Shown: positions 1 through 64,000 of the stretch, one piece after another
How positions within the stretch are numbered: position 1 is the stretch's first letter
Layout of the letters: each line of letters starts with the position of its first letter
Assembly: GCA_019637295.1 (NCBI GenBank)
Contig: JAHBVX010000002.1
Coordinates: 992,001 to 1,056,000 of the forward strand
DNA from: Polyangiaceae bacterium
GTDB taxonomy: Bacteria; Myxococcota_A; Polyangia; Polyangiales; Polyangiaceae
Reading direction: 5' to 3'
Length of the DNA stretch: 64,000 nt
Made by a program: the position numbers and the translations under genes
The notes under the pieces: generated by a model
The model's database searches: none
Told to the model about the DNA's origin: nothing
The model's input: the letters and a program-made list of their open reading frames with translations, nothing else

Positions 1-205
1 GCGCGCCGAGCAGCCCGAGCGCCGCCGCCCAGGGCCGCTCCGGTCCCAGCCGCTGCCACCAGAGCGCCGCCGCCACGAGCCCGGCCAAGCCCATGCCCAG
101 CGCCAGCCCCGTCAGGGCGCGACGCAGCACGAGCCGCCCGCGCACGGCCCGCGCTCGCGCGCCGAAGCGCGACGGGAAGCGGCTCGGCTCGGCGCTGTCG
201 CTCAT
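1..205 (-). CDS. Membrane protein, N-terminal fragment (cut by window edge)
   Basis: An open frame starts at the ATG at 205 and runs leftward out of the window with no stop in 68 codons. The N-terminus (MSDSAEPSRF) is polar. It is followed by a strongly basic stretch at about residues 15-29 rich in Arg, then a hydrophobic helix at about 30-50 ending in WW, and the beginning of a second hydrophobic run at the window edge. The positive-inside arrangement suggests an inner-membrane protein with its N-terminus in the cytoplasm. It is divergent from the esterase at 326. Too little is present to name a family. Confidence 0.6.
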   Translation of the reverse strand, partial: MSDSAEPSRFPSRFGARARAVRGRLVLRRALTGLALGMGLAGLVAAALWWQRLGPERPWAAALGLLGA

Positions 206-223
206 GGGGCCTCAGGTTAACGC

Positions 224-256
224 TCCGTCGCGCGGCGCGCCAGGGGGCGCGACGGA
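224..256. repeat. Inverted repeat in divergent intergenic region
   Basis: TCCGTCGCGC (224-233) is perfectly repeated as its reverse complement GCGCGACGGA (247-256), with a 13-nt spacer that itself contains the palindrome GGCGCGCC. It lies between two divergent genes and could be an operator, but in GC-rich DNA a 10-bp match is only weak evidence. Confidence 0.4.
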
Positions 257-311
257 TCCGCTCCCAGCGTACGGAGCCCGCTCGGAGCGGCCCACCGGCG
301 CCGGGCTGGCG

Positions 312-317
312 TATGCT
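312..317 (+). promoter_or_regulatory. Putative -10 box (TATGCT), near-leaderless
   Basis: TATGCT ends 8 nt before the ATG at 326. No convincing -35 element lies 16-18 nt upstream. The placement matches the TANNNT boxes found in front of several other genes in the window and would put the transcript start at or next to the ATG. Confidence 0.4.
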
Positions 318-325
318 GCCGGGCC

Positions 326-1459
326 ATGCCAGCGCCGCATCGCGTCTACCTGGTCCCGGGCATGTTCGGCTTCGGTCGCCTGGCGGGTTACGACTACTTC
401 CACCACGTGCGCGAGGCCCTCGAGGCGCGCTATCGCGCCGCCGGCGAGGAGCTCGTGACTGCCGTGGTCCCGACGCCGCCGACGTCGTCGCTCCGATTCC
501 GAGCGCGCATGTTGGCCAAAGCCATCCAGAGGAGCGCTGGAGACGAGGGCCCCATTCACCTCGTTGGCCACTCGACCGGCGGGCTCGACATCCGTTTGCT
601 GCTGTCACCTACGACCAACCTGCGCATCGAGGATCCGGCGCGGCTCGTCTTCCGCGAGCGGGTCGTCAGCGCGGTGTCGCTGAACACGCCGCACTACGGG
701 ACGCCAGCCGCGGGCTACTTCGCCACCGTGAGCGGGACGCGGGTGCTGTACGCGCTCAGCCTGATGACGGTGCTGTCGCTCACCCTCGGCGAGCCGGGGC
801 TCGCCGTCTTCTCGAAGCTGCTCGCTGGCCTGGGCGGTGTCGATCAGCTCCTCGGTGGCGATCTGAGGTTGGTCAGCCGCGGAACCGACCTGGTGCTGCG
901 CTTCGTCGCGCGGGATGGTCGCGACGAGATCACGGACTTCTTGAGCAAAGTGCGCATCGATCAAGGCGGAGTCGTTCAGCTCATGCCGGAGGCGATGGAT
1001 CTGTTCAACGCGGCCGCGGAGGACGACCCGCGCGTCCGCTACGGCGCGGTGGCGACCGCGGCCCCGCCGCCCCAGTCGCTGCGCGTCGCCAAGCGGCTTC
1101 GCTCACCCTACGCCGCGATCACCGCGGCCATGTTCTCGACGCTCTATGGCCTGTCGAGCCAGGCGCCCAAGATGTACCCCTACGCCGCGCCCTCGCCGGA
1201 CGAAGCCAGCCGGCTCGCCAGCGGCATCCATCACAAGGTGGACTCGGGCAGCAACGACGGCGTGGTGCCGACTCTCAGCATGCTCTGGGGACAGCTGCTC
1301 TGGTGCGGCGAGGGAGATCACCTCGACGTGCTCGGACACTTTCACGACGACGAGCGACCCGCCAAGCACGTGGACTGGGTCACCAGCGGTGCGCACTTCA
1401 ACCGCGCGCGCTTCTCGGCGTTGATGGACGCCATCGCGCGCTTTCAGCTCGGCCACTGA
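326..1459 (+). CDS. Alpha/beta-hydrolase fold esterase or lipase
   Basis: This 377-residue protein resembles lipases and acyl-hydrolases of the alpha/beta-hydrolase superfamily. The sequence opens with a VYLVPGMFGFG strand-oxyanion segment, and a GHSTGG nucleophile elbow places the catalytic serine at about residue 83. A late GDHLDVLGHF segment is a good place for the catalytic histidine. Two hydrophobic stretches around residues 140-165 may form a lid or membrane-binding surface. No signal peptide is evident, so a cytoplasmic or membrane-associated location is inferred. There is no Shine-Dalgarno sequence, but a TATGCT box ends 8 nt before the ATG. Substrate is unknown; PHA depolymerase or triacylglycerol lipase-like activities are possible. 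Confidence 0.82.
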   Translation: MPAPHRVYLVPGMFGFGRLAGYDYFHHVREALEARYRAAGEELVTAVVPTPPTSSLRFRARMLAKAIQRSAGDEGPIHLVGHSTGGLDIRLLLSPTTNLRIEDPARLVFRERVVSAVSLNTPHYGTPAAGYFATVSGTRVLYALSLMTVLSLTLGEPGLAVFSKLLAGLGGVDQLLGGDLRLVSRGTDLVLRFVARDGRDEITDFLSKVRIDQGGVVQLMPEAMDLFNAAAEDDPRVRYGAVATAAPPPQSLRVAKRLRSPYAAITAAMFSTLYGLSSQAPKMYPYAAPSPDEASRLASGIHHKVDSGSNDGVVPTLSMLWGQLLWCGEGDHLDVLGHFHDDERPAKHVDWVTSGAHFNRARFSALMDAIARFQLGH

Positions 1460-1470
1460 CCCGGCCCGGC

Positions 1471-1965
1471 TCAGCCCGCGTCGGCGCTCGCCGCCGGGGC
1501 GGCGTCGTCCTCGACGATGCGGTAGCGCAGGGTCCGCGGCTCCCCCGCGCGCAGGATGGAGACGACCAGCTCGTTCGCGGTCTTCAAGGACTGGAAGGTC
1601 TCGAACGCTTGCTTGTCGGTCTCGATGGGCTGCCCGTTGACTTGAGTGATGACGTCCCCCGGCTGCAGATCCACGCCTTGCCAAAACTCCGGGGGCCCGA
1701 GCGCGACCACTTGGTGGCCGACGAACTTCCCGTTCGGCGCGCTGGGCTGCAGGTCCACCAGGCCCAGGAAGCGACCGAGACCGTCGTTGACCGCGGCGAC
1801 CACCTCCGAGCGCAGCAGCGTGCCCGGCGCGCGAGGGGGGCGCTCCGCCGGGCGGATGGCGCCATCGTGCCGCGGCGGCGAAGACGGCGGTGTGCTGCTC
1901 GAACACCCAAGGCCCGGGCCCGCCAGCAGCAGGCCCAGCCAAACTCCGACAACAACGCGCCGCAT
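1471..1965 (-). CDS. PDZ-domain lipoprotein
   Basis: The 164-residue protein begins with a lipoprotein signal (MRRVVVGVWLGLLLAG, then lipobox-like GPGLGC), so it is probably lipid-anchored in the envelope. The second half is a PDZ-type domain: a KFVGHQVVALGPPEFW segment, then LQPGDVITQVNGQPIET, the usual carboxylate-loop and GDVI..VNG signature also seen in GspC and HtrA proteins. No protease domain is present. I chose the ATG at 1965 because it directly begins the signal peptide; an in-frame upstream start at 2004 would add 13 residues ahead of it. It follows tmk on the same strand and may be co-transcribed with panB-panC-tmk. Its binding partner is unknown. Confidence 0.75.
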   Translation of the reverse strand: MRRVVVGVWLGLLLAGPGLGCSSSTPPSSPPRHDGAIRPAERPPRAPGTLLRSEVVAAVNDGLGRFLGLVDLQPSAPNGKFVGHQVVALGPPEFWQGVDLQPGDVITQVNGQPIETDKQAFETFQSLKTANELVVSILRAGEPRTLRYRIVEDDAAPAASADAG

Positions 1966-2007
1966 CGCAGCCCCGACTATCCACCGCGGGCCCAGGCCGG
2001 GCAAGTT

Positions 2008-2688
2008 TCAGCGTGGCGAAGGCCGGATCCCGCGCTCCGTCGCTGCTCGGGTCACGACCTCGAGCACCGCCGCCGCCACGCTGTCCGCGTCACCTTCGCT
2101 CGACAGGTGGACGACCCGGTCGCTGGGCACGATGGTCTCGGCGTGGGCATACACCGCAGCGAGGCGGGCCTGAACGTCGGCCTTCTCGAACAGCTCCTCG
2201 GCGCCGCCCCGGCTCTTGCGGCGTTCGGCCGCCAGCTCCGGGGACACATCGAGCACGAGCGTGAGATCCGGCCGCGCGGCGCGCACGTTCAGCTCGCGGA
2301 TCCAGCCCATGGGCTCGACCCCCGGCGGCGCCGTGACGGATTGATACGCCAGGCTGGACAGGTCGTAGCGATCCGAGACCACGAGGGCGCCGTCCGCGAG
2401 CGCGGGCAGCACGAACGAGTCGAGGTGATCGAGGCGGTCGGCCGCGAACAGCAGCGCCATCGTCGACCAGCCGAGCCCGCGAGGCCCGCTGTCGCCGGCC
2501 ACGATCACTCGATGCGAGAGCACCTGCCGGATCAGCGAGCCGATGGGGCCACTGCTGGGCTCACAGGTCAGCCGAGCGTCGTAGCCCGCGCGCGCGAGGG
2601 TCTTGACCAGGCGCTTGGAGTGAGTGGTGGTACCGGCGCCGTCGATGCCCTCGACGACCACGAACAAGCCCGAGCGAGGTGACATCAT
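2008..2688 (-). CDS. tmk: Thymidylate kinase
   Basis: This 226-residue protein should phosphorylate dTMP to dTDP with ATP in DNA precursor synthesis. It shows the family order: N-terminal P-loop region (VVVEGIDGAGTTTHS), a VVSDRY (DR[YF]) dTMP-binding motif near residue 100, then an LVLDVSPELAAERRKSRGG segment as the core strand and lid. The P-loop reads GAGTTT where most homologues have GxGKTT/S, so the usual phosphate-binding lysine is replaced by threonine. The ATG at 2688 overlaps the TGA of panC (ATGA), which indicates translational coupling; a second ATG follows immediately. It is the third gene of a pan-tmk run. Confidence 0.9.
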   Translation of the reverse strand: MMSPRSGLFVVVEGIDGAGTTTHSKRLVKTLARAGYDARLTCEPSSGPIGSLIRQVLSHRVIVAGDSGPRGLGWSTMALLFAADRLDHLDSFVLPALADGALVVSDRYDLSSLAYQSVTAPPGVEPMGWIRELNVRAARPDLTLVLDVSPELAAERRKSRGGAEELFEKADVQARLAAVYAHAETIVPSDRVVHLSSEGDADSVAAAVLEVVTRAATERGIRPSPR

Positions 2689-3557
2689 GAGGGTATCGGA
2701 GGTGGGTCCTCGGAGGTGACCACGTTGTCGATGAGGCGAGTGTCGCCCAGGTACGCCGCGACGGCGACCAGCGCGCGAGGGGGCAGTGGCACGTCGTGGG
2801 CCAGCGGCTGTAGCAGGTCCGGGTCGGCCACCGTCGCGTAGTCGATTCGCAAGCCGGCTTGGCTCAGGGTCTGCTCCACGCCGCGCTTGATTTCGCCCGC
2901 GGTCACGCCGTCCGTGCCGGCGTGGACCAGCGCCGCGGACAGCGCGCGCGGAATGGCGAGGGCGCGCGCGCGATCCGACGCGGACAGGTACGCGTTGCGC
3001 GACGACAGAGCCAAGCCGTCGGGCTCCCGTACCGTGGCCAAGCCCACGATCTCTGCCGGGAGCAAGAGATCGGCGCACAGTCGCTGGACGACCTTGAGCT
3101 GCTGGTAGTCCTTGCGTCCGAAGACGGCGACACAGGGGCCGGTCAGGGACAAGAGCTTGGTGACGATGGTCGTCACGCCTTCGAAGTGAACTGGGCGTGA
3201 GCGGCCGCACAGATGCTCGGTGAGCGAGTCCACCCGCACGCGGGTGCGCTCGCCCGGCGGATACATCTGCTCCACGCTGGGCGTGAACACCAGGCTGACC
3301 CCCGCCGCGGCGCAGCGCTCGAGATCCTGCGCGAGGGTGCGAGGGTAGCGCGCGAAGTCCTCGTTCGGACCGAACTGGGTCGGATTGACGAACAGCGTCA
3401 CCGCGACCCGGTCGGCGCGCTCGGCCGCGCCGGCGACCAGACGCAGGTGACCCGCGTGGAGCGCGCCCATGGTGGGCACGACGCCGAGTCGCTCGCCGCG
3501 AAGGCGCACGCCGTCGCACGCTCGCCGAAACGCTTCCTTGTCGTCGATCACGTCCAC
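2685..3557 (-). CDS. panC: Pantothenate synthetase (pantoate--beta-alanine ligase)
   Basis: PanC condenses pantoate with beta-alanine at the expense of ATP, the last step of pantothenate (coenzyme A precursor) synthesis in the cytoplasm. The 290-residue protein has all expected motifs: PTMGALHAGHL (the HIGH-like adenylate motif) near residue 29, NPTQFGPNEDF near 60, FGRKDYQQL near 150 and EPDGLALSSRN near 180. Length is typical. It starts 11 bp after panB and its stop overlaps the tmk start by 4 bp, so panB, panC and tmk are probably one transcription unit. No panD or panE is seen nearby. Confidence 0.96.
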   Translation of the reverse strand: MDVIDDKEAFRRACDGVRLRGERLGVVPTMGALHAGHLRLVAGAAERADRVAVTLFVNPTQFGPNEDFARYPRTLAQDLERCAAAGVSLVFTPSVEQMYPPGERTRVRVDSLTEHLCGRSRPVHFEGVTTIVTKLLSLTGPCVAVFGRKDYQQLKVVQRLCADLLLPAEIVGLATVREPDGLALSSRNAYLSASDRARALAIPRALSAALVHAGTDGVTAGEIKRGVEQTLSQAGLRIDYATVADPDLLQPLAHDVPLPPRALVAVAAYLGDTRLIDNVVTSEDPPPIPS

Positions 3558-3568
3558 CGAGCCGCCTC

Positions 3569-4459
3569 TCAGCTCTCGTCCCGCGCGGGGCCGTAGGCGG
3601 GCGGCGCTTGCCCGACGACGGCCTTGGCACCGGTGGGATCGCTCGGCCCGGACTTCATGCCGAAGCTGTGCGCGGCGTCGGGGAACGCCCCGCCCTGGAC
3701 CTCGGCGACGTAGCGCTTCGTCGCCTCCACCACCGCGTCCCCCAGCTCCGCGAAGCGCTTGACGAACTTTGGCTTGATGTCGCGATACATGCCGAGAAAA
3801 TCGTAGCAGACCAGCACCTGACCGTCGCAGTGGGGTCCGGCGCCGATCCCGATGGTCGGTACGCCGACGCTCTCGGTGATGCGGCGGCCCAGATCGGCTG
3901 GCAGCCCCTCGAGCACGATGCTGTAGGCGCCCGCATCCTCGAGCGCCTGCGCGTCCGCGAGCACGCGCGCGGCGGCGTCCTCGCGCTGCCCCTGGACCCG
4001 AAAGCCGCCCATGGCGTGGACGGACTGGGGCGTGAGCCCCACGTGGCCCATCACCGGGATGCCGGCGGCCACGATGCGTCGCACATGCTCCGCGACGCTC
4101 TGCCCGCCCTCCAGCTTGACGGCCTCGAAGCCGCCGGTCTTGAGCATCTGCCCCGCCGCCTCGAGCGCGCGCTCGGGCGAGATTTGGAACGACATGAAGG
4201 GCATGTCCCCCACGACCTGCGCGCGCCGCGTCGCGCGAGCGACGGCGCGGCCGTGATAGCAGATCTCGTCCACGGTCACCGGCAGGGTGTTGGGCAGTCC
4301 CTGGATCACCATCCCGAGCGAGTCCCCCACCAGCAAGATGTCCGCGCCGCCTTCGTCGAGCAGCCGCGCGACGGTGGCATCATAGGCCGTCAGCATCGCG
4401 ATCTTTGGCCCAGCCTGCTTGCGGGCGGCGATCGCGGGGACGGTGATCTTGTCGCTCAT
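3569..4459 (-). CDS. panB: 3-methyl-2-oxobutanoate hydroxymethyltransferase
   Basis: PanB transfers a hydroxymethyl group from methylenetetrahydrofolate to 2-oxoisovalerate to make ketopantoate. The protein carries the family sequence MLTAYDATVARLLDEGGAD, the LLVGDSLGMVIQG metal-binding segment, MGHVGLTPQSVH and the IGIGAGPHCDGQVLV stretch. At 296 residues it is somewhat longer than usual, owing to a Gly/Ala/Pro-rich tail of about 25 residues. It is the first gene of the minus-strand pan-tmk run. A TAAAGG box (complement of 4472-4477) lies 12 nt before its ATG and is a weak candidate -10 element. Confidence 0.96.
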   Translation of the reverse strand: MSDKITVPAIAARKQAGPKIAMLTAYDATVARLLDEGGADILLVGDSLGMVIQGLPNTLPVTVDEICYHGRAVARATRRAQVVGDMPFMSFQISPERALEAAGQMLKTGGFEAVKLEGGQSVAEHVRRIVAAGIPVMGHVGLTPQSVHAMGGFRVQGQREDAAARVLADAQALEDAGAYSIVLEGLPADLGRRITESVGVPTIGIGAGPHCDGQVLVCYDFLGMYRDIKPKFVKRFAELGDAVVEATKRYVAEVQGGAFPDAAHSFGMKSGPSDPTGAKAVVGQAPPAYGPARDES

Positions 4460-4634
4460 GAAGGTGCTGCCCCTTTAGCCGTTCCCGCGCCGCGGAAAAA
4501 CCAAAGACTTCGCTCGCGCGCCCGGTCTCGACTTGGGCGGTCTTGGCGACCCGAGCCCAGCGGCGTGCGCCCTTGGGCGGCTAGGGTCCACTTCGGCGGG
4601 AACATTCGGGCCCGCCGGCGTGTCGGCTCGCTTC

Positions 4635-6059
4635 ATGCGCTTCTCGAGACTGTTCGGCGGCTGCGCGCTGGCGCTGGCCTGCGCGCCGGCTCCCGCCCCG
4701 CACCACCCCGCAGCCGCCCGCACCGCGCCAAGGGTCGCCGCGCCGCCCACGCCGCCGCCCCCCGCCACGGCCGTCGCCGAGGTCGCACCGGCAGCGCCTC
4801 CGCAGCCGGCCCGGCCCGCCGAGCCCCCGCCGAGCTACCCAGCGGTCGTCGCGCGCGTGGCGCAGATGAGTCGCGACGGCGCGTTGCAGCGCCGGGTGCA
4901 CGCGCGCGGGCTGAACGTGGTCAACGTCGCGTGGGAGGACACGGCGCGCGCGCAGGGTTCGTCGCTGGGTCCGAACATCTCCGATCTCACGCTGCAGGCC
5001 CGCTACCGCGACGAGCGCGGTACACCGCGCAAGGCGCTGATGCCGGTGATTCGCTTTCCCAACTTCAGCGATCGCACCGGTGACCTGCCGCGCAGCAAGT
5101 TCTTCGTTCGAACCGGCAACCACAAGAAGGACGGCAAGCTCAGCACGACGCCGCTGACGAGCGTGCTGCGCAACGTTCGCAGCGTGATGAGCACGCCCTG
5201 GACGCTCAAGGGCAGCGGCAGCCTGATCGCGGAGCGTGACACCCACTTCTTGGTCTCCGCGCAGGCCGTGTTCCTGCCGGTGCCGGCGCAGGGCAAGGCC
5301 GAGTTCACGCCGGTCGTGTTCAACTACCAGTCGGCGCCGGGCTCTCCAGCCGTGCTCACGCTCTTGGTCACCCGTCAGGGCACCAGCGCCACCGTCATCG
5401 AGAACCGCGGCGAGGACGCCGCTGGCTTCGGGGGACAGGAGCTGTACTTCAACAAGGCGGGCGAGCGCGCGCGCTTCACCGCCGAGCGGTTTCAGGAAGT
5501 AGAGGCGCGCATCGAGGCCCAAGGTGGCCCCAAGAACGACGACGAGCGCAGCGCGATCTCCCGCAGCGCGGATGTGATCTTCTTGATCCAGGTGCCGCTG
5601 GTGCACCGCCACCAGGGCTGGCTCGGGGGCCTCGGCGGCGGGGTGGGCTCGGCGTTCGGCGCCGGTGGGCTCGGGCTCTCGGGCGTCGGGCAGGGTGGCG
5701 GAGGTTTGGGCGCCGGATACGGGCTCGGCAGCGTCGGCAGCGTCGGCCAGGGCGCGTCCACGCCCAAGAGCGACGTCGACCGCGCGGTCGTCGGCCACGG
5801 CGACCTGCTCGGTCCCTTTCGCGAAGCCCGTGGCCTCGAGCTGCGTCGGGACGCGCGCTTTCCCATCCGGGTCACGGTGCAGTTCTACAAGGCGACCAGC
5901 AACGGCGTGGTCAGCGACGAGGATCTGGCGGCCATCGAGCAGAGCATCGGCAGCGTGTACGAGCACGCGGACCGCGTCGGCTCCCTCGTGATCCCCGAGG
6001 ACGATCCGCGCCGGCCCACCGCCTGGCAGACCTCGCCCGCTCAGTGGTTCCCCTGGTGA
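4635..6059 (+). CDS. Lipoprotein of unknown function with Gly-rich segment
   Basis: The start at 4635 gives a clean lipoprotein signal (MRFSRLFGGC, then ALALAC), followed by a Pro/Ala linker, so this 474-residue protein should be a lipid-anchored envelope protein. Residues of about 70-330 form an unrecognised globular region with several FP/VRTGNH-like segments. About residues 335-385 are Gly/Leu/Val-rich (runs such as GLGGGVGSAFGAGGLGLSG), typical of flexible or surface-exposed linkers. The C-terminal 90 residues are again globular. I do not recognise a family. The 3' end overlaps the convergent kinase gene by 19 bp. A TAGGGT box lies at 4582-4587. Confidence 0.78.
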   Translation: MRFSRLFGGCALALACAPAPAPHHPAAARTAPRVAAPPTPPPPATAVAEVAPAAPPQPARPAEPPPSYPAVVARVAQMSRDGALQRRVHARGLNVVNVAWEDTARAQGSSLGPNISDLTLQARYRDERGTPRKALMPVIRFPNFSDRTGDLPRSKFFVRTGNHKKDGKLSTTPLTSVLRNVRSVMSTPWTLKGSGSLIAERDTHFLVSAQAVFLPVPAQGKAEFTPVVFNYQSAPGSPAVLTLLVTRQGTSATVIENRGEDAAGFGGQELYFNKAGERARFTAERFQEVEARIEAQGGPKNDDERSAISRSADVIFLIQVPLVHRHQGWLGGLGGGVGSAFGAGGLGLSGVGQGGGGLGAGYGLGSVGSVGQGASTPKSDVDRAVVGHGDLLGPFREARGLELRRDARFPIRVTVQFYKATSNGVVSDEDLAAIEQSIGSVYEHADRVGSLVIPEDDPRRPTAWQTSPAQWFPW

Positions 6060-8002
6060 ACGGGCGCGGTGAGCGCGCTCCGGAGCCGTTCGAGATCCGC
6101 GTAGTCGCGCGCAAGCTCGTGGTGCAGCGGCTCGAGCGGGAAGCGCAGCAGCATGCGATCTCCCTGGCGAGCGACGTGCTTTCGATCGACGCGTCCGTGC
6201 ACGCCGCCTGCGCGGTGCAGCGCGTCCAGGGCGCGGCGCAGCTCGTGATACTCGTCGTCCGTGAGCGGGGCGCAGGGCGCCGCGGGCACGTCCTCGACCC
6301 AGAGCGTGCTGCTCTCGGGCCGGTGCGCGAGCACCGCCGCCAGGCTGGGATCGTCCGCGCGCGCGAAGCACAGCACCCGCTCGAGCAGACCCGGGTCGGA
6401 GCCGAGCACGAGCAGCGCGCGACCGAGCACGACGTCGCGGTAGAGCGGCCCTCCCAGGGACTCCAGGCGTGGGTGGTCCTGGCTGGTGACGACCGCCGCC
6501 ACGGCCACGTCCGCGCGCGGCTCCGGCACCTCGCGCGGCCAGGGCATCGAGCGAAGCTGGGCCTGCGCGGCTTGCGCGTCCGCGGGGCGCGCTCCTTGCT
6601 CGCCGATCAGCGCGCGCGCGACGCGCAGGTGCTCCTCGCCGAGCTCCCGGGACAAGGGCGGCAAGCCGGCGTCAGGCGGCGCGCCGGTGAGCGCGTGCCA
6701 AAGCAGCGCGCCGGCGCCGTACACGTCGCTTTGGATGTTCGCTGGAGCGCCTGCGCGCTGCTCGGGAGCCATGTACGCCAAGGTGCCGAGGATGCCTGCC
6801 GTGACGGTGGCGGCCGAGTCGCTGATGTGGGCGGTGCCGAAGTCCGCGAGATGGGCGGCGCCGGCCTCGTCGAACAGCACGTTGCCTGGCTTGACGTCGC
6901 GGTGCAGGATCCCGCGCCGGTGGGCTTGGTCGAGGGCGGAGAGCACGGCCAGGGTGATCTCGACGGCGCGCGCGGGTGACAGGGGGCCGCGGGCGATGAG
7001 ATCCGCGAGGGAGCCGCCCGCCATCCAGGGCAGTACGACCGCCGGTCCCTCGGGCAAGAACGCGTACAGCGGCAGGATCGACGGGTGACGCAGCTGTGAG
7101 AGCGCGACGGCCTCGCGTTCGAAGCGCCTCAGCGCGTCGCGACCGCTGTCACGCAGCGAGTTCGCGGAGAAGATCTTCACCGCCACGCGGTCGTGGCTGA
7201 TGCGGCACACCGCCTCGAGCACGCGAGCGGTCGCCGTGCGCGCCACCTCGCGCGTCACTCGGTAGCGACCGAACAGCACTTGCTCGGGCTCGGCGCGCGG
7301 CGTGGGGGGCGGGGGTGGAATGGAGGCGGAGCGCTCGGGCGCGCCGAGCTCGTCGAGCTCACGCTCGACGTCGCTGACGGCCTCCCGCAACGCGAGCGCG
7401 TCGAAGCAGCGGCGCAGGATCCGCAGCGCGTCGACGCGCTCGGGTGCGTGCGCCGGCACGGCCTGCAGCGTCTTGACCGCTGGATGCAGGCGCCCATGGC
7501 GAGTGAGCAGATCGCCGAGCGCGACGCGCGCCGCATGGTGATTGGGCTCGGCCCGGAGCAGGCCGTCGAAGCAGCGGGCTGCGTTCTTGGGATCACCTGC
7601 CGCGTCGAAGGCTCTGCCGGCGGACAGCCACGCGCCCCCCGCCTCGAACTCGAGGGCCGCCGCGTGGCCGTCGCCGAGCGCGCTCCACAGCCGCGCCGCC
7701 GCGAGGTGCTGTCCCTTCGCGCTCGCGGTCCGCGCCGCCGCGGCTGCCGCCTCGGGGTCCCCCCTGAGGGCGTCGGTGGCCTGGGCCTCGAGCTGCTCGT
7801 CCCGCGCTCGAGCGGCGAGATCGAACGCGGCGCGAGGGTCACCCGCAGCCAGCGCCGCCGCCGCGGCGCGGCCGAAGTTGCAGGCGCGCTCCCACAAGCG
7901 CATGGCGTCGGCCACCCGTCCGTGCTCCTCCGCCAGCGCGGCCGCCTCTTCCAGTCGGTCGCCCCGTTCGAGCTCGGCGATGCGCGTCTCGAGCGGTGTC
8001 AC
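6041..8002 (-). CDS. TPR-Ser/Thr protein kinase with degenerate second kinase-like tail
   Basis: This 653-residue cytoplasmic protein has an Ala-rich TPR-like N-terminal half (about residues 1-235) and a kinase domain at about 245-480. Conserved kinase elements are present: VAVKIF lysine, HRDVKPGN catalytic loop, DFG and MAPEQ. The glycine-rich loop is poor (VARTATARVLEAV lacks GxGxxG), so activity may be weak or altered. The last 150 residues contain LRRALDALHRAGGVHGRVD, which resembles an eroded kinase catalytic loop. The start is a GTG at 8002, 8 nt after the stop of the upstream lipoprotein gene; the next in-frame ATG would delete the first TPR. There is no transmembrane segment. Confidence 0.85.
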   Translation of the reverse strand: MTPLETRIAELERGDRLEEAAALAEEHGRVADAMRLWERACNFGRAAAAALAAGDPRAAFDLAARARDEQLEAQATDALRGDPEAAAAAARTASAKGQHLAAARLWSALGDGHAAALEFEAGGAWLSAGRAFDAAGDPKNAARCFDGLLRAEPNHHAARVALGDLLTRHGRLHPAVKTLQAVPAHAPERVDALRILRRCFDALALREAVSDVERELDELGAPERSASIPPPPPTPRAEPEQVLFGRYRVTREVARTATARVLEAVCRISHDRVAVKIFSANSLRDSGRDALRRFEREAVALSQLRHPSILPLYAFLPEGPAVVLPWMAGGSLADLIARGPLSPARAVEITLAVLSALDQAHRRGILHRDVKPGNVLFDEAGAAHLADFGTAHISDSAATVTAGILGTLAYMAPEQRAGAPANIQSDVYGAGALLWHALTGAPPDAGLPPLSRELGEEHLRVARALIGEQGARPADAQAAQAQLRSMPWPREVPEPRADVAVAAVVTSQDHPRLESLGGPLYRDVVLGRALLVLGSDPGLLERVLCFARADDPSLAAVLAHRPESSTLWVEDVPAAPCAPLTDDEYHELRRALDALHRAGGVHGRVDRKHVARQGDRMLLRFPLEPLHHELARDYADLERLRSALTAPVHQGNH

Positions 8003-8010
8003 GTCGACGT

Positions 8011-8883
8011 TCAGGGTACGAAGCTGACGCTGGACTGCAGCTCGAAGTCGAAGCGAAGCTCGCCCAGCGTGATGGCAGGGGCGACGAACTCGGCGATGCG
8101 CAGCCGGTGCAGGGACAGCCGGGTAGGGCCGGTACCGGGCAGCGAGCCCGCAGGGATGGTGGCCGCGCCCAGCTCGTCCCGGAACGTGCACACGGTGGAC
8201 GTTCCGTTCTTGTTCGCGAGCTCGACCCACACCACGTCCGACGCTACGCTGCCGTCGCCGCGCACGCCCCACGTCAGATCCATGGGCTCGGCGACGCTCA
8301 GCTCAGTCACGTCCGCGAGCGGCACGCCGCCGATGGTCACGGCGGTGAGGTGCTCAGGGGCCGCGCGAGAGACGCTGAAGTAACCCAAGGAGCCGTCGAC
8401 TCGCAGCGTGTAGTCGGCGTCTGCCGGCAGCGGCTCCGCCGAGACGTCTCGGGTGGCGTACACCACACCGGAGACGACGTCCGTCACCGTGGGGAAGGCG
8501 TGAGGGGCGAGCTCGGTGAGCGTGTTGCCGACGAGCAGGGAGACGGCGCCCGCCTCCACCAGCTCGACGCGCCCGCGATAGCGGGGGCGCTCGCCGGCGT
8601 CCGTGCGGCACTGCCCGACCGGCGGCAGGGCGAGACGCAGCCCGACGTTGTCGAGGACGGCGCGTGCGTCTGCTTCTGCGGGAAGCTGGACGAAGCTCGC
8701 GAGCGCGCCTGCGCGCTCGCTGCCGTCCATGAGGATGCTGCGGTCGACGGTCACGAGCGCGTGCGTCGTGCCGCTCTCGGCGTCCGTCGTGTAGTGCTCG
8801 AGATCTGCCGAGCAGGCCAGGGCCAACGGCAGAGCGCCGAGCCCGAGGGTTCGACCGAGCGAAGACGGGGATAGCCGAGACAT
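8011..8883 (-). CDS. Lipoprotein of unknown function
   Basis: The 290-residue protein starts with a signal sequence (SLGRTLGLGALPLALAC) whose lipobox LALAC predicts lipid attachment at about residue 24. The mature part is a beta-rich sequence with no recognisable family motif; segments such as VYATRDVSAEP and WVELANKNGTSTVC suggest Ig-like or beta-sandwich folding, but this is a guess. The downstream kinase gene begins 8 nt after its stop, so the pair is probably co-transcribed and may report envelope state to the kinase. A good promoter (TTGCTC-N17-TAGTCT) sits 9 nt ahead of its ATG. Confidence 0.75.
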   Translation of the reverse strand: MSRLSPSSLGRTLGLGALPLALACSADLEHYTTDAESGTTHALVTVDRSILMDGSERAGALASFVQLPAEADARAVLDNVGLRLALPPVGQCRTDAGERPRYRGRVELVEAGAVSLLVGNTLTELAPHAFPTVTDVVSGVVYATRDVSAEPLPADADYTLRVDGSLGYFSVSRAAPEHLTAVTIGGVPLADVTELSVAEPMDLTWGVRGDGSVASDVVWVELANKNGTSTVCTFRDELGAATIPAGSLPGTGPTRLSLHRLRIAEFVAPAITLGELRFDFELQSSVSFVP

Positions 8884-8892
8884 CCAGCTGCA

Positions 8893-8921
8893 AGACTAGG
8901 TCGGCGCGCCCGGGCGAGCAA
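8893..8921 (-). promoter_or_regulatory. Sigma70-like promoter, near-leaderless
   Basis: On the minus strand TTGCTC (complement of 8916-8921) is followed by a 17-bp spacer and TAGTCT (complement of 8893-8898). The -10 box ends 9 nt before the ATG at 8883, so transcription would begin at or very close to the start codon. Confidence 0.5.
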
Positions 8922-9022
8922 GTGGCGCTCCGAAATTCGGAAGAAAACCCGACGCTTGCTGGCGCCGGTCTGCTTGGTACGGCCGCGGGAGCGCGAAGCT
9001 TCCTCGCCCGAGGCCTGCGGGC

Positions 9023-9883
9023 TCAGAAGCGCGTCACGAGCGCGCCCGCGGGGGAGACGGTGGGAGCGGTGAACCGCGAGCTGACCCGCTCGGTCGAGCC
9101 GGTCTGCTCGCGAACCTCGAAGCTCCCCCGACCGTGGATCACGCCGACCGAGCCCTCGAGCACGATCCAGAACGGCGGGACGCCCACGACCAGTCCGACC
9201 AGCGCGCTACCGCCGACGCGGCTGACGCTGACCTCCACGCTCTCGTCCAACGAGGGATCGGCGTTGCGCAGCCGCACGTCGCCGAACACGCGCTCGAAGT
9301 CCCCGCGCAGCCCGCCGTAGGCCTGCAGCAGATCCGCCGCGCTGCGATAGCCCACGATCAGCGGCACGTCGAAGCCGAAGCCGGTGAGCCCGCCGGTGTC
9401 CACGCCGGAGATGGGTTCGTTGCGACTGCCCCCGCCGTCCGAGCCCGGTCGCGACAGCAGGCCGCGGGCACCCGCGCCAACGCTGAGCGCGAGGCTCTCG
9501 TCGACGAAGGCGTGGCGCGCGTCCACTCGCGCGGAGCGACCCGAGTAGGTGACGCCGGCGTCGCTGTCCCAGCCCAGGCCAGCGCGCGCTCCCACCCAGG
9601 GCGCCAGGCCCGGCGCGCTGGACGCGTAGGCGAGCGCACCCGTCAGCACTCGGGTCTTGGCGTCGGGTCCCTGGGAAGTGCCCGCGGGCTCGGCCGCGCG
9701 GCGCGCGGCCTGGATCTGCTCGTCCGCCTCGCCGAGCGCGAGGGTGTGGCTGACGCCCGCGCCCATGGACACCTGATCGGGGACCAACGGGTGCGCGGGG
9801 TGCATGAGCGGCATGCCGCCCCCGCAACCGGCCACCACAGCGGCCGTCGCAACCAGCCCCATGCGGCGAGTCGGACGATTCAC
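9023..9883 (-). CDS. Envelope beta-rich lipoprotein, outer-membrane-like
   Basis: The 286-residue protein opens with NRPTRRMGLVATAAV and lipobox VVAGC, predicting a lipoprotein. The remainder is Gly- and aromatic-alternating sequence (WVGARAGLGWDSDAGVTYSG, FGFDVPLIVGYRSA) and ends in a C-terminal phenylalanine, as in many outer-membrane beta-barrels. The start is a GTG at 9883, which gives a positively charged signal n-region; the ATG seven codons later would remove it. It is divergent from the Cys-rich lipoprotein gene at 10015. Function is unknown. Confidence 0.72.
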   Translation of the reverse strand: MNRPTRRMGLVATAAVVAGCGGGMPLMHPAHPLVPDQVSMGAGVSHTLALGEADEQIQAARRAAEPAGTSQGPDAKTRVLTGALAYASSAPGLAPWVGARAGLGWDSDAGVTYSGRSARVDARHAFVDESLALSVGAGARGLLSRPGSDGGGSRNEPISGVDTGGLTGFGFDVPLIVGYRSAADLLQAYGGLRGDFERVFGDVRLRNADPSLDESVEVSVSRVGGSALVGLVVGVPPFWIVLEGSVGVIHGRGSFEVREQTGSTERVSSRFTAPTVSPAGALVTRF

Positions 9884-9995
9884 GATGAGTGAACCTTTGC
9901 AGCTCGGACGCCCCGCTTCAACGCGGAACTTGGCGGCCGGACCGCTCGGGGCGTGGCAATTCCTGCCTTGGGGGTGACTTTTGCGCCGACCCGGC

Positions 9996-10001
9996 TAGAG
10001 T
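9996..10001 (+). promoter_or_regulatory. Putative -10 box (TAGAGT)
   Basis: TAGAGT ends 13 nt before the ATG at 10015. GTGACTT lies about 15-20 nt upstream, but its spacing is short for a -35 element. The box fits the window-wide TANNNT pattern close to start codons. Confidence 0.35.
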
Positions 10002-10014
10002 CCGCGGCGCCCCG

Positions 10015-10779
10015 ATGTCGCCCGACGCTTCTCGCTGGATGCTGCTGCTCACGCTGCTCCTTGGCCTGTACGGCTGCAAGCCCGAGATCGGCGACGAGTG
10101 TTCGGTGAGTACGGATTGCTCCAACGCGGGCGATCGTCTCTGCGACACCACCCAGCCGGGTGGCTACTGCACCATCTTCAACTGCGAGCCCGGCACGTGC
10201 CCCGAGGAGGCCGCGTGCGTCTCCTTCAAGATCACGCCCAGCACCGCCTGCCCCGATCCGCAGACGGGCGGGCGACTGCGCCGCACGTTCTGCATGCGCA
10301 ACTGCTCCAGCGACGGCGACTGTCGTGGTGGCTACCGCTGCATCAACATCAACGCGAAGGACAACCCCTGGGGCGCCAAGCTGGCCGAGGGTCCCGGTAA
10401 GAGCGGCAAGGTGTGCATCGTTCCGTTCAGCGGTGGTGACGTGCCCGACGCGGGCACGGCGGTGTGCGAGCCCTCCAAGGGCTGCGGCCCGGACACCTGC
10501 GCCGGCTGCTGCGACGCGCTCGGCCTGTGCCGCGGTGGGACGGAGCAGGCCGCCTGCGGCGCGGCTGGGCAAGCCTGCGCGAGCTGCGGCAGCGGGCAGT
10601 GCGCGGCGAGCCCGAGCAGCGTCGGCGGCGCCTGTCAGAGCGTCACGGACGCCGCCGCGGACGGCCCCGCGGACGCGGACACGGACGCCTCGGACGGCGG
10701 CTCGGACGCGTCCGAGGGCGGAGCGACCGACGCCGGCGATGCGTCCGACGCTGCAGACGCGGGAGCCGACGGCGGGTGA
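10015..10779 (+). CDS. Cys-rich lipoprotein with Asp/Ala/Gly tail
   Basis: The start at 10015 gives a lipoprotein signal (SRWMLLLTLLLGLYGC). The 254-residue protein contains about two dozen cysteines in spaced pairs (for example CSVSTDCSNAGDRLC and CGPDTCAGCCDALGLC), arranged like small disulfide-rich extracellular modules. The final 50 residues are a low-complexity Asp/Ala/Gly run with repeated SDG and DAG units. Such architecture is common among secreted proteins of Polyangiales. Its TGA overlaps the GTG of the permease gene that follows, so the two are translationally coupled; whether it acts as a binding component for that transporter is unknown. Confidence 0.78.
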   Translation: MSPDASRWMLLLTLLLGLYGCKPEIGDECSVSTDCSNAGDRLCDTTQPGGYCTIFNCEPGTCPEEAACVSFKITPSTACPDPQTGGRLRRTFCMRNCSSDGDCRGGYRCININAKDNPWGAKLAEGPGKSGKVCIVPFSGGDVPDAGTAVCEPSKGCGPDTCAGCCDALGLCRGGTEQAACGAAGQACASCGSGQCAASPSSVGGACQSVTDAAADGPADADTDASDGGSDASEGGATDAGDASDAADAGADGG

Positions 10780-11756
10780 GCCCGCCGAAGCCGTCCGGCA
10801 GCACACGCGCCGGCGCCGTCCGAGCGGTCTTCGGGAGCTTGGGTGCGCGCACCGTGGGAGCGCTCGCGGTGCTCCTCGTGCTGGTGAGCTTGGTGTTCCT
10901 GGCGCTGCGCTTGCTGCCGGGAGATCCGGCGGCGCTCGTGCTCGGCGAGCAAGCGCCCGAGATTGAACGCGCGCTGCTGCGCGCTCGCCTCGGCCTCGAT
11001 CGCCCGCTCGGCGTTCAGTACGCGCGCTTCGTGGCCGGATTGTTCACCTTCGACCTGGGAGACTCACTGGCGCGCCCGGGCACGAGCGCGTTCTCCGAGG
11101 TCTGGCGCGCCCTCGGTCCCACGGCGGCGCTCGCGTCGGTGGCCGTGGTGGTCGGCGCCCTCGGCGGCATCACCGCTGCGCTGCTGAGCGTGGGACCGTG
11201 GCTGGGCGCACGGCGTGAGTGGGCGCACCGGGGGATCGTGGTGGTGGCAGCGACGCCCCTGATCGCCTTCGCGCCGCTGCTCACCTACCTGCTCGCCGTG
11301 AAGCTGCGCTGGGTGCCGCTGCCCGGAGATCCCGACAGCGGCGCCAGCGGGCTCTTGTTCGCTTCGGGACTCCTGGCCATCCCGTTGGGGGCGCAGGTGG
11401 CGCGCATCGGCCGCGCTGCGCTGCTCGATCAAGCGGGCGCGAAGTTTCTGGACGTGGCACGTGCCAAGGGCGGCGGAGCGCTGCGGGTGTGGGTCGTCCA
11501 TGCGTTGCCGGCCGCGTTCTCGCCCATCGCCGTCGTGATCGCGACGCAGCTCGGCGCGCTGCTCGGCGGAGCCGTGGTGCTCGAGCGCTTGTTCGAGCGA
11601 CCAGGCCTCGGCACGTTGATGCTCAACGCGTACGCCGCGCGGGACATCCCGGTGCTCGAGGCGAGCGTCGCGGCAGCCGGCGGCTTGTTCGTGGTGGCGC
11701 AGGCGCTGGCCGCCCTGGCCAGTGCGGTGATCGATCCGCGGACTCGGCCCTCATGA
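10776..11756 (+). CDS. ABC transporter permease, DppB/OppB type
   Basis: This 326-residue inner-membrane permease has the peptide/nickel transporter layout: an N-terminal helix (about 20-42), the RLLPGDPAALVLG segment right after it as in DppB, and then five more helices. The cytoplasmic coupling loop reads AKFLDVARAKGG, the EAA-loop equivalent that contacts the ATPase. The start is a GTG at 10776 overlapping the TGA of the Cys-rich lipoprotein gene (GTGA). It overlaps the next permease gene by 4 bp. No ATP-binding subunit or classic solute-binding protein is encoded beside it. Confidence 0.88.
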   Translation: MSPPKPSGSTRAGAVRAVFGSLGARTVGALAVLLVLVSLVFLALRLLPGDPAALVLGEQAPEIERALLRARLGLDRPLGVQYARFVAGLFTFDLGDSLARPGTSAFSEVWRALGPTAALASVAVVVGALGGITAALLSVGPWLGARREWAHRGIVVVAATPLIAFAPLLTYLLAVKLRWVPLPGDPDSGASGLLFASGLLAIPLGAQVARIGRAALLDQAGAKFLDVARAKGGGALRVWVVHALPAAFSPIAVVIATQLGALLGGAVVLERLFERPGLGTLMLNAYAARDIPVLEASVAAAGGLFVVAQALAALASAVIDPRTRPS

Positions 11757-12559
11757 GCACGCGGGCGCTGCGCTCGGCGGGTTACGCGGCACCCGCGTTC
11801 GTGGTTGCGCTCGGCTCCGCGTCCTTCGCGCTGCTCTCCACCCGCTCGCCCACACGCCTGTCCCTCGACCATGCCTGGGCAGCGCCCACCGCCGGCTATC
11901 CACTGGGCAGCGGTGATGCCGGCGTGGACATCCTCGCGCTGGCGGTGCACGCCACCGCGCGTGCGCTCGGCATGGCGGCGGTGGTCGCGAGCTTCGGCTT
12001 CGTGGTCGGCACCCTGCTCGGTGCGACGGCGGGATTGCGGGGTGGCGCGGCGCAGCGCTGGCTACTTCGTGCCTGCGATCTGACCCAGTCGTTCCCGACC
12101 TTCCTGCTCGCGCTCGCGGTGCTGAGCGCCGTCAGCGTGCCGTCCCGCTGGCACATCGGCGCGGTCTTCTGCCTCACGGTGTGGGCGCCCTTCGCCCGCA
12201 TCTCGGCGGTGCAGGCGCGGGTCATCGCCCAAGCGGAGTTCGTCCAGGCCGCGCGGGCGCTGGGCGCCACCCGCGCCACCGTCGTGGGCCGGCACGTCGT
12301 GCCCAACCTGCTCGGGCCCGTCGCGATTCAGCTGGGCACGGCGGCGGCGGGCATCGTGCTGGGCGAGGCCGCGCTCGGCTTCGTCGGTCTGGGCCCGCCG
12401 GATGGCGTCAGTCTGGGTGCGCTGCTGGAGCAGGGCACGCTCAGCATGCTGCGCGCACCGCACGTGCTGGCCGTGGGCGCCGTCACCGTGGCGACGGTGA
12501 GCGGCAGCTTGCAGCTCGCCAGCGAGGGGCTGCGCTACTTCGTGAGCGGCGCGCGTTAG
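11753..12559 (+). CDS. ABC transporter permease, DppC/OppC type
   Basis: This 268-residue protein is the expected partner of the preceding permease. It has an N-terminal helix, then four or five hydrophobic spans, and a coupling loop VQAARALGATRATVVGRHVVPN that is a very good EAA motif for DppC-type subunits. The C-terminal LGFVGLGPPDGVSLGALL is also characteristic of the family. Its ATG overlaps the upstream TGA (ATGA). The two permeases would form the membrane channel of a peptide or metal-chelate importer. The genes for the ATPases and binding protein must be elsewhere, or the upstream lipoprotein replaces the latter. Confidence 0.9.
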   Translation: MSTRALRSAGYAAPAFVVALGSASFALLSTRSPTRLSLDHAWAAPTAGYPLGSGDAGVDILALAVHATARALGMAAVVASFGFVVGTLLGATAGLRGGAAQRWLLRACDLTQSFPTFLLALAVLSAVSVPSRWHIGAVFCLTVWAPFARISAVQARVIAQAEFVQAARALGATRATVVGRHVVPNLLGPVAIQLGTAAAGIVLGEAALGFVGLGPPDGVSLGALLEQGTLSMLRAPHVLAVGAVTVATVSGSLQLASEGLRYFVSGAR

Positions 12560-12567
12560 TCGAGGCG

Positions 12568-13221
12568 TCAGGGCCAGAGCGCGCGCACCACGCGGTCGCC
12601 GTACGCGATCGCGAAGTAGTACACGAAGAAGCGCGGGATGCGCAGCAAGGTCGCGCGGGCGAAGGGCGCGAACTTCATGCGATACATGCCGGCGAACCAA
12701 CAGGTGATGCTGAAGGGGATGGGCGTGATGGCGCCCAGGGCCACCGCCCAGCCGCCATGGCGACGCACGAGGGCTTCGTTCTGGGCGCGCGAACGCTTGA
12801 GCACGAAGTGACCGAAGCGCGTGTCGCCGAGCCAGCGCCCGAGCACCCAGCCGACCCATCCCGCGACGACCGAGAGCACACCGATGAGTCCGACCAGCCA
12901 CGGCCAGTGCTCGTGGTGGTGGGTGCGGGACAGGACGAGCAACACCAGATCCGGGGGCACCGGGGAGAAGATCGAGTCGCTCACGAACAGAATGCCGAGC
13001 AGCCCGGCTAGCCCGACGGTCTCGAACACCGCGTTGGTGAAGCTCAGCAACTGCTCCTCGTAGACCGCGCCCAGAATGCCAATGCCCCCCACCAGCAGCA
13101 CGATGAAGACGATGGCTTGCCAGACGCTGCGTCGGACGTAGGAGCCGAGCGCCACGTCGGAGGCGTCAGCCACGGGTGCCGAGATCACGGTGGGTTTGGG
13201 CAGGGGCGTGTCGACGGCCAC
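12568..13221 (-). CDS. DedA/VTT-family membrane protein
   Basis: This 217-residue membrane protein has four to five hydrophobic spans and the family signature: a re-entrant SPVPPDLVLLVL segment, a GWVGWVLGRWLGDTRFG helix, and the HGGWAVALGAITPIPFSITCWFAG region. It most resembles the YqaA branch of the DedA/SNARE-associated family, whose better-studied members flip or transport lipids and support envelope integrity. A GTG at 13221 is used as start. The gene is convergent with the permease pair (8 bp apart) and divergent from the HEAT protein. Substrate is unknown. Confidence 0.85.
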   Translation of the reverse strand: MAVDTPLPKPTVISAPVADASDVALGSYVRRSVWQAIVFIVLLVGGIGILGAVYEEQLLSFTNAVFETVGLAGLLGILFVSDSIFSPVPPDLVLLVLSRTHHHEHWPWLVGLIGVLSVVAGWVGWVLGRWLGDTRFGHFVLKRSRAQNEALVRRHGGWAVALGAITPIPFSITCWFAGMYRMKFAPFARATLLRIPRFFVYYFAIAYGDRVVRALWP

Positions 13222-13316
13222 GGGTGGTGCACAATGTGGAGAGCTTGGTCGACCGTGGCAAGCGGATCCGGGCCCGTCTCGGCACGGTTTCGTCTGGCAC
13301 GCGGCCCCGCGCGGGG

Positions 13317-13322
13317 TAGGCT
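13317..13322 (+). promoter_or_regulatory. Putative -10 box (TAGGCT) with adjacent palindrome
   Basis: TAGGCT ends 9 nt before the ATG at 13332. It directly abuts the palindrome CCCCGCGCGGGG (13305-13316). CTGGCA at 13294-13299 sits 17 nt upstream and is a 4-of-6 match to the -35 consensus. Confidence 0.45.
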
Positions 13323-13331
13323 GCCCGCGTC

Positions 13332-14423
13332 ATGCTCGGCCTCCGACCCCTGCCGCGCACCCTGCCAGCAGCCCTGCGCGACATCACCCACGCGCGGGTG
13401 GAGGTGCGTCTCAGCGCCCTGCGCGATCTGGCGCGCCTGGGCCAGGGGCAGCAGGGTGAGGCCGCGCGCACCGCGCTGGCCACGGCGCTCACCTCGGACA
13501 GCTCGGTCGCCATCCGCTCGGAGGCCGCGGTGGCGCTCGCGGACACCGACGCTCGCGAGCACCTCGCCGCGCTGGTGGCGGCCGTGGATGACGCGGCGCC
13601 GCGGGTGCGGCAGATGGCGTTCGTGGCCCTCGGTGAGCTCGGCGGGTCCGAACGCTCGGACGTCGCCGCCGCCGTGCGCGATGCGGTGCGGGATCCCGTG
13701 GCGCAGATCCGCTTCCAGGCGCTGATCGCGGCGTTCAAGCTGCTGGGCGCGAGCGAGAGTGGTCCTCTAATCCGCCACGCGTTCGGCGACGCGGACGACG
13801 AGGTCCGCTACATCGCGTGGCGGCTGGCGGAGGACGCCTGGGGAGGAGCCGACGCGCTGCCCGAGCCGGTGAGCGCGGCGGCGCACCGAGCCCTCGAGGA
13901 CGACTCGTCGGCGGTGCGCATCGCCGCGGCGCTGCTCTTGAGTCGCCACCACGACGAAGCCGGGGAAGGGATGGTCGTGGAGCTGCTCAACCACCCGAGC
14001 GCTGCGCTGTTTCCAGAGGACGAGCAGGCCGCGATCGAGCTGTGCGCCGAGCGGGCGCTCAGCGAGGCCATGCCGGGGCTCGAGCGTCGCGCGTTTCCCG
14101 GCTGGTCCTTCTCGCCGAGTCCGGCGCGCTTCAGCGCGCTGGCCGCGCTCGCGGCCCTCCACCATCCCCGAGCCCGGCGCGAGCTGCTCCGCGGACTCGG
14201 CGCCTGGACCCGGGACGCCCGGACCTCGGCGGTGGCCCAGGTGCAGCGCGCGGGCCTGGTCGAGGCCCTCGGTGAGCTGCGACGCATGGCCAAAGACCCG
14301 ACCCGGGCTGACCCGGAGGTCGTCTCCAGCGCGATCGCGAGCCTGCAGCGCCTGCGGGACGAGTCGACCGGAGACGACGCTGCCCGGGGCGCCCGCGCCG
14401 TGGTAGGCGACGAAGCGACATGA
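13332..14423 (+). CDS. HEAT-repeat protein
   Basis: The 363-residue protein is built from about eight alpha-helical HEAT/PBS-lyase-type repeats, for example ARVEVRLSALRDLARLG, AIRSEAAVALADTDA, RVRQMAFVALGELGG and AVRIAAALLLSRHH. It has no signal peptide, membrane helix or catalytic motif, so a cytoplasmic scaffold or regulatory role is inferred. Its TGA overlaps the ATG of the dehydrogenase E1 gene, a coupling that suggests it helps assemble or regulate the 2-oxoacid dehydrogenase, but this is untested. Confidence 0.82.
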   Translation: MLGLRPLPRTLPAALRDITHARVEVRLSALRDLARLGQGQQGEAARTALATALTSDSSVAIRSEAAVALADTDAREHLAALVAAVDDAAPRVRQMAFVALGELGGSERSDVAAAVRDAVRDPVAQIRFQALIAAFKLLGASESGPLIRHAFGDADDEVRYIAWRLAEDAWGGADALPEPVSAAAHRALEDDSSAVRIAAALLLSRHHDEAGEGMVVELLNHPSAALFPEDEQAAIELCAERALSEAMPGLERRAFPGWSFSPSPARFSALAALAALHHPRARRELLRGLGAWTRDARTSAVAQVQRAGLVEALGELRRMAKDPTRADPEVVSSAIASLQRLRDESTGDDAARGARAVVGDEAT

Positions 14424-15535
14424 CGGGTGACGGCGGACAGCTCGCGCGCGACACGGACCTCTACCAGGTGCTGGACGAGGTCGGCCGCGTGCTCGCCGGC
14501 CGCGACGTCGCGCTGCCGCCGGACGTGCTCTTGGCCATGTACCGCCAGATGCGCCGGCTGCGCGTGATGGAGGTGCGCATGGTGGCGCTGCAGCGTCAGG
14601 GGCGCATCGGCTTCTACGGCACCTGCACCGGACAGGAAGCGCCTCCCATCGCGACCGCGTTCGCCACGGAGGCTCGGGACTGGGTCTTTCCGGCGCTGCG
14701 GGAGAGCGCCATCATGCTCGCCCGGGGCTTCCCGCTGACGCAGTACTTGGCGCAGGTGTTCGGCAACTCCCTGGACGTGCTCAAGGGCCGACAGATGCCG
14801 AGCCACATGAGCGGACGTTCGGTCAACCAGGTGTCCTGGTCGAGCTGCATCGGTCCACAGATCCCGCAGGCCGTCGGCGCGGCTTGGGCCGCGAAGATGA
14901 AGCGCGAACCCGTGGTCACCGTGGGCTTCATGGGCGACGGAGCGACCAGCCAGCCGGACTTCCACAACGCGCTGAACTTCGCGGCGGTGTTCCGCGTGCC
15001 GTGCGTGCTGGTGTGCCAGAACAACGGCTGGAGCATCAGCGTCCCCACTGCCCGGCAGACGGCGTCGGAGACGATCGCCGTCAAAGCTCGGGCCTACGGC
15101 ATGCCCGGCGTGCGGGTGGACGGAAACGACGTGGTCGCGTGTCACGAGGTCATCGCCGAGGCGGTCGCCCGAGCCCGGCGTGGCGACGGCCCCACCTTCG
15201 TCGAGTGCGTCACCTACCGTATCGGCGCCCACTCGACGAGCGACGACCCCACGCGCTATCGCAGCGAGGAAGAAGTGCGCGCCTGGGCGCAGAAAGATCC
15301 GGTGGAGCGCCTGCAGAAGTACCTGCTCTCGGTCGGTATCCTGGACGAGGCGCTCGAGGCGACCATCGACGCAGAGCTCGGCGACGAGATCTCCCGCGCC
15401 GTGCGAGAGGTCGAGCAGGCCGGTCCTCCCGCCCGCGAGACGCTGTTCGAGGACGTGTACGCCTCGCTGCCCTGGCATTTGCAGGAGCAGCTCACGGAGC
15501 TGCGGAAGCACCCGCCCGCGCCCAGTCACTCGTGA
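14420..15535 (+). CDS. 2-oxoacid dehydrogenase E1 component, alpha subunit
   Basis: This 371-residue thiamine-diphosphate enzyme subunit decarboxylates a 2-oxoacid and passes the acyl group to lipoyl-E2. It carries the ThDP motif beginning FMGDGATSQPDFHNALNF and ending QNNGW. The later RIGAHSTSDDPTRYR loop is closer to branched-chain 2-oxoacid dehydrogenase E1 alpha than to pyruvate dehydrogenase. The FYGTCTGQEAPPIATAFA segment is also typical. It is coupled to the HEAT protein (ATGA) and followed 14 bp later by the E3 gene. No E1 beta or E2 gene is in the window, so they must be encoded elsewhere. Confidence 0.9.
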   Translation: MTGDGGQLARDTDLYQVLDEVGRVLAGRDVALPPDVLLAMYRQMRRLRVMEVRMVALQRQGRIGFYGTCTGQEAPPIATAFATEARDWVFPALRESAIMLARGFPLTQYLAQVFGNSLDVLKGRQMPSHMSGRSVNQVSWSSCIGPQIPQAVGAAWAAKMKREPVVTVGFMGDGATSQPDFHNALNFAAVFRVPCVLVCQNNGWSISVPTARQTASETIAVKARAYGMPGVRVDGNDVVACHEVIAEAVARARRGDGPTFVECVTYRIGAHSTSDDPTRYRSEEEVRAWAQKDPVERLQKYLLSVGILDEALEATIDAELGDEISRAVREVEQAGPPARETLFEDVYASLPWHLQEQLTELRKHPPAPSHS

Positions 15536-15549
15536 TATAGCCGCGGCCC

Positions 15550-16962
15550 ATGAGCGAGCGAAGCTTCGACGTCATCGTGCTCGGTGGCGGTCCTGGTGGG
15601 TATGTCTGTGCGATTCGCCTCGGTCAGCTGGGACTCAGCGTGGCCTGCGTGGAAGAGGAAGAGTACGGCGGCGTGTGCCTGAACTGGGGGTGCATCCCGT
15701 CCAAGGCGCTGATCAGCATCTCACACACGCATCACAAGGCGCCCAGCTACGCGGACAAGGGTCTCTCCTTCGGCTCGGTGACGCTCGACGCACCCAAGAT
15801 GCAGGCCTGGAAGGACGGCATCGTCAAGAAGCTGACGGGCGGCGTACGGCAGCTGCTCAAGGCCAACGGGTCGACTCAGGTCGAGGGCCGGGGGCGGCTG
15901 CTCGACGCGCGGACCGTCGAGGTCACGAACGCGTCCGGGCAGCGCGAACGGCTCACCGCCAGTCGCGCCGTCGTGATCGCGACCGGTAGTGCGACGATCG
16001 AGGTGCCGAGCCTCCCGTTCGACGGCGAGCGCGTGATCGGCGCACGCGAGGCGGTGAGCCTGAGCGAGGTGCCGCGGCGACTGCTGGTGGTGGGTGGCGG
16101 CGTGATCGGCCTGGAGCTGGGCATGGTGTACCAAGCGTTCGGCTCGGAGCTGACGGTCGTCGAGCTCACCTCCGAGTTGCTCCCCGGGACCGATCCGGAG
16201 TGCGTCAAGGTGGTGGAGCGGACGCTGACCAAGCGCGGCGCGACGATCCACAAGGAGACCAAGGCCGCCAGCGTCGAGCGGCTGGCGGACGGCAGCGTCA
16301 GCGTGACGCTCGAGCGCGCCGGCGAGCAGTCTCGAGTCGTCGCCGATCGCGTGCTCGTGGCCGTGGGGATGAGGCCTCGGTCGCGCGGCATCGGGCTCGA
16401 GGAGCTGGGCGTCGAGATCGACGAGCGCGGGTTCGTCGTGACCGACGCTGAGTGCCGCACGAACGTGCCTGGCGTGTACGCCATCGGCGATGTGAGCGGC
16501 CCCCCCATGCTGGCCCATAAAGCGAGCAAGGAAGGCGAGGTCTGCGCCGAGGTCATCGCGGGCAAGGCCGCCGGCAAGGACTGGGTCACCGTGCCGGGCA
16601 TCATCTTCACTCAACCCGAGATCGCCAGCGTCGGGCTCACCGAAGCGGGCGCGCGGGCGGCGGGGCTCACGGTGCGAGCGGGAAAGTTCCCGTTCGCTGC
16701 TCTCGGACGCGCCATGAGCCTGGGCGAGACGGACGGCTTCGTGAAGGTGGTCACGGATCAGAGCAGCGGGCGCGTCGTTGGCATCCACATCGTGGGACCG
16801 AGCGCGAGCGATTTGATCAGCGAAGCGGCGCTGGCGTTGGAGATGGCGGCCACCGCCGAAGACCTGGCGCTCACGATCCACCCGCACCCGACGCTGGGAG
16901 AGGCGTTGATGGAAGCGGCGGCGGCATCCCTCGGGCACGCGATTCACGTCGTGAACCGCTGA
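15550..16962 (+). CDS. lpdA: Dihydrolipoyl dehydrogenase (E3)
   Basis: This 470-residue flavoprotein reoxidises dihydrolipoamide of 2-oxoacid dehydrogenase complexes and reduces NAD+. Visible elements in order are the FAD-binding [14 protein letters not shown], the redox-active pair in [13 protein letters not shown] (about residues 41-46), the NAD-binding [12 protein letters not shown], the second FAD motif [18 protein letters not shown] and the C-terminal catalytic HPHPTLGEA dimer motif. Length is typical. A TATAGC box lies 8 nt before its ATG, just past the E1 alpha stop, so it may also have its own promoter. The 3' flank holds the hairpin array. Confidence 0.95.
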
Positions 16963-16968
16963 AGGTCT

Positions 16969-17107
16969 GTCAAGAATTGACCCAGTTCATGCCGGCGAAG
17001 CCGGCCCGCGTGGGGTGGGGCCCCAACGAATTCACTTCGTTGGGGCGGGGAGGCGCGTGCCTCCCCGGCGACAGAATGAAAGAGCTGTCGAATCTTCGAC
17101 AGCTCTT
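16969..17107. repeat. Array of five consecutive perfect hairpins
   Basis: The lpdA-bcp convergent spacer is almost entirely palindromic. Stems are GTCAA/TTGAC (16969-16981, loop GAA); GCCGGC/GCCGGC (16991-17005, loop GAA); CCCCAACGAA/TTCGTTGGGG (17021-17045, loop TTCAC); CGGGGAGGC/GCCTCCCCG (17046-17067, loop GCGT); and AAGAGCTGTCGAA/TTCGACAGCTCTT (17080-17107). The last, a 13-bp stem, could end transcription from both sides although no T-tract follows. Five different perfect stems in 139 bp exceed what a simple terminator needs; an interspersed repeat element or structured RNA is possible. Confidence 0.75.
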
Positions 17108-17116
17108 GAGCGCCCG

Positions 17117-17575
17117 TCACAGTCGCGTCAGCGTCTCGAGCGCCTCGTCCACGTGGCGGGACGCGTCCAGAGCGCTGCTGAAGGCGTGCCGAATGACCCC
17201 CTCGCGATCGATCACGAACGTCACCCGGCCGTCGAAGAAGCCGAGGGTCTTCTTGACGCCAAAGGCGGCCCGCACCTCGCCGGCTTCGTCGCTCAGCAGC
17301 GTGTAGGGCAGGTCGTAGCGGCCGGCGAAGCTCTGGTGGCGCTCCGTCGAGTCGCGGCTCACGCCCACGATCTGCGCGCCTTTGCCGATGAACACCTGGT
17401 GACGGTCGCGAAACGCGCAGGCCTCGGCGATGCACACCGGCGTGTCGTCCTTCGGGTAGAAGAAGAGCACGACCGGACCTCGGCTGAGAGCGTCCGACAA
17501 GGCGAAGGGCGTTCCCAGGTGGGAGGGCAGGGTGAAGTCCGGCGCGCGATCACCCGGGCCGAGTTGGCGAGGCAT
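17117..17575 (-). CDS. bcp: Peroxiredoxin, Bcp/PrxQ type
   Basis: This 152-residue thiol peroxidase should reduce hydrogen peroxide and alkyl hydroperoxides in the cytoplasm. It shows APDFTLPSHLG, then the active-site region FFYPKDDTPVCIAEACAFRD near residues 37-56, where the first cysteine is peroxidatic and the second, five residues on, resolving. The usual TPGCT is TPVCI here, a mild deviation that keeps both cysteines. GVSRDSTERHQSF and TFVIDREGVIRH complete the fold. A promoter (TTGGAC-N17-TATCCT) ends 8 nt before the ATG. It is divergent from pspA. Confidence 0.92.
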   Translation of the reverse strand: MPRQLGPGDRAPDFTLPSHLGTPFALSDALSRGPVVLFFYPKDDTPVCIAEACAFRDRHQVFIGKGAQIVGVSRDSTERHQSFAGRYDLPYTLLSDEAGEVRAAFGVKKTLGFFDGRVTFVIDREGVIRHAFSSALDASRHVDEALETLTRL

Positions 17576-17583
17576 GGACGCCG

Positions 17584-17612
17584 AGGATAGCCCGGCGCTT
17601 TGCGCGGTCCAA
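17584..17612 (-). promoter_or_regulatory. Sigma70-like promoter of bcp, near-leaderless
   Basis: On the minus strand TTGGAC (complement of 17607-17612), a 17-bp spacer and TATCCT (complement of 17584-17589) are followed after 8 nt by the bcp ATG at 17575. This is one of the best promoter matches in the window. Confidence 0.55.
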
Positions 17613-17687
17613 GGGCGGATGCCGGGCTCCGGCGGCCCCGGCGCAGACGGGATGGATCCGTCTGTTGGCTCGTGGCACAGTCGGCCC

Positions 17688-18419
17688 ATGGGCATCTTCG
17701 ATCGCATGGGCCGGGTCATTTCGTCGAACTTCAACGCCCTCATCGACAAGGCGGAAGATCCCAAGAAGAACATCGATCTGACCCTCACCGAGATGCGGGA
17801 CCAACTCAAGGCCGCGCGACAGGAGGTCGTGCGCAGTGTGGCGGCCGAGAAGCAGCTCCGCACCAAGATCGACGAGCTCGATGCAGAGGTCGACAAGTGG
17901 GCCAAGCGAGCGGAGCTCGCCATCAAGCACGACGACGACGATCTCGCGCGCGAAGCGCTGGTGCAGAAGAAGCGATTGCTCGGCGAGCGGGATCGCGCCG
18001 AAGCGCTTCGAGGTGAACAGCGCACCAACGCCCTGGAGATGAAGGCGGAGCTCGAGCGCATGGAGGCGAAGGTCACCGAGCTCGAGTCACGCAAGGGGAC
18101 CCTCGTCGCGCAGGCCGAGCAGGCTCGAGGCGGTGGAGGAGTGGAGGGCCTCGGCGCGCCCGCCGGCGGCGGCAGCGCCTTCCGCGAGTTTCGCAAGATG
18201 GAGGACCAGATCGAGGGCGTCGAGGCTGCGGTCCAGGCGCAGCGCGAGGTCAACGAAGCGCTGAACGATCTGGGTCCCGGCGGCATGAGTCGGGAGCAAG
18301 TCGAGGCCAAGTTCCGCGCGCTGGAGTACGGCGGCGGTGCCGCCGAGGGCACCAAGGGCGGCAGCGAGATCGACGACGAGCTGTCGGCGCTGAAGAAGAA
18401 GGTGCGTGTCGGCAGTTGA
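17688..18419 (+). CDS. pspA: PspA/IM30-family membrane-stress protein
   Basis: The 243-residue protein starts with the PspA amphipathic helix (MGIFDRMGRVISSNFNALID), then EDPKKNIDLTLTEMRDQL and a long Lys/Glu-rich coiled coil to about residue 145. PspA/IM30 proteins are ESCRT-III-like and stabilise the inner membrane during stress. After a Gly-rich break near residues 150-160 there is a further C-terminal helix ending DDELSALKKKVRVGS. No pspF, pspB or pspC is nearby. Its TGA overlaps a TTG start of the next gene (TTGA), which ties it to the degenerate cyclase/ATPase-like protein. Confidence 0.93.
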   Translation: MGIFDRMGRVISSNFNALIDKAEDPKKNIDLTLTEMRDQLKAARQEVVRSVAAEKQLRTKIDELDAEVDKWAKRAELAIKHDDDDLAREALVQKKRLLGERDRAEALRGEQRTNALEMKAELERMEAKVTELESRKGTLVAQAEQARGGGGVEGLGAPAGGGSAFREFRKMEDQIEGVEAAVQAQREVNEALNDLGPGGMSREQVEAKFRALEYGGGAAEGTKGGSEIDDELSALKKKVRVGS

Positions 18420-20611
18420 CCGGCCCCTCGAGCACCCGCAACCCGCCGACCGAGGAGGAGCGCCTCGTCATCGCGGTTCGACTGCGCCGCAGCGAGCCGG
18501 AGCTCACCCGCGAGTGGGTCGAGCAGCTGCTGCGTCGCGGCGAAGCGCTTGGCGGGCGGGTCGTGGCCTGGCAGCCGACCCTGATCGCGTTCGATTTCGA
18601 GCCCGAATCCTTCGAGGACGCCATCGACCTGTGCGCGGACCTGCCGCCGGAGTCCGCCGCGGGTCTGTCGTCGGCGCCGCTCGCTTGTGTGCTCCCCGGC
18701 GGCTCACGGGTCGCGCTCTCGTTGGGACCGGCGCTGTCCATGGCCGTGGCGCTGGCGCGCATCGCCCGCGCCGACGAAGTGCTCGTGGATCCGCAGGCAC
18801 CCGTCGCGCGGCGAGGGGATCTGCTGACGCGGGGCGCCCGGGTGGGCGTGATCGGTCGCGAGCGGTTTCGAGGCCTGAGGCTCGATCGGGAGCGTCCGCT
18901 GCGGCCGACGGACGCCGCGCTCCCGGCCGCCTGGCAGCGCCCGCCCTGGGTCGAACGAGCGATGCCGGACCTACCGAGCCCGGGGCAAGCGTCCTACCTG
19001 GTCGTCGCGCGCGGCGGCGGCGGTAGCCGCATGCTGGCCGAGCTCGCAGCGAGCACGCCGGAACGCTCCCTGACCCTCGAGCCGAGTCGCGGGCGACCGT
19101 TGGGCGGGCTGGCCTCGGCGCTGGCGAGGGCGCCGTCTCCCGGCCTCGGTGGTGACGACCAGGCGCAGCTCGAACGACTGCTTCGGGGGGAGTGGCTCGA
19201 CTCCTCCGCGCTCGCGTCGCTGCTCGTTGCCTGGCTCGGCCCCGGTGGGCTCGTGCTCGTGGACGACGCAGAGCGTGTCGACCGCGACAGCGTCGACGCC
19301 GTGCTCGCGGCCGTGGGCCGCGGAAGTCTCCGCGCCGTGCTGCGGGTCGCGGAGCGCGCGGCGTCCGTCGGGTCGGCCCTCGAGCTGCCGCCGTTGGGCG
19401 AGAGTGACCGGCTGCGACTGGTCCACAGCCTGGTCGGCTCCGAGCTCGCGGAGGAAGAAGTGCTGGCGCTGGTGCGGCGAGGGGGCAGCACGCCGCTCGG
19501 AGTCTTGTTCGCGCTGGCCGACTCGATCGAAGGGGGGCTCTTGGTGCGCGAGGCCGGCGCTCTGGTCTCCCGCATCGCGTCCAGTCGCCGGCACCGGGCG
19601 GAGCCGCTGCGGCGCGCGGTGGCGCGTCGGCTCGGGTGGCTGTCGGTGACGGCGCGGGATCTCGTGGCAGCGCTGGCGGTGCTGGACGACTTCGCGCCGA
19701 CCGAGCTGCTCGTGAGCCTGACGGGCGAGTCCGAAGCGCGGGTGGCCGCTGCGCTCGACGAACTCTGCACGCGCCACTTCGTGCTGCGGAGTGGCGACCG
19801 CGTTCGATTGGCGCAGACGTCGTTGTCGGAGCTGGCTCGCGAGCTGCTGACCGAAGCGGACCTTGCGCAGCTGCACCGTGCCGCGAGTCGCGCCTGCGTT
19901 CGCTCGTCACGACCTGCGGACGCTGCTGCCGCCGGTGTTCACGCGTTGCTCGGGGGCGATGTGGACGGCGCGCTGCCCCTGTTGCGTCGGGCAGCCGCGG
20001 GCTTGCGACAGGCGGGGTGCCTACTCACGGCCACCGCCCTCGAGCGCTTCACCGAGAGCGGGGACGTGCGGGAGCTCGAGTCGCGAGGCTTGCTCGGAGG
20101 GGTAGCCGCGGGCTCGATCGGGTCGCAGCGAGCGAGCGTCCCACCCCAAGCGGCGCGCTTCGAGCCGCGCGAGCCGGTCACCGGATCGCGCTTCGTGCAG
20201 GCGTTTCGGGTCGGGGATCACGCCGCCGTGAGCGAGCTGGTCTCCGAGCTCAAGGCGGGGGGCGCCGAGCCCCATGTGGCGCTGCGGTTCGAAGGTATGG
20301 CCAGCTTGGCGCGCGGCGAGGTCGCCCGCGCCGTCGGCCAACTGCGTCAGTCCAAGGAGTTGGCCCAGGCGGGTGGACCCTCGGAGCGGGGCCGTGCTGC
20401 GCTCGCGTTCGGGCTCGCGCTCGCGCAAGCGGGCCGCGCCCGTGAGGCGCTGCTCGAGGCCCTCGAGAGCCTCGCCTGCGCGCGTGAGGCTGGCGATCCC
20501 AGCGGCGAGGTCGCGTCTTTGCGCTTCGCCGTTCGGGTCTCCGAGCAAGCGGGTGCGTCCGAGGCTGCCCGGCAGTTCGCCGCGGCCGCCGAACGCCCGC
20601 ACGCGCCTTGA
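18416..20611 (+). CDS. Degenerate cyclase-homology / STAND ATPase-like / TPR protein
   Basis: This 731-residue protein seems to have three parts. Residues 1-165 resemble a class III cyclase homology domain by layout (WQPTLIAFDFE, ALSMAVALARIARADEVLVD), but the metal-binding aspartates and substrate residues are not recognisable. Residues about 180-500 look like a STAND/AAA-type NTPase: a Walker-A position reading GGGGSRM instead of GxxxxGK[ST], and a preserved Walker B (GLVLVDDAERVD). The remainder is Ala-rich helical, TPR-like. If right, it is a signalling ATPase relative that has lost catalysis. Start is TTG at 18416, overlapping the pspA stop. Domain assignment is inference. Confidence 0.68.
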   Translation: MTGPSSTRNPPTEEERLVIAVRLRRSEPELTREWVEQLLRRGEALGGRVVAWQPTLIAFDFEPESFEDAIDLCADLPPESAAGLSSAPLACVLPGGSRVALSLGPALSMAVALARIARADEVLVDPQAPVARRGDLLTRGARVGVIGRERFRGLRLDRERPLRPTDAALPAAWQRPPWVERAMPDLPSPGQASYLVVARGGGGSRMLAELAASTPERSLTLEPSRGRPLGGLASALARAPSPGLGGDDQAQLERLLRGEWLDSSALASLLVAWLGPGGLVLVDDAERVDRDSVDAVLAAVGRGSLRAVLRVAERAASVGSALELPPLGESDRLRLVHSLVGSELAEEEVLALVRRGGSTPLGVLFALADSIEGGLLVREAGALVSRIASSRRHRAEPLRRAVARRLGWLSVTARDLVAALAVLDDFAPTELLVSLTGESEARVAAALDELCTRHFVLRSGDRVRLAQTSLSELARELLTEADLAQLHRAASRACVRSSRPADAAAAGVHALLGGDVDGALPLLRRAAAGLRQAGCLLTATALERFTESGDVRELESRGLLGGVAAGSIGSQRASVPPQAARFEPREPVTGSRFVQAFRVGDHAAVSELVSELKAGGAEPHVALRFEGMASLARGEVARAVGQLRQSKELAQAGGPSERGRAALAFGLALAQAGRAREALLEALESLACAREAGDPSGEVASLRFAVRVSEQAGASEAARQFAAAAERPHAP

Positions 20612-20622
20612 GGGCGCCCTCA
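20609..20622. repeat. Palindrome containing both convergent stop codons
   Basis: TGAGGGCGCCCTCA is a perfect 14-bp palindrome. Its first three bases are the TGA of the plus-strand gene and its last three are the complement of the TGA of the minus-strand SctU-like gene. Confidence 0.6.
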
Positions 20623-21654
20623 CTCGGCGCCGGACGCAGCGACTTCGGCGTGGCTCCAGGCTTCGCGTAAGATCTCCGCGACGGCTTCGTACAGCGCCTC
20701 GGGGATTTGCTCGCCTACCTCCAGCTCGGAGAGCGCGCGCGCCACCGGCATGTCCTGAACGATGGGGACGCCGTACGCCCGCGCTGCGTCTACCAACTTC
20801 CGGGCCAGCTCGCCGCGACCGCTGGCGAGGATTCGGGGCGCCTCGTCCTGGTCTTCGTCGTACTTCAGCGCCGTGGCCAGGTGAGTCGGGTTCACGACCA
20901 GCACCGTCGCGTCACGCACGGCGTGCAGCGTCGCACCCTCGAGCATCTCCCGGTGAGCGCGCATGCGCGCAGCCTTGATCTCCGGATCACCTTCGGCCTC
21001 CTTGTGCTCGCGACGGACCTCGTCCTTGGTCATGCGGTGGCGCTTGCGCCAGGACCAGTGCACGACCACGAGGTCCACGGCGCCCAGGCCCAGGCCGACC
21101 AACGCCGCGATCCACGCCAGCTTCTGGCTGACCATCGCTGCCAGCGCCGCGGCGCCTACGATGTTGCCCGCCGAGTGCGCCAGATCCCGCGCATGGTCGA
21201 AGAGCAACCGCGTAGCGAGGTAGCCCACGAGGGTCGCGCCGACCAGGGCGCGAGCGAGGCCGATCAGGCGCTGTGTCGTGACGAGGTTCTTCAGGCCAGC
21301 GACGGGGTTGGCGCGCGAGAGATCGGGATTCAGCTTCTTGAACGCCACGGTGCCGCCGGACTGCGTGGCCCCTGCGGCGAGCGCCGCGAGCGCCGCCGCG
21401 CCGACCAACGGCAGCGAGAGGGTCGTGACATCCGATGCGAACTCCACCGGCGACCACACGCGCAGCGGGTCCGCCGTGGCGCGTTCGACGAGCTCGCGGA
21501 AGCGCGTGGTGGCGCTCACCACCAGCGCCGGCAAGAGCGCGAGCGCCACGACGAACCCCAGGCCCTGCACCACCGCGGACGAGACGGGGCTGTCGCCGTC
21601 CTCGCGCGCCTTGCGCAGCTTGCGTGGGGTAGGCTCCTCGGTCTTCTCGCTCAT
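20620..21654 (-). CDS. FlhB/SctU-family export-apparatus switch protein (orphan)
   Basis: This 344-residue protein belongs to the FlhB/YscU/SctU family, the switch protein of type III secretion and flagellar export. It begins with the hallmark SEKTEEPTPRKLRKAREDG, has four transmembrane segments (about residues 28-50, 78-100, 135-155, 175-200) and a cytoplasmic domain with MTKDEVRREHKEAEGDPEIK. The autocleavage motif NPTH is intact in VLVVNPTHLATALKY. No other secretion or flagellar gene lies within the window, so it is either an orphan or belongs to a dispersed system. Confidence 0.92.
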   Translation of the reverse strand: MSEKTEEPTPRKLRKAREDGDSPVSSAVVQGLGFVVALALLPALVVSATTRFRELVERATADPLRVWSPVEFASDVTTLSLPLVGAAALAALAAGATQSGGTVAFKKLNPDLSRANPVAGLKNLVTTQRLIGLARALVGATLVGYLATRLLFDHARDLAHSAGNIVGAAALAAMVSQKLAWIAALVGLGLGAVDLVVVHWSWRKRHRMTKDEVRREHKEAEGDPEIKAARMRAHREMLEGATLHAVRDATVLVVNPTHLATALKYDEDQDEAPRILASGRGELARKLVDAARAYGVPIVQDMPVARALSELEVGEQIPEALYEAVAEILREAWSHAEVAASGAE

Positions 21655-21729
21655 GGGACGGGCAGGGCGGGAGGGTCATGCCGAACCGCACGTCGGTCAA
21701 CCGACGCGAAGGTTGCGCCCGAACCGCCG

Positions 21730-22884
21730 CTACCAGCCGAAGCCCGGGATGGGGATGGGGAAGGGCGCAGGGCTGCCGCCGGACGAGCGATAGTTCGCGG
21801 CCGCCTGCTGGATCACCGGCGTGCGGATCGCTGGCGGCGGGTGAGAGCGCTCGAAGGCGAACACGATGTCCAGGGGGGAGAACTGATCGAGCCCGGCGAA
21901 GAAGCGCATGGTGAGCAGTCCGCCGTGCTCGGTCCACTTGTAGTCGACCCGCTTGCTGCCCGCGCCGAGCACGTTGTGGGTGCCGCTGACGTCGGCAGCG
22001 AGCTCGTTCGGCTGGTTGAGGATGGGGATGACGCTGGAGAGGATGTGGTTCGCCTCGGCGGCGGTGGCTCCGCTGCCTGCGGTGCAAGGGAGGTGCCCGA
22101 GGTAGTGGTGCGCGAGCTCGTGCCCGAGCACGAACGCGATCTGCTCGTCGAGCAGCTGGTGCTGGCGCTGAACCTTGCGCCCGTCCGTTTGTTGCTGTGG
22201 CGTGTAGAAGCCCGCTGGAGGTCGGACGATGGGCTGGCCCGGCTTCTGGTTCTTGGCCAACATCTGGATGTAGGCGTCCGTCTTGTTCGTACCGAAGACC
22301 TCGTCCGTAGCCTTTGCTTGGGCCAGGTGAGCCTCGATCTCGAGCAGTCCATCCGTGATGGCCATGGCGCTCTTGCCGCCTTTGGTACACGCGGCGAAGG
22401 CGTTCACCTCGCCCACGCGATCATCGACTACCAGCGGGATCCCCTGAACGCGGCTCTTCTTGTTGTTGTCGAGGGCAAGGACGAGATCCTGCAGGATCAT
22501 CTGCGCGCGCCCACGCAGGAAGTTCACGTCCAGTGCGTTGACCGGATCGTAGGCGACTGGGGGCAACGGGGTCTGCGGTTGCGGACTGGCACCCGCGGGC
22601 GGCGGCTGCTGGCCGTAGCCCGGCGGCGGCTGCTGGCCGTAGCCCGGGGGCGGCTGCTGGCCGTAGCCCGGGGGCGGCTGCTGGCCGTAGCCCGGGGGCG
22701 GCTGCTGGTAGCCGGGTTGTCCGTAGTAGCCCGGGGGTGGCTGCTGGCCGTAGCCCCCGTGCTGGGGCGGCCGGGAGCTGCTCGAAGTCTCGCAAGCCGC
22801 GAGAGAGCCCAAGCCGAGCAGGCAGAGCACGAGGCTCGGCCTCAGGAGACTGCCGCGGAACGAAAGCGAGGAGGTTCGAAGCAT
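21730..22884 (-). CDS. M48-type metallopeptidase lipoprotein with PPPGYGQQ repeats
   Basis: The start at 22884 gives MLRTSSLSFRG and a lipobox SLAAC, so the 384-residue protein is probably lipid-anchored. Residues about 35-90 are a Pro/Gly/Tyr/Gln linker made largely of the unit PPPGYGQQ. The catalytic part has HELAHHYLGH (zinc-binding HExxH) and, about 35 residues later, NELAADVSG supplying the third zinc ligand and a conserved Asp, as in M48 (HtpX/BepA-like) peptidases. It probably acts in envelope quality control. A TATGCT box ends 6 nt before the ATG. Confidence 0.85.
   Translation of the reverse strand: MLRTSSLSFRGSLLRPSLVLCLLGLGSLAACETSSSSRPPQHGGYGQQPPPGYYGQPGYQQPPPGYGQQPPPGYGQQPPPGYGQQPPPGYGQQPPPAGASPQPQTPLPPVAYDPVNALDVNFLRGRAQMILQDLVLALDNNKKSRVQGIPLVVDDRVGEVNAFAACTKGGKSAMAITDGLLEIEAHLAQAKATDEVFGTNKTDAYIQMLAKNQKPGQPIVRPPAGFYTPQQQTDGRKVQRQHQLLDEQIAFVLGHELAHHYLGHLPCTAGSGATAAEANHILSSVIPILNQPNELAADVSGTHNVLGAGSKRVDYKWTEHGGLLTMRFFAGLDQFSPLDIVFAFERSHPPPAIRTPVIQQAAANYRSSGGSPAPFPIPIPGFGW
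22601..22760. repeat. 24-bp tandem repeat encoding PPPGYGQQ
   Basis: Four nearly identical 24-bp units (22601-22696) are followed by degenerate copies to about 22760. Each unit encodes PPPGYGQQ in the M48 lipoprotein on the minus strand. Because the period is a multiple of three, copy number can vary without frameshift. Confidence 0.85.
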
Positions 22885-22890
22885 GGCGTC

Positions 22891-22896
22891 AGCATA
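22891..22896 (-). promoter_or_regulatory. Putative -10 box (TATGCT), near-leaderless
   Basis: TATGCT on the minus strand ends 6 nt before the ATG at 22884. TGCACA (complement of 22914-22919) lies 17 nt upstream and matches four of six -35 positions. Confidence 0.5.
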
Positions 22897-23022
22897 GCGC
22901 CGAGCCGGCAGGGTGTGCACGCGGCCGCGCGTCGGTGGGGGAAAACTGAAGGGTGTCCGCTTCGAGAGTACGGCAGCGAGCTCACGGGCCTTCCTCGGTC
23001 GCTCCCAGCACGCCTCCCCGGC

Positions 23023-23964
23023 TCAGCCGAGCCCCAGGGCGAGAGCGGCCAAGAAGGCGGCGTACCCGGCGGTGTACACCGCGCCCTCGGTCCGGCCCAC
23101 CGTGCGCTGCCGCCGCAGGCTCAATACGCACATCGTCGTGAGCGCGCCCATCACGAGCAGGTCGACGAGGCTCTCCGACAGCGAGCCGACGATGGGGGAC
23201 ACCGTGGAGGTGACGCCGAGGATCAAGAGGACATTGAAGATGTTGGACCCGACCACGTTGCCTACGGCTAGCTCCGAATGGCCTCGCAGCGCGGCGACGA
23301 GGGACGCGGCGAGCTCGGGCAGGCTGGTCCCGATGGCGACCACCGTCAGTCCCACCACGCGCTCGGTCATGCCGAACGCAAGCGCCAGCCCTACCGCGCC
23401 GTCGACCAGGACCTTGCCGCCGGCGAGCAAGGTGATGAGCCCGACCGCCGCGAACGCGGCCAGGCCGAGGCGACTGCCCTGCTCGGCCGGCTCGTCCTCG
23501 ACTTGGCCGGTAGGCTCTCCCCGGGACCAGCGCAGCGTGACGAGCGTGAAGCCGATCGCTCCGGCGGTCAGCAGCACGCCCTCGAAGCGCTGGATCACGC
23601 CGCCGATCAGGCACACCGGCACCGCTGCCGTCGCCAGCACCAGCACCGGCAGCTCACGCCGCGCCAGCGACGCGTCCACCCGCGGGGGCGAGATCAGCGC
23701 CGTCAGCCCCAGGATGAGACCGATGTTCGCGATGTTCGAGCCCAGCACGTTGCCCAGGGCGATCGCGCTCTTGCCGTCGAGCGCCGCCACCAGACTCACG
23801 GCCAGCTCGGGCGCGCTGGTGCCGTAGCTGACGACGGTCAGCCCGACCACGAGCGGGCTGATGCCGAAGACGCGGGCCAGGCCCGCCGCTCCGCGCACGA
23901 GCCACTCCGCACCGAAATACAGCAGCACGCCCCCGAGGAGCAGGAGTCCGACGTCCGTGAGCAC
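23023..23964 (-). CDS. CaCA-family Ca2+(Na+)/H+ antiporter
   Basis: The 313-residue inner-membrane protein has about ten helices in two homologous halves, each with an alpha-repeat motif: GTSAPELAVSLVAAL followed by GNVLGSNIANIGLILG in the first, and GTSLPELAASLVAAL followed by GNVVGSNIFNVLLILG in the second. These are signatures of the YrbG branch of the calcium/cation antiporter superfamily. The glutamates in PELA are the ion-binding residues. It probably extrudes Ca2+ in exchange for Na+ or H+. It is divergent from the dicarboxylate symporter gene. Confidence 0.94.
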   Translation of the reverse strand: MLTDVGLLLLGGVLLYFGAEWLVRGAAGLARVFGISPLVVGLTVVSYGTSAPELAVSLVAALDGKSAIALGNVLGSNIANIGLILGLTALISPPRVDASLARRELPVLVLATAAVPVCLIGGVIQRFEGVLLTAGAIGFTLVTLRWSRGEPTGQVEDEPAEQGSRLGLAAFAAVGLITLLAGGKVLVDGAVGLALAFGMTERVVGLTVVAIGTSLPELAASLVAALRGHSELAVGNVVGSNIFNVLLILGVTSTVSPIVGSLSESLVDLLVMGALTTMCVLSLRRQRTVGRTEGAVYTAGYAAFLAALALGLG

Positions 23965-24091
23965 CGTCTCGCGCTTCTATCAGGTTGCCGCCTCGGGCCT
24001 TAGGCGTTTTCGCTCCATCCGGGAGCCGGGTCACGGCCGGCCCCAATCGGGCCAGTCCCCGGCGAGTTTTCGCGCGGCGCGCCGTTTCGGA

Positions 24092-24097
24092 TAGGCT
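24092..24097 (+). promoter_or_regulatory. Putative -10 box (TAGGCT), near-leaderless
   Basis: TAGGCT ends 7 nt before the ATG at 24105, the spacing expected if transcription starts on the A of the start codon. No Shine-Dalgarno sequence precedes the ATG, and the -35 region is weak. Confidence 0.45.
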
Positions 24098-24104
24098 GCC
24101 GCGG

Positions 24105-25388
24105 ATGCCGAAGCTCAAGCTGCACTGGCAGATCGCGATCGGGCTCGGGCTCGCGGTCCTGGTCGGCTCGCTCGTGCCGCCTGACGCCGGGGTCTTCGGC
24201 GTCACGGCGCTCTCGCTGGTCGAGCTGGTGGGCAGTCTGTTCCTGCGCGCGCTCAAGATGCTCGTGGTGCCGCTGATTGCGGCCTCCATCATCGCCGCGG
24301 TCGCCGGCATGGGGGGCACCGAGCGACTCGGCAAGCTGGGGGTCAAGACCGTCGCCTACTACTTGCTCACCTCGACCCTCGCGATCCTGGCGGGGCTCGT
24401 GCTGGTGGCCACCATCCGTCCAGGCATCGTCGACGGCGAGCCAGCGAAGGACCTGATCGGGCTGTCCAGCGACACCGAGTCGGTTACCCAGCGCGTGGCC
24501 GGCCGCACCGGCAAGGACGTGGTCGAGGTGGTGCTGCGGCTGGTCCCGGAGAACGTGCTCAAGGACGCCGCCGAGGGCGAGATGCTGGGTGTGATCTTCT
24601 TCTCGATCCTGTTCGGGTTCATGATCACGCGGGTCCCGGAGCGCTATGGCGGGGTGCTGCGGGACTTCTGGCAAGGGGTGTACGAAGTCATGCTGCTCAT
24701 CACCGACTGGGTGATGCGCTTCGCGCCCATCGGCGTCTTCGCGCTGGTCAGCAAGGTGGTGATGACGACCGGCTTCTCCGCGCTCCGTCCGCTGTCGGCC
24801 TTCTTCGTCACCGTCGTGATGGCGCTCTCGATCCACGCCTTCGTCGTCCTCCCGCTCTTGCTCAAGTTCCTCGGGGGGGTCAGCCCCGTCAGGCACGCCA
24901 AGGCGGTGGCTCCAGCGCTGCTCATGGCCTTCTCCACGGCGTCGTCTTCGGCAACGCTGCCGCTGACCCTCGACTGCGTGCACAAACGCGCGGGTGTGTC
25001 CAAGCGCGTCACCAGCTTCACGCTGCCCCTGGGGGCGACGGTGAACATGGACGGGACGGCGCTGTACGAGTGCGTGGCCGCGATCTTCATCGCTCAGGCC
25101 TACGGCGTAGAGCTCGGCTACTCGGAGCAGTTCACGGTGGTCGTGGTCGCGCTGCTGACGTCCGTGGGTGTGGCGGGCATCCCGGCGGCCAGCTTGGTGG
25201 CCATCACGCTGATCTTGACCACCATCGGCCTGCCCCTCGAGGCCATCGGTCTCATCCTGGCTGTGGATCGAGTACTCGACATGTTCCGTACGGCGGTGAA
25301 CGTGTTCGGCGACACGACCGCTGCGGTGGTCATCGGTCGCAGCGAGGGGGAGACCGGCATCTTGACCTCGGATGGTGGCGATTCCTGA
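24105..25388 (+). CDS. Dicarboxylate/amino acid:cation symporter (DAACS)
   Basis: This 427-residue transporter belongs to the GltP/DctA family, which imports glutamate, aspartate or C4-dicarboxylates with Na+ or H+. Family motifs are clear: FLRALKMLVVPLI near residue 48, the serine-rich re-entrant loop MAFSTASSSATLPLT, the unwound helix LGATVNMDGTAL, the second hairpin VGVAGIPAASLVA, and DRVLDMFRTAVNVFGD near the end, whose Asp residues bind substrate and cation. I chose the ATG at 24105 because it directly precedes the first conserved helix. Its TGA overlaps the ATG of the next gene by one base. Confidence 0.94.
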   Translation: MPKLKLHWQIAIGLGLAVLVGSLVPPDAGVFGVTALSLVELVGSLFLRALKMLVVPLIAASIIAAVAGMGGTERLGKLGVKTVAYYLLTSTLAILAGLVLVATIRPGIVDGEPAKDLIGLSSDTESVTQRVAGRTGKDVVEVVLRLVPENVLKDAAEGEMLGVIFFSILFGFMITRVPERYGGVLRDFWQGVYEVMLLITDWVMRFAPIGVFALVSKVVMTTGFSALRPLSAFFVTVVMALSIHAFVVLPLLLKFLGGVSPVRHAKAVAPALLMAFSTASSSATLPLTLDCVHKRAGVSKRVTSFTLPLGATVNMDGTALYECVAAIFIAQAYGVELGYSEQFTVVVVALLTSVGVAGIPAASLVAITLILTTIGLPLEAIGLILAVDRVLDMFRTAVNVFGDTTAAVVIGRSEGETGILTSDGGDS

Positions 25389-26539
25389 TGCTGCGTCGCG
25401 TGCGCCGCTCACTGCCGGAGGTGCAGTTCGTCGCGGGCAATCGCGTGACGCTGCTGCGTGATGGGCGTGAGGCGTTCCCGGCCATGCTGGCCGCGATCGA
25501 AGGCGCCGAGCGTCAGATCTTGCTCGAGATGTACTGGTTCGACTCGGATCGGATCGGGCGCCGCTTCGGTCTGGCGCTCGCCGCCGCGGCGCGACGGGGC
25601 GTGGAGGTCGCCGTGTGTTACGACGCGATCGGCTCGCTGGAGGCCGATCCGGCGTTCTTCGCCACGCTCGAGGCCGCCGGGGTGTTGGTCCACGAGTTCA
25701 ACCCGGTCTTGCCCTGGCGCCGACGCTTCGGCGAGACGGCGCTCTCCCGGCGCAACCACCGCAAGAACCTGACCGTGGACGGTCGCATTGGTTTCACCGG
25801 AGGGGTCAACATCGCAGACGCCTGGCTGCCGCGGGAGGACGGAGGGCAAGGCTTCCGCGACGACGTGGTGTGCATCGAAGGTCCCGCCGTGAGCGGGCTC
25901 GTCGACTGCTTCCTCTCTACTTACGCGCGCTACGCGGGCCGGACCATCACCCGCGCTCGGCCGGCGGGGTCGGGGCCTGGGGTGGCGGGCTCCCAGTCCG
26001 TTCGCATCATCGCCGACGCGCAGCGCGGCAACCAGCGACAGATCCTGCGAGCGTATCTGTATCGGGTACACCGCGCGCGCGACCGGGTGTTCGTCGCCAA
26101 CAGTTACTTCGTGCCCGACGCGCGCATCCTTCGCGCGCTGGTGAACGCGGCGCGCCGTGGGGTGGATGTGCGCGTGTTGCTCCCGGGCCAGAGCGACGTC
26201 CCCGTGGTGCGCCTCGCCAGCCGCGCGCTGTACGAGCGCCTGCTGCGGGCTGGCGTGCGCTTGTTCGAACTGCAGAAGAACGTGCTGCACTCCAAGACGG
26301 CGGTGGTGGACGGCGAGTGGAGCACGATCGGCACGTTCAACCTCGACCACCTGTCCCTGCGCTTCAACCTGGAGGTCAACGTCGCGGTGCTCGACCCTCG
26401 CTTCGGCGCCGTGATGGAGCAGTCCTTCCTCGAAGACCTGCGAGAGAGCGACGAGGTCGCCCTCGAGCGCTTCGCCAAGCGGCCCTGGCTGGAGCGCGTG
26501 GTGGAGCGCTCCCTCTATCGCTTCCGGACGCTGATGTGA
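25388..26539 (+). CDS. Phospholipase-D family cardiolipin synthase-like protein
   Basis: The 383-residue protein has two HKD motifs of the phospholipase D superfamily: NHRKNLTVDG at about residues 123-132 and LHSKTAVVDG near 300. The first is followed by FTGGVNIADAW and the second by TIGTFNLDHLSLRFNLEVN, which is the cardiolipin synthase pattern. There are no N-terminal membrane helices, as in ClsB, so it is likely a peripheral inner-membrane enzyme joining phosphatidyl groups. The start overlaps the symporter stop (TGATG). Confidence 0.9.
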   Translation: MLRRVRRSLPEVQFVAGNRVTLLRDGREAFPAMLAAIEGAERQILLEMYWFDSDRIGRRFGLALAAAARRGVEVAVCYDAIGSLEADPAFFATLEAAGVLVHEFNPVLPWRRRFGETALSRRNHRKNLTVDGRIGFTGGVNIADAWLPREDGGQGFRDDVVCIEGPAVSGLVDCFLSTYARYAGRTITRARPAGSGPGVAGSQSVRIIADAQRGNQRQILRAYLYRVHRARDRVFVANSYFVPDARILRALVNAARRGVDVRVLLPGQSDVPVVRLASRALYERLLRAGVRLFELQKNVLHSKTAVVDGEWSTIGTFNLDHLSLRFNLEVNVAVLDPRFGAVMEQSFLEDLRESDEVALERFAKRPWLERVVERSLYRFRTLM

Positions 26540-26621
26540 GCTGGGCTTGCGGTCGCGACGTCGTCGCCGCAGATTGCCGCCGTGGCGCGCGCTCCCCCGG
26601 CGCGCCGCTGATCGGGCGCGC

Positions 26622-27779
26622 ATGATCGAGCTGTGCACCACCTCCCTCGCCGAGATCGGTGCCCGCCGCTTCTCTCAGCTGCTGGGCCCGGATCCGCTGC
26701 CCTTCCTCCGCTACGAGTGGCTCGAGGCGCTCGAGCGCACGGGTGCGGTGGCCCCGCGTACGGGTTGGGCGCCCGCGCACCTGGCGCTTCGCCGCAGGGG
26801 CGAGCTCGTCGCCTTCGCCCCGGCGTACGTGAAGGCGCACAGTCAAGGCGAGTTCGTGTTCGATCACGCCATCGCTCAGTTCTCCGAGTCGCGCTTGGGC
26901 GTGCCCTACTATCCCAAGTTGGTGCTCGGCGTCCCCTTCACCCCGGCGACGGGCCCGCGCCTCGTGGTGCGGCCAGGCGAGGACGAAGCGGAGCTGTGTC
27001 AGGCCCTCGGCCGGGGTCTGGCCGAGGCCTGCGGGGAGCTCGAGGTGTCGAGTGCGCACGTCCTGTTCCCCACGGAGCAGCAGTGCAGCCAGCTGGTGGC
27101 CGGCGGCATGGTGGAGCGCTTGGGGCTGCAGTTTCAGTTCCGAAACCCCGGCTACGAGAGCTTCGAGCAGTTCCTGTCCTGCTTCTCCAGCAAGCGGCGG
27201 CATCAGCTACGCCGCGAGCGGCGGCTCCTCGCGGAGGCCGGGCTCACGCTCGAGACGCGCTCCGGAGGCGAGCTGGACGAGGCGCTGGTGGACCTGGTCT
27301 TCGACTGCTACCGCAACACCGTCGAACGGTACACTTGGGGACGGCAGTACCTCGGGCGAGGGTTCTTTCACGAGGTGGTGCGCACCATGCCGGACGGGAT
27401 CTCCGTCGTGATCGCGCGACGTCAGGGCCGGCCCGTCGCCAGCGCGTTCAACTTGGTGGGCGGTGGTGCGATGTTTGGTCGCTACTGGGGTGCGCTCGAG
27501 GAGCACCCGTATCTGCACTTCAACGTCTGCTACTACGAGGGCATCGCCGAGGTGATCGCGAGAAAGCTCACGCGGTTCGAGCCCGGGGCTGGGGGCGAAC
27601 ACAAGCGCGCGCGAGGGTTCATGCCGACGGCCACCCGCAGCGCTCATTTCTTCGTCCACCCCACCGTGGCGGAGGTGGCGAGGGACTTCTTCCTGCGGGA
27701 GGCGCGTGCCATCGCCGACCACATCGCGGCTGAGCCGCCGGTGCTGCGTCCCGGGGGCGCAGCCGTCAGTCCGAAGTGA
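26622..27779 (+). CDS. FemAB-like/GNAT-fold acyltransferase family protein (COG3146-like)
   Basis: The 385-residue protein matches the peptidogalycan/FemAB-like family: LPFLRYEWLEALERTG near the N-terminus, VFDHAIAQFSES and GVPYYPKLVLGVPFTPATGPRL, then SKRRHQLRRERR, and a C-terminal EGIAEVIARKLTRFEPGAGGEHKRARGF segment that is highly characteristic. Members have a double GNAT fold; their reaction is not settled, though amino-acyl transfer to a cell-surface molecule is suspected. The ATG at 26622 begins directly with the conserved domain. The 3' end overlaps the convergent outer-membrane protein gene by 14 bp. Confidence 0.85.
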   Translation: MIELCTTSLAEIGARRFSQLLGPDPLPFLRYEWLEALERTGAVAPRTGWAPAHLALRRRGELVAFAPAYVKAHSQGEFVFDHAIAQFSESRLGVPYYPKLVLGVPFTPATGPRLVVRPGEDEAELCQALGRGLAEACGELEVSSAHVLFPTEQQCSQLVAGGMVERLGLQFQFRNPGYESFEQFLSCFSSKRRHQLRRERRLLAEAGLTLETRSGGELDEALVDLVFDCYRNTVERYTWGRQYLGRGFFHEVVRTMPDGISVVIARRQGRPVASAFNLVGGGAMFGRYWGALEEHPYLHFNVCYYEGIAEVIARKLTRFEPGAGGEHKRARGFMPTATRSAHFFVHPTVAEVARDFFLREARAIADHIAAEPPVLRPGGAAVSPK

Positions 27780-28425
27780 GCCCCGACGCCCACAGCGTGT
27801 GCCAACTCACGGTCAGGCTCACGGCGTACGCAGCGGATTCGTCCCGCCGCGGGTCCGAGAGCCGCGCGAGCCCGCGCGCCTCCAGCCAGGGGCCCGGCGC
27901 CGAGCCCGCGAGCGGCAGCCCGAAGCCGACGCTCGCCTCCACCCCGCGCCGCGCGCCGAACGCCTCGCCGGGTGGGGTCGCGAAGTAGGCTCCGAGCCCG
28001 AGCGCGATCGAGTCCAGAAACAGATCGAGGGCGGGTGGGCCCTGGCTGGCGTCCGTGACGAAGCGCGGCAGGAAGAGCGGTCGCAGCTCGACTCCAGCCG
28101 AGAGCACGCGGTCGAAGCGCGGCTCCTGTCGGCCGAGGGCGTCGGCGTAGCCCATGGTCACGCCCACGGTCGAGAAGTAGTGCAGCGACGCGCGCAGCGC
28201 GCCGGACCCGCCCGTCTGGTCGAGCTCGGTGCCCAGCCCGAGCCCGAGGTCCAGGTCCCCGCGGAACCGACCATACACGCCGTCGCCGCGGTACGGGTCG
28301 TCGCGGGGCTCGATCTCACCACGCACCCGAGACGTGGTGCGGTTGCCGGGCTCCCACCCCGCGTCCTGGGCGACCGCGGGGGTCGCCAAGCCAGCGAGGG
28401 CCAGCCCTGCGCCGAGCGCTCTCAT
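27766..28425 (-). CDS. Predicted outer-membrane beta-barrel protein
   Basis: A Sec signal peptide (MRALGAGLALAGLATPAVA, cleavage before QDAGWEP) precedes about 200 residues with alternating hydrophobic/polar beta-strand character, such as RFRGDLDLGLGLGTELDQ, ALRASLHYFSTVGVTMGY and GVEASVGFGLPLAG. A small outer-membrane barrel is the most likely fold; function is unknown. Its ATG overlaps the stop of the HD hydrolase gene (ATGA), so both come from one mRNA. Confidence 0.72.
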   Translation of the reverse strand: MRALGAGLALAGLATPAVAQDAGWEPGNRTTSRVRGEIEPRDDPYRGDGVYGRFRGDLDLGLGLGTELDQTGGSGALRASLHYFSTVGVTMGYADALGRQEPRFDRVLSAGVELRPLFLPRFVTDASQGPPALDLFLDSIALGLGAYFATPPGEAFGARRGVEASVGFGLPLAGSAPGPWLEARGLARLSDPRRDESAAYAVSLTVSWHTLWASGLTSD

Positions 28426-29717
28426 CCGCTACCCAACGCCAGGTGGATGTCCTCGCGCAGCTCTGGCGCGAAGATGAGACGCACGCGCTCGAGGCGCTCC
28501 CCCCGCAGGCGACCGAGCAGGAAGGACACATCTCCCGGAGCACGGGGTCCCCCCTGCGGAAAGATGACCGACAGCGAGGCGTCCGAGTCGTCGAAGGGCA
28601 GGTCCGAGGCGCAGTCGAGCCCGACGTACTCGTCTGGATCGAGGCCGTGGCGGGTCGCGACGTCGCGGGCACGGCCGAGCGCCTCGTAGCGAGGTCCAAG
28701 GGCGGCGGACTCGCCGTACAGCTCGTAGGTCTTGAACAGCTTGCGGGCGTGGATGCGGCTGGACAGATCCGCGAGCACGGGATCCGGAGCCGTGCGCCAC
28801 TCGCAGATGCGGCTCCACAGCGCCGGATCGTCGAGCGCGAGGTAGTCGTTCACGCTCGCGTCTCCCTGTACGGCGAGGGACTCGAGCGCGCGGGGAGTGG
28901 GCCCGAGCCGGACGCCATCGCACAACAGAGCTCGGACGCGCGCCAGGATGCGCGACAACATCCACTCGCTCGCGCGGCTGGCTTTGTGGAAATACACCTG
29001 CTGAAACATGAACAGGCGCGCCAAGATGAAGGACTCGATCGCCGGCAGCCCCTTGGGACCATCGATCGCCAGCGCCGGCGCGCGGTCGTCTTCGTCGGGC
29101 GCGCCGAGGCGCAGGCTGCGCAGCAGCCAGTCCAGGTCGAAGGCGCCGTAGCCCACCCCGGTGAAGTACGCGTCCCGGAGCAAGTAATCGCAGCGGTCGA
29201 CGTCGAAGGTGCCGCTCACCGCGCGAGCCAGATAGGTCAGGTCATGGCGTCCTACCACCAGCTCGGCGACGCGCTCGGGCATCGAAGCGTCGTGCTCGCG
29301 CAGGATCCGGTGCACGTCCGTGTCCGGATCGCGGATCAGACGAGTGGTCCAGACCTCGTGCTTGGGACCCAGCGGCATCGCCTCCTCGAAGGAGTGTGAG
29401 AAGGGACCATGCCCGATGTCGTGCAGCAGGGCCGCGGCCAAGGCGTCGCGCGCTCGCTCCGTCGTGACCCGTTGCCAGTAGGGCAGGGCGTCGTGGATGG
29501 CCCGCATGCGCGCCAGAAACCGCGTCATCACGAAGGCCGCGCCCACCGCGTGGGAGAATCGGGTGTGATCGGCCCCGGGGTAGGCCAGGCTCGTGAGCCC
29601 GAGCTGACGGATGCGCCGGAGGCGCTGGACCTCCTTGGCCTCCAGCAGCCGAGGCACGATCGACTGCTCGTCGGTCTCGAAGGAGACCAGCCCGTGCACC
29701 GGATCCCGCAAAATCAC
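28422..29717 (-). CDS. HD-domain phosphohydrolase (dGTPase/SAMHD1-like)
   Basis: The 431-residue protein begins ILRDPVHGLVSFETDEQ and has the HD metal site spread over HTRFSHAVGA, ALLHDIGHGPFSHSFE and a later FDVDRCDYLLRDAYFTGV. This is the SAMHD1/YdhJ-type arrangement of nucleotide triphosphohydrolases, so hydrolysis of dNTPs or related nucleotides is likely; specificity cannot be read from sequence. The N-terminal PVHG and RLRRIRQLG segments are also conserved. The start codon is GTG at 29717. It is divergent from the XPB-N protein and coupled to the outer-membrane protein. Confidence 0.9.
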   Translation of the reverse strand: MILRDPVHGLVSFETDEQSIVPRLLEAKEVQRLRRIRQLGLTSLAYPGADHTRFSHAVGAAFVMTRFLARMRAIHDALPYWQRVTTERARDALAAALLHDIGHGPFSHSFEEAMPLGPKHEVWTTRLIRDPDTDVHRILREHDASMPERVAELVVGRHDLTYLARAVSGTFDVDRCDYLLRDAYFTGVGYGAFDLDWLLRSLRLGAPDEDDRAPALAIDGPKGLPAIESFILARLFMFQQVYFHKASRASEWMLSRILARVRALLCDGVRLGPTPRALESLAVQGDASVNDYLALDDPALWSRICEWRTAPDPVLADLSSRIHARKLFKTYELYGESAALGPRYEALGRARDVATRHGLDPDEYVGLDCASDLPFDDSDASLSVIFPQGGPRAPGDVSFLLGRLRGERLERVRLIFAPELREDIHLALGSG

Positions 29718-29939
29718 AGGCCGGTGTTAGAGCAACTTTGCAGCCGGCGAAACCCTGCCGCCCGCCGGGTGCCACCTGCTGCACCGATGTGGGTGTTCGT
29801 CCTACCGCGGTGGCGCGGAGGGTGGATCCGTCGCGATTTGCTGCTTTGCCGTCGCTCGGGCCTTGGGAGGCGCTGGACACGAGCGCGAAAGCCATGTCTC
29901 CTGGAAGGGTCGACAAGTCTCTTGCCGCGCGAGCCCGCC

Positions 29940-32111
29940 ATGACCAACCCGACCAGCACAGGACGCCGGAGCGCACCCGGGAGTCGGGCGCTCCGGCTGC
30001 TCGAGGTCCTGCGGGCTCTGCCGGAGCGCGAGGTCACGGCGCTGGTCGAGCGCGTGGGCATCCCCATCGACCCCCAGAAGCGTATCGACGTGCCGACTCA
30101 GGTGGCCCGGGCGCTCGTGGGTCTGCCCGAGGCGCGGGATCCGATGCAGCTTCCGGGGCCGACCCGGGAGCTGCTCTACCGGATCGCCGAGGCCCGCGGC
30201 GTGCTGCGGGTGGAGGCCTTGCCCCCGGCCGTCTCCCCCTTGGTCGCGCGCGGCATCGTCTTTGCGCGCAGCGCGGGCGACGGCGTGGAGCTGATCCTGC
30301 CCATCGCGTTCATGGTCCAGCTACGCGCCTGGAGCGGAGACGACCCACGGGGCAGCCGCGCGCTGCTCGCGCAGGCCAACCTCGACGTTGCTGCCGCGGT
30401 CGCTGGTCACTACCTGGGTCGCCCCGCGACGCCACCGCTGTCGTTGGCGCTCGAGGGCGCTTGGGAAGTGTTCAACGATCCGCAAGCGCTCGAGCGCGAG
30501 GTGGAGCAGCTCGCGCCCATGGAGCGCAAGCTGCTGCGCACGATCGAGAAGGTCGGCGGCGAGGTGGACACGGAAGAGCTGCTCGATCTCGAGCGCGAGC
30601 CGCTGCGCTTGCGCGGCGCTACCGGCGCGACCCCCACTCGACGCGGGGTGGGCTTCGCGCTCGAGCGCCGAGGGTTCTTGGTTCCCATCCACCCCAATCG
30701 CCACGTCGTGCCGTCGGAGGTTGGCCACATCGTCGGCGCGCAGCGCCGAGCTGAGCGCGAGGCGCAACGTCGAGAGATCCGCTCCTTCGTGCTGGGCGTC
30801 GATCACGCGCCGCGGCGCGCTCGCTTCGCGCGCGACCCCGCCCCGCTGGCCATGGCCATGGCGCTCGTCGCTCGCGAGCCCGCTAGCGATGTGCGTCCCG
30901 GGATCGGCACGCCCCGCTCCCTGCTCAGTCGGCTGGCCACGCGCTTCGGTGCGGAGCCCGACGAGGTCGCGCTGCTCGCCGCGCTGTCGCGCGCGATCGG
31001 GCTGTGGGACGGTTCCGCGATCGCCACCAGCTCTCCCCCCGGCAGCGCAACCGTACAGGAGCTGGGCCGCGCGTTGTTCGAGGCCTGGCGGCGAGGTGGC
31101 GCGTGGGACGACGCCCGCCCAGACGGCGAGGTGTTGCGCGTCGCCGCCGAGGCGAGGGACTCGAGCGCCGTCGGTGTGCTCCGCGAAATGGTGCTCGACG
31201 CGCTGCGCGAACTGTCCGACGGGCAGTGGGCGCCCTGGGAGGCAGTGGCGGCGTATGTCCGGGCGGACAGCCGAACTCCGGGCCTGGGCCGCCTGCTGCA
31301 GCGCTGGGGACAGCGCGCACAGGTCACCCCGCCCATGCCCGCCGAGATCGCCCGGCGCATCGCGCTCGAGACCCTGCACCGCCTCGGCGTCGTCGACCTC
31401 GGCGAAGGCGAACAGGACGGCGCGCCCACGTTGCGCATCACGTCCCGCGGCCGCAGCTACCTCGAGGACTCCTCGCCGACGATGCGGCCCGGCCCGAGCG
31501 CGTTCGTCGACCATCAGGTGCTGCGCGTCGGCCCCGCCGCACGCGTCGGACAGGTCCTGGCGGTGGCCCCCTTCGTCGAGATCGGCTCGGTCGCCGGCGC
31601 GCTCGAGCTGATGGTGACCCCGGGGGCGTTGAGCCTCGCGCTCGGCGCGGGGCTCGAGAGCGAGCTGATCCGAGCCAGGCTCGAGGCCATCGCGCCCCTG
31701 CCCGATCCCATCGAGCGGCTGCTGACTCAGGCAGCCGCGGTGCTCGGGCGCGCCGAGTACGTGCAAACCCAAGGCTTTCTGTGGGTCGAAGACTCGGAGA
31801 TCCGTGAACTGCTGCGCACTCGCCGGCAGACCGCGGACCTGTTCGTCGATCCGTCCCCGCCCTCGGGGCTCTTGATCACCCCCGGAGTCGACGTGGAGAA
31901 GCTCGCGCGGCGCTGTCGCACGCTCGGCATCGAGGTCGTGGTGGACGGCGAGGTGTATCGCACCCGCAGCCTCACGCCGCCCCCACGGGGCAGCGGCGCC
32001 CGCAAGCTCGATGGTCAGTCGAGCGTGCCGCCCGCCCGCTCCGGCAAGACCACCGGCACGCGGCGCAAGCGCTCGTCCATGGGGATTCCCGCCATCAAGC
32101 GCGGCTCGTGA
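29940..32111 (+). CDS. XPB/Ssl2 N-terminal-domain-like protein without helicase
   Basis: The 723-residue protein is mostly helical with winged-helix-like segments. Its C-terminal region has EYVQTQGFLWVEDSEIR, RTRRQTADLFVDPSPPSGLLI and VDVEKLARRCRTLGIEV, typical of the helicase XPB/Ssl2 N-terminal domain family (PF13625-like). No Walker motifs or DEAD/DExH box are present. It may be a nucleic-acid-binding partner of a helicase encoded elsewhere. The last 45 residues are basic and disordered (GSGARKLDG, TGTRRKRSS), compatible with DNA or RNA binding. ATG at 29940 chosen; upstream codons are low-complexity. Confidence 0.72.
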   Translation: MTNPTSTGRRSAPGSRALRLLEVLRALPEREVTALVERVGIPIDPQKRIDVPTQVARALVGLPEARDPMQLPGPTRELLYRIAEARGVLRVEALPPAVSPLVARGIVFARSAGDGVELILPIAFMVQLRAWSGDDPRGSRALLAQANLDVAAAVAGHYLGRPATPPLSLALEGAWEVFNDPQALEREVEQLAPMERKLLRTIEKVGGEVDTEELLDLEREPLRLRGATGATPTRRGVGFALERRGFLVPIHPNRHVVPSEVGHIVGAQRRAEREAQRREIRSFVLGVDHAPRRARFARDPAPLAMAMALVAREPASDVRPGIGTPRSLLSRLATRFGAEPDEVALLAALSRAIGLWDGSAIATSSPPGSATVQELGRALFEAWRRGGAWDDARPDGEVLRVAAEARDSSAVGVLREMVLDALRELSDGQWAPWEAVAAYVRADSRTPGLGRLLQRWGQRAQVTPPMPAEIARRIALETLHRLGVVDLGEGEQDGAPTLRITSRGRSYLEDSSPTMRPGPSAFVDHQVLRVGPAARVGQVLAVAPFVEIGSVAGALELMVTPGALSLALGAGLESELIRARLEAIAPLPDPIERLLTQAAAVLGRAEYVQTQGFLWVEDSEIRELLRTRRQTADLFVDPSPPSGLLITPGVDVEKLARRCRTLGIEVVVDGEVYRTRSLTPPPRGSGARKLDGQSSVPPARSGKTTGTRRKRSSMGIPAIKRGS

Positions 32112-32120
32112 CGGCGCGGC

Positions 32121-33377
32121 TCAGGCCGAGGCGCGGCGGTCGACCCACGCGGCGACGCCGCCGCTCGCGCTGACCCGGACCACGCGGCCGCCGGAGACGA
32201 ACACCTCCGCCGGCAGCGGACGCCCGTTGTACTCGCTGGCCATCGTGAAGCCATACGCTCCGGCGTCGCGGATCACGACATGCTCGGGGACGCGGTCACC
32301 CAGGGCGTGCAGGCCGAAGTCGTCCGCGCTCTCACACACCGGGCCCACCACCTGCCACTCGCTGCCGCCCGGCGGCCGCTCCACCGGCTCGATGCGGTGT
32401 CGCGCCTGGTACAGCGCGGGTCGGATCAGATCGTTCATGCCGGCGTCGACCAGGCAGAAGCGCCGGGTGCTGCTGGATTTGGACTGCAGCGTGCGCGCCA
32501 GGAGCACGCCGAAGGGCGCGACCAGCGCCCGACCGGGCTCGACCACGAGGGTGAGTCGCGAGAGGCCCGCCTGCTCGAGCAGCGCGAGGGACGCCCGCGC
32601 GAAGTCTCCCGGCGGCGCGACCGGCTCACGCTCGTAGTCGATGCCGTAGCCACCGCCGAAGTCGAGGAACTCGAGCTCGGCGAGCCGTGGCCCGAGCCGG
32701 AGCGCGGCGTCCACGATCACGCGCGCGCTGCTCAAGTAGGGCTCCACGGTGGCGAGCATCGAGCCGACGTGGGTGGACAGCCCCGCGAGCCGCAGGTGCG
32801 CTGCGTACGCTGCCACGCGCTCGAGCGCGACCGGTAGGTCGGCCATGATGACGCCGAACTTGGCCTCGTCGTGGCCGGTGGCGATGTGCGCGTGGGAGTC
32901 GATGCTGACCGCCGGGTTGATGCGAATGGACACGTTGGCTCGCTTGCCTAGCGCCTTGGCCCGAGCGGCGACGCGCGGGATCTCCTCCACGCTCTCCAGC
33001 TGAAGTCCGAGGATCTCGGCGCCGATGGCGCGATCGAGCTCCCAGTCCTGCTTGGCGACGCCGCTCATCACGATCTTGTGCGGCGCGACCCCACAGCGCA
33101 GCGCGACCTCGAGCTCGCCGCCGCTGACGATGTCCGCGCCGCCACCGCACTCGGCGATGGTCCTCACGATCGAGCCCGCCGTGTTCGCCTTCACGGCGTA
33201 CGCCACGACGTGCGGTGCTCGGCCGAAGGCAGAGACCAGCGCGCGAGTCTCGCCCGCGATGGCGTCCAAGTCGTACACGTATACCGGCGTCCGGACCTGC
33301 GCTTGCTCGAGCAGCTCGAGGAGCGGAGTCCCGCCGAGGCAGGCGACCCCGGAGGCATTGCGGCTGAGACCCGTCAT
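32121..33377 (-). CDS. lysA: Diaminopimelate decarboxylase
   Basis: This 418-residue PLP enzyme converts meso-diaminopimelate to L-lysine. It is a fold-type III decarboxylase: the PLP lysine lies in VVAYAVKANT near residue 63, the phosphate-binding loop in DFGGGYGIDYE, EPGRALV follows, and the catalytic cysteine supplied across the dimer is in GPVCESADDF. Length and motif order are standard. A TAAGGA box lies 9 nt before the start. It is isolated from other lysine genes, and is convergent with the XPB-N protein gene. Confidence 0.96.
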   Translation of the reverse strand: MTGLSRNASGVACLGGTPLLELLEQAQVRTPVYVYDLDAIAGETRALVSAFGRAPHVVAYAVKANTAGSIVRTIAECGGGADIVSGGELEVALRCGVAPHKIVMSGVAKQDWELDRAIGAEILGLQLESVEEIPRVAARAKALGKRANVSIRINPAVSIDSHAHIATGHDEAKFGVIMADLPVALERVAAYAAHLRLAGLSTHVGSMLATVEPYLSSARVIVDAALRLGPRLAELEFLDFGGGYGIDYEREPVAPPGDFARASLALLEQAGLSRLTLVVEPGRALVAPFGVLLARTLQSKSSSTRRFCLVDAGMNDLIRPALYQARHRIEPVERPPGGSEWQVVGPVCESADDFGLHALGDRVPEHVVIRDAGAYGFTMASEYNGRPLPAEVFVSGGRVVRVSASGGVAAWVDRRASA

Positions 33378-33426
33378 GTGGCGGGGTCCTTAGCGCGAGA
33401 TGGCCCTCGGCGAAATACCGCCGGGC

Positions 33427-34731
33427 TCAGAACGAGCCGAACACACCCGTGGGGCCTACGCGTACAACGGGCCCCGGCGCGGCCGTGGCCTTTGCCTGCC
33501 GAGGGCTGACCAGCTCGAGCTTGGAGTTTCGGCTGTAGTCGTACCAGAGGAACGAGCCCAGCGCCGCGCCGCCGTACATGCCCGCGGCGAGGAAGAAGAA
33601 CGTCTCCTTGCTGTCGGGATCGTCGCTCGACGCTTCCGCGATGCCAAAGCCCAAGGTGACCAGAGACCCGATGGCGGCCGGGATGCCGAGGCCGTAGAAG
33701 GTGAGCGTCGACAGGAAGGGGCTGCCACGCTCGGCTTGGTAGCGCGCCACGACGTGGCTGCCGGGTTCGTGCTCGAAGCGCGCTGGCAGGTCCACCCGCA
33801 CGAGCCCGCCGCCGCTCTCGTCGGCTCGCTCGAGGTAGTAGCCGCTGCCGCGGGGTACGGACTGGCTGCAGGGCAGCGCGCACAGTCGCTTGCCGTCCGC
33901 GTCGCGCAGCGACCAGCGCTCGCTGTCGTCCTCGGGCGCGGGAAAGGCGACCTCGACCGAGAGCGCGGCGGCGGCCGGCGCAGCCGCGCCATTGGTTGCC
34001 GCCGCGACAGGGCGCAGGAACAGCTGGATGGGCGAGGAGCAGTCGGCGTGCGGGCTCTCTGCCGTGGACTCGAGGCAGCGCTCGGCGCTGCCCGCCGTGC
34101 GCATGACGCGCTCCGACGCGGTGGATTTCGCTCCGGCGCCCACGCCGGCGACGGTCGCGCTCCCGCCCGCGGAGGCCTCTCCGCCGGTGAGCAAGGCGAA
34201 GGTGCCGATGCTGATGGCGTGGATGACGTGAGTGACCCCGCTGCAGTCGTGCGCGCGCGCGAGGTCGGCGGCGTCGTGGCCGGTCAGCTCGAGCTGACCC
34301 GCGACCGTGGTCTTCACCGCGAGCCGACCGCTGCGGCTGAGCTCGCCCTCGAGGGCAGCGGCGCCGAGCGGGAGCTTGGCCCAGAGCTCGTCCGCGTCGG
34401 ACAGCTCGACCGTGTCGGTGGCGAGCGTCGTCTTGCGCCAGGTGTACGTTCCCGTGGGCTGGCACGCGTCGACGAGCTTCAGCTCGCAGCCCGAGTACTG
34501 CACCGCCACCGCGCCGCGCGCCGCCACGCTCTCGAGGCGGGCCTTCTCGGAGGCAGGCCACTCGGTCACCAGCGGGCTCGACGCGCTGGCCGCCACCTTG
34601 CACCGCGCCAGCGGGGTCGGATCCTGCGGCGCCTCTGCCATGGCTCTCGGGGAGCTCGTGCCTAGCAGCGGTGAGCAGCCGAGCCCCGTCCCAGCCGCGA
34701 CGACTAGCCACCAGCGTGCGCTCGACACCAC
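33427..34731 (-). CDS. Envelope lipoprotein of unknown function
   Basis: The 434-residue protein has a signal sequence (SSARWWLVVAAG) and lipobox TGLGC. The mature part starts with several short cysteine-containing segments (QYSGCELKLVDACQPTG), a central Gly/Ala-rich stretch near residues 180-210, and then RDADGKRLCALPCSQSVPRGSG, which looks like a PEGA-type carbohydrate-binding or envelope module. Two hydrophobic helices near residues 345-395 may be membrane-embedded. Start is one of two adjacent GTG codons (34731 or 34728); a TATCCT box ends 5 or 8 nt upstream. Function unknown. Confidence 0.72.
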   Translation of the reverse strand: MVSSARWWLVVAAGTGLGCSPLLGTSSPRAMAEAPQDPTPLARCKVAASASSPLVTEWPASEKARLESVAARGAVAVQYSGCELKLVDACQPTGTYTWRKTTLATDTVELSDADELWAKLPLGAAALEGELSRSGRLAVKTTVAGQLELTGHDAADLARAHDCSGVTHVIHAISIGTFALLTGGEASAGGSATVAGVGAGAKSTASERVMRTAGSAERCLESTAESPHADCSSPIQLFLRPVAAATNGAAAPAAAALSVEVAFPAPEDDSERWSLRDADGKRLCALPCSQSVPRGSGYYLERADESGGGLVRVDLPARFEHEPGSHVVARYQAERGSPFLSTLTFYGLGIPAAIGSLVTLGFGIAEASSDDPDSKETFFFLAAGMYGGAALGSFLWYDYSRNSKLELVSPRQAKATAAPGPVVRVGPTGVFGSF

Positions 34732-34736
34732 GCCCT

Positions 34737-34742
34737 AGGATA
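34737..34742 (-). promoter_or_regulatory. Putative -10 box (TATCCT) for the lipoprotein gene
   Basis: TATCCT on the minus strand ends 5 nt before the first GTG and 8 nt before the second. It overlaps a plus-strand TACACT (34741-34746) in the divergent spacer. Confidence 0.4.
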
Positions 34743-34801
34743 CACTCGGGCGCGCCAGACGCGTGAGCACCGGGGGATTTGGCACGGAATATCAGCTCGA
34801 A

Positions 34802-34831
34802 CTGACCCCTCCGTGGGGGCTGTGGCATGAT
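34802..34831 (+). promoter_or_regulatory. Sigma70-like promoter of pyk
   Basis: CTGACC (34802-34807), an 18-bp spacer and CATGAT (34826-34831) precede the pyk ATG by 11 nt. Both hexamers are fair matches (CATGAT differs from TATAAT at two positions). No Shine-Dalgarno sequence is obvious. Confidence 0.45.
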
Positions 34832-34842
34832 GAGCCGAGTTC

Positions 34843-36249
34843 ATGCCCTTCCCGAACCGGTGCGCCAAGATCGTCTGTACCATCGGGCCGGCCGTCGCGC
34901 GTGCCGATCGACTCCGGGAGCTGCTCGACGCGGGGATGGACGTGGCGAGGCTGAACTTCTCGCACGGCACGATCGACGATCACGCCAAGATGGCCGAGCT
35001 GCTGCGCGCGGCGAGCGCCGAGTCCTCCCGCCCGCTGGCCATCCTGGCGGACCTGTGCGGGCCGAAGATCCGGACCGGCTCCGGCGGGCCGGACGTGGCC
35101 GAGCCCGGGCAGAAGCTCACGCTCGTCGGGTCCGAGCCGGGGGACTCCGAGACGCTGAGCGTCAGCTATCCGCACCTGGCCGAGGACGTGTTCCCCGGCG
35201 ACCGCATCTTGCTCAGCGACGGACAGGTGGAGCTCGCGGTGGAGCACATCGACGGCGGCAAGGTGGTCTGCCGCGTCGAGCACGGCGGCCCCATGCGGGC
35301 TCGCATGGGTGTAAACCTGCCGTCCGGGCGCCTGCGGCTCGGCTCGATCACCGAGAAGGACAAGTCCGATCTTCGCGCCGCGCTCGAGATCGGCGTGGAC
35401 TACATCGCGCTGTCGTTCGTGAGGCGCGCGTCGGATGTGCGCGAGCTGCGCGCCCTGGCCGAGGGGCTCGGGCGGCCGACGCCCATCATCAGCAAGATCG
35501 AGACGCCGTCGGCGGTCGAACACATCGACGAGATCGTGGCCGAGAGCGACGCGGTGATGGTGGCGCGCGGCGATCTCGGCGTGGAGCTCCCGCCGGAGGT
35601 CGTGCCCATCGTGCAGCGCGAGATCGTGGGTGCCTGCCGCCTGCAGCGCAAGCCGGTCATCATCGCGACGGAGATGCTGCAGTCCATGGTGGACTCGCCG
35701 CGTCCCACGCGCGCGGAGTCGAGCGACGTGGCCAGCGCCATCTACGGTGGCACGGACGCGGTCATGCTCTCCGCCGAGACCGCGACCGGGCGCTACCCCA
35801 TTTTGTCCTGCCGCATGATGGAGCGCATCATTCGGCAGGCCGAGGCCAGCCGCTTCTTCGATCCGCGCGCGTCGCCGCCGGGCGGCACCACGCCGGAGGC
35901 CATCGCGCACGCCGCCTGTCAGATCGCCGAGGAGGTCGACGCCAAGGTGCTCGTGGCGCTGACCGAGAGCGGCACCACGGCGAGGCTGGTCAGCAAGGCG
36001 CGGCCGTCGGTGCCCATCATCGCGCTGTCGCCCGACGCCAAGACCCTGCGGCGCCTCGCGCTGTTCTGGGGCGTGGTCCCGCGCATCCTCGAGGTCGCGC
36101 CGGACCTGGAGGTGCTGATCGCCAACGTCAGCGAGCTGCTGGTGCGAGATCGCTTGGCCGCGCCCGGCGAGCGCTTCGTGCTGGTGTGCGGCGCGCCGGT
36201 GGGCGGCCGCGGCAGCACGAACACCGTGCGCGTGGAGGTCGTGCGGTGA
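34843..36249 (+). CDS. pyk: Pyruvate kinase
   Basis: This 468-residue enzyme transfers phosphate from phosphoenolpyruvate to ADP, the last step of glycolysis. Conserved parts are KIVCTIGPA, MDVARLNFSHG, DLCGPKIRTG, ISKIETPSAVEHID, the active-site MVARGDLGVELP and IATEMLQSMVDSPRPTRAE. The C-terminal domain retains AHAACQIAEEV and TESGTTARLVSKARP. The usual LDTKGPKIRTG is LADLCGPKIRTG. Its TGA overlaps the GTG of a Ser/Thr kinase gene, an uncommon coupling of a glycolytic enzyme to a signalling kinase. Confidence 0.96.
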   Translation: MPFPNRCAKIVCTIGPAVARADRLRELLDAGMDVARLNFSHGTIDDHAKMAELLRAASAESSRPLAILADLCGPKIRTGSGGPDVAEPGQKLTLVGSEPGDSETLSVSYPHLAEDVFPGDRILLSDGQVELAVEHIDGGKVVCRVEHGGPMRARMGVNLPSGRLRLGSITEKDKSDLRAALEIGVDYIALSFVRRASDVRELRALAEGLGRPTPIISKIETPSAVEHIDEIVAESDAVMVARGDLGVELPPEVVPIVQREIVGACRLQRKPVIIATEMLQSMVDSPRPTRAESSDVASAIYGGTDAVMLSAETATGRYPILSCRMMERIIRQAEASRFFDPRASPPGGTTPEAIAHAACQIAEEVDAKVLVALTESGTTARLVSKARPSVPIIALSPDAKTLRRLALFWGVVPRILEVAPDLEVLIANVSELLVRDRLAAPGERFVLVCGAPVGGRGSTNTVRVEVVR

Positions 36250-38069
36250 TCTCGGCGGCCTCGCACCTGCCGCAGCTCGAGAAGTACGAGGTGCTCGAGG
36301 AGATCGGTCACGGCGGCATGGCGACGGTGTACCGGGCGCGGGATCGGCGCCTCGAGCGCGACGTCGCGGTCAAGGTCATTCACCGGCATTTGCGCGAGAA
36401 CGGCGAGGTGGCGGCGCGCTTCACCAGCGAGGCCCGGGCCGTGGCCAAGCTCAAGCACCCCAACATCGTGGAGGTGTACGACGTCTCCGACGACGGCGAT
36501 CCGGAGCGGTACCTGATCGTCGAGCTGGTGGATGGCACGACCTTGCGCAAGCTGCTGCAGGATCGCAAGCACCTGCCGGCCGAGATCGCCGCCGTCGTCG
36601 CGCTCGAGGTGGGCTCGGCGCTGCAGCACGCGCACGAGCAGGGCGTCGTGCACCGCGACGTCAAGCCCGAGAACGTCCTCGTCAGCCTGCGCGGACCGAC
36701 CAGCAGCCGGGACGCAGACCGTCAGAAAGACGCGGTGCACGCGCGCATCAAGATCACCGACTTCGGTATCGCCAAACTGCTGGACGCCCAGGGTGTGACC
36801 AGCACCGGGCAGGTGCTGGGCTCGCCGGCTCACATGGCGCCCGAGCAGATCGAGGGCGGCGAGGTCACCGCCCGTGCCGACGTGTTCGGGCTCGGCGTGC
36901 TGCTGTACGAGTGCATGGTCGGACGCTTGCCCTTCGAGGGCAAGAACCCGGCGCAGGTGCTGCGCCGGGTGCTCGACGGCACCTTCACCGTCCCCGAGCG
37001 CGCGCGACCGGGGGTCGGGCAGCGCTTCAGTCGCATCATCGAGCGAGCCCTCAGCCGCGAGGCCGAGGCGCGCTACCCGTCCGTCGCGGAGTTGTGCGAC
37101 GCGCTGAAGGCCGAGCTCGAGCGCGTGGGCTTCGGCGAGCCACGGCGCGAGCTGTCGGACTACTTGAACGACCCGGTCGGCTACGAGCGCGACTTCGTCG
37201 ACCGCATCGTGCCCAAGCTCGTGGAGCTCGGACGCGCCGCGCGCAGCCGGCGGGACATCCCGGAGGCGTCGGCGGAGTTCAATCGCGCGCTCGCCCTGCG
37301 CCCAGGCGATCAAGAGCTCGTCGAGCAGGTCGCGGGCATGGAGCGCCGCGAGCGAGCGAAGCGCGTCCTCGGGCGAGTCGGCGCCATCGCCGCGGGCAGC
37401 GCCGCGCTCGGCCTGTTGGCCTATGGCGTGACGCGGCAGGCGCGCTCCTCTCGCGCCGCGGCGCCGGAGGTCACCTCCGAGCCGCTCACGGTGCGTTCGT
37501 CGCTCCCGGTGTTGGTGCCGCCCAAGCTCACCGCGACGCCAAAGCCCGAGCCGCCAGCGTCCGCCGCGCCCAAGTCGGCGCCCGTGGGGCGGTTCGTCGC
37601 CGCGCCGCCAGCCAGCGCAGCGCCCGTGACCCAGCTGGTGCAGGTGGTGATCCAGGGCGCCAAGGGCAAGCTGCTGATCGACGGCGTCGAGCGTCCCTGG
37701 ATGGGTCAACAGCATGAGCTGACCCTGGGGAAGCACACCTTCGAGGTGGTGCCGCCCACGGCCGAGTGCTGCGTCCCCAAGCCGCCCGTTGAGCGCGAAA
37801 TCAGGGCCAAGGACGGCGTGCTCTACATCAGCCTGTCGCTCCCCTTCAAGGACGCATCCATCACCCTGGTAGGCGATCCCGGCGCCCAGGCGACCTGCCG
37901 CCTGCTCTTCCCGGACACCCTCGAGGTCGGGCAGACTCGCCGGGTGGCGATCCCGGGCCCCGACCCGGTGGCGAAGGGCACATGCACCATCACGGGCCCC
38001 GAAGGTACGCCCAAGAGCGTGCAAGTCGAGCTGTCGCCGGGCGCGGTGCGGACGCTGACCTGGCCGTGA
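36246..38069 (+). CDS. Ser/Thr protein kinase with membrane anchor and PEGA-like domain
   Basis: The 607-residue protein has a complete Hanks-type kinase domain (about residues 12-275): GHGGMATVY loop, VAVKVI lysine, HRDVKPEN catalytic loop, DFGIAKL, and SPAHMAPEQ. A TPR-like segment (RRDIPEASAEFNRALALRP) follows, then one transmembrane helix near residue 380, a Pro/Ala linker and an extracytoplasmic domain with QGAKGKLLIDGVERPW, resembling PEGA or similar beta modules. The GTG start at 36246 overlaps the pyk stop (GTGA). It should sense something outside the inner membrane and phosphorylate cytoplasmic targets; pyruvate kinase is a natural candidate by context only. Confidence 0.93.
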   Translation: MISAASHLPQLEKYEVLEEIGHGGMATVYRARDRRLERDVAVKVIHRHLRENGEVAARFTSEARAVAKLKHPNIVEVYDVSDDGDPERYLIVELVDGTTLRKLLQDRKHLPAEIAAVVALEVGSALQHAHEQGVVHRDVKPENVLVSLRGPTSSRDADRQKDAVHARIKITDFGIAKLLDAQGVTSTGQVLGSPAHMAPEQIEGGEVTARADVFGLGVLLYECMVGRLPFEGKNPAQVLRRVLDGTFTVPERARPGVGQRFSRIIERALSREAEARYPSVAELCDALKAELERVGFGEPRRELSDYLNDPVGYERDFVDRIVPKLVELGRAARSRRDIPEASAEFNRALALRPGDQELVEQVAGMERRERAKRVLGRVGAIAAGSAALGLLAYGVTRQARSSRAAAPEVTSEPLTVRSSLPVLVPPKLTATPKPEPPASAAPKSAPVGRFVAAPPASAAPVTQLVQVVIQGAKGKLLIDGVERPWMGQQHELTLGKHTFEVVPPTAECCVPKPPVEREIRAKDGVLYISLSLPFKDASITLVGDPGAQATCRLLFPDTLEVGQTRRVAIPGPDPVAKGTCTITGPEGTPKSVQVELSPGAVRTLTWP

Positions 38070-38161
38070 GCCAACCTGGCTCGCCGCTCGGTTCGGGAAC
38101 TACGGGTTGACGCGGAGGGAAGGGACGGTCGAACCTTCGGGCCGAATCAGGTCCGCTCCGG

Positions 38162-39124
38162 ATGCGTTTTCAGGCCCTCCGACTCGCCACGCTCGCTGCC
38201 CTCGCGTGCTGCCTCGAGGCCCCCGTTGCGAGGGCGCAGCCCGGGGTCGAGCTGTCGGACGAGGCCAAGCTCTCGCGCGGGGTGGGGCTGTTCGAGTCGG
38301 GCCGCTACGCCGAGTGCGTCACCGAGTTCCGGCGTCTGCTCGGCCCCGGGTCGACGGAGCTCGACGAGCCGGACGTGATCGAGCGGGCGCGCATCTACTT
38401 CGCCGCCTGCTTGATGGCGGCCGGCAAGGAGAAGGACGCTGACGACCAGTTCCGCGAAGCGATCCGCGAGAGCCCGCAGATGCGCGGCCCCGACAGGCTG
38501 ATGTTCCCTCAAGAAGTGATCGATCGCTTTCTGCAGGTGCGCGACTCGATGCTCACCGAGATCAAGAAGTCCGAGGAAGAGCGGCTGCGCCAGGCCCGCG
38601 CGGCAGCCGAGGCGGCTGCGCAGCGCCGGGCTCGCGAGCGCGACCGGGTGGCGAGGCTCGAGCGGCTCGCGTCCGAGGAGACGGTCGTGACCCAGAATCG
38701 CCGCTTCATCGCGGCCATCCCCTTCGGCGTGGGCCAGTTCCAGAATGGCGACACGGCCCTCGGCTATCTGTTCCTCGGCACCGAGGTGGCGTTGGCGGGC
38801 ACGGCGCTCGGCGCCATGATCGTGCAGCTCAACCTCAACGCGCGCATCGACGACGCGGACGCTCCCGTCACGGACGAGCTGAACGCGAACCTGAAGACCG
38901 CCCAAGACGTGCTGCTCTTCTCCAGCTGGGGATTCTTGGCTGTGGCCGCCGCGGGCATCGTCGAGGCGCAGCTGTCCTTTCAACCCCAGGTGACGAGCAC
39001 GCGACCGAGGGCGCTGCCCCGCGAGCTCAGGCCCGCGTCCTCCCGCGCCTCGGAGGCCTTCGTCCGGCCCGGGGTGCTCCCGGCGCCCGGGGGGCTCGGA
39101 CTGGGCGTGTTCGGTCGTTTCTGA
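38162..39124 (+). CDS. TPR-type secreted or envelope protein
   Basis: A Sec signal peptide (ALRLATLAALACCLEAPVARA) is followed by a TPR-like start (SRGVGLFESGRYAECVTEFRRLL), an Arg/Ala/Glu-rich coiled coil at about residues 130-170 and two hydrophobic helices near 190-225 and 255-275 (AVAAAGIVEAQLSF). The 320-residue protein ends in the aromatic GVFGRF. The layout suggests an inner- or outer-membrane-associated helper protein. I do not recognise a family. TTGACG at 38107-38112 is a good -35-like hexamer, but no clear -10 follows. Confidence 0.72.
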   Translation: MRFQALRLATLAALACCLEAPVARAQPGVELSDEAKLSRGVGLFESGRYAECVTEFRRLLGPGSTELDEPDVIERARIYFAACLMAAGKEKDADDQFREAIRESPQMRGPDRLMFPQEVIDRFLQVRDSMLTEIKKSEEERLRQARAAAEAAAQRRARERDRVARLERLASEETVVTQNRRFIAAIPFGVGQFQNGDTALGYLFLGTEVALAGTALGAMIVQLNLNARIDDADAPVTDELNANLKTAQDVLLFSSWGFLAVAAAGIVEAQLSFQPQVTSTRPRALPRELRPASSRASEAFVRPGVLPAPGGLGLGVFGRF

Positions 39125-39132
39125 GGAGGGCG

Positions 39133-40035
39133 CTAGCCCGTCAGGGGCTCGCACGCCACACGCTCGCGCTCGGCGGCGTCCTCGAGCGGCTCGAACGCCG
39201 ACCGCTCGACGTTACAGCGGTCGACGCCGAGCAAGCGCAGCAGCAGCCACGGGGGCGGCAGGCCGAGCTCCGGCGCGCTCGCGAAGACCCGGGCGAGTTC
39301 GCGGGCGTAGGCCCGCGAGAGCTCGAGCGTCCCGATCCCGTCGAAGGCGCGCGCCTTGGGCCGGCTGGCCAGCGGCAGGAGGGTCAGACTCAGGAACAGC
39401 GCGCGCTGCACGAACCGCAGTCGCCATCGAGCACCGCGTGAGCTCCGGCCCAGCACTCGGCGCAGGAAGTGCACGTTGAGCGGCACGTGGAACGCCTCGT
39501 CCCGGGTGAGGATGGTCAGCATCTGCCGGGCGGGGAGGTGGCGTACTCGCCCGAGCGCCAGCCGGTAGGTCGTCGAGCCGATGGTCTCGAACATCAGGTT
39601 CGTCAGCAGGATCGTCTCCATGCGCTTGGCGCTACCGTACAAAAGGTAGAGCGTGCGCGTGACCTTGCCCATGGGCTTGATCTCGCCGCCGAGGAAGGCC
39701 AGAAACTCCGTGAGCAGCTCGCGATGCCAGCCCTCCTCGTCGCCGTATAGGCGCAGCACCTCCGCCAGCTCTGGATCCAGCTCTCTGACCTCCGCGGCCA
39801 GCTCGTGCGCCTGACGCAGGCCGCTCTCCTCGGCGCGGAAGGCCGCGTTGAAGAAGCGCACCGCAGCCGCGCGTTCCGCTTCGCTCTCGAAGCGGATGGG
39901 CTCGGTCATCGCGATGTGGGCGTCGGTTCGCTCGGCGCGGCGTCGCAGGGTCTCGAGCCACCAGCGGGTCGGTCTGTCCTCCGTGCGCGCCAACGCCCAC
40001 TCACCGCTTCCGCATGGCGACGATGTAGAAGCCAC
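39133..40035 (-). CDS. Ferritin-like diiron protein
   Basis: This protein has a four-helix ferritin-like core with the diiron ligands visible as FRAEESGLRQAHEL, GDEEGWHREL (ExxH), LTNLMFETIGSTTYR and TRDEAFHVPLNVHF (second ExxH). Such proteins act as oxygenases, hydroxylases or oxidases; the substrate is unknown. Basic helices follow, and hydrophobic ALFLSLTLLPLA may bind membrane. The start is uncertain. The ATG at 40035 overlaps the upstream methyltransferase gene by 35 bp, while the ATG at 39909 would still leave the ferritin core intact; the intervening RPTRWWLETLRRR looks like coding sequence, so I keep the longer form. Confidence 0.78.
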   Translation of the reverse strand: MASTSSPCGSGEWALARTEDRPTRWWLETLRRRAERTDAHIAMTEPIRFESEAERAAAVRFFNAAFRAEESGLRQAHELAAEVRELDPELAEVLRLYGDEEGWHRELLTEFLAFLGGEIKPMGKVTRTLYLLYGSAKRMETILLTNLMFETIGSTTYRLALGRVRHLPARQMLTILTRDEAFHVPLNVHFLRRVLGRSSRGARWRLRFVQRALFLSLTLLPLASRPKARAFDGIGTLELSRAYARELARVFASAPELGLPPPWLLLRLLGVDRCNVERSAFEPLEDAAERERVACEPLTG

Positions 40036-40777
40036 CGAATCGCTTCAGCGGCGAGTCGCAGAGCACCTTCTCGGTGAGCCGAAACAGGCGCCGCGCTGCC
40101 GGCAGCTTCATCAGTCGGGCGAAGGGGATGGCGATCCGAACGCCACGGCTGGCGACGATGTGGCAGCCCGCCGGCACGAGCCGCCGGATCGCGCGCGGCG
40201 AATCGTAGCGCGTGTACACGTGACTCTCGTGTGTGCCGTCGGCGATCTTGCCCGCGGGGCCGTAGCGCTTGGCTAGCGCGCGAAAGGAGTGGGGGTTGTA
40301 GAACTCCGCGATCACGGTCCCGCCGGGACGGGTCACGCGGGCCATCTCGGACAGCGCAGTCTCAATGTCCGGGACGTGGGAGAGCACCTTGAACGAGCAC
40401 GTCACGTCGAAGGACGCGTCCGGGAAAGGAATGTCCGTCGCGGAGCCCTCCCGCACGTCGAGCCCCCGCGCCTCGGCGTGCTTCAGCATGCCGGGCGACA
40501 GATCGATGCCTTGGGCGGACTTCGCGAAGCGCACCAGGCGGGTGAGCACCAGCCCGGTGCCGCAGCCCACCTCGAGGATCGTCTTGCCGCGGCCGAAGCG
40601 CTCGACGAAGGAGGTCTCGAGCTCGTCGAGCAGCTCGTGGTAGCCCCCGGGGTCGTTGTCGCCGCGGTGGGCTTCGTACCCTTCGCTGAAGGCGTCGTAG
40701 TATGCGCGGTTGGAGTCGTGGCTCCCGGAGGCGTCCATCGCGCGGCGCAAGGTGTCAACGATCGCGGCCTTCGGCAA
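40001..40777 (-). CDS. SAM-dependent class I methyltransferase
   Basis: The 258-residue protein has the class I Rossmann motifs: motif I ILEVGCGTGLVLTRL near residue 67, the acidic position in AQGIDLSPGML, SATDIPFPDASFDVTCSFKVLSHVPD as motifs II-III, and TRPGGTVIAEFYNPHS. It resembles UbiE/Methyltransf_11 enzymes that act on small molecules or lipids. The first in-frame start is TTG at 40777, which has a TAGGGC box 9 nt upstream; ATG at 40738 is the alternative. It lies upstream of the ferritin-like gene with overlapping ends, so both may modify the same metabolite. Confidence 0.86.
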   Translation of the reverse strand: MPKAAIVDTLRRAMDASGSHDSNRAYYDAFSEGYEAHRGDNDPGGYHELLDELETSFVERFGRGKTILEVGCGTGLVLTRLVRFAKSAQGIDLSPGMLKHAEARGLDVREGSATDIPFPDASFDVTCSFKVLSHVPDIETALSEMARVTRPGGTVIAEFYNPHSFRALAKRYGPAGKIADGTHESHVYTRYDSPRAIRRLVPAGCHIVASRGVRIAIPFARLMKLPAARRLFRLTEKVLCDSPLKRFGGFYIVAMRKR

Positions 40778-40846
40778 CCCCTGGTCGCCCTAGGCCCGAG
40801 AAAATCGCCGCTTTGGTGCTGGATTTCGGTCACGAAACGGCCGCGC

Positions 40847-40897
40847 GCCGCCACCCACGGGGGTCATGTCCAGCGCCCCCGTGGGTGAATTGGCGGC
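40847..40897. promoter_or_regulatory. Large inverted repeat upstream of the kinase-cytochrome operon
   Basis: GCCGCC-ACCCACGGGGG (40847-40863) pairs with CCCCCGTGGGT (40876-40886), five unpaired bases, and GGCGGC (40892-40897), with a 12-nt centre TCATGTCCAGCG. The inner 12 bp are perfect. It ends 20 bp before a TAGGCT -10 box, covering the -35 region, so an operator for a dimeric regulator is the simplest reading; a hairpin in a divergent transcript is an alternative. Confidence 0.6.
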
Positions 40898-40917
40898 GGT
40901 CCTCGCGGCGGGTCGGC

Positions 40918-40923
40918 TAGGCT
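40918..40923 (+). promoter_or_regulatory. Putative -10 box of the kinase-cytochrome operon (TAGGCT)
   Basis: TAGGCT lies about 50 nt before the ATG at 40974. The same hexamer precedes the genes at 13332 and 24105. The -35 region has no consensus hexamer and lies against the large inverted repeat, compatible with an activator-dependent promoter. Confidence 0.4.
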
Positions 40924-40973
40924 CTCGTGCGCCGGGAGCACCTCTCGGCCCGTCATCCGTACAAGGGCAGACC

Positions 40974-42155
40974 ATGGAGCGCATCGGGGAGTACCTCGTC
41001 CGACGACTGGTGGGGGAGGGGGGCATGGGCAAGGTCTACGAGGCCGAGGAGCGGCTCTCCAAGCGACGCGTCGCCCTCAAGGTCCTGCGGCCCGAGCTCG
41101 CCCGCTCGGAGGAGGGTCGGCGCCTGTTCCTCAACGAGATGACCATCCTGGCCCACCTCGATCATCCGAACATCGTGCGCTGCCTGGCCTGCACCGAGAG
41201 CGACGATCAGCTCGTGATGGCGCTCGAGTTGCTCGAGGGTCGCACCCTGCGGGAGGTGCTCACCGAGCACGGCGCGCTCGCGTGGGAGGACGCCGTCGGC
41301 ATCGCCGTTCAGATCACGGGCGCCCTCGCCGCCGCGCACCGCCAGCAGCCGCCGATCGTGCACCGGGATCTGAAGCCGGAGAACGTGATGGTGCTCGCGG
41401 ACGGCACCGTGAAGGTGATGGACTTTGGCATCGCCAAGGTGATGCAAGCGCTCAGCAAGACGACCACCCACAGCGTGGGCACGCTGCAGTACATGAGCCC
41501 GGAGCAGATCGACGCTACCGGCGTCGACGGTCGGAGCGATCTGTACGCCCTCGGCCTGGTGCTGTACGAGATGCTCACCGGCAAGGCCCCGTTCGAGAGC
41601 GCGTCGCCGCGCGAGCTGCTGAATCTGCAGTGCACCGCGCCGGCGCCGCCGCTGCCCGACTCGGTGCGGGGCTCGCTGCCGCGCGGCGTGGACCGGCTCC
41701 TGTTCGAGCTGCTCGAGAAGAAGCCCGATGACAGACCGCAGACGGCTGCGGACGTGCTGCACGATCTCGAGCCGTTCGCGCCCGCCGTCGCGCGGTCGCC
41801 GCGGGCTGCGGGCGGCGAGCGCAGCAGCCAGGAGGTCTCGGCGCGGTCCGCCGCTCCCCGCACTCAGCCCCTGGAGTCCCGGGACACGCTCGAGAGCGCA
41901 GCCAGCGATCCGGGCGAACGCCCGCAGGGCTCGACCGCCGAGCGACCGTCGCCGCGGGCCGACACCATCGCCCTCGTGGAGCGGGCCACCGCCGCCCGTG
42001 AGATCGAGACCCGCGTAGGCCTCGCGGTGGTGCTCGGACTCAGCCTCTTGGCCGCGGTCGTGACGTACTTCGCCCGAGCCAGCAGCACTCCCGCCACCCC
42101 CGCTCTCGAGGCGCCCACGGCCAGCGCAGCGCGGGGCGCGGTGACCGTTCCGTGA
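40974..42155 (+). CDS. Transmembrane Ser/Thr protein kinase
   Basis: The 393-residue protein has a full Hanks-type kinase domain at residues 7-270: GEGGMGKVYEAE glycine loop, catalytic lysine K36 (VALKVL), HRDLKPEN at 130-137, DFGIAKV from D150, and MSPEQIDATG. A Ser/Ala/Pro/Arg linker of about 75 residues leads to a single membrane helix at about 346-366 and a short periplasmic tail. With no real sensor domain of its own, it probably works with partners. The TGA overlaps the GTG of the pseudokinase-cytochrome gene (GTGA). It is the first gene of the four-gene redox operon; its likely substrates are the products of that operon. Confidence 0.93.
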   Translation: MERIGEYLVRRLVGEGGMGKVYEAEERLSKRRVALKVLRPELARSEEGRRLFLNEMTILAHLDHPNIVRCLACTESDDQLVMALELLEGRTLREVLTEHGALAWEDAVGIAVQITGALAAAHRQQPPIVHRDLKPENVMVLADGTVKVMDFGIAKVMQALSKTTTHSVGTLQYMSPEQIDATGVDGRSDLYALGLVLYEMLTGKAPFESASPRELLNLQCTAPAPPLPDSVRGSLPRGVDRLLFELLEKKPDDRPQTAADVLHDLEPFAPAVARSPRAAGGERSSQEVSARSAAPRTQPLESRDTLESAASDPGERPQGSTAERPSPRADTIALVERATAAREIETRVGLAVVLGLSLLAAVVTYFARASSTPATPALEAPTASAARGAVTVP

Positions 42156-45142
42156 AGACCCCCGAGCAGGCCGGGCTCGAGCTCCTGTCACCGCTGCCGC
42201 CCCTCGGGCGCGCGGTGACGCGCCACGCGCTCGGCTCGGGCGGCGAGCTGTGGCGAGTCGACGACGCGGAGTTGGCCAGCAAGCTCGAGCGCTTCGGTCG
42301 CCTGGGCCTCGGACGCTTTGGGCCGTCGGGGCACGACGACCAGGGCGCGTGGCTGGTGCGAGGCTCGGCCGAGCCCACCCTCTCGACGTGGCTCTCGTCG
42401 CGCGAGCGCGTCACCGCGAGCGAGGCAGCGCCGCTGCTGCTCGCCCTGGCGCAGTGCCTGGAGCGCGTGGAGGCCGAGTCGATGTTTCCGGGCCCCCTCG
42501 GCCCCGACACGGTCACGGTGCGCGGCCCCGCGCTGGTCGAGCTCGGCTGCGACCCGCTGGTCTTCACGCTCGTGGGCGCCGGCGCCGAGGCGAGCCGAGC
42601 CACCGACGCGTCCGCCGGCTCGCCGCGCTGGACGCCGCCGGAGCAAGCCGAAGGAGCCCCTTGGAACAACGCGGCCAATCGCTACGTGCTGGGACTCATC
42701 GCCTACCGCATGCTCGCCGGCGAGCACCCCTTCGCCGGTCGTGGGCTGCGGCTGGCCCTCGAGGCGCGCGCCGCTCGCCCACCGCCACCCTTCCCGCCCG
42801 AGGTGGCGCGCGCGCTGCCCGCGGGGCTGCAGGCGCTGTGTTTGCGGCTCCTGGACCCAACGCCCGCGGAGCGACCCAGCAGCGCCGCGGAGATCGTGGC
42901 TCGGCTCCGCTCACTCGACGCCGTCGGCGCGCAGCCCGCCGCAGGGCAGCGCTCCGACCCGCGCCCCGCCCCTGCTGCTCGGACCGAGGCGAAACCGCGA
43001 GCCACCGGAGCCGCAGCCTCCCCGCCGCCGAGGCGCGCGCTGCCTGCGGGCGCGCTTGGGCTACTGCTCGCCGGCGCGCTCGGCGCTCTCTTCTATGTCC
43101 TGCTCACCCGCGGGGAGGGGTCGCCGGCCGAGCCGCTCGCGCCTCGCGCACCGTTGCTCGCCGCGACGGCCCGCGCGGACGACTGCGCGAGCTGTCACCC
43201 TCGACAGGTCGGCGAGTGGAAGCGCTCGGTGATGGCGCACTCGGTCAAGAGTCCGCTCTTCCTCGCGCTCGAGATGCTGATCCAGGAGCAAGTGGGGCGC
43301 GACTTCGACTGCCCCAACGGCGCGGGGATCCTGCGCAAGCTCGATCCGCAGACGGCCTGTCGAGATCGCGCCAGCCGCGTGCCGGTGACGGGGTCGGGTG
43401 GAGAGCACTGGTGCGTCAACTGTCACGCCCCCGCGGAGAACCTCGCCCCTACGGTGCCCGCCTGGGACGGCCGTCGCGCCGGCGCGCCCAATCCGACCCT
43501 GGAGCAAGCCCTCGACGCCCGCGCCATGGAGGGCATCTCGTGCGTGTTCTGTCACCAGGTGCACGGCCCCGTCACGCCCGGCGCGCTTGCGCGTGGCGAC
43601 TACGAGGGCAATCCGTCGTGGATCAGCAGCGTGACGGGTCGTCGCTTCCTGGCGCGTCCAGAGGACGCGCGTGGTGTCCACGGCATCGCCAACAGCGGCT
43701 ATCGACTCGATCCGAACCTGCTGTTTGGGGGCAGCGCGGAAATGGTCGGGGGCGGGGTGCACTCCAGGCCCAGCGCCGAGGCCAAGCGCTACCTGGGGTC
43801 GAGCGAGTTCTGTGGGGCTTGTCACGACGTGCGCCTGTTCGGCAGCGACGTGATCGGAGTGCGCGAGCGCGGCGAGCACTTCAAGCGACTGCGCAACGCC
43901 TACAGCGAGTGGCACGCGTGGGCCGAAGCGGAGCGCCGCTCGGGGCGCACTGCCGCGAGCTGTCAGGACTGTCACATGAGCAACTACCCCGGCGTGTGCG
44001 TGCGGCTCGAGCCCGGCAGTCCGGCGCCGGTAGGGGGTAACGCGAGCGCCCTCGATCGCGCCTGCCCGCCGGGGACGCGCTTCGAAGCGCGCGCGCCCGG
44101 CGACTACCCGCTCGCGCGCGTCGCCACCAGCTCGGGCTCGGCCACGCCCGTGCGCCCGCACTACTTCTCGGGCGTGGACGTGCCGCTCTCCGCCCACTTT
44201 CCCGACGAGCTCGTGGACGAGCCCACGGTGGACACCTTCGGTATCCCGCAAGGCGGCAAGAGCCGACGCGATCTATTGCTGGCCGCCAGCGTGTCCCTCT
44301 CCCTGGGCGAGGCGCGCCGGCGGGGACGGCAGCTCGAGCTGCCGGTGGTGATCGAGAACGTGGGCGCCGGGCACCGCATCCCGGCGGGCTTCTCCCAGGA
44401 ACGCGAGCTGTGGGTGCACCTGGTGGTGCGCGACGCGGGCGGGCGGGTCGTGTACGAGGTGGGACGCGTCGACCGCGGCGACGAGGATCTGCGAGACAAG
44501 GTCTTCTTGCGGGTCAACACCGACGATCGCTTCACCGACGGGCAGGGCAGACCCCAGGGCGTGTTCGGCGCCGACGTGAGCGACGGTCCCGACGTCCCGC
44601 GTTGGGATCCGGATCCCGCGCTGGGCGGCCGCCACTTCCAGGGCAGGGGGCTGGTGAACTTCCAGAACGGCTTCCTGCGCTGCGTGGTGTGCATCGGCAG
44701 CGTCGACTCCCGCGGGCGATGCCAGCCTCTACCGGGCCAAGATCGAACCCGGGCGGATCGCTACGCGGACGGCAGCTACGACATCGACACCGGCGAGTGC
44801 GTCAGCAACCTGCGCGGAGAGAATGCGCTGTTCGAGACCTACTTCCCCGTGGGCGCGCTGGACGCTTCGCGTGGCGTGCTCAAGGCGCCGGATGCCATCA
44901 TCGATCGGCGCTCCCTCGCGCCCAAGCAGCCGGTCACCTTCGTGTATCAGCTGTCGGTGGGCACGGGCAGTGAGCTGACGGTCGAGGCCCGGCTGCTCTT
45001 TCGGGCCTTTCCGCCCTTCTTGCTCCGGGCGTTCATCGACTACGAGCGGCGCAAGCGTCCCGGCAGGCCCCTCATCGACGCAGCAGCGCTCGAGCGGCTC
45101 GAGGTGGTCGAGCTGTCGCGCCTGACTCGGACGATTCCATGA
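42152..45142 (+). CDS. Pseudokinase-transmembrane-pentaheme cytochrome c fusion
   Basis: The 996-residue protein joins two unrelated halves. Residues 1-265 follow a kinase C-lobe layout (GSPRWTPPEQAEG, YVLGLIAYRMLAGEHPFAGRG, LLDPTPAERPSSAAEIVARL), but the catalytic loop reads GPLGPDTVTV instead of HRDLKPxNxxV and no DFG or lysine is found, so it is a pseudokinase. A membrane helix at about 295-318 follows. The periplasmic part has five CxxCH heme c motifs at about residues 345, 421, 464, 554 and 604 and a degenerate sixth, CVVCI, at 844. A beta-rich region with VIENVGAGHRIPAG, common in multiheme cytochromes, lies between. GTG start overlaps the upstream kinase; the stop overlaps the next gene. 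Confidence 0.9.
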   Translation: MKTPEQAGLELLSPLPPLGRAVTRHALGSGGELWRVDDAELASKLERFGRLGLGRFGPSGHDDQGAWLVRGSAEPTLSTWLSSRERVTASEAAPLLLALAQCLERVEAESMFPGPLGPDTVTVRGPALVELGCDPLVFTLVGAGAEASRATDASAGSPRWTPPEQAEGAPWNNAANRYVLGLIAYRMLAGEHPFAGRGLRLALEARAARPPPPFPPEVARALPAGLQALCLRLLDPTPAERPSSAAEIVARLRSLDAVGAQPAAGQRSDPRPAPAARTEAKPRATGAAASPPPRRALPAGALGLLLAGALGALFYVLLTRGEGSPAEPLAPRAPLLAATARADDCASCHPRQVGEWKRSVMAHSVKSPLFLALEMLIQEQVGRDFDCPNGAGILRKLDPQTACRDRASRVPVTGSGGEHWCVNCHAPAENLAPTVPAWDGRRAGAPNPTLEQALDARAMEGISCVFCHQVHGPVTPGALARGDYEGNPSWISSVTGRRFLARPEDARGVHGIANSGYRLDPNLLFGGSAEMVGGGVHSRPSAEAKRYLGSSEFCGACHDVRLFGSDVIGVRERGEHFKRLRNAYSEWHAWAEAERRSGRTAASCQDCHMSNYPGVCVRLEPGSPAPVGGNASALDRACPPGTRFEARAPGDYPLARVATSSGSATPVRPHYFSGVDVPLSAHFPDELVDEPTVDTFGIPQGGKSRRDLLLAASVSLSLGEARRRGRQLELPVVIENVGAGHRIPAGFSQERELWVHLVVRDAGGRVVYEVGRVDRGDEDLRDKVFLRVNTDDRFTDGQGRPQGVFGADVSDGPDVPRWDPDPALGGRHFQGRGLVNFQNGFLRCVVCIGSVDSRGRCQPLPGQDRTRADRYADGSYDIDTGECVSNLRGENALFETYFPVGALDASRGVLKAPDAIIDRRSLAPKQPVTFVYQLSVGTGSELTVEARLLFRAFPPFLLRAFIDYERRKRPGRPLIDAAALERLEVVELSRLTRTIP

Positions 45143-47454
45143 CCGAGCCGGCTGGGATCCCGGACGAGGTCTTCGCCTCGCCGCTGCTGCGCAGTCTGGA
45201 CGAACGCGCCCGACGGGACGTGGCGCGGGCGAGCCGGGTGCTCGAGCTCGGCGCCGGCGAGCCTGCCTACGGCGTCGGGGACCGCGCGGACACGCTGTTC
45301 GTCGTGCTGCGCGGGAGCGTGCGGCTCGAAGCGGTGCGACGCGGCGAGGACCGCGCGAGCACGATGCGCGTCGCGCGTCGCGGTGACAGCTTCGGCGAGG
45401 AGGCCACCGTGCCGGGGGCCAGCCGCCTGCTCAGCGCGTGGGCCGACGAGCCAGCGACGATCGCAGAGGTCCCCGTCACGGTGCTGCAGCGGGCGCGGGT
45501 GCGCGGTGGGGCGACGGCGGACTCCGTCGAGCGCGACGAGCGCGCGGCGCTGCGCGCCGCGGCGCGCGACGTGCTGGACAGCTCGGCGCTGGGCCGAGAG
45601 CTGGGCCGCGACGAGCTGGACATGCTGCTCGACCGCGCCGAGTGGAAGCACCACCGTCGCGGCGAGCGGGTCTTCAGCCAGGGTGATGACGCACCGTTCG
45701 CGCTGGTCATCGCCGGCGGCTTGCTGCAGCTGCAGTCCGAGCACGACGGGCGCGTGCGGGTGTGCGGCTATCTGGCGCGCGGCGACGTCGCGGGGGACGA
45801 CGACGTGCTCGCGGGTCGAAAGCACAGCCTGTCCGCGGTGGCGCAGGGAGATCTGTTCGCGCTCGCGCTGCCACGTGCGGCGCTGCAGAGCGCGGTGGAT
45901 CGCTGTCCGGCGTTGCTGGCTGGACTCGGACGCGTGGCTGTGGAGCGAGGCGAGGCGCAGGCGGGTATCGTCGGCGAGTTCGAACGCGGCGCGACGCAGC
46001 ACGTGTTCCGGGATCTGTATCGCCTGCAGGTCGCGCGCTCGCTGCTCGTGATCGAGCAGGACAGCTGCGTGCGCTGCGGACATTGCGCTTGGGCGTGCGC
46101 CGAGACCCACGGTGAGAGCCACCTGGTGCGCCGCGGTGACAAGATCGTGACTCAGCTCTCCAGCACCGGCGCGCCGGCGAGCTTGCTCTTGCCCAACAGC
46201 TGTCAGCACTGCGAGAGCGCCGCCTGCATGGTGGACTGCCCCACCGGAGCCATCGGTCGCGAGCCCCGCGGAGAGGTGTTCATCCGCGCCGAACTGTGCA
46301 CCGGGTGCGCGGCCTGCGTCCGCGCCTGCCCGTGGGACAACGTGCAAATGGTGCCGCGGCCCGGTGCGCCGCCGGCTGCGGCGCGGGCCGAGACGGCGGT
46401 GGGCACGAGCGCGCTCGTCGCGGCCAAGTGCGATCTGTGTCGCGACTGGCAGGCGCCGGCGTGTGTCTCGGCCTGCCCTACCGGGTCCATCCTGCGGGTG
46501 GATCCGAGCCGCGACTTCTCGGAGCTCGCGGCGCTCTTTCACGGCCCCGGGCCGACCGCCGGCGGCGGCGCCCCGGGGCGCACGGAGAAGCGGCGAGCGC
46601 GGGCGCTCACCCTCGCGTCGGGGCTGGGCTTGGTCTTGGTGGGGCTAGGCCTCGGCCTGCAGCAGGCTGGCGTGGTGGAGCCCAGCCGGGGCGTGGGTCT
46701 GCTCGCTGGCGTGGTCGCGCTGCCGGCGTGTCTCGTGCTCGCGGGCTATGGGTTCTTCAAGCGAGGGGTGCGACGTTGGCTTCCGCGCCGCGAGCGCGGT
46801 CTGCGCGCGACCCTCGCAGAGCGCGCACCCGCGCCGCGCTCTCGGGTGGCGCCTCAGCTCGACGTGCACGTCGTGCTCGGCCTGGCCACCCTCGCCCTCG
46901 GCGCGCTGCACGGCGGCTTCGGCGGACGCCCCTCCACGAGCGGCGCCCTGGGGCTCGTGTTCTGGGCGCTGTCCCTCACCGGTCTCGTCGGCATCGCGGC
47001 GTATCGCACGCTGCCGCGCTGGCTGACGCGGATCGAGCGCCGCGGTCTGCTGCCCGAGGACTTTCCGCGGGAGCGAGAGCGTGTGTTCGATCGTCTCTAT
47101 CGGGCGGCCTCGGGCAAGAGCGAGCTGGTCAAGGTGCTCGCGGAGCGCTTGCTGCTGCCCTACGCGCGCTCGCCGCTGGGCTGGCTCGGGCTCGTGCTCG
47201 GGCGCCGCACCCTGCGTGAGGAGGAGGCGCGCTTGCACGCGCGCATCGACGCCATGCTGGAGGGCCGCGGCGGCGATCAGCGAGAGGGGCTCACGGATCT
47301 GGTGCGCATCGTGGTGGAGCTGCGCGCGCTCCCGGGGCGTCGCGTGCTGACCCTCGCGCTGCGCGGCCTGGTGCCCGTGCACGTGCTGCTCGCCGGGATG
47401 TTCCTGCTGCTACTGCTACTGCACGTCGCCTCCGCGCTGGGAGGCGGGCGGTGA
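45139..47454 (+). CDS. Dual cNMP-binding-like, four-cluster ferredoxin and b-type membrane protein
   Basis: The 771-residue protein has two Crp-like cyclic-nucleotide-binding domains (about residues 10-125 and 140-265, e.g. VVLRGSVRLEAVRRGE and QGDDAPFALVIAGG). A DmsB/NrfC-like ferredoxin region follows, with four cysteine quartets at about residues 310-320, 355-367, 387-397 and 431-446. About five membrane helices come after residue 490. H577/H591 and H748/H762 lie on two helices with H-x13-H spacing, the pattern of bis-heme-b ferric reductase-like domains. It would move electrons from cytoplasmic Fe-S clusters across the membrane. Whether the cNMP domains bind nucleotide is unproven. ATGA and GTGA overlaps flank it. 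Confidence 0.88.
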   Translation: MTEPAGIPDEVFASPLLRSLDERARRDVARASRVLELGAGEPAYGVGDRADTLFVVLRGSVRLEAVRRGEDRASTMRVARRGDSFGEEATVPGASRLLSAWADEPATIAEVPVTVLQRARVRGGATADSVERDERAALRAAARDVLDSSALGRELGRDELDMLLDRAEWKHHRRGERVFSQGDDAPFALVIAGGLLQLQSEHDGRVRVCGYLARGDVAGDDDVLAGRKHSLSAVAQGDLFALALPRAALQSAVDRCPALLAGLGRVAVERGEAQAGIVGEFERGATQHVFRDLYRLQVARSLLVIEQDSCVRCGHCAWACAETHGESHLVRRGDKIVTQLSSTGAPASLLLPNSCQHCESAACMVDCPTGAIGREPRGEVFIRAELCTGCAACVRACPWDNVQMVPRPGAPPAAARAETAVGTSALVAAKCDLCRDWQAPACVSACPTGSILRVDPSRDFSELAALFHGPGPTAGGGAPGRTEKRRARALTLASGLGLVLVGLGLGLQQAGVVEPSRGVGLLAGVVALPACLVLAGYGFFKRGVRRWLPRRERGLRATLAERAPAPRSRVAPQLDVHVVLGLATLALGALHGGFGGRPSTSGALGLVFWALSLTGLVGIAAYRTLPRWLTRIERRGLLPEDFPRERERVFDRLYRAASGKSELVKVLAERLLLPYARSPLGWLGLVLGRRTLREEEARLHARIDAMLEGRGGDQREGLTDLVRIVVELRALPGRRVLTLALRGLVPVHVLLAGMFLLLLLLHVASALGGGR

Positions 47455-49433
47455 AGCTCCGCGCCGCGCCGCGGACGTCGAGCGACGTGCTGCTGGGTCG
47501 CGGGCTGTGGCTCGGCGCCGCCGTCGCGGCCGTCGCGGCCGTCGCGGGGCTCGGCTGGGCGCTCGGTCCCCAGGGCCTGTGGGGACCCGGCCCCCAGTCG
47601 CGTCCCCACGCGCGCGCCGCGGTCGGTTGCAGTGGCTGCCACCAGAGCGGCGCGTCGATCGCGGACAGCTGCGTGAGCTGTCATGGCCCGCATCCCTCCG
47701 CGCGCCCCGCTCATCGCGCGCTCGCGCAGCGAGGCCAGCTCGGCTGCGCGACCTGCCACGCGGCGCACACTGCAGATGAAGGTGTGGCGCTGCTCACCGA
47801 CGGACGCGCGATTCGGTACGGCACCGGCTGGGAGACTGACACCGGTGTGGTGACGCGCTACGTGGCGCCGACCGCGGTCAACGTCCCGCTCGTGCCTCTC
47901 GCGGCCTGTACGCGCTGCCACGATCCGAGTCGCCCGGGAGATCCCATCGCGGCCTGCCTGCTCGCCGGGCAAGAGGGGCTCGGCGACGCTCGGCCGACCG
48001 TGTGCTTCGACGAGCACCGGCCGGTGGCCACCACGCGCGGCGATCGTCCGGCACGCGATGGTGCCTGGGAGGCGGCCCGCGAGGTGGCGGCGACGGTGCC
48101 CGCTGGTGGCCGGGGTCGCACGGCGCCGTGGCTGGTCGGTGCGTTCGGCCTCGGGCTCGTCGTCTGGGGCTCGCAGCGAGCGCTGTGGCGGCTGCGCGAG
48201 CGCCGCCGGGCGCCGGCCCCCGAGCCCGTGGTGCGCCCGTCCGACGTAGTGCGCTTGCCGCAGATCGACACCACCACGTGCTTGGGCTGTTACGCCTGCG
48301 TGGACGCTTGCCCCTACGACGTGCTCGAGGTGCGCCGATTCGTCGCGGTCGTCGCGCGACCGGACGACTGTTGCGGACTGACGCTGTGCGAGCAGCACTG
48401 TCCCAACGGCTCGCTGGTGGTTCGGGAAGGTGAGCCGGTGGACGATCGCCCGCGGGTGACCGACACGCTCGAGTCGGTGGACGTGCCGGGGCTGTACCTG
48501 GCCGGCGATCTCACCGGACTGCCGCTGATCAAGAACGCCATCAATCAAGGGGCGATGGCCGTGCGCGCGCTGGCCAAGACCCTACCCAAGAAGCCGGACG
48601 GCTCGTCCCGGCTGCAGTTGCTCATCGTGGGCGCCGGCCCCGCCGGCATCAGCGCCGCCCTCGCGGCGCGCGAGCAGGGGCTCGCCGCGATGGTGCTCGA
48701 GCAGTCCACCGTGGCCGCGAGCATCCGCTCGTTCCCGCGGGGCAAGCTGGTGTTCGATCAGCCCCTCGGGGTGCCGGTGGTCGGGGAGCTGTGGCTGGAG
48801 GAGGCGACCAAGGAGGAGCTGCTCGCCAAGTGGCTGCGCATCGTCCGGCGCCACGAGCTGCGGATCCGAGAGGGCCTGCGGGTCACGGCCATCGAGCGCG
48901 GGTCCGGCGGCGAGTTCCGCATCACCGCGCTCGACCCAGAGGGCAACGAGCAGCGCTTCGAGGCGGAGCGAGTGGTGCTCGCCAGCGGCAGGCGCGGCAG
49001 CCCACGGCGCCTCGAGGTCCCGGTGGATCCCGACGCGGAGGCGCAGGTCTACTACTCGCTCGCGGACGCGCGCAGCTTCGCCGGTCAGCGGGTGCTCGTC
49101 GTGGGTCTGGGCGACAGCGCGATGGAGGCCGCCCTCGCCCTCGGACGTCAACCCGACACCCGCGTCACGATCGTCCATCGCGGAGATGGCTTTCGGCGCG
49201 GCAAGGCGCGCAACATCAGCGAGCTGTCGCGCGCGGTGGAGGCTGGCCGCATCGAGCTGCGCCAGAACTCCGTGGTGCGGCGTGTTCGACGCGGGCTGGT
49301 CGAGGTCGAGCGCAACGGAGCCCTGGACGAGCTCGCGTGCGACGCCGTCTTGGTGCAGATCGGCGCGCTGCCGCCCTGGTCGTTCCTCGAGCGCGCCGGC
49401 GTTCGGCGCCCCACGCCGCGCTCGTCCGAGTGA
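47451..49433 (+). CDS. Tetraheme cytochrome c-ferredoxin-FAD/NAD(P) oxidoreductase fusion
   Basis: The 660-residue protein starts with a membrane helix (about 17-37), followed by four CxxCH heme motifs at about residues 60, 74, 99 and 153, a second helix (about 225-245), a ferredoxin-like segment (CLGCYACVDACP at 277-288 plus CCGLTLCEQHCPNG from 307), and a pyridine-nucleotide oxidoreductase: FAD motif IVGAGPAGISAALAAREQG near 393 and NAD(P) motif VVGLGDSAMEAALALG near 548. No active-site CxxC as in thioredoxin reductase is seen, so electrons presumably pass to the Fe-S clusters. Predicted topology puts the hemes in the periplasm and the flavin in the cytoplasm. Start is GTG, overlapping the preceding gene. 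Confidence 0.9.
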   Translation: MKLRAAPRTSSDVLLGRGLWLGAAVAAVAAVAGLGWALGPQGLWGPGPQSRPHARAAVGCSGCHQSGASIADSCVSCHGPHPSARPAHRALAQRGQLGCATCHAAHTADEGVALLTDGRAIRYGTGWETDTGVVTRYVAPTAVNVPLVPLAACTRCHDPSRPGDPIAACLLAGQEGLGDARPTVCFDEHRPVATTRGDRPARDGAWEAAREVAATVPAGGRGRTAPWLVGAFGLGLVVWGSQRALWRLRERRRAPAPEPVVRPSDVVRLPQIDTTTCLGCYACVDACPYDVLEVRRFVAVVARPDDCCGLTLCEQHCPNGSLVVREGEPVDDRPRVTDTLESVDVPGLYLAGDLTGLPLIKNAINQGAMAVRALAKTLPKKPDGSSRLQLLIVGAGPAGISAALAAREQGLAAMVLEQSTVAASIRSFPRGKLVFDQPLGVPVVGELWLEEATKEELLAKWLRIVRRHELRIREGLRVTAIERGSGGEFRITALDPEGNEQRFEAERVVLASGRRGSPRRLEVPVDPDAEAQVYYSLADARSFAGQRVLVVGLGDSAMEAALALGRQPDTRVTIVHRGDGFRRGKARNISELSRAVEAGRIELRQNSVVRRVRRGLVEVERNGALDELACDAVLVQIGALPPWSFLERAGVRRPTPRSSE

Positions 49434-49442
49434 GCGGACCCC

Positions 49443-50420
49443 TCACAGCGGGTGTTTCTGGAAGAACTCCCACATGGCGTCGTTGGCCAGTAGATCTTGG
49501 GTCGTCTTGCCGAAGCCGGGCAGATCGATGCCGCCGGGCCAGGTGTGCCCGCCATCGTCCACCGAGCACTGCACGACCTCGGCGCCGCCGTCGCAGCCCG
49601 AATAGGTCTGGCAAGTGCTGTCGCCGTTCGAGAAGGTCTGCGCGGCGCTGGCATCGCAGCCGTTCCTGGTGGCCCAGGCTGCGCTGTGCTCGAGGGCGAT
49701 GGCGTGACTGACCAGCACGTCGGCGGTGCCGTTGAACGCGATGAGCGAGATGGGGCGCGACGGAGCGCAGCTCGTCATCCCGTTGTAGGCGGCGACTGGC
49801 GCGACGGCGGCGATGCGCTCGGCGCGCTCGCAGGCCAAGCGGTGCGACATGAAGCCGCCGTTGGACAGGCCCGTGGCGAACACGCGGGAAGCGTCGACAC
49901 ACAGCTCGGACTCGAGCTGATCGAGGATGGCGTCCACGAAGCCCACGTCGTCGCGGCTCTTGTCCGCGGCGCAGCACAGCCCGGCGTTCCAGGTCTGGTT
50001 GCCGTCCGGATCCTTCAGCCCTTGCGGCGCCACCAGGATGAAGCCCGCGGCGTCGGCCTTGGCCGGCAGCTTGCTGAGGCTCTGCTGTAGCGGGGCGGCC
50101 TCGCCGAAGGTCTCGGCGGTGCGCCCGTGGAAGTTCAACACCAGGGGGGTCGGCTGGGAGGGGTCGTAGCTCGGCGGCAGGTGCAGGACGAACCAGCGCT
50201 CGGCCCCGCCGAAGGTGAGCGTGCGCTTGCCGGTCGCCGGCGCCGCTTGCCCACACCCGCTCTGGGCGCCGCTGCCGCCGGCGCCCGCGCCGCCGCCGCT
50301 GCCGCCCGCCGCCCCGCCGCTGCCGCCCGTGCCGCTCGGCGACCCCTTGGGATCGTCGTCGCCCCCGCAGCCGAGCGCCAGCGCGCAGCCAACCAACACT
50401 AGACCTAGCCGTGGACCCAT
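49443..50420 (-). CDS. Poly(3-hydroxyalkanoate) depolymerase/feruloyl esterase-like lipoprotein
   Basis: The 325-residue protein has a lipobox (LALGC) followed by a Gly/Ser/Ala-rich linker of about 35 residues, typical of Polyangiales lipoproteins. The catalytic region is an esterase of the PHB depolymerase/LpqC family: PLVLNFHGRTAETFG (oxyanion), ADAAGFILVAPQG, then RVFATGLSNGGFMSHRLAC with serine in GLSNGG, and a DDGGHTWPGG histidine segment near the end. Cysteine pairs suggest a disulfide-stabilised extracellular enzyme. It is convergent with the oxidoreductase operon. Substrate could be a polyester or an aromatic ester. Confidence 0.9.
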   Translation of the reverse strand: MGPRLGLVLVGCALALGCGGDDDPKGSPSGTGGSGGAAGGSGGGAGAGGSGAQSGCGQAAPATGKRTLTFGGAERWFVLHLPPSYDPSQPTPLVLNFHGRTAETFGEAAPLQQSLSKLPAKADAAGFILVAPQGLKDPDGNQTWNAGLCCAADKSRDDVGFVDAILDQLESELCVDASRVFATGLSNGGFMSHRLACERAERIAAVAPVAAYNGMTSCAPSRPISLIAFNGTADVLVSHAIALEHSAAWATRNGCDASAAQTFSNGDSTCQTYSGCDGGAEVVQCSVDDGGHTWPGGIDLPGFGKTTQDLLANDAMWEFFQKHPL

Positions 50421-50491
50421 GGCCTCGGTTCTAGCGCGCGTGGCCTCGGCCAGCGAGCCCGAATTGAGATAGAGTCTGGACCCGGACGCGC

Positions 50492-50962
50492 GTGGCCCAG
50501 CACCCCGAACCCCTGGTCATCGGCTGGGCCGAATACGTGGACATCCCCGAGTGGAACGTCACGCGGCTGCGCGCGAAGATGGACACGGGCGCACGCTCGA
50601 GCGCGCTGCACGTCGAGAACGTCCACGAGGTCGGTCACAGTCGCGTACGCTTCGACGTGAGGCTCCACCGCAAGCAGATCGATCGGCGGGTGACCGTGGA
50701 GGCACCCATCAGCCGCCGTGGCCGCGTGCGGCCGTCGAGCGGGGTGAGCGAGGCGCGTATCTTCGTGGTGGCCAAGGTCCGCATCGGCGGCGTCGAGCGC
50801 GAGATCGAGCTCAGCCTCGTCAGTCGCGAGCGCATGTTGTTCCGCATGCTCATCGGCCGCTCTGCGCTCAGTCACGCCTTCGTGGTCGATGTCAGCCGGC
50901 GCTATACCCTCGGCCGCCCGAAGCGCAAGAAGCCCAAGAGCCGACCTCGGAGTCATCCGTGA
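50492..50962 (+). CDS. RimK-associated aspartyl-type zinc protease-like protein (RimB-like)
   Basis: The 156-residue protein belongs to the ATP-dependent zinc protease family (PF05618-like) found next to rimK. The retropepsin-like active-site motif is in RAKMDTGARSSALH near residues 28-41, and a second conserved segment is FRMLIGRSALSHAFVVD. In Pseudomonas, RimB-like proteins act with RimK on the glutamate tail of ribosomal protein S6. The start is GTG at 50492, with a TAGAGT box 16 nt upstream. The C-terminus is Arg/Lys-rich. It precedes rimK by 113 bp on the same strand. Confidence 0.87.
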   Translation: MAQHPEPLVIGWAEYVDIPEWNVTRLRAKMDTGARSSALHVENVHEVGHSRVRFDVRLHRKQIDRRVTVEAPISRRGRVRPSSGVSEARIFVVAKVRIGGVEREIELSLVSRERMLFRMLIGRSALSHAFVVDVSRRYTLGRPKRKKPKSRPRSHP

Positions 50963-51075
50963 CCGGGGCACGCGGCGCTGACGCGGCGTTGCAGGGTGCA
51001 CGACAGGTGGCCCTTGTCAGGTGCCCGCCCTCCGCAGCACGCTCCGCCCCGCCCAGCCGCGACCGGTGACCCCCC

Positions 51076-52272
51076 ATGGCGCTCAAGATCGCAATCCTGT
51101 CCCGCAGCCCGAACGCCTACAGCACGAGGCGCCTGCGCGAAGCATCGCTCCGGCGCGGGCACAAGCCCAAGGTGCTCAACACGCTGCGCTTCAGTATGGG
51201 GATTTCCCAGGGCCACCCGGAGCTGTTCTTCCGCAAGCGGCGCCTCTCGCGCTACGACGCCGCCATCCCCCGCATCGGCGCCTCGATCACGATGTACGGC
51301 ACCGCCGTCGTGCGGCAGTTCGAGCAGATGGGCGTGTTCACCCTCAACTCCTCCAACGCCATCAGCGTCTCGCGAGACAAGCTGCGCAGCGTGCAAATCC
51401 TGTCGCGGCACAACATCGGCATTCCTCCCACCGCGTTCGTCCGGGACCGCGGCAGCGTGCTGCACGCGATCGAGCACGTCGGCGGGGCGCCGGTGATCAT
51501 CAAGCTGCTCGAGGGGACTCAGGGCATCGGCGTGATCCTGGCGGACAACACCAAGATCGCCGAGGCCATCATCGAGACGCTGCAGAGCGCCAAGCAGAAC
51601 GTGCTGATCCAGCGCTTCGTGCGGGAGAGTCGCGGCCGCGACATGCGGGCCTTCGTGGTGGGTGACCGCGTGGTGGCGGCCATGCGTCGCGTGGCAGTGG
51701 GCGAGGAGTTTCGCAGCAACGTGCACCGAGGCGGTCGGGCGGAGCCGCTGCAGATAGACTCTCAGTGCGAGGTGACCGCCATCCACGCGGCGCAGATCAT
51801 GGGTCTGCGGGTCGCGGGCGTGGACATCCTCGAGACGAAGGACGGCCCCCAGGTGCTGGAGGTGAACTCGTCCCCCGGGCTCGAGGGCATCGAGACGATC
51901 ACCGGGGTGGACGTGGCCGGGGCGATCATCGAGCACCTCGAAGAACAGGTGCTGTTCCCGGATCTCGACGTGCGCCAGCGCCTGACCCTCAAGTCGGGCT
52001 ACGGCGTCGCCGAGTTCCCGGTCGCGCCGGACTCGGAGCTGGCCGGGCGCATGCTACGAGACGCCAACCTGCGCGAGCGCGACGTCCAGGTGCTCAGCAT
52101 CACCCGGGGCAGCCTGACCATCCCCAACCCGCGGGGCGATCGGGAGCTGCTGCCCGGGGACGTGCTGCTCTGCTTCGGCAAGCACATCACGCTCAAGAGC
52201 TTCATCCCGTTGAGCCCGGGGCGACCCCGCCGCCGCCGCCTGCGCGGAGCCGCTGACCTGCGACGTAAGTAG
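51076..52272 (+). CDS. rimK: RimK-type alpha-L-glutamate ligase with RCK_C domain
   Basis: RimK adds glutamate residues to the C-terminus of ribosomal protein S6 using ATP. The first 300 residues are a standard ATP-grasp ligase: SRSPNAYSTRRLREA, RIGASITMYGTAVVRQFE, VIIKLLEGTQGIGVILAD, QRFVRESRGRDMRAFVVGDRVVAAMRR and VDILETKDGPQVLEVNSSPGLEG. About 100 extra residues form a TrkA-C/RCK_C-like domain (VAPDSELAGRMLRD, ITRGSLTIPNPRGDREL, GDVLLCFGK), which usually binds small nucleotides or other ligands. Escherichia coli RimK lacks it. The RCK_C tail suggests allosteric control. Confidence 0.92.
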   Translation: MALKIAILSRSPNAYSTRRLREASLRRGHKPKVLNTLRFSMGISQGHPELFFRKRRLSRYDAAIPRIGASITMYGTAVVRQFEQMGVFTLNSSNAISVSRDKLRSVQILSRHNIGIPPTAFVRDRGSVLHAIEHVGGAPVIIKLLEGTQGIGVILADNTKIAEAIIETLQSAKQNVLIQRFVRESRGRDMRAFVVGDRVVAAMRRVAVGEEFRSNVHRGGRAEPLQIDSQCEVTAIHAAQIMGLRVAGVDILETKDGPQVLEVNSSPGLEGIETITGVDVAGAIIEHLEEQVLFPDLDVRQRLTLKSGYGVAEFPVAPDSELAGRMLRDANLRERDVQVLSITRGSLTIPNPRGDRELLPGDVLLCFGKHITLKSFIPLSPGRPRRRRLRGAADLRRK

Positions 52273-52281
52273 CGGTAAGTA

Positions 52282-52291
52282 CTTATATAAG
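52282..52291. promoter_or_regulatory. AT-rich palindrome after rimK
   Basis: CTTATATAAG is a perfect 10-bp palindrome in an AT-rich island ten bases after the rimK stop, unusual in this GC-rich DNA. It could be part of a -10 region or an operator for the VWA gene at 52403. Confidence 0.35.
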
Positions 52292-52402
52292 CTGCGAGCC
52301 GTCGAGCCCGGGAGATCCTTCCCCGCCCCGGAGCGTAGGAGAGCAGGCACGATTCGAGTGAAAGTTGCCGCCGCCGGGCGGCGTTGCAAGAGGGTTCGCA
52401 GC

Positions 52403-53890
52403 ATGAAGGTCAGGACCATTGGACTGCTCTCGCTCGTTGGCATGACGCTCTCGAGCGTCACCGTGTGGTCGCTCACCCCCGACAGGCTCGGCCCCAAGCC
52501 CCTGGCCGAGGCCGTGACCGAGGTCGCCAGCGACGGGCGGTCGACGGTGGCGGGCGAGCCGGGCGCCTCCTTCACCGCCGGCCGCACGCTGATGGTCGAG
52601 GGTCGCCTCGGGCACGCGCGGGTGAGCGGAGAGCGCGACGCCGAGACGCTGATGCTCGTCAACGTCAGCGCGGATCGCAGCGACACCGGCGGCACGACCA
52701 CGCCGGTGAACCTGGCGATCGTCATCGATCGCTCCGGCTCCATGCGCGGCAAGCGCATGGAGAACGCGCTGGGCGCGGCTCGGGGCATGGTCCGCCGGCT
52801 GCGCGACGGGGACGTCGTCAGCGTGATCACCTACGACACCAAGACCGAGCTGGTCGCCGCGCCCACCACCATCGATGCGTTCTCGCGCGACCGGGTCGAG
52901 CGCCAGATCGGGACCATCACGGCGCGGGGAGACACCTGTATCTCGTGTGGCCTGGACGAGGCGGTGAGCGTGCTGGGCCGGCGCCCGGGGATGGTGGATC
53001 GGATCCTGCTCCTGTCCGACGGCGAGGCGACCGCCGGCGTGCGGGACGTCGAGGGCTTTCGCGCCATCGCCGGGCGTATCCGGGCGCAGGGCGCGAGCAT
53101 CTCCGCCATCGGTGTAGACGTGGAGTACAACGAGCGCGTGATGAGCGCGCTGGCGGTGGAGTCCAACGGCCGCCACCACTTCGTCGATGACGCGGCGGGG
53201 CTCTCGCGGGTGTTCGACGACGAGCTGGCGTCCCTCGTCAAGACCGTGGCCAACGAAGCCGAGCTGGCGGTGGAGCTGGCGCCGGGTGTGCGGGTCACGC
53301 AGGTGTTCGATCGCACCTTCCGCCAGGAAGGCCAGCGGCTCTTGGTCCCCATGGGCAGCTTCTCCGCCGGCGAAGAGAAGACCTTGTTGGTCCGGGTCGC
53401 CGTGCCGCGCAGCGCCGCTGGGGCGCGACCAGTGGCGGATGTGCAGCTGCGCTATCGAGATTTGGCGCGCAGCGACGCGGGCGAATGCGAGGGCAAGCTC
53501 GCCGTGCTCGTGACCGACGACGGCAGCGCCACCCAGCAGCTCGACCCGATCGTGCATGCGCGGCTGATGCGCTCGCAGACGGGCGCGGCCCTGAAGGAAG
53601 CGAACCTGCTGTTCCAGAGCGGTCGCAGCGAGGAGGCGCGGCGCAAGCTCAGTGAGAGCTGGGCGCAGGTGCAGGCCCAGGAGCGGACGGCGCTGGCCGC
53701 CGCGCCGTCACCGCGTCGCGCCGACCTCGAGAAGGACTTCAAGGGTCAGTCCGCGGCGTTGGCGGAGGCCAGCGAGGGGCTCGCCGAGCCGGCGCCAGCC
53801 GCCGGGGCGCCGCCGTCCCCGGCACAGGCCCGCAAACCCAAGGCCCAGGTGCGCGCCAACGCCGCCAAGGCCGACGCTTTCGGCTTCTGA
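52403..53890 (+). CDS. Secreted von Willebrand factor A protein (YfbK-like)
   Basis: The 495-residue protein starts with a signal/anchor sequence (MKVRTIGLLSLVGMTLSSVTVWSL). A VWA domain follows at about residues 85-270 with a full MIDAS metal site: VIDRSGSMRGKRM (DxSxS), a threonine in ARGDTCISCGLDE, and LLLSDGEATAG. A beta-rich domain follows, then a short helical tail rich in Ala, Glu and Arg, and a Pro/Ala-rich end. Such proteins bind other proteins through metal-dependent contacts in the envelope. A GTG 45 nt upstream is an alternative start; the ATG at 52403 begins the signal directly. Confidence 0.85.
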   Translation: MKVRTIGLLSLVGMTLSSVTVWSLTPDRLGPKPLAEAVTEVASDGRSTVAGEPGASFTAGRTLMVEGRLGHARVSGERDAETLMLVNVSADRSDTGGTTTPVNLAIVIDRSGSMRGKRMENALGAARGMVRRLRDGDVVSVITYDTKTELVAAPTTIDAFSRDRVERQIGTITARGDTCISCGLDEAVSVLGRRPGMVDRILLLSDGEATAGVRDVEGFRAIAGRIRAQGASISAIGVDVEYNERVMSALAVESNGRHHFVDDAAGLSRVFDDELASLVKTVANEAELAVELAPGVRVTQVFDRTFRQEGQRLLVPMGSFSAGEEKTLLVRVAVPRSAAGARPVADVQLRYRDLARSDAGECEGKLAVLVTDDGSATQQLDPIVHARLMRSQTGAALKEANLLFQSGRSEEARRKLSESWAQVQAQERTALAAAPSPRRADLEKDFKGQSAALAEASEGLAEPAPAAGAPPSPAQARKPKAQVRANAAKADAFGF

Positions 53891-54019
53891 GCGGCGCCCT
53901 GCCGCTGGCTTTGAGGGCTCGACCCGAGTCCGCTTTCGTCCGACGATGAGCCTCCGGCCCGAGGCCGGCTCGAGGTGGTTCGGCGCGGCGCGTACGCGGT
54001 CCGGGCCCAGGAGACCTTC

Positions 54020-57000
54020 ATGAGCGAGAAGCCCCAGCAGTCCCCCAAGGCCAAGACGATTCAACGCGTGGTGCTGGCGCTGCTCGCGCTGGCGGTCATC
54101 GGCTCGGTGATCGCCTACGTGGTCACCCGCAGGCCACCCCCCGTGCGGGCCGGCGCCATCCAGGCGCGGCTCGAGCTCGCGGCCGGGGAGGTCACCGTCG
54201 ATCAAGGGGAGGGAGCCGTGCGCGCTGCGAGCGGGGCGCCGCTGAAGAGTGGCGCGCGCATCGAGACGGGTAAAGGTGCGCGGGCGCTGGTGCGTCTCCC
54301 GGACGGCTCGCGGCTGTTCCTACGCGACGACAGCGTGGCGGTTCTGGGCGCCGAGAGCGTGGTGCTCGAGAAGGGGGAGTACTTCGTCGACGCACCACCG
54401 ACGGATCGCGAGGCCTTGGCCCACACGGCCGGAGAGATCGTGGTCGCGGCGGCCGATGCGGGCTTGTCGGTGCGGCGCGATGGCGAAGGAGCCGTCGTGT
54501 ACGTCGCTCGCGGCGCCGCGACGGTGACGTCCAAGGGTGGCCGCGTGGAGGTGAAGGCCGGCGAGCAGGCGCTCGCCCGCGGCGCGGACAAGCCCGAGGT
54601 CGCGCCGCTCTCGTTCTGGGACGATTGGACGGGTGGCATGGCCGACTACTCGTCCGGCGCGCTGCTGGCGGGCGCTGGTCGCGGCACCATCTACGGCGTG
54701 GACGTGGGGGCTCAGGCCGGCAGCCCGGCGCGACGGTTGGAGGTGAGCAAGCAGAGCGTGCGCGCGGTGGTACGCGAGGGGCTGAGCGAGACCGAGGTCG
54801 ATCAGACCTTCTTCAACCCGACGGATCGAGCGGTGGAGGGTTGGTACTGGTTCACCTTGCCCGAGCGGGCGAGCGTGACCGGCTTCGCCCTCGAGACGGA
54901 CGGACAGTTGGTGGAGGGTGAGCTCACCGAGCGTCGCGAAGCCGCCGCCAAGTACGCCACGGCGGTGGCCACGGGTCACTCGCCCGCGATCCTGGAGTGG
55001 ATCGACAACCGCACCTACCGCGCGCGGATCTACCCCATCACTTCGGGCGGAACGCGACGCGTGGTGCTGCGCTACCTCGAGCTGACGACGCCGGTGGACG
55101 GCAAGCTGACGTACGTGTATCCGATGTCGGCCGGCGATCCGGTGCGCATCGGCGAGTTTTCGCTGTCCGTGTCGCTGGGCGAACCGGGGCAGAAGATGCG
55201 CCTGGCCACCCTCGCGGACGCGCGGGTGGAGGACGGCGGCAAGCGCGTCACGATGCGTCGCTCGGGCTACACGCCGCGCACGGACTTCCAGCTGGAGGCC
55301 ACGCTGCCCGGGTCGCGACCGCCGCTCACGGTCTCTCGCTACGCCGCCGGGGGAGAGAGCGCGGACTACCTAATGGTGCGCTACGTGCCGGACATCGACT
55401 GGAAGAGCGTGAAGCAGCAGCGCGCGGACGTGGTGGTCGTGGTGGACACGTCCGCCGCCGGTGACGAGGCAGGTCACAAGCTGAAGAGCGCCACGGCGCA
55501 GGCCATCCTGCGGGGGCTGTCGAGCGATGATCGCTTCGCGCTCGTGGCTCTGGACGTGCGCCCCAAGGTGCTGCACCCGAAGGACGGCCTGGCGGCGGCG
55601 TCGGACAAGGAGATCGAGCAGGCCCTCGAGGCGCTCGCCGATCACTCCGTCGGTGGCGCGACGGATCTGGAGGCGTCCTTCGACGTCGCGCTCGCGCGCC
55701 TGCACGGCGCCGAGCAACCCGCGCTCGTGTACGTGGGGGACGGTCTGGCCACCAGCGGCGTGATGACCGGCGAGCAGCTGATCGAGCGACTGCGCCGGGC
55801 CCTGGGCACCTCTCGGGCGCGGCTGTTCAGCGTGGGGGTCGGCACGGACGCCGCGCACGCCCTGCTCGGTGAGCTGGCGCGCGCTGGCGGCGGCATCCCG
55901 CTGCGTGTGGACGAGGCCGAGCAGACCACAGCCCGCGCGCTGGAGCTCGCCGCCGCCATCAAGACGCCCACGCTCACGGATCTCGAGCTCGATCTCGGCG
56001 CCGGGCTCGACGAGCCCTTCAGCACGGCTGCCGGCAAGGTCAGCCGCGGCAGCGAGGTGGTCGTGCTCGCCCGCACCCACCACGATCTGCCGCGCAAGGT
56101 CACGGTGCGCGGGCGGCTCGGCGGCGAGAAGTTCGAGAAGGAGTACGACGTCAAGCGCGACGACTCGGTGGTCGGCGCCTTCGTGCCCCGGCTGTGGGCT
56201 GCCGAGTACGTCCGTCGCTTGCTCGGCGCCGCCCCCGATCCGGAGCAGGAGCGCGGCCGGATCGTGGCCCTCGGGCTCGAGTACGGGCTGATGACCCCGT
56301 TCACCTCGTTCATCGCGCTGGAGAGCGAGTCGGCGTATCAGCGCATGGGCATCCCGCGCCGGCGCTCGCCGCTGCGCGGCGTGAAGCTCGGAGCGCTCGA
56401 CCCCACGAGCGAGCGACGGCTGACGGCTCGTCTGGCCGCGATGCCCGCGGCGTCCTTGCCCCTCGGCTGCAGCAAGCTCGATCGCTTGGCGGCCAGCGAG
56501 AGCGAACCGGCGAGCGCACCGCAAGCGGCCGGCGCCAAGGAGTACGCGCCGAGCCCCATCGCGCAGCAGGCCGAGGCGCTCGAGGAGAAGGGCGACCTCC
56601 CGCAGGAGCCGACCCCGGCGCCATCCCTCATCCCCGAGCCAGAGTCCGTGGCCCCGCCGTCGAACCCCTTCACGCCCCAGGCCGCGGCACCGACGGCCCC
56701 TGCCTACGCGGCCCGCCCGTCGATCGCGGGCGGCGGCGCCGCCCCGCGACGGGCGCCGAAGCTCCGCATGCCCGACCCGCTCGACGAGGAATCCGAGCGG
56801 GACGCCGATCTGCCCCGCAAGCGAGGGCTGGTCTCTCCCCCGCCGCACGCGTTGCGCGGCAGCCCGGTCGAGGTCGTGCTCAAGACCTGCAGCGACACCT
56901 CCTCGCGGCCCCTCGCTCAGCGCAGCTTGCTGTGGCAGAAGCGGCTGCGCACCGCGACCAACGCCAGCGAGCTGATCGAGCGCTACGACACGGCGCGCGC

Positions 57001-58165
57001 GGCGTGTGAGCTCGGGGACTGGCGCGCCGAGCGCACCTTCCTGGAGCTGATGCAGCGTCGCATCGACAATGGGGGCACCGCGACGGTGGTGCTCGGGCAC
57101 TTCACGTCGCGTCCGGACGTGCAGAAGCACCTCGCCAAGCTCGTGCTGCGCCGCGCGGTCGATCCCCAGCTCGTGTCCGCCGTCGAGCGCGCCGTGTTCG
57201 GCAGCGCCGTCAACTGGGTGCAGGTCGATGCCCAGCTGTCGGAGCTCGGCGATCTCGACAAGCGCATCACGAAGCTACGCGAGGAGATGGCCAAGGCGCC
57301 GGACGATCCCAACGGCGGCATCCGACTCGTCAAGCTCTTGACCCGCGCGGATCGCAAGGACGAAGCCGTCTCGCTCGGACGCCGGCTGCGCGACCAGGGC
57401 CTGCTCACGCCCACCATCGCGCGGCAGCTCGGTGACGTGCTCGCGCGCGCCGGCCACGGGGACGAAGCGGTGCGCACCTACTCGGAGATCGTCGAGTTCG
57501 ATCCCGAGAGCGTCCCCTCGCGCCGCCTGCTCGGCGACATCTACCTGGGTCACGGCTGGTACGAGCCTGCGTATCGCCAGTACAAGACGATCACCGAGCT
57601 CGACGGCAGCGACGCGCTCGGTTGGCTTCGGCTCGCCGCGGCCGCGGCCGGAACTGGCCGCATCGACGAGGCGCTCCGGCTCGAGCGCAAGGTCGCCGGC
57701 GCGCAGGGCACGCCGGGGCCGAACGATCCCAGGCGTTGGGCGCGGCTGGCCAGCGCGGCTCGCCTCGCGCGCCTGCTCTCAGAGCCTGCCGCCGGCGGCA
57801 AGACCCCGATGCCCACGGCCAGCGTCAAGCGCGAGCTGAAGGAGCTCGGACTGTTCAGCGGGCCCGGCAAGCTCGTGATCGTGACCTGGGAGGAGCTGTC
57901 GACCCAGCTCGAACTGGCGGCGCTGCTCGACGGCTCCGAGCAGAAGCTGGGGGAAGTGACGGACGCTTCGCCCATTGGGTTGTCGGCGATGCTGCTCACC
58001 TTGGCGGACGGGGAGCGCGTCAAGCTCTCGCTACGCTTGCTCAGCGAGCCGCTCGACAACGCGCTCGGGGCGCGGCGTCACGAGATCGTGTGGGACGGAA
58101 AGGACTTCCGGGTCACGGTGTCGCGCGTCGAGCTCGAGCCCCTCGGCAAGACGGTCTCGCTCTGA
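54020..58165 (+). CDS. FecR-VIT-VWA-TPR membrane-anchored protein
   Basis: This 1381-residue protein has a membrane helix near residues 15-35, a FecR-like domain (about 45-185: AGEVTVDQGEGAVRAASG, GARALVRLPDGSRLFLRDDS), a VIT domain (about 245-390: TEVDQTFFNPTDRAVEGWYWF), a VWA domain (about 470-650) and an unfolded Pro/Ala linker (about 800-930). The last 450 residues are TPR-like (PTIARQLGDVLARAGHGDEAVRTYSEI). The MIDAS motif reads DTSAAG rather than DxSxS, so metal binding may be lost in this copy. GGAG lies about 8 nt before the ATG at 54020, one of the few clear Shine-Dalgarno sequences. It follows a related VWA gene. Confidence 0.86.
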   Translation: MSEKPQQSPKAKTIQRVVLALLALAVIGSVIAYVVTRRPPPVRAGAIQARLELAAGEVTVDQGEGAVRAASGAPLKSGARIETGKGARALVRLPDGSRLFLRDDSVAVLGAESVVLEKGEYFVDAPPTDREALAHTAGEIVVAAADAGLSVRRDGEGAVVYVARGAATVTSKGGRVEVKAGEQALARGADKPEVAPLSFWDDWTGGMADYSSGALLAGAGRGTIYGVDVGAQAGSPARRLEVSKQSVRAVVREGLSETEVDQTFFNPTDRAVEGWYWFTLPERASVTGFALETDGQLVEGELTERREAAAKYATAVATGHSPAILEWIDNRTYRARIYPITSGGTRRVVLRYLELTTPVDGKLTYVYPMSAGDPVRIGEFSLSVSLGEPGQKMRLATLADARVEDGGKRVTMRRSGYTPRTDFQLEATLPGSRPPLTVSRYAAGGESADYLMVRYVPDIDWKSVKQQRADVVVVVDTSAAGDEAGHKLKSATAQAILRGLSSDDRFALVALDVRPKVLHPKDGLAAASDKEIEQALEALADHSVGGATDLEASFDVALARLHGAEQPALVYVGDGLATSGVMTGEQLIERLRRALGTSRARLFSVGVGTDAAHALLGELARAGGGIPLRVDEAEQTTARALELAAAIKTPTLTDLELDLGAGLDEPFSTAAGKVSRGSEVVVLARTHHDLPRKVTVRGRLGGEKFEKEYDVKRDDSVVGAFVPRLWAAEYVRRLLGAAPDPEQERGRIVALGLEYGLMTPFTSFIALESESAYQRMGIPRRRSPLRGVKLGALDPTSERRLTARLAAMPAASLPLGCSKLDRLAASESEPASAPQAAGAKEYAPSPIAQQAEALEEKGDLPQEPTPAPSLIPEPESVAPPSNPFTPQAAAPTAPAYAARPSIAGGGAAPRRAPKLRMPDPLDEESERDADLPRKRGLVSPPPHALRGSPVEVVLKTCSDTSSRPLAQRSLLWQKRLRTATNASELIERYDTARAACELGDWRAERTFLELMQRRIDNGGTATVVLGHFTSRPDVQKHLAKLVLRRAVDPQLVSAVERAVFGSAVNWVQVDAQLSELGDLDKRITKLREEMAKAPDDPNGGIRLVKLLTRADRKDEAVSLGRRLRDQGLLTPTIARQLGDVLARAGHGDEAVRTYSEIVEFDPESVPSRRLLGDIYLGHGWYEPAYRQYKTITELDGSDALGWLRLAAAAAGTGRIDEALRLERKVAGAQGTPGPNDPRRWARLASAARLARLLSEPAAGGKTPMPTASVKRELKELGLFSGPGKLVIVTWEELSTQLELAALLDGSEQKLGEVTDASPIGLSAMLLTLADGERVKLSLRLLSEPLDNALGARRHEIVWDGKDFRVTVSRVELEPLGKTVSL

Positions 58166-58166
58166 G

Positions 58167-58838
58167 TCAGGGCGCGCAGGTGGCGTAGTTCGGCGGCAGG
58201 TTCGCATCGGCCGAGCACGCCTTGCCGTTGGCGCAGGGCTGCCCGCCTGCGTGGCACACCTCGCGCACGTCCCGAGCAGTGACCGAGCACGCCGTGCGGC
58301 ACTTCACCTCGTCGTACTTCGGTCCGGTCCACTCCTTGGTGGCGCAGCACCGCTGCCCGGTCGGGCAGTCTTCGGGACCGTCGCAGGTGATCTCGAGCTT
58401 GTCGCAGCCGAGGCCGGAGCAGGTGCACGGGTTGCCCAGACCGGCGTTCGCGCAGTAGAGCCCCTTGCTCGAAGAAGCACAGCACGTCGCGCCCAGCGAG
58501 AAGCCGCACAGCTCGCCGCCGCAGGGGCCGGTGCCCACGCCGGTGGCGCCGCCGCTGCCCCCGCCGCTGCCGCCGCTGTGTCCCGCCTCCCCACCGGCTC
58601 CGCTCGCGCCGCTCGCGCCGCCGGCGCCGCCGCCAGCCTGGCCCGCAGCGCCCCCGCTTGCGCCGCTGCTGCCTGCGCTTCCGGCAGCGGCCCCGACGCC
58701 GCCGGTCCCCGAGTCCGCTGGCGCGCCGCCGCCCGCGCCGCCGTACAGCTGTCCGTCATCCGAGCCGCCGCAGGCGACCGCGAACAGCGCTGCGGCCCAG
58801 AGCGACTGGCCCCGAGGTCGGTGAGCTGCCCTGGCCAT
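58167..58838 (-). CDS. Gly/Ser-rich Cys-rich lipoprotein
   Basis: The 223-residue protein has a signal sequence ending in the lipobox-like AVACGG, a Gly/Ala/Ser-rich low-complexity linker at about residues 28-105 and a cysteine-rich C-terminal domain (CGFSLGATCCASSSKGLYC, CTCSGLGCDKLEITC, DCPTGQRCCATKEW). It resembles disulfide-stabilised surface lipoproteins of Polyangiales; function is unknown. Its stop is one base from the stop of the convergent FecR-VIT gene. Confidence 0.72.
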   Translation of the reverse strand: MARAAHRPRGQSLWAAALFAVACGGSDDGQLYGGAGGGAPADSGTGGVGAAAGSAGSSGASGGAAGQAGGGAGGASGASGAGGEAGHSGGSGGGSGGATGVGTGPCGGELCGFSLGATCCASSSKGLYCANAGLGNPCTCSGLGCDKLEITCDGPEDCPTGQRCCATKEWTGPKYDEVKCRTACSVTARDVREVCHAGGQPCANGKACSADANLPPNYATCAP

Positions 58839-58926
58839 GTCACCGGGAGCGTGCGCTGCTTTCAGCGGCGGTGCAACCGTTGCGGCCTGCGGGCCGGTCG
58901 CGGTCGCCGCGGGGCAGCGGCTCCGC

Positions 58927-58932
58927 TACCCT
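58927..58932 (+). promoter_or_regulatory. Putative -10 box (TACCCT)
   Basis: TACCCT ends 10 nt before the ATG at 58943, consistent with the near-leaderless pattern. No -35 match is evident. Confidence 0.3.
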
Positions 58933-58942
58933 GAGCCGAGCC

Positions 58943-59437
58943 ATGAAACCTGGGGATCATCCCGAGTTCTTCCGCAGACCCGCGCCCGAGGGCCGCTCCC
59001 GCGAGAGTGGCATTCGCTTGGATCGCGAAGGTCGTTTCTGGCACCAGGGCGGCGCCGTCGCCCACGAGGGCATGGCGGCCGCCTTCGCGAGCTGGGTCGC
59101 TCGTCACCCGGATGACGGGCGCTTCGTCCTGACGAACGGCTACGACTGGAGCTACCTGGAGGTCGAGGATGTCCCCTTCTTCGTGCACTCCCTGCGCATC
59201 GAGGGCGAGCGGGTGTGGCTGGCGCTCAGCGACGGCACGAGCGAGCCGCTCGACGCGTCGACGTTGAGCGTGGGGCAGGGGGACGCGGTCTACGTTCGGG
59301 TCAAGGCGGGCCAGTTCGAGGCGCGTTTCCGTCCCCAGGCACAGACCGCGCTCGAGCCCCTCCTGCAGCCGGGTCCGGGCGGCGAGCCCTGGCTCGTGCT
59401 CGGGGCAGGACGCTACCCGATCCCCCCGCGCTCGTGA
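58943..59437 (+). CDS. DUF1285-family protein
   Basis: The 164-residue protein matches the DUF1285 family: SGIRLDREGRFWHQGGAVAHEGMAAAF at the start and RFVLTNGYDWSYLEVEDVPFFVHSLRIEG in the middle. Family function is unknown. It has no signal peptide or transmembrane segment. The ATG at 58943 directly begins the conserved region. The serA-like gene starts 15 bp after its stop, so the two are likely co-transcribed. Confidence 0.85.
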   Translation: MKPGDHPEFFRRPAPEGRSRESGIRLDREGRFWHQGGAVAHEGMAAAFASWVARHPDDGRFVLTNGYDWSYLEVEDVPFFVHSLRIEGERVWLALSDGTSEPLDASTLSVGQGDAVYVRVKAGQFEARFRPQAQTALEPLLQPGPGGEPWLVLGAGRYPIPPRS

Positions 59438-59452
59438 TAAAAGCGCCGCCTC

Positions 59453-60664
59453 ATGAAGGTCCTGGTAGCCGATCGCCTGAACGACGCGAGCCTCGACGAG
59501 ATGCGCACCCTGGGGGCAGAGGTCGTCTATCTCCCCGAGCTCGAGTCCAAGGATTTGCCGGGGCAGCTCTCGGACGTCAACGTGCTGGTGGTGCGTGGCA
59601 CGCCGGTCGACGCTCGGGCCATGACGGCGGGGCAGGCGCTCAACTTGATCGTGCGCGCGGGGGCCGGGGTCGCCAACATCGACGTCAAGACCGCGAGCGA
59701 GCGCGGCATTTACGTCGCGGACTGCCCCGGCAAGAACGCCTCCGGCGTCGCCGAGCTCACGCTCACGCTGATCGGCTGCCTCGACCGGCGGATCCCCGAC
59801 GCGGTCGCGAGCCTGCGCGCCGGTCGTTGGGAGAAGGAGGAGTTCGCTCGAGCCTCGGGCTTGCGGGGGCGCACCCTCGGCCTCGCCGGCTTCGGGCACG
59901 TGGGCCGAGCGGTGGCGCGGATGGCGCGAGCGCTCGGGATGGAGGTGCTCGCCTGGAGTCGTTCGCTCACGCCGCATCGCGCGGCGGAGCACGACATTGG
60001 CTACGCCCCGGGGCTGATGGCGCTAGCACGCGCGAGCGACGTGTTCAGCGTGCATCTCGATCTCAATGAACGAACTTCGGGCATCATCTCTCGCTCGGTG
60101 CTCGAGGCCCTGAAGGATGGTGCTTACTTCGTCAATACGGCTCGCTCCGAGCTGGTGGACTACGCCGCGCTGGCCGAGCTCGCACCCAAGAAGGGGTTGC
60201 GCCTCGGGCTCGACGTCCTGCCGCAGGAGCCCGACACTCGGCACGGTATCTACACGAACTCGATCGTAGACACCGCGCTCGTGTACGCCACGCCCCACAT
60301 CGGCGCGTCCACGGACGAAGCGCAGATCGCCATCGCCAACGAGACCGTGCGCATATTGCGCAGCTTCATCGTCAAGGGCGAGGTGCCGAACGTCGTCAAC
60401 ATCAGCATGGCCTCTCGCGCCCGGTACCTGCTCGTCGTGCGCCACCTCGACAAGCTCGGCGCGATCGCCAACGTGCTCAACGTGCTGAAGCGACACGGGA
60501 TCAACATCCAGGAGCTCGAGAACACGGTGTTCGAGGGAGGCCGGGCCGGCTGCTGCAAGATCCGCACGGACACCCGCCCCGGCGAGGCGTGCCTCTCGGA
60601 AATCATGGCGTTTTCCGACGAGGTCCTGCACGTCGATCTGGTCACCTTGCCGAACCTCGCCTGA
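59453..60664 (+). CDS. serA: D-3-phosphoglycerate dehydrogenase-like enzyme with ACT domain
   Basis: The 403-residue protein is a D-isomer-specific 2-hydroxyacid dehydrogenase. It has RAGAGVANIDVKTASERGI, NAS..VAELTLTLI, the NAD-binding LGLAGFGHVGRAVARMA (about residues 140-160), catalytic Arg in NTARSELVD, Glu in LPQEPDT and His in TPHIGASTDEAQ. A C-terminal ACT-like domain (LLVVRHLDKLGAIANVLNVL) suggests allosteric feedback, usually by serine in SerA proteins. The product is probably 3-phosphohydroxypyruvate from 3-phosphoglycerate. A TAAAAG box lies 9 nt before the ATG. It is upstream of the rimP operon. Confidence 0.88.
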   Translation: MKVLVADRLNDASLDEMRTLGAEVVYLPELESKDLPGQLSDVNVLVVRGTPVDARAMTAGQALNLIVRAGAGVANIDVKTASERGIYVADCPGKNASGVAELTLTLIGCLDRRIPDAVASLRAGRWEKEEFARASGLRGRTLGLAGFGHVGRAVARMARALGMEVLAWSRSLTPHRAAEHDIGYAPGLMALARASDVFSVHLDLNERTSGIISRSVLEALKDGAYFVNTARSELVDYAALAELAPKKGLRLGLDVLPQEPDTRHGIYTNSIVDTALVYATPHIGASTDEAQIAIANETVRILRSFIVKGEVPNVVNISMASRARYLLVVRHLDKLGAIANVLNVLKRHGINIQELENTVFEGGRAGCCKIRTDTRPGEACLSEIMAFSDEVLHVDLVTLPNLA

Positions 60665-60711
60665 GGGCCCGCGGGCCAGGGCAGCCCGGCTTTTCCCGGT
60701 ATTTCACCGGC

Positions 60712-60740
60712 TTGCAGAGCGCCCGGCCTTTGGCTAAGCT
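60712..60740 (+). promoter_or_regulatory. Sigma70-like promoter of the rimP-nusA operon
   Basis: TTGCAG (60712-60717), a 17-bp spacer and TAAGCT (60735-60740) lie in the serA-rimP spacer. The transcript would start near 60747, leaving a leader of about 140 nt before rimP. Confidence 0.5.
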
Positions 60741-60768
60741 CCCCGCCGACAACTTGGGTGGATCCCTC

Positions 60769-60800
60769 ACGGGCCCCCTGAACAGGGTCCGTTTTTTTTT
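60769..60800 (+). terminator. Intrinsic terminator in the rimP leader (possible attenuator)
   Basis: ACGGGCCC and GGGTCCGT form an 8-bp stem (one G-T pair) with an 8-nt loop (60769-60792), followed at once by nine T residues (60792-60800). It lies downstream of a plausible promoter and upstream of rimP. CTTGGGTGGATCCCT (60753-60767) can pair with AGGGTCACCCCAAG (60810-60823), enclosing the terminator, and an alternative pairing of CCGCC..AAC (60743-60753) with GTTGGCGG (60801-60808) is mutually exclusive with it. Confidence 0.8.
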
Positions 60801-60884
60801 GTTGGCGGAAGGGTCACCCCAAGGAGTCGCGTGCGCGGCTGACCGCGCGCGGGTCGCTCCAGTCTTGGAGGGACGTCAGGAAAG

Positions 60885-61463
60885 ATGCACGTTGCCCACG
60901 AAAGACTCCCTGGCCTCGATCGAGATCGCATCCTCGCGGTCGTCGGTTCGGTGCTGTCCGCGCACGGCGTGGACGGAGTGGAGCTCGTGTGGCGCACGGA
61001 TCGCTCGGGTTGGGTGCTCGAGCTCACCGTCGAGCGCCCGGACGCGCGCCGCCCGGGGGATGGCGTCACCCTCGATCTCTGCTCGGACATCTCCCGTGAC
61101 TTGTCGGCGGCCCTCGACGTGGCGGACGTCATCCCCCAGCGCTACCGCCTCGAGGTCGGCTCGCCGGGTGTGGAGCGTTCGCTGTATGTCGCGCGCGACT
61201 ACGCGCGCTTCGCGGGGATGGTGGCCAAGGTGAAGCTCCGGGAGCCCCTGGAGGACGGGCAACGAGTCGTCAGCGGGACGCTGCACGGGCTCGACGAGGC
61301 GGGGCAGGTCGTGCTCGAGACGGACCGGGGGCTGCTCAGCCTCCCGCTCGACGCACTCGAATCAGGTCGACTGGTGTTCGATTGGAACGTGCCAGCCGTG
61401 AACAAAAACCAGCGGACGAGCGCGAGAAAGGCTCGTCGGCGGATAGCCGGCCGGGGTAAGTGA
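60885..61463 (+). CDS. rimP: Ribosome maturation factor RimP
   Basis: RimP assists maturation of the 30S ribosomal subunit. The 192-residue protein has the two-domain family pattern: an N-terminal alpha/beta domain (RILAVVGSVLSAHGVDGVELVW, ELTVERPD), the conserved LCSDISRDLSAALD and RLEVGSPGVERSLYVARDYARFAG, and an SH3-like C-terminal barrel. The ending is Lys/Arg-rich (NQRTSARKARRR). The start ATG at 60885 follows AGGAAAG immediately and GGAGG about 13 nt upstream. It is the first gene of the rimP-nusA operon. Confidence 0.95.
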   Translation: MHVAHERLPGLDRDRILAVVGSVLSAHGVDGVELVWRTDRSGWVLELTVERPDARRPGDGVTLDLCSDISRDLSAALDVADVIPQRYRLEVGSPGVERSLYVARDYARFAGMVAKVKLREPLEDGQRVVSGTLHGLDEAGQVVLETDRGLLSLPLDALESGRLVFDWNVPAVNKNQRTSARKARRRIAGRGK

Positions 61464-61473
61464 GGCCCGGACG

Positions 61474-63162
<1,689 letters not shown>

Positions 63163-63166
63163 ACGA

Positions 63167-63802
63167 GTGCTGGCTCGCGCCGACGCCCCATCGCGAAAGC
63201 GTGCGCCCGAGCGCACCTGCGCGGGCTGCCGTGAGGTCCTGCCCCAGGCTCAGCTCGTGCGCTTGGTGCTCGGGCCGGACGGGCACGTGGTGCCGGATCT
63301 GGCGGGTCGAGCGTTCGGGCGCGGCGCGTGGGTTCACCCCACCCAGCGCTGTATCGAGCGAGCGGCGCCCCGGGGGCTCGCCAAGAGCTTCCGCGCCGAG
63401 GTCAAGACGAGCGCGGCAGAACTGCACGCTGCCATTCTCGCGGCGGCCGCGCGGCGAGCAGAGAGTCTGCTGCTCGCCGCCGAGCGGGGCGGTCACCTCG
63501 CCGTGGGCGCCACGGAGGTGACCGAGGCGCTCGCCGCCGGGCGAGCGCTGCGCGTCGTCGTGGCGCGGGACGCGCGCGCGGCTGCGGAGCTCGGCAGCGT
63601 TCGCAAGGCGATCGCCGACGGCCTGGCCGTCGCGTTTGGCGACAAGGAGCTGCTCGGTCAGCTGACCCGGCGTAGCGAAACCGGGGTGGTTGCAGTAGTG
63701 GATCGAGGGCTGTGTGACGCCCTCACGCGAGTGTTCGACATGATGAGTATTCCCGAGCCCAACACAGGTGCCCGAGCGGCTGGTACCAGGGAGGACGGAT
63801 GA
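63167..63802 (+). CDS. YlxR/RnpM fused to an L7Ae-like (YlxQ) domain
   Basis: The 211-residue protein combines two small RNA-binding domains usually encoded by adjacent genes. Residues about 14-85 are YlxR (DUF448): RTCAGCREVLPQAQLVRLV and GRGAWVHPTQRCIERA. Residues about 95-190 look L7Ae/YlxQ-like: GHLAVGATEVTEALAAGRALRVVVARDA. In other bacteria YlxR (RnpM) modulates RNase P and YlxQ binds RNA. Start is GTG at 63167, 4 nt after the nusA stop. Its TGA overlaps infB (ATGA), placing it in the classic nusA-ylxR-ylxQ-infB order. Confidence 0.87.
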   Translation: MLARADAPSRKRAPERTCAGCREVLPQAQLVRLVLGPDGHVVPDLAGRAFGRGAWVHPTQRCIERAAPRGLAKSFRAEVKTSAAELHAAILAAAARRAESLLLAAERGGHLAVGATEVTEALAAGRALRVVVARDARAAAELGSVRKAIADGLAVAFGDKELLGQLTRRSETGVVAVVDRGLCDALTRVFDMMSIPEPNTGARAAGTREDG

Positions 63803-64000
63803 GCAAGGTGCGCGTGTATGAAGTTGCCCGGGATCTGGGCATGGACAACAAGGCGCTGGTCGCCTTGTTTCAGACGGTGGGCATCAGCGAGGTCCGCAAC
63901 CACATGAGCGCCGTCGCGCCGGATCAGGTGGAGCGCGTCAAGCGCCACCTGGAGAAGCAGACCTCCCAGAAGGGGGTCGAGGAGCGGATTCACGCCACCG
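63799..64000 (+). CDS. infB: Translation initiation factor IF-2, N-terminal fragment
   Basis: The ATG at 63799 overlaps the upstream TGA and an open frame runs to the window end (67 codons). It reads MSKVRVYEVARDLGMDNKAL and continues with LFQTVGISEVRNHMSAVA, the IF-2 N-terminal helical domain. The GTPase part lies outside the window. IF-2 delivers initiator tRNA to the ribosome. Position after nusA and YlxR/Q is the canonical operon order. Confidence 0.95.
   Translation, partial: MSKVRVYEVARDLGMDNKALVALFQTVGISEVRNHMSAVAPDQVERVKRHLEKQTSQKGVEERIHAT

Follow-up and report, generated by a model that had tools for sequence, protein, structure and literature searches.

A co-inherited myxobacterial gene set joining kinase and pseudokinase domains to predicted multihaem cytochromes, ferredoxins and a flavoprotein, a candidate inner-membrane electron pathway

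Gene order and co-inheritance

Four genes on the forward strand of the window (the whole 64,000-nucleotide stretch of Polyangiaceae DNA that was analysed) encode proteins that combine kinase-type signalling domains with predicted redox domains (Table 1). The reading frames were read directly, and the 4-bp overlap that the initial annotation had reported for these genes is present at all three junctions. Overlaps of 4 bp are ordinary in bacteria, and the signal above chance lies in the conserved linkage and co-occurrence of the genes. A scan for promoters and terminators gave no signal above chance. An in-frame ATG exists at position 40866, and the ORF1 orthologues begin at the methionine of MERIGEYL, position 40974.

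Table 1. Features of the gene set and the neighbouring VWA gene (positions in the window)
Feature	Position	Strand	Evidence
ORF1, membrane-anchored Ser/Thr protein kinase, 393 aa	40974..42155	+	Pfam Pkinase E 2.2e-56, catalytic motifs, alignment, hydropathy
ORF2, pseudokinase (1-260) - TM (300-318) - predicted pentahaem cytochrome and Ig-like domain (335-996), 996 aa	42152..45142	+	alignments, AF2, Foldseek, profile match
ORF2 pseudokinase domain, HRDxKxxN missing, kinase C-lobe features retained	42152..42931	+	profile scores, VIA
ORF2 predicted PHC-family pentahaem cytochrome with C-terminal Ig-like domain	43154..45139	+	alignments, profile match 5ze8
ORF3, tandem cNMP-binding-type domains, four-cluster ferredoxin, five-helix membrane domain with two H-x13-H helices, 771 aa	45139..47454	+	Pfam, AF2, Foldseek, PDB sequence search
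ORF3 16-Cys four-[4Fe-4S] ferredoxin domain, HycB/DmsB type	46045..46506	+	invariant Cys; HycB3 7qv7 E 2.9e-25
ORF3 membrane domain, H577/H591 on helix 3, H748/H762 on helix 5, two b haems predicted	46576..47439	+	alignment, AF2
ORF4, TM - tetrahaem c3-like domain - TM - two-cluster ferredoxin - permuted FAD/NAD(P) flavoprotein, 660 aa	47451..49433	+	Pfam/NCBIfam, alignment, Bdr/YpdA 7a76 E 2.8e-34
ORF4 tetrahaem domain, CxxCH at 60, 74, 99, 153	47607..48020	+	alignment
Secreted VWA-domain protein, DxSxS metal site and CISC motif, 495 aa	52403..53890	+	VWA Pfam E 6.9e-16

Among 59 related genomes, ORF2, ORF3 and ORF4 have an identical distribution, each being found in the same 14, which contradicts the view that their homologues are unrelated singletons. 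A scan of about 85,000 species recovered about 55 orthologous loci, all of them myxobacterial where named to group. Where the flanks allow, linkage is kept by ORF1 (38/40), ORF3 (39/40) and ORF4 (36/37), and the genes in two apparent losses that were examined proved to be separated, not lost. The shared genomes, together with rearranged copies that keep the set, rule out a chance adjacency of unrelated genes, and the gene set is inherited as a unit. Cultured carriers include Sorangium, Polyangium, Minicystis, Plesiocystis and Enhygromyxa; these are presumably mostly strict aerobes, with no obvious need for a further respiratory outlet, which counts against the pathway proposed below.

Domain architecture and predicted cofactors

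The initial annotation had proposed a cofactor chain, with one active-looking Ser/Thr kinase, one pseudokinase, nine CxxCH motifs, about six Fe-S motifs, two H-x13-H helices, FAD/NAD(P) sites and two cNMP-binding-like domains, and a topology that puts the c haems outside and the flavin, Fe-S and signalling domains inside. The conserved ligands and the co-occurrence of the genes bear this out and point to a genuine conserved system, and the topology is likewise supported. Five CxxCH motifs in ORF2 and four in ORF4 make up the nine. To the six four-Cys sets that were counted, ORF3 contributes 16 Cys and ORF4 contributes 8; an alignment of 11 orthologues shows no variation in any of the 9 CxxCH motifs or the 24 Fe-S Cys. 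The gene set is predicted to hold seventeen Fe-S or haem centres, plus FAD.

The HRDxKxxN/DFG/VAxK signature of Hanks-type Ser/Thr kinases is present in 53/53 ORF1 orthologues. Alignment and hydropathy place the kinase domain at residues 9 to 262 and a C-terminal TM helix at 348 to 366, leaving only about 27 aa outside, and the juxtamembrane motif D330-T331-x-A333-L334 is invariant. PknB-type bacterial receptor kinases share the catalytic domain and single membrane helix; however, ORF1 has no outer sensor, and its pseudokinase relative, ORF2, bears a cytochrome instead. Assignment of ORF1 to the PASTA receptor kinases PknB/Stk1 was rejected, with a score of 293.7 bits against the NCBIfam cut-off of 450 and no outer domain.

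HRDxKxxN is missing from 57/57 ORF2 orthologues. The pseudokinase aligned with PknB (1o6y) at a VIA Z of 21.4, and kinases took all of the VIA matches listed for ORF2. The pseudokinase profile scored ORF1 orthologues at 96 to 127 bits, compared with 24 to 80 bits for other full kinases, which fits the expectation for a duplicated kinase pair. Since the pseudokinase is closest to ORF1 and ORF1 has no outer sensor domain, ORF1 and ORF2 resemble a receptor kinase split in two, with the cytochrome outside.

The AF2 model of ORF2 (pLDDT 87.6) matched 5ze8 and PknB in Foldseek, with 5ze8 as the top match (E 4.9e-12, TM by target 0.60). The outer domain also matched 5ze8 by profile (E 6.9e-12), with a second segment that spans the GHxxPxG region, and the five CxxCH motifs (residues 345, 421, 464, 554 and 604) are invariant in order in 11 ORF2 orthologues and in a 20-sequence alignment that includes distant relatives. 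Judged by sequence and model, the predicted ORF2 cytochrome is a member of the PHC family and kin of Thermochromatium c552 and Geobacter ExtKL. This family includes Thermochromatium tepidum cytochrome c552 (5ze8), Geobacter ExtKL and the sPHC and lPHC of cable bacteria (PMC11976967). Its members combine five c haems with an Ig-like domain, as is predicted for ORF2. However, the described members are secreted or periplasmic, whereas ORF2 is not a secreted soluble protein: it has a TM helix at 300 to 318 that tethers it to the inner membrane and is fused to a cytoplasmic pseudokinase, and its Ig-like part bears four clade-specific Cys. ORF2 thus contains a PHC domain but is no typical PHC protein. 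The near-universal residues M361, H537, H670 and H741 are candidate distal haem ligands, and H576, found in 36/40 orthologues, could supply the ligand of the fifth haem.

ORF3 was modelled by AF2 with a pLDDT of 87.3 and a pTM of 0.84. Its ferredoxin domain has the 16 Cys in four clusters of the HycB/DmsB type. Both cNMP-binding-type domains scored above the Pfam cut-off and took the Foldseek matches listed for ORF3, aligning end to end with the tandem CNB domains of PKA-R and PKG; in ORF3, unlike in PKA/PKG, the pair shares its polypeptide with a ferredoxin and a membrane domain. The Gly-Glu-Arg core of the phosphate-binding cassette is kept in cNBD1 (G in 42/42, E in 40/42 and R in 39/42), and the cassette Arg of cNBD2 is present in 34/42 and replaced by His in the window copy; the predicted ligand pocket appears only partly canonical. 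In the membrane domain, the pairs H577/H591 and H748/H762 are kept in 42/42 and 41/41 sequences, respectively. Conservation and the AF2 model place these H-x13-H pairs on the third and fifth helices, as in NOX/ferric reductase. The best PDB sequence match of the membrane domain is a ferric-reductase domain, 5o0t, at a weak and non-significant E of 2, and the lack of a significant match to any known haem-b family counts against the proposed membrane crossing. The fused C-terminal FAD/NADPH domain of NOX/ferric reductase is absent from ORF3, which ends after helix 5, and the flavoprotein lies in ORF4.

Besides the CxxCH motifs, ORF4 has four invariant His (53, 88, 106 and 189) for its four predicted haems. 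Its FAD/NAD(P) domain matched Pfam above the cut-off and has its nearest relatives among NAD(P)H-dependent Bdr/TrxR proteins (7a76). A role as a thioredoxin or bacillithiol reductase was rejected, as residues 386 to 660 contain no CxxC; electrons could therefore exit to the adjacent Fe-S clusters.

Relation to known transmembrane redox systems

NADPH oxidases, ferric reductases and STEAP proteins pass electrons from NAD(P)H to FAD, then through a stacked pair of b haems carried by parallel helices, and finally to an acceptor outside; some are controlled by phosphorylation. The pathway proposed below would follow a similar electron route; however, this gene set has a separate flavoprotein and ferredoxins, c haems predicted outside and kinase domains, and no significant sequence match was found. 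The Hmc, Tmc and Dsr transmembrane redox complexes of sulfate reducers combine an internal ferredoxin subunit with membrane-embedded haem b and external multihaem c, an arrangement that is also predicted for ORF2 to ORF4. In contrast to those complexes, no NrfD-type subunit was found here by Pfam, and an NAD(P)H flavoprotein and signalling domains are present. In agreement with the earlier claim that the combination matches no described system or known respiratory complex, no description of the gene set was found in open-access papers (subscription papers were mostly outside the coverage) beyond the paper on the PHC family.

In this set, single polypeptides carry both electron-transfer and kinase-type signalling domains, and about 55 loci retain the combination. 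To our knowledge, electron export and eukaryote-like kinase signalling are usually treated as separate subjects. Should the coupling prove real, the set would allow a direct test of how a bacterium senses or controls transmembrane electron flow by phosphorylation, and might show what some of the numerous kinases in large myxobacterial genomes do.

Proposed electron pathway and alternative readings

The most likely reading is an inner-membrane electron pathway from NAD(P)H to the periplasm that is coupled to phosphorylation, with the gene products forming one electron-transfer complex with built-in Ser/Thr signalling (probability of about 0.6). NAD(P)H would reduce FAD in the cytoplasmic part of ORF4, and electrons would pass through the two [4Fe-4S] clusters of ORF4 and the four of ORF3, cross the membrane over the two ORF3 b haems and reach the periplasmic tetrahaem domain of ORF4 and pentahaem domain of ORF2. 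ORF1 probably associates at the membrane with the pseudokinase half of ORF2; kinase activity and pentahaem redox state may then affect one another, and the tandem cNMP-type domains of ORF3 may provide a second cytoplasmic input. Counting against the pathway, no conserved terminal reductase was found in the myxobacterial cluster, and no outer-membrane beta-barrel of an MtrCAB-like porin-cytochrome system is conserved among the neighbours in the myxobacterial loci. The initial annotation had also proposed that phosphorylation and a nucleotide ligand control the outward flow of electrons, and the kinase and cNMP-type domains may have such a gating role.

An equally natural reading reverses the direction of information and makes the cytochrome the sensor of a split receptor kinase. 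Tentatively, the set may represent a receptor kinase of a new kind, in which a multihaem cytochrome is the outer sensor, kinase and pseudokinase are split between genes, and a dedicated transmembrane chain wires them to the NAD(P)H pool, which would turn electron flow across the inner membrane directly into Ser/Thr phosphorylation, or the reverse. A stricter form, in which ORF1 and ORF2 are only a redox sensor, ORF3 and ORF4 set the haem redox state from the NAD(P)H pool and the output is target phosphorylation instead of bulk electron export, is rather unlikely. It would account for an ORF1 without an outer domain whose closest relative has a cytochrome outside, for the lack of an acceptor gene in the cluster and for PKA-R-like tandem cNBDs, which suit regulation better than catalysis. 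However, seventeen predicted centres and FAD are heavy for a pure sensor, and distant PHC relatives, whose neighbours are 10-15-haem cytochromes, barrel-like proteins and flavin/Fe-S proteins with FHA or cNBD domains, lie in clusters suggestive of electron export.

It is improbable that the pentahaem domain itself acts as a terminal reductase, using electrons from ORF3 and ORF4 to reduce a small molecule in the periplasm. Four near-universal extra ligands for five haems mean that one haem could be open, and there is a weak, distant profile similarity to multihaem reductases; however, H576 could be the missing ligand, and the nearest solved relative, T. tepidum c552, is reportedly a low-potential cytochrome of the electron-transfer type. 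Reverse flow, in which periplasmic electrons enter through ORF2 and ORF4 and are passed to NAD(P)+ or a different acceptor in the cytoplasm, is very improbable: the chain could in principle run either way and its ferredoxin domains connect to several cytoplasmic pools, but no donor oxidase was found in the cluster, and uphill NAD(P)+ reduction requires coupling to the proton gradient, for which no module was seen.

The gene for the secreted VWA-domain protein lies no more than 8 kb from ORF4 in 13 of the 14 genomes and is still linked in Nannocystales, where ORF1 is on the other strand. Its product is a probable fifth member of the gene set, and strict membership is weakened by close VWA relatives in four genomes without ORF2 (G006, G028, G030 and G033). 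Within the proposed inner-membrane pathway, the VWA protein may have its role in the periplasm. This gene had been overlooked in the initial annotation.

A conserved four-gene cluster and its inheritance

Direct reading of the sequence bore out the four ORFs, the 4-bp overlaps between them, and the motifs described in the initial annotation. Pfam assigns ORF1 to the protein kinases (E = 2.2e-56), finds a weak kinase match in ORF2, which also has CxxCH motifs, and places two cNMP-binding stretches and 4Fe-4S domains in ORF3 and c3-like haem, 4Fe-4S, and Pyr_redox domains in ORF4. Hydropathy indicates a single helix in ORF1 (C-terminal, residues 348 to 366) and in ORF2 (residues 300 to 318), several membrane helices in ORF3 (five with the structure model), and an N-terminal helix in ORF4, the only one above the cutoff. 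A second ORF4 helix (about residues 226 to 245, below the cutoff) is probable, since an aligned hydrophobic stretch is followed there by an Arg-rich segment.

Features of the window and of related loci (L-numbers, loci from genome scans)
Feature	Position	Strand	Remark
ORF1, membrane-anchored Ser/Thr kinase	window 40974-42155	+	
D-T-x-A-L motif of ORF1	window 41961-41981		juxtamembrane
ORF2, pseudokinase-pentahaem cytochrome	window 42152-45142	+	
Four Cys of ORF2	window 44681-44800		residues 844, 847, 857, 883
ORF3, cNMP-binding-type/ferredoxin/membrane protein	window 45139-47454	+	
ORF4, tetrahaem/ferredoxin/flavoprotein	window 47451-49433	+	
Flavoprotein domain of ORF4	window 48486-49430		
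Secreted VWA protein	window 52403-53890		directly 3' of ORF4 in most family members
1,396-aa protein	window 53975-58165		directly after VWA gene
Proteins between ORF3 and ORF4	L069:5769-10990		
Proteins between ORF3 and ORF4	L075:9566-14370		
Distant neighborhood	L160:500-11583		Pseudomonadales bin
Distant neighborhood	L157:209-11289		Myxococcota bin
FHA or cNMP-binding proteins	L172:4240-6888		relative of the window
FHA or cNMP-binding proteins	L174:94-3778		relative of the window

The ORF2 alignment was used to scan 84,980 species genomes and matched about 55 loci (46 to 63% identity), all of them myxobacterial wherever the group could be read from the record title. The titles name Polyangium, Sorangium, Minicystis, Byssovorax, Labilithrix, Kofleriaceae, Enhygromyxa, Plesiocystis, and Paraliomyxa, besides MAGs labelled Polyangia, Deltaproteobacteria, or similar. 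The parts of the cluster are conserved and inherited together. The order ORF1-2-3-4 is kept in most of these loci, 4-base or 1-base overlaps recur in many, though not in all, and among loci with long enough flanks ORF2 is linked to ORF1 in 38 of 40, to ORF3 in 39 of 40, and to ORF4 in 36 of 37. Two apparent exceptions were traced: Minicystis L096 has ORF3 about 15 kb off on the other strand, and the genome of L091 encodes an ORF1 elsewhere (60% identity; its other kinases, ≤44%). The ORF2 alignment and the ORF3 (P0003) and ORF4 (P0004) proteins were each run against one set of 59 related genomes, and the strong matches of all three fell in the same 14; in two of these (G002 and G035), short contigs carry some of the matches as fragments. 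All 14 belong to the window's family (37 sampled genomes), no carrier being found in other families of its order in the 59-genome sample, and full-length ORF4 was also limited to this family among 145 genomes of the order.

The kinase, the pseudokinase, and the redox proteins

The VAxK, HRDxKxxN, and DFG motifs are kept in all 53 ORF1 orthologues, and HRDxKxxN in none of the 57 ORF2 orthologues. The N-terminal model of ORF2 matches PknB (Z = 21.4; rmsd, 6.3 Å over 233 residues), and ORF2 is laid out like ORF1, except that its outer part is a cytochrome. A pseudokinase profile scored ORF1 orthologues highest (96 to 127 bits, versus 24 to 80 bits for other full-length kinases of these loci; one 84-bit match, L094, is a truncated ORF1). 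This ranking points to an origin of the pseudokinase by duplication of ORF1, without proving it. Only about 27 residues of ORF1 lie outside the membrane, so a partner would have to supply any outer sensing. Its D-T-x-A-L motif is invariant, and the Thr could be phosphorylated or be a docking site.

Foldseek places the ORF2 model (AlphaFold2; mean pLDDT, 87.6) closest to 5ze8, a pentahaem cytochrome (c552) from Thermochromatium tepidum (E = 4.9e-12; TM by target, 0.60), which a sequence profile also retrieves at E = 6.9e-12, all other solved proteins being at 2e-4 or worse. This protein, Geobacter ExtKL, for which a role in extracellular electron transport has been proposed, and cable-bacteria cytochromes have been assigned to one pentahaem family with an Ig-like domain (PMC11976967, 2025). 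The candidate extra haem ligands M361 (replaced by His in a single distant sequence), H537, H670, and H741 are kept in near and distant relatives; H576 is limited to myxobacteria (36/40 versus 0/9 distant sequences). Four Cys, possibly a metal site or disulfides, occur without exception in 40 myxobacterial sequences but are missing from nine distant ones.

The N-terminal half of ORF3 (model pLDDT, 87.3; pTM, 0.84) resembles the tandem cNMP-binding domains of PKA/PKG regulatory subunits in sequence (1ne4, E = 1.5e-26), and the fold agrees; the ferredoxin part matches HycB-type proteins in sequence. The conserved His pairs of its membrane domain sit on helices 3 (571 to 592) and 5 (718 to 767), the same two-helix H-x13-H pattern as in NADPH oxidases and ferric reductases. 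Among natural proteins in the PDB, the one that matches this domain best is annotated as that type, at a nonsignificant E of 2.

In the tetrahaem part of ORF4, four CxxCH motifs and four more invariant His (53, 88, 106, and 189) would be enough for four six-coordinate haems. The flavoprotein is closest in sequence to the bacillithiol-disulfide reductase Bdr and thioredoxin reductases, and C-x2-C is absent from its sequence. It looks circularly permuted, because GLYLAGD, usually C-terminal, precedes GAGPAG. In other families of the order, a shorter Fe-S/FAD relative of ORF4 without c haems lies near 11- to 30-haem cytochromes (L076, L078, L079, L080, and L081).

From the cofactor sites we infer an electron path, and the fusion and linkage point to phosphorylation coupling, which could run in either direction. 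An electron-transfer complex with such coupling has a probability of roughly 60% in our judgment; a reading as a pure sensor is less likely. The single parts belong to known families, and their combination appears undescribed among searchable (open-access) papers.

The VWA gene and distant relatives

Three genes (esterase, zinc-protease-like, and RimK-like ATP-grasp) separate ORF4 from the VWA gene in the window. The VWA gene lies <8 kb from ORF4 in 13 of the 14 carrier genomes, the contig of the fourteenth ending too early, and in Nannocystales L106, L110, and L134, where ORF1 is on the opposite strand, it is still beside ORF1. Because close relatives also occur in genomes without the cluster, the VWA protein is a probable, not a proven, partner. 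The 1,396-aa protein, with FecR, VIT, VWA, and TPR matches, also occurs in L065 and L073. In L069 and L075, a Cys-rich protein (1,030 to 1,134 aa; VWA-like stretch by eye, L069 copy without a Pfam match) and a DUF4215/PPC-domain protein lie between ORF3 and ORF4.

The pentahaem domain also has more distant relatives, at 25 to 38% identity, in bins of Phycisphaerae, Omnitrophota, Binatia, Acidobacteria, Chloroflexi, and Pseudomonadales. Three of their neighborhoods contain outer-membrane-barrel-like proteins (signal sequence and terminal aromatic residue, judged by eye), and two (L160 and L157) have signalling domains on electron-transfer proteins. Since FHA domains bind phosphothreonine, a phosphorylation link to this type of electron chain seems to recur among the loci described here.

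L160 may be a parallel system for electron export linked to signalling; it brings together an FAD-cNBD-cNBD-Fe-S protein (cNBD, cNMP-binding domain), an FHA-TM-10-haem protein, a pentahaem cytochrome, a barrel-like protein, a 4-haem c554, and another protein with two FHA domains. L157 encodes a 1,410-aa protein in which Fe-S and FAD domains are joined to four FHA domains and seven CxxCH motifs; beside it are a barrel-like protein, a cytochrome with 15 haems, and a 1,205-aa six-haem relative of the pentahaem family. In L172 and L174, FAD-FHAx3 and cNBDx2-Fe-S proteins lie by five-haem C554-type proteins.
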